This document shows positions 1 through 6,037 of a stretch of 6,037 nucleotides of DNA, one piece after another. The position numbers and the translations under genes were made by a program. The stretch is from Alphaproteobacteria bacterium (GTDB lineage: Bacteria; Pseudomonadota; Alphaproteobacteria; RF32; UBA3637), in NCBI GenBank assembly GCA_017414845.1, contig JAFQJY010000163.1:1-6037 (forward strand). Direction: 5' to 3'. The first letter of the stretch is position 1. The number at the start of each line of letters is the position of its first letter. Under the pieces are notes generated by a model that saw only the letters and a program-made list of their open reading frames with translations, made no database searches and was not told the DNA's origin.

Positions 1-363
1 GAAAAGGTATCGGACAAGATTTATGCAAATAAAGGTGTTTTGCGTCGTGAGATTTTAGAAGCGGATATCGGGTCTGATTTGGCACAAACATTTTTAGCGT
101 ATGCAAAAAATCCGCCATTATCTTTGGAAGATGTCATAGAGTGTAATTATGAGGATAAAGATATTCCTGAGAGACAGGATGCTCGTTTGGCAATGGTACT
201 GAGTTTGCGTCATGCTTCACCGCGACAGGTCGGAATAGTCAGAGAATTTATCAAAGATAATTTGGGCGCTGAAAATTGTGCGATATTTGATTCCGTGTGG
301 GCTGGGAAAGATGATACAAAAGCCCTTCAAATTGCGAAACTGCGTGCGAATGGGGGAAGATAA
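1..363 (+). CDS. C-terminal part of a probable MoxR-like AAA+ ATPase (partial, 5' end outside window)
   Basis: The frame is open from base 1 to a TAA at 361-363, giving 120 residues with no credible start, so this is the 3' end of a longer gene. A TTG at 40 is in frame but has no good Shine-Dalgarno and is probably just an internal Leu codon. The fragment is mostly predicted helix, with stretches such as LSLEDVIECNY, ARLAMVLSL and VGIVREFIKDNLG, and contains no Walker motifs. That fits the C-terminal helical lid of an AAA+ ATPase. The main support is context: the operon continues into an AAA+-like protein and a DUF2201 metallopeptidase/VWA protein, and COG3864 genes commonly neighbour MoxR-type (COG0714) ATPases. 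The likely role is ATP-driven remodelling of a partner protein. That the reading frame is coding is nearly certain; the ATPase assignment is an inference. Confidence 0.6.
   Translation, partial: EKVSDKIYANKGVLRREILEADIGSDLAQTFLAYAKNPPLSLEDVIECNYEDKDIPERQDARLAMVLSLRHASPRQVGIVREFIKDNLGAENCAIFDSVWAGKDDTKALQIAKLRANGGR
352..357 (+). promoter_or_regulatory. RBS of the AAA+-like gene at 365
   Basis: A purine-rich GGGGGA lies 7 nt before the ATG at 365, inside the last codons of the upstream ATPase gene. It favours this ATG over an in-frame ATG at 278, which would overlap the ATPase reading frame by 86 bases and has no comparable site. Confidence 0.55.
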
Positions 364-364
364 A

Positions 365-817
365 ATGTCAGTAATTGAAACACTTAAAAAACGTTCCGAA
401 AAACATAAAAACGGTTTGGTTATTGAGGCAGATTGGGGTTGGCTTGGTCCTAAACCGGCTAAAACACGGGCCGAGAAAATTCGTCAAATCAAAACGGAAT
501 ATATAGATGACAGGGCACTTTTGACCATCGGGGCAACGGTAAGTGATTTTGAGGAATATACCTGTATTTCTGCAACCGTTTCCGTACAAGAATTGATACA
601 GTTTGTGGCAGAACTGAAAGGAAATGAGAAGTTTTTGATTATTTCTGATATGGACAAAGCCTCTTTTGAAGAACAGGAAAAGTTTGTCCCCTTGCTGAAA
701 AACAGGCAGATTATGTCCGAAACATTGCCGAACGATGTTCAGATGATTATTCCTGCTTCTGATGAAGAACAGGTATCTAAAAATCTCAGAAAGTATGTTT
801 TTACAATAAAGGTGTAG
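365..817 (+). CDS. Small AAA+-like protein with degenerate nucleotide-binding motifs
   Basis: This 150-residue protein starts one base after the previous stop and ends one base before the next start, so it is translated as part of the operon. Residues 90-131 follow the AAA+/MoxR Walker B to sensor 1 pattern: a hydrophobic strand, then DKAS, then a helix ending in PLLKNRQI, then LPNDVQMIIPASD. This aligns by eye with the usual LDEIDKAS...LLEER...LP.NVRIIAT layout. The Walker B Asp-Glu pair is replaced by Ser94-Asp95. A possible Walker A relic is GPKPAKT at 28-34, one residue short and lacking the Gly before Lys-Thr. No lid domain follows, because the protein ends soon after the sensor region. 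I infer a non-hydrolysing AAA+-derived accessory subunit of the neighbouring ATPase. It may instead be an unrelated protein with chance similarity. No signal peptide or membrane segment is seen. Confidence 0.75.
   Translation: MSVIETLKKRSEKHKNGLVIEADWGWLGPKPAKTRAEKIRQIKTEYIDDRALLTIGATVSDFEEYTCISATVSVQELIQFVAELKGNEKFLIISDMDKASFEEQEKFVPLLKNRQIMSETLPNDVQMIIPASDEEQVSKNLRKYVFTIKV
808..812 (+). promoter_or_regulatory. RBS of the metallopeptidase gene at 819
   Basis: AAAGG stands 6 nt before the ATG at 819 and lies within the last codons of the preceding gene. This arrangement indicates coupled translation of the two proteins. Confidence 0.6.
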
Positions 818-818
818 A

Positions 819-1454
819 ATGTTGAACGACCGTTTAAAACAGCGTCAGGAAATTCAATATCTCAGAGAACAGTTTTTAAGCAAGTTTCCTCTTTTGGGAC
901 CTACCATGATGTCTTTAAAAACAACAGCCGATGATAGAATAGGAACGGCTGCGACAGACGGTCATACGATTATCTATTCGCCTAAGTTTTTTGCCACATT
1001 ATCTGATGAACAGAAAGAATTTGTTTTTGCACATGAAGTAATGCATGTCGCTTTTAACCATGTTTTGCGCAGTAAAGGACGTGAACAGCGGTTATGGAAT
1101 ATCGCAACTGATTCTGTTATCAATCAGATTTTAAAAAATGAGAACTTACCATTGGTAGAGGGCGGTGTGGACATTGCAGAAGCCGTAAATCATTCGGCCG
1201 AAGAAATGTATGAAAAACTCTTGAAAAAGAAAGAACAGCGAGAGCAAGAAAAACAGCAAGGACAACAGCAAGAACAGCAAGGGCAATCCCAATCCGGTGA
1301 TGCAGAGCCACCGCAAAGTTTATCTGAACAAAATCAATCCGGACAAGAACAACAACAGAATGAACAAAAGGGACAGGAACAATCCAAACAACAATCGGAC
1401 AGTTCGGAAAATCAACCTGATTCAAAATCCGAACAGTCAAGCGATAATCAATAA
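819..1454 (+). CDS. Putative metallopeptidase domain of a COG3864/DUF2201-type protein (N-terminal half, ends at in-frame TAA)
   Basis: The product is 211 residues as read. Residues 1-135 form the putative metallopeptidase domain (DUF2201 N-terminal type), with a zincin motif HEVMH at 72-76, a further His81 five residues on, and the family-like WNIATDSVIN at 93-102. Residues 140-211 are a Gln/Ser/Glu-rich disordered linker made largely of CAA and CAG codons. Family proteins normally continue through such a linker into a C-terminal VWA-like domain. Here TAA at 1452-1454 stops the frame inside the linker, but the same frame runs open to 2465 and encodes that missing domain. A one-base change of CAA (Gln) to TAA would explain this. 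Either the gene is a fresh nonsense mutant or sequence error, or the two halves are made separately or by readthrough. No signal peptide is seen, so action is likely cytoplasmic. Peptidase activity in this family is predicted, not something the sequence proves. Confidence 0.85.
   Translation: MLNDRLKQRQEIQYLREQFLSKFPLLGPTMMSLKTTADDRIGTAATDGHTIIYSPKFFATLSDEQKEFVFAHEVMHVAFNHVLRSKGREQRLWNIATDSVINQILKNENLPLVEGGVDIAEAVNHSAEEMYEKLLKKKEQREQEKQQGQQQEQQGQSQSGDAEPPQSLSEQNQSGQEQQQNEQKGQEQSKQQSDSSENQPDSKSEQSSDNQ
1236..1451 (+). repeat. Gln-rich low-complexity linker with short ACAGCAAG repeats
   Basis: The stretch encodes residues 140-211, dominated by Gln, Ser and Glu. The octamer ACAGCAAG occurs at 1253-1260, 1265-1272 and 1274-1281, and CAA/CAG codons are frequent throughout. 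It is a coding low-complexity tract, likely a flexible tether between peptidase and VWA domains. Such tracts are prone to length variation, and every CAA codon is one transition away from a TAA stop. Confidence 0.75.
1452..1454 (+). other. In-frame TAA interrupting the metallopeptidase/VWA gene
   Basis: The codons run GAT AAT CAA TAA GAC GCC, and the frame is otherwise open from 819 to the TGA at 2463-2465. Between this stop and 1647 the frame has no ATG, GTG or TTG. Other genes in the window end normally with TAA, so a global reassignment of TAA is not supported. Confidence 0.9.
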
Positions 1455-1646
1455 GACGCCTCTAACTCTCAAAACGGACAAGGTTCTTCATCTCAGTCAG
1501 AAAATACCGATTGGGATGACAGTGATATTGATTGGAACAGTGAAGATGAACAAGTCGGTCATGATACCCACGATATTTGGAAAGAGGCTGTAAAACAGGC
1601 TGAGCGGGAAGAACAACGAAAACAAGAACAATCCCGAAAGGGAAGT

Positions 1647-2465
1647 TTGTGGGATAAGTTAAAAGAAGTTATAGGACAAAAAGAAAATTCTGAAAAACAG
1701 GAAGAACATTCTCAAAAAAACGAAGTTTTTGTGCCACAGGATGAAAACAAAGATGCCTATGAAAAGGGTTTTCTTGAAAACAACCGAAGGGAGCGTCATG
1801 TACAGGCAGAACGGATTAGAAAAGAACTGACGGTAGAAAAAAACAGCATTTCTGAGGGTAGGAATTTAGGAGATGTAGGGGTGACACAAACACCTGTCGC
1901 CGATTGGAGGAAAATTTTAAAAAAATCCATAGAGGAAGAAAAAGACCGGTGGTCCTATCGTCGTTCCGGTGCTGAAAATGACTATATGGCTCGTGTTGAA
2001 GAATTGGAAGATGAAGGGCGTCCCGATACCGAGGTAATGCTGGATGCAAGCGGTTCTGTGGATATTCGGTTATTACGTGAATTTTTAAGGCAACTTAAAC
2101 CGTTACTTAAATCCTCTAAATTAAAGGTCGGTTGCTTTGATGACTTTGCTTATGGCTTTAAAGAAATAAAGACTAAAGCGGATATTGACAACTTTCAAGT
2201 TACGTCAAGATTCGGAGGGACTAACGGAGAAGCAGCCGTTCGTGCGTTTTCTAAGAAAAAAGAAGTGAATAAAATTATTTTTACGGACGGGTATTTAGAG
2301 CTGGATTCAATGCCTGAAGAAGATTTAAAAGGCAAAAAAAACATTATTTGGATAGTCTACGAAAATGAAAATTTCAGTCCTTGTTGCGGTAAGGTTATTC
2401 AGGTAAGCAGGAAAAAAATACTCTCTTATGCGTTGAATAGGGCGCATTTGAGAGAAGGGCGTTGA
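1647..2465 (+). CDS. VWA-like (MIDAS) domain, C-terminal half of the interrupted DUF2201-type protein
   Basis: This is in the same frame as the gene at 819 and is most likely its continuation; coding character (Asp/Ser/Gln-rich linker) extends back to 1455. The first usable start after the stop is TTG 1647, preceded by AAAGGGAAG at 1637-1645, whose spacing is too tight to be convincing. The first in-frame ATG is near 1986, at the edge of the VWA domain. Counting from 1647, residues 1-100 are charged linker and residues 127-255 are the VWA-like domain. The MIDAS pattern is complete: DASGS at 133-137, Thr192 in FGGTN, and Asp214 in FTDG. The preceding RWSYRR segment is also typical of the family. 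Such domains bind a divalent metal and often a protein ligand, and they pair with MoxR-type ATPases. Whether this half is translated is unknown; if it is not, it is the dead 3' part of a pseudogene. Confidence 0.65.
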   Translation: MWDKLKEVIGQKENSEKQEEHSQKNEVFVPQDENKDAYEKGFLENNRRERHVQAERIRKELTVEKNSISEGRNLGDVGVTQTPVADWRKILKKSIEEEKDRWSYRRSGAENDYMARVEELEDEGRPDTEVMLDASGSVDIRLLREFLRQLKPLLKSSKLKVGCFDDFAYGFKEIKTKADIDNFQVTSRFGGTNGEAAVRAFSKKKEVNKIIFTDGYLELDSMPEEDLKGKKNIIWIVYENENFSPCCGKVIQVSRKKILSYALNRAHLREGR

Positions 2466-2483
2466 TTTTTTATTAAAGAAATG

Positions 2484-2519
2484 TGTCAAATAATTGTCAA
2501 ATAAGGAAATATATTGACA
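2484..2519. repeat. TGTCAA repeat cluster, candidate operator
   Basis: TGTCAAATAA occurs twice in direct orientation, at 2484-2493 and 2495-2504, with an 11-bp period of about one helical turn. An inverted copy of the core, TTGACA, is at 2514-2519 and doubles as the -35 box of the downstream promoter. Two same-face sites beside one overlapping the promoter is a common operator layout. The binding protein is not identified. The region is intergenic, 2466-2571. Confidence 0.45.
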
Positions 2520-2542
2520 AAAGACTTGGAAAGTGATACTTT
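2514..2542 (+). promoter_or_regulatory. Sigma70-type promoter of the HELTH zincin gene
   Basis: The -35 box is a consensus TTGACA at 2514-2519. After a 17-nt spacer the -10 position is TACTTT at 2537-2542, a weak hexamer preceded by TGA, so it has an extended -10 TGn element. Transcription would begin near 2549, leaving room for the RBS at 2557. This gives the zincin gene its own promoter despite lying just after the upstream operon. Confidence 0.5.
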
Positions 2543-2556
2543 TTATCGCTACGGAC

Positions 2557-2563
2557 AAAGGAG
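2557..2563 (+). promoter_or_regulatory. RBS that sets the GTG start at 2572
   Basis: AAAGGAG lies 8 nt before GTG 2572. The in-frame upstream GTG at 2533 falls before the predicted transcription start and has no such site, so 2572 is preferred. Confidence 0.7.
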
Positions 2564-2571
2564 TGTTTTCT

Positions 2572-3537
2572 GTGTTTGCAAGAAAGTTACTGGATTTAAA
2601 AAGAAAAATGATTTACGCTTTTCCCGGAAGTATGACCGGAAAAGTGGAAGATACCTTGACTTGTCTTGCTATGACGCCAACGGGTCAGGATTTAATACCG
2701 CACTGGAATTCAACCTGTCGTGTACGTGTTGATTTTAAAGATAAACGTAAGACAGCGTCGTTCAATTTTGAAAAAGAACCTTATGAATTGATATTATCCT
2801 ATCGTTATTGGAAAGATTCTCAACCGATAGAGTTAGCTCAAAGTTTAGTGCATGAATTGACACATATACGTCAGCATAATGAGGGGTTCTTTTCACATAA
2901 GGGCTTTTCGGTTCGTCAGGTTCTTGTTCATAATAAACTGGCAGAAGCTGAGGCTGTTTTATTGTCTGCTCAGGCAGGAGTTGAACTGGAACGACAAGGA
3001 TTCGGAAAAACAGAACCGTCGCCGGCGATCAATCTGTATAAGTCGCAGATGAAAAAGCAACCTTTTTACTGTTCTTGGGAGGATGTTAAAAGCAGAACAA
3101 TGGCCAGTTGTTTGAAACATTATTTAAAGGCTGATAACCATCCTGATCCGGAGTGGAAAGAGAACTATGATTATGCATCTGCTCAACTGACATTTTCAAT
3201 GATGTGTAAATATCCGAAAAGTTTTTCGGAAAAGGGAAATTATACGGACCATTATGATATTTTATCTAAGTGTGTTTCCCGATATGCTCCTTTTTTAAAG
3301 CCGGAGCAGATAGATACCTTCGGTATTTTTCCAAAGGAAAAACAGTTTAAGTATGTGTTGGATTTGGAGAATGTGCAAAAAGAAATTACCAGAGATACAA
3401 GCAAAACACCGGTTGAAGTTTATGAAAGGGTTCATCCGTCGTTCAAGTCATCTTGTTTCCGTTTTGTCAGGCAGATTGTAAAGCATTTAGATGTTTCCGA
3501 TTTATCTCTTTTAAAAAATAATTCAAAAGTGAGATAG
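2572..3537 (+). CDS. DUF6782-like putative zinc metallopeptidase (HELTH motif)
   Basis: The protein has 321 residues from the GTG at 2572. The zincin motif HELTH is at residues 94-98, within LVHELTHIRQ, and is preceded by a hydrophobic strand at 71-78 (YELILSYR). A nearby acidic run, LAEAEA at 123-128, could supply the third zinc ligand (Glu125 or Glu127), as in gluzincins. This layout matches proteins annotated as DUF6782 putative metallopeptidases. The remaining 190 residues are helical and charged and resemble nothing I recognise. No signal peptide or membrane segment is visible, so the protein is probably cytoplasmic. It has its own promoter and operator-like repeats and is not part of the upstream operon, although that operon also encodes a HExxH protein of a different family. 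The substrate is unknown. Its stop lies one base from the stop of the opposing regulator gene. Confidence 0.85.
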   Translation: MFARKLLDLKRKMIYAFPGSMTGKVEDTLTCLAMTPTGQDLIPHWNSTCRVRVDFKDKRKTASFNFEKEPYELILSYRYWKDSQPIELAQSLVHELTHIRQHNEGFFSHKGFSVRQVLVHNKLAEAEAVLLSAQAGVELERQGFGKTEPSPAINLYKSQMKKQPFYCSWEDVKSRTMASCLKHYLKADNHPDPEWKENYDYASAQLTFSMMCKYPKSFSEKGNYTDHYDILSKCVSRYAPFLKPEQIDTFGIFPKEKQFKYVLDLENVQKEITRDTSKTPVEVYERVHPSFKSSCFRFVRQIVKHLDVSDLSLLKNNSKVR

Positions 3538-3538
3538 G

Positions 3539-3814
3539 TTATTGGCAGGATTTTTCTGTTACGAATACGGGAACCGTATCAATAATAATCGGTTCCGGAT
3601 TATTTCTGGAACGTTCTTTAAAATACTGATTTGCAAAAATTTCTATGGCACAGGAAATGTCAGAAATGCCTTTTACTTTATCAATAATTGAAGACAGTTT
3701 GTGAAAAGGGATATTTTCACTTTTACAGATGAAAGCAACTGCGTCCCATGTTTCCTGTCTCAAGTGCACATTTACTTTTCGTCCGTTGATAAAAACGGTT
3801 CTGGATTGTAACAT
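3539..3814 (-). CDS. Ribbon-helix-helix (RHH_4-like) DNA-binding protein
   Basis: The product has 91 residues. The N-terminal part fits the RHH_4 pattern: a basic beta segment RTVFINGRKVNVHL (5-18), then QETWDAVAFICKSENIP as helix 1, then a second helix HKLSSIIDKV, followed by SCAIEIFANQYFKER. Known family members have the same order, with a WDAL-type helix start and an SAIR.FVL.YY-like end. The C-terminal 20 residues (from about PEPIIID) are an extension with no recognised domain. RHH proteins dimerise and insert their paired beta strands into the DNA major groove, usually as repressors. The gene has a strong RBS, its own promoter and an inverted repeat at the predicted start of transcription, so it may repress itself. 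No toxin gene adjoins it, which argues against a toxin-antitoxin pair. Confidence 0.8.
   Translation of the reverse strand: MLQSRTVFINGRKVNVHLRQETWDAVAFICKSENIPFHKLSSIIDKVKGISDISCAIEIFANQYFKERSRNNPEPIIIDTVPVFVTEKSCQ
3570..3596. repeat. Inverted repeat GGAACCG / CGGTTCC
   Basis: Arms at 3570-3576 and 3590-3596 form a perfect 7-bp stem around a 13-nt loop. It lies inside the 3' end of the ribbon-helix-helix gene and 33 bases beyond the stop of the zincin gene. No T-run follows on either strand, so it is not a standard intrinsic terminator. It might mark the end of the zincin transcript by RNA processing, or be coincidental. Confidence 0.35.
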
Positions 3815-3819
3815 TTTAT

Positions 3820-3828
3820 CCTCCTCTT
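3820..3828 (-). promoter_or_regulatory. Strong RBS of the ribbon-helix-helix gene
   Basis: On the minus strand AAGAGGAGG lies 5 nt before the ATG at 3814. It is the closest match to the Shine-Dalgarno consensus in the window and fixes this start. Confidence 0.8.
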
Positions 3829-3837
3829 AAAACCCTT

Positions 3838-3851
3838 GTTCTTAAAAGAAC
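3838..3851. promoter_or_regulatory. Candidate operator: perfect inverted repeat at the regulator's transcription start
   Basis: GTTCTT and AAGAAC arms surround two A residues. The repeat spans about +1 to +14 of the transcript predicted from the promoter at 3858-3886, between -10 box and RBS. Binding here would block initiation or early elongation. It could also form a short RNA hairpin, but the two-base loop makes that unlikely. Confidence 0.45.
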
Positions 3852-3857
3852 GTAACT

Positions 3858-3886
3858 ATTTTATGAGTAAAATTGATTCGCAACAA
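3858..3886 (-). promoter_or_regulatory. Promoter of the ribbon-helix-helix gene
   Basis: Read on the minus strand, the -35 box is TTGTTG (3886-3881) and the -10 box is TAAAAT (3863-3858), separated by exactly 17 nt. The -10 matches the TATAAT consensus at 5 of 6 positions. The predicted start is near 3851. Confidence 0.5.
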
Positions 3887-3895
3887 ATAAAAAAT

Positions 3896-3916
3896 AAAAC
3901 GAAAAGATAACGTTTT
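3896..3916 (-). terminator. Possible weak intrinsic terminator after the glycosyltransferase gene
   Basis: On the minus strand AAAACG and CGTTTT pair as a 6-bp stem around a 9-nt loop, followed by a T-rich ATTTTTTATTT tail. It lies about 60 bases past the glycosyltransferase stop and just before the next promoter, the expected place. The stem has only two G-C pairs, so strength is doubtful. Confidence 0.3.
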
Positions 3917-3976
3917 GAAAAATAAAGTTATTTTTTTTTAAATAGATTAAATTCGTGTTCGTTTTTACATAACTTT

Positions 3977-5107
3977 TTATTTTTGATATGGGGCTATGGT
4001 TTCTTTTATGAGTTTATCCCAAGCATCCATAATGTTTTCGGGAGCATAGGGTTTCATATCTTCAACTGCTTGTTTTCCCAAACGGATACGCAAATCCTTA
4101 TCTTTCATCAAAAGTGCCAGTTTCTCCGCAAACTCATAAACAGAGTTGACAAGAAAACCGTTTTCTCCGTCTTTTATCATTTCATTGACGGAAGAGGTTG
4201 TTGCAAATCCGATAGATGGTAAGCCGTGAGCCATACCGTCGGCAAGTCCGAGTGCAAATCCCTCTGATACGGATGGGAAGGCGTTTATGTCTGCATTACG
4301 GTAAGCAGATTGAATATCCTGTGTGTATCCGTGAAAGAAAATTCTGTCAGCAATGCCGTTTTCTTTTGCGGTTTTCATCATTTCTTCAGAATAAGCACCC
4401 GCTTTCATTTCTCCAAAAAAGTCAATGTGCCAATTCGGAAAATCTTTGGCAATTTTAGAAAAGGCATCTACAAGTAAGTGTTGTCTTTTTGTTCCTTTTT
4501 CAACACGGGCAAGATAGACAATACTTCCTTTTTCTTGGGATAAATCCGTTTGTTTATCCTCGTCAATTTGTGCGACGGGATTAGGAATGACAACTTCCCG
4601 ATTGACAGGGTAAAGTTCTGCAATCTGTCCTTGAACTTTTTGTGTCAGAACTTGAAAAACATTGACACGTTTAAAAAGTGACATATAAATCAATTTTTCC
4701 AAACGATTGGAGGCAAGTTTTTTAAAAATACGTTGCGGTTCTCCGTGAACCATCTGAATAACAGGAATGTCGTAGTTATGAAAGAAGTGTGAATTAAACA
4801 GGTCTTTCGGAAAATAGCATAAGATAATATCCGGCTTGGATTTTCGGATAACAGGAGCATATCTGAAAGAGGCCAAAGTAAAGTGTCTGCGAATGCGATA
4901 CCAAAAATTGATAAGAGGATTTTTTGTTTTAGTGCTTAAATTCGTTACTTCAATCTGAGCGTTAAGATAATCACAGTGTCCGGCTTTATTGACGGAATCA
5001 CATACAATATGAACCTGATACCCTCTGTCTACCAACAAATTCGCAAAATCACATAACCAACGACAGTTGAGGGTGTTTCTGTCTTTAATCAGCATTACTT
5101 TCGTCAT
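3977..5107 (-). CDS. GT4-type (GT-B fold) glycosyltransferase
   Basis: The protein has 376 residues from the ATG at 5107, chosen because GAAAGGA stands 9 nt before it; an in-frame TTG at 5125 overlaps that RBS. The N-terminal half (about 1-185) is the acceptor-side Rossmann fold, beginning KVMLIKDRNTLNCRWLCDFA. After the linker VVIPNPV comes the donor-side half with VYLARVEKGTKRQ, IDFFGEM, DRIFFHGY and FPSVSEGFALGLADGMAHG, then GFATTSSVNEMIKDG and NGFLV. These are the standard landmarks of family 4 glycosyltransferases. The EX7E motif reads EX7D here, a conservative change of the second Glu. The enzyme probably transfers a sugar from a nucleotide-sugar donor during synthesis of a surface polysaccharide or LPS sugar chain. 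The exact sugar cannot be read from the sequence. It is soluble or peripheral at the inner membrane, with no clear membrane helix. It stands alone, transcribed divergently from the ParB-like gene. Confidence 0.9.
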   Translation of the reverse strand: MTKVMLIKDRNTLNCRWLCDFANLLVDRGYQVHIVCDSVNKAGHCDYLNAQIEVTNLSTKTKNPLINFWYRIRRHFTLASFRYAPVIRKSKPDIILCYFPKDLFNSHFFHNYDIPVIQMVHGEPQRIFKKLASNRLEKLIYMSLFKRVNVFQVLTQKVQGQIAELYPVNREVVIPNPVAQIDEDKQTDLSQEKGSIVYLARVEKGTKRQHLLVDAFSKIAKDFPNWHIDFFGEMKAGAYSEEMMKTAKENGIADRIFFHGYTQDIQSAYRNADINAFPSVSEGFALGLADGMAHGLPSIGFATTSSVNEMIKDGENGFLVNSVYEFAEKLALLMKDKDLRIRLGKQAVEDMKPYAPENIMDAWDKLIKETIAPYQK

Positions 5108-5116
5108 CTTAAAAAA

Positions 5117-5123
5117 TCCTTTC
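5117..5123 (-). promoter_or_regulatory. RBS that sets the glycosyltransferase start
   Basis: On the minus strand GAAAGGA lies 9 nt before the ATG at 5107. It rules out the longer form starting with TTG at 5125, whose start codon is inside the site. Confidence 0.7.
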
Positions 5124-5136
5124 AATTTTTTTTGTC

Positions 5137-5165
5137 AGTTTAGAAGAGGCTTGTTTTTTAGTCAA
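5137..5165 (-). promoter_or_regulatory. Promoter of the glycosyltransferase gene
   Basis: On the minus strand TTGACT (5165-5160) and TAAACT (5142-5137) are separated by 17 nt, matching consensus at 5 of 6 and 4 of 6 positions. The predicted start near 5130 leaves a short leader containing the RBS. Confidence 0.5.
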
Positions 5166-5187
5166 GGTAAAAAAAAGAAAAAAATCT

Positions 5188-5216
5188 TTGCCTTATTTAA
5201 TAAAATATGCTTTACT
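5188..5216 (+). promoter_or_regulatory. Weak candidate promoter of the ParB-like gene and metK
   Basis: TTGCCT (5188-5193) and TTTACT (5211-5216) are 17 nt apart, each 4 of 6 to consensus. The region is extremely AT-rich, so chance matches are expected. If real, transcription would begin only a few bases before the ATG at 5227, giving an almost leaderless mRNA. Confidence 0.25.
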
Positions 5217-5226
5217 CGTGTTCATT

Positions 5227-5889
5227 ATGAGAAAAAGATGTAAAAGTTCCGAATTATATCCTGTTGAAAAAGCAGATATCTACCCGCTTCCCGTTCGGTT
5301 GGAAAATGATATGCCGTCGGATGAAGTTGCTGTATTACTCGGTAACGAGCAAGACGGCACGTCGGATATACTTATCGGGGGATTGGATTTATTGGAGGCA
5401 GATGACCAACCGACGATTCCTGTCCGATTCTATTTTATACCGTCTGTTCATCCGATGAATTTGCCTGTTATCTTGTGCCGAAAACTGCGTTACAAAAAGA
5501 AACGTACGAATATCAATGTGTATCACATCAATCCGAACTGGATACGTCAAAGTGGATTGGAAAGGGCTATAAAGACACGGGAAAATGCGTATAATTTAAA
5601 AAATAAAAAGTATGCAAGACCCTTGGAGGAACGTTTGGAACGTTACGATACTTTAAAACGTCAGATTTTGCAAAAAGGTTGGAAAGATGATGAGCCACTC
5701 ATTATGATGCTCAATCGTCGTTTCGGGTTGAAGGATTGTTTGGATAACGGTCATCATCGGATGAGCATTTGTATAGATGAAAAAATTGAACGGGTAACGG
5801 TAAAATTTGCCTATATGAGCCGAGTTCATCCTGTTTTTGAGCCGTTTATCCGTTTTATGAAACGTTTTATTTATTTTAAAAAGGACTAA
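5227..5889 (+). CDS. ParB/sulfiredoxin-fold-like protein with NGHHR motif
   Basis: The protein has 220 residues from the ATG at 5227. TTG 5188 and GTG 5218 are in-frame alternatives; none of the three has a good Shine-Dalgarno, so the start is uncertain. Residues about 130-205 carry the recognisable part: [22 protein letters not shown], then [17 protein letters not shown] and VTVKF. This matches the ParB/Srx-like pattern, in which a GxHR motif binds or hydrolyses a nucleotide. The family includes ParB CTPases, nucleases and many uncharacterised proteins, and this one lacks the ParB helix-turn-helix region, so a partition role is unlikely. The first 100 residues (IYPLPVRL..., [10 protein letters not shown]) match nothing I recognise. 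The basic, aromatic C-terminus ([14 protein letters not shown]) may be a surface-binding tail. It shares its 3' end with the metK RBS and lies divergent to a glycosyltransferase, so a link to surface glycan synthesis is possible but unproven. Confidence 0.75.
5881..5885 (+). promoter_or_regulatory. RBS of metK inside the end of the ParB-like gene
   Basis: AAGGA lies 5 nt before the metK ATG at 5891 and overlaps the last codons of the ParB-like gene, whose stop ends one base before that ATG. Translation of the two is probably coupled. Confidence 0.7.
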
Positions 5890-5890
5890 T

Positions 5891-6037
5891 ATGACACATT
5901 TGTTTACCAGTGAATCAGTCAGTGAGGGACATCCGGATAAGGTCGCTGATCAAATTTCCGATTCGGTATTGGATTTATTTTTGACTAAAAATGAAAAAGC
6001 ACGGGTCGCCGTAGAAACGTTAGTAACGGAAAATACA
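5891..6037 (+). CDS. metK: S-adenosylmethionine synthetase (methionine adenosyltransferase), N-terminal part
   Basis: The first 49 residues of MetK are present and the gene runs off the window edge. The protein opens with the near-invariant [20 protein letters not shown]. His14, Asp16 and Lys17 of GHPDK match the ATP and Mg2+ binding residues of the E. coli enzyme, and Glu42 in VETLVT matches its potassium-site Glu, next to a Val where E. coli has Cys. The enzyme joins methionine and ATP in the cytoplasm to make S-adenosylmethionine, the main methyl donor, as a tetramer in known bacteria. LDLFL following QISD resembles alphaproteobacterial versions. It follows the ParB-like gene with one base between stop and start, so it likely shares that transcript. 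Full length in the family is about 385-400 residues. Confidence 0.97.

What the first reader, a model, noticed from the sequence alone, without database searches (positions are those of the whole stretch)
1452..1454. In-frame TAA splits an otherwise intact metallopeptidase/VWA gene within its Gln-rich linker
The frame is open from 819 to 2463 except for this codon. The upstream half has a complete HExxH domain and the downstream half a complete MIDAS pattern. The stop sits among many CAA codons, so one C-to-T change explains it. Loss so recent that nothing else has decayed, a sequencing error, strain-level phase-like inactivation, stop readthrough, or a natural split into two subunits are all possible. 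The absence of any ATG/GTG/TTG in frame for nearly 200 bases after the stop argues against a tidy two-gene arrangement. TAA followed by G is not a known strongly leaky context.
Basis: partly seen in the sequence, partly recalled or inferred. Interest (0 to 1): 0.7.

Follow-up and report, generated by a model that had tools for sequence, protein, structure and literature searches.

The report
Recent stop codon in chaperone-partner gene
One stop codon interrupts an otherwise well-kept bacterial gene whose relatives are mostly a single intact gene, which looks like a very recent mutation or a sequencing error and is an ordinary event rather than a new mechanism.

Summary
One in-frame TAA (1452-1454) interrupts a frame otherwise open from ATG 819 to TGA 2463. 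The halves match Pfam DUF2201_N and the DUF2201 VWA-like domain and different parts of one phage family. Of 177 proteins held, the window's own included, 140 carry both halves; 7 of 7 whole genomes with strong matches have one uninterrupted frame. In 43 hand-picked relatives the column of the stop is Gln in 33. No decay was found: 0 of 54 near-invariant columns after the stop are changed, and against L001 the 64 codons before the first restart (TTG 1647) are as constrained as the N domain. TAA ends 4 of 7 genes here, and no stimulating RNA structure was seen. Best reading: a very recent nonsense change, real or a consensus error, in one ancestral gene beside an AAA+ ATPase gene. Without reads or a second strain the two cannot be told apart. 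A natural split is unlikely but not excluded: one distant clade is listed only as VWA halves. Low interest.

The parts
1..363 (+). C-terminal end of the upstream AAA+ (MoxR-like) ATPase gene, ending in TAA
   Evidence: 66% identical over 126 aligned positions to the C-terminal part of the L001 ATPase, whose full protein matches phrog_1297 ATPase at 126.6 bits and Pfam AAA models only below their cut-offs; the name MoxR-like is recalled, not from a model match
365..817 (+). small conserved gene (150 aa) between the ATPase and the interrupted gene, function unknown
   Evidence: 52% identical to the L001 counterpart in the same place, matches in 3 of 7 loci searched; no Pfam match above cut-off
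819..1454 (+). upstream half: DUF2201_N metallopeptidase-like domain with HExxH plus half of the Gln-rich linker, ending at the premature TAA (211 aa)
   Evidence: PF13203, 111.6 bits; HExxH at residues 72-76
1452..1454 (+). in-frame TAA at a column that is Gln in 33 of 43 aligned relatives
1455..2465 (+). downstream half: rest of linker, middle region and VWA-like domain with MIDAS-type residues, open to TGA 2463
   Evidence: PF09967, 35.6 bits; 0 of 54 near-invariant columns changed
1647..2465 (+). 272-aa ORF from the first in-frame ATG/GTG/TTG (a TTG) after the stop; the protein database lists it as P0001
   Evidence: purine-rich GAAAGGGAAG just upstream of the TTG

Best explanation
Until very recently this was a single gene for a roughly 548-residue protein: a metallopeptidase-like domain, a Gln-rich flexible linker and a VWA/MIDAS-type domain, encoded next to an AAA+ ATPase. 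A single-base nonsense change at a Gln codon of the linker now ends translation after residue 211. The cell would then make only the metallopeptidase-like half, and little or none of the VWA half through weak re-initiation at TTG 1647. In the studied NorQ/NorD pair an intact VWA domain is required, so the module is probably inactive in this strain. Shown: the stop, single-gene ancestry, absence of further decay. Inferred: that the change is real rather than an error, the loss of the VWA product, and the coupling to the ATPase.
For: Frame intact but for one codon. 140 of 177 held proteins carry both halves; 7 of 7 whole genomes with strong matches have one open frame with no stop inside. The column is Gln in 33 of 43 aligned relatives. 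0 changes at 89 near-invariant columns, 54 of them after the stop. pN 0.14-0.29 against pS 0.60-0.76 in the regions compared with L001. If the downstream half were neutral, no change in 54 codons has probability 0.08 at 2% and 0.02 at 3% divergence (rough Poisson estimate assuming 2.3 nonsynonymous sites per codon), so the stop is probably younger than that. TAA ends 4 of the 7 genes whose end lies in the window.
Against: Nothing here tells a real mutation from a consensus error; perfect preservation downstream is what an error would also give. The window's contig is only 6037 bases. A second member sequence sits in the same 90% cluster as P0001 and could not be read. Weak hint of faster change in the VWA half: mean identity to 44 close relatives is 0.73 there against 0.80 in the N domain, while 232 other pairs with N identity 0.78-0.86 average 0.81 in the VWA half, quartiles 0.73-0.86; such divergence is older than the stop if the age bound holds.
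Confidence: 0.55

Rival explanations
1. The stop is a sequencing or assembly consensus error in a short metagenome contig; the living gene is intact.
For: The rest of the gene shows no sign of decay. The contig is only 6037 bases and no whole genome is held for it. The relatives read at DNA level, L001 and the 7 genomes, have no stop inside.
Against: It is a plain substitution, not a homopolymer slip, and single-base substitution errors are uncommon in well-covered assemblies (general knowledge, not tested here).
Confidence: 0.34
2. A true natural split into two genes: the N half ends at 1454 and the VWA half starts at TTG 1647 with its own ribosome site, the halves working as two subunits.
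For: A purine-rich GAAAGGGAAG precedes TTG 1647. Of 177 held proteins 14 are C-half only (one is the window's own P0001; three, P0045, P0078 and P0092, are called partial by their source); 5 come from one related clade (P0099, P0101, P0104, P0108, P0120), 3 of these starting at the same linker Met. Four C-only entries are closer to the window (P0023, P0036, P0044, P0088), and 23 entries are N-half only.
Against: No ATG/GTG/TTG for 192 bases. Against L001 the 64 codons that a split would leave untranslated are as constrained as the N domain (aa identity 0.75 and pN 0.143, versus 0.77 and 0.142). L001 and 7 of 7 genomes with strong matches are fused at DNA level. The half-only entries may be contig ends, gene-calling choices or assembly faults; their DNA could not be read. 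The 43-row alignment does not count here: it was picked from proteins spanning the linker and a protein cannot show a stop.
Confidence: 0.06
3. The stop is read through or TAA is reassigned, so a full-length product is made.
For: Downstream half conserved.
Against: TAA ends 4 of 7 genes in the window, and the ATPase gene ends in the same residues followed by TAA in L001. No other internal stop in the 8 frames counted (1874 codons, 101 Gln codons), though those frames were chosen as open frames, so this is weak. RNA downstream folds no better than shuffles (z 0.28). L001 and the 7 genomes have no stop inside. TAA followed by G is not a known leaky context (general knowledge).
Confidence: 0.03

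Closest known systems
Pfam PF13203 + PF09967 (DUF2201) proteins of Alphaproteobacteria from metagenomes and MAGs
   Same: Same domain order, HExxH, Gln-rich linker and VWA-like domain; an ATPase relative upstream in 7 of 7 loci searched, the small gene in 3 of 7
   Different: 140 of 177 held proteins have both halves in one chain; the window has one stop in the linker
MoxR AAA+/VWA chaperone pairs such as NorQ/NorD (PMC9976466, outline and abstract seen)
   Same: An AAA+ gene next to a gene for a VWA-type domain
   Different: The VWA partner here carries a metallopeptidase-like N domain; substrate unknown; no functional test; the ATPase matches Pfam AAA models only below cut-off
Phage families phrog_1297 (ATPase) and phrog_1314
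   Same: The L001 ATPase matches phrog_1297; the window halves match phrog_1314 at positions 9-206 and 161-392 of 394. One passage of PMC5735904 lists a Delftia phage protein with both DUF2201_N and VWA hits and another with an AAA hit
   Different: The phage profile is one shorter protein; its label 'HNH endonuclease' does not fit the Pfam matches

Membership tests
DUF2201 (PF13203 + PF09967) metallopeptidase-like/VWA proteins | N-terminal DUF2201_N domain above Pfam cut-off with HExxH | tested here: met
   111.6 bits against cut-off 23.2; HExxH at 72-76
DUF2201 (PF13203 + PF09967) metallopeptidase-like/VWA proteins | C-terminal VWA-like domain above cut-off with MIDAS-type residues | tested here: met
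   35.6 bits against cut-off 26.4; DxSxS and TDG
DUF2201 (PF13203 + PF09967) metallopeptidase-like/VWA proteins | both domains in one open frame | tested here: not met
   TAA at 1452-1454
MoxR/VWA chaperone pair | AAA+ ATPase gene next to the VWA gene | tested here: met
   window 1-363 aligns to the C-terminal part of the L001 ATPase, and to a stretch upstream of the gene in 7 of 7 loci searched; L001 ATPase matches phrog_1297 but Pfam AAA only below cut-off, so the MoxR subclass is recalled
MoxR/VWA chaperone pair | VWA protein binds the ATPase ring and remodels a substrate | not testable with these tools
   needs biochemistry
Natural split gene | same break plus start and ribosome site conserved in relatives | tested here: inconclusive
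   not seen in the relatives read as DNA: L001 and 7 of 7 genomes with strong matches are fused; the half-only protein entries could not be read as DNA, and no same-species strain was available
Pseudogene | further decay: extra stops, frameshifts, lost invariant residues | tested here: not met
   none found; only a very young one is allowed
Recoded stop / readthrough | TAA not used as an ordinary stop, or a stimulating structure after it | tested here: not met
   TAA ends 4 of 7 genes in the window; fold z 0.28. Only 6 kb of this genome was available

The most novel reading that the evidence does not exclude
The Gln-rich linker is a tolerated break point in this family: some lineages make the metallopeptidase-like half and the VWA half as separate proteins (perhaps the P0120 clade), and the window has caught the first step of such a fission, with the VWA half restarted at TTG 1647.
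Probability: 0.06. Interest if true: 0.4.

Novelty: new member of a known kind. Interest (0 to 1): 0.14.

Why it matters
As it stands it is one more very young nonsense allele, or a consensus error, in a gene of unknown function, probably of an uncultured alphaproteobacterium (host inferred from its relatives). It would matter more if the halves proved to work apart, since that would show that a VWA domain coupled to an AAA+ ring need not be joined to its metallopeptidase-like domain.

Tried and rejected
Own-genome search: none is held. Viral contigs: no C-half relative, 4 distant N-half loci at 30-33% identity. Phage and plasmid DNA, megablast of the whole window: no match. PADLOC: none for 8 proteins. 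NCBIfam: none for 9 proteins. Placing the host with the 5227-5886 protein: 0 of 200 and 0 of 33 genomes, which the tool says shows nothing. Readthrough structure: z 0.28. tRNA in the window: none. The clade listed as separate VWA halves was followed in viral contigs without result. Relaxed selection after the stop was rejected for lack of any lost near-invariant residue, although VWA-half identity to relatives is a little low for its N-half identity (0.73 against a mean of 0.81 in 232 other pairs, just under their lower quartile). Papers: DUF2201, 4 listed, one seen as a single passage; COG3864, none; MoxR/VWA terms, 35 papers, 12 seen as a listing, of which one outline with abstract and one as passages; a five-term readthrough query, none.

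I corrected one argument: the 43-row protein alignment cannot count against a shared stop, because a protein cannot show one.

Full report
OBSERVATION. The frame 819-2465 has 549 codons with stops only at codon 212 (TAA, 1452-1454) and at the end (TGA, 2463). The upstream half matches PF13203 DUF2201_N (111.6 bits) and the downstream half PF09967 DUF2201 VWA-like (35.6 bits), both over the Pfam cut-offs. The halves also match different, partly overlapping parts of one phage family, phrog_1314 (9-206 and 161-392 of 394), so they are two parts of one protein. The first in-frame ATG/GTG/TTG after the stop is TTG 1647, where the public protein P0001 (272 aa, contig 6037 bases, i.e. this window) begins.

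RELATIVES. The one relative found in genome contigs, L001 (sheep rectum alphaproteobacterial MAG), has the ATPase, the small gene and an uninterrupted 530-aa gene in the same order. Protein searches with the C half (656 hits, 120 listed), the N half (22 hits, all listed) and residues 1-150 of the read-through protein (189 hits, 120 listed) gave 177 distinct proteins, the window's own P0001 among them. By local alignment 140 of the 177 carry both halves, 23 only the N half and 14 only the C half, P0001 among the 14. The nearest other protein is 71% identical over 95% of the C half, and the first 36 rows of the N-domain search are 78-85% identical. So no other listed cluster comes from the same species; the P0001 cluster itself has a second member that could not be read. 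In whole genomes, matches at E 0.001 or better were found in 6 of 183 (family of G001), 7 of 201 (its order; 6 the same genomes, the seventh weak), 11 of 385 (its class; G001 and G418 strong, 9 distant and weak) and 1 of 33 (order of G418, G418 itself). No listed match in these four searches had a stop inside. The 7 strong ones (G001, G014, G015, G116, G144, G160, G418) each have one open frame of 438-596 residues with HExxH; my narrow MIDAS pattern was found in 4 of the 7 and other forms were not tested. In a Pfam-model survey of the same class sample 21 of 385 genomes rang; of 22 rows, one weak match under the cut-off (G577) had a stop inside.

THE STOP. In an alignment of the window (X at the stop) with L001 and 42 hand-picked proteins of the 177, the column is Gln in 33, a gap in 8, Ser in 1 and Gly in 1. 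Some rows are near copies of one another, and two (P0121, P0146) are not full length. The stop thus stands where relatives usually have Gln, not at a domain edge. This alignment cannot show a relative with the same stop, because proteins show none; the DNA-level relatives are L001 and the 7 genomes.

SELECTION. Among 143 held proteins of 430-720 residues, 89 columns are at least 95% conserved; the window departs from none (35 N domain, 11 middle, 43 VWA). Against L001, pN is 0.142 for the N domain, 0.222 for the upstream linker, 0.143 for the 64 codons between the stop and TTG 1647, 0.288 for the middle and 0.153 for the VWA domain, with pS 0.60-0.76, close to saturation, so dS is only rough. 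A rough Poisson estimate makes more than about 2-3% neutral divergence since the stop unlikely if the downstream half is not selected. A weak hint the other way: mean identity to 44 close relatives is 0.80 in the N domain and 0.73 in the VWA domain, just under the lower quartile of 232 other pairs of similar N identity. Most divergence from L001 is older than the stop, so these numbers date the stop; they do not show that the VWA half is made today.

READTHROUGH, RECODING, SPLIT. TAA ends 4 of the 7 genes whose end lies in the window. The only internal stop in 1874 codons is this one, but those frames were chosen as open frames, so that count is weak. The 100 bases after the stop fold no better than shuffles. 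A purine-rich stretch precedes TTG 1647, but the codons before it are conserved as protein against L001, which a settled split would not need. On the other side, five held proteins of one more distant clade (P0099, P0101, P0104, P0108, P0120; the last three standing for 20, 21 and 27 member sequences) are listed as VWA halves with no N domain, and the closest two-half protein held is 59% identical to P0120. Four C-only entries closer to the window (P0023, P0036, P0044, P0088) may be interruptions, contig ends or gene-calling choices.

FUNCTION. MoxR AAA+ proteins and VWA proteins work as chaperone pairs; in NorQ/NorD an intact VWA domain is required and is placed in the pore of the ATPase ring (PMC9976466, abstract). 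By analogy only, the gene here encodes the VWA partner of the upstream ATPase, and loss of the VWA half would disable the pair. The substrate is unknown.

VERDICT. A very young nonsense change, real (about 0.55) or a consensus error (about 0.34), in one ancestral gene. Ordinary.

Noticed in passing
P0099, P0101, P0104, P0108, P0120 (proteins): A related clade whose listed proteins are VWA halves without a DUF2201_N domain; three have a long Gln-rich N-terminal stretch starting at the same linker Met. Possible natural gene fission; DNA not seen.
   Followed up: partly
P0126 (284 aa, contig 21477): N-half protein whose tail looks like an out-of-frame reading of the conserved post-linker region, suggesting a frameshift in the linker of another relative (judged by eye).
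   Followed up: no
window 2533-3537: Downstream ORF with a weak DUF6782 putative metallopeptidase match (28.2 bits, cut-off 27); no counterpart in the 7 loci searched, which have short flanks.
   Followed up: partly
phrog_1314: The PHROG is labelled HNH endonuclease although both halves of this DUF2201 protein match it; the label looks wrong.
   Followed up: no
window 819-1454: The window's own 211-aa N half was not listed in the N-half protein search although P0001 was listed in the C-half search; reason unknown.
   Followed up: partly
genomes around G001: Patchy spread of the gene: 6 of 183 genomes in the family of G001, suggesting gain and loss of the module, or a misplaced contig in the L001 MAG.
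   Followed up: no
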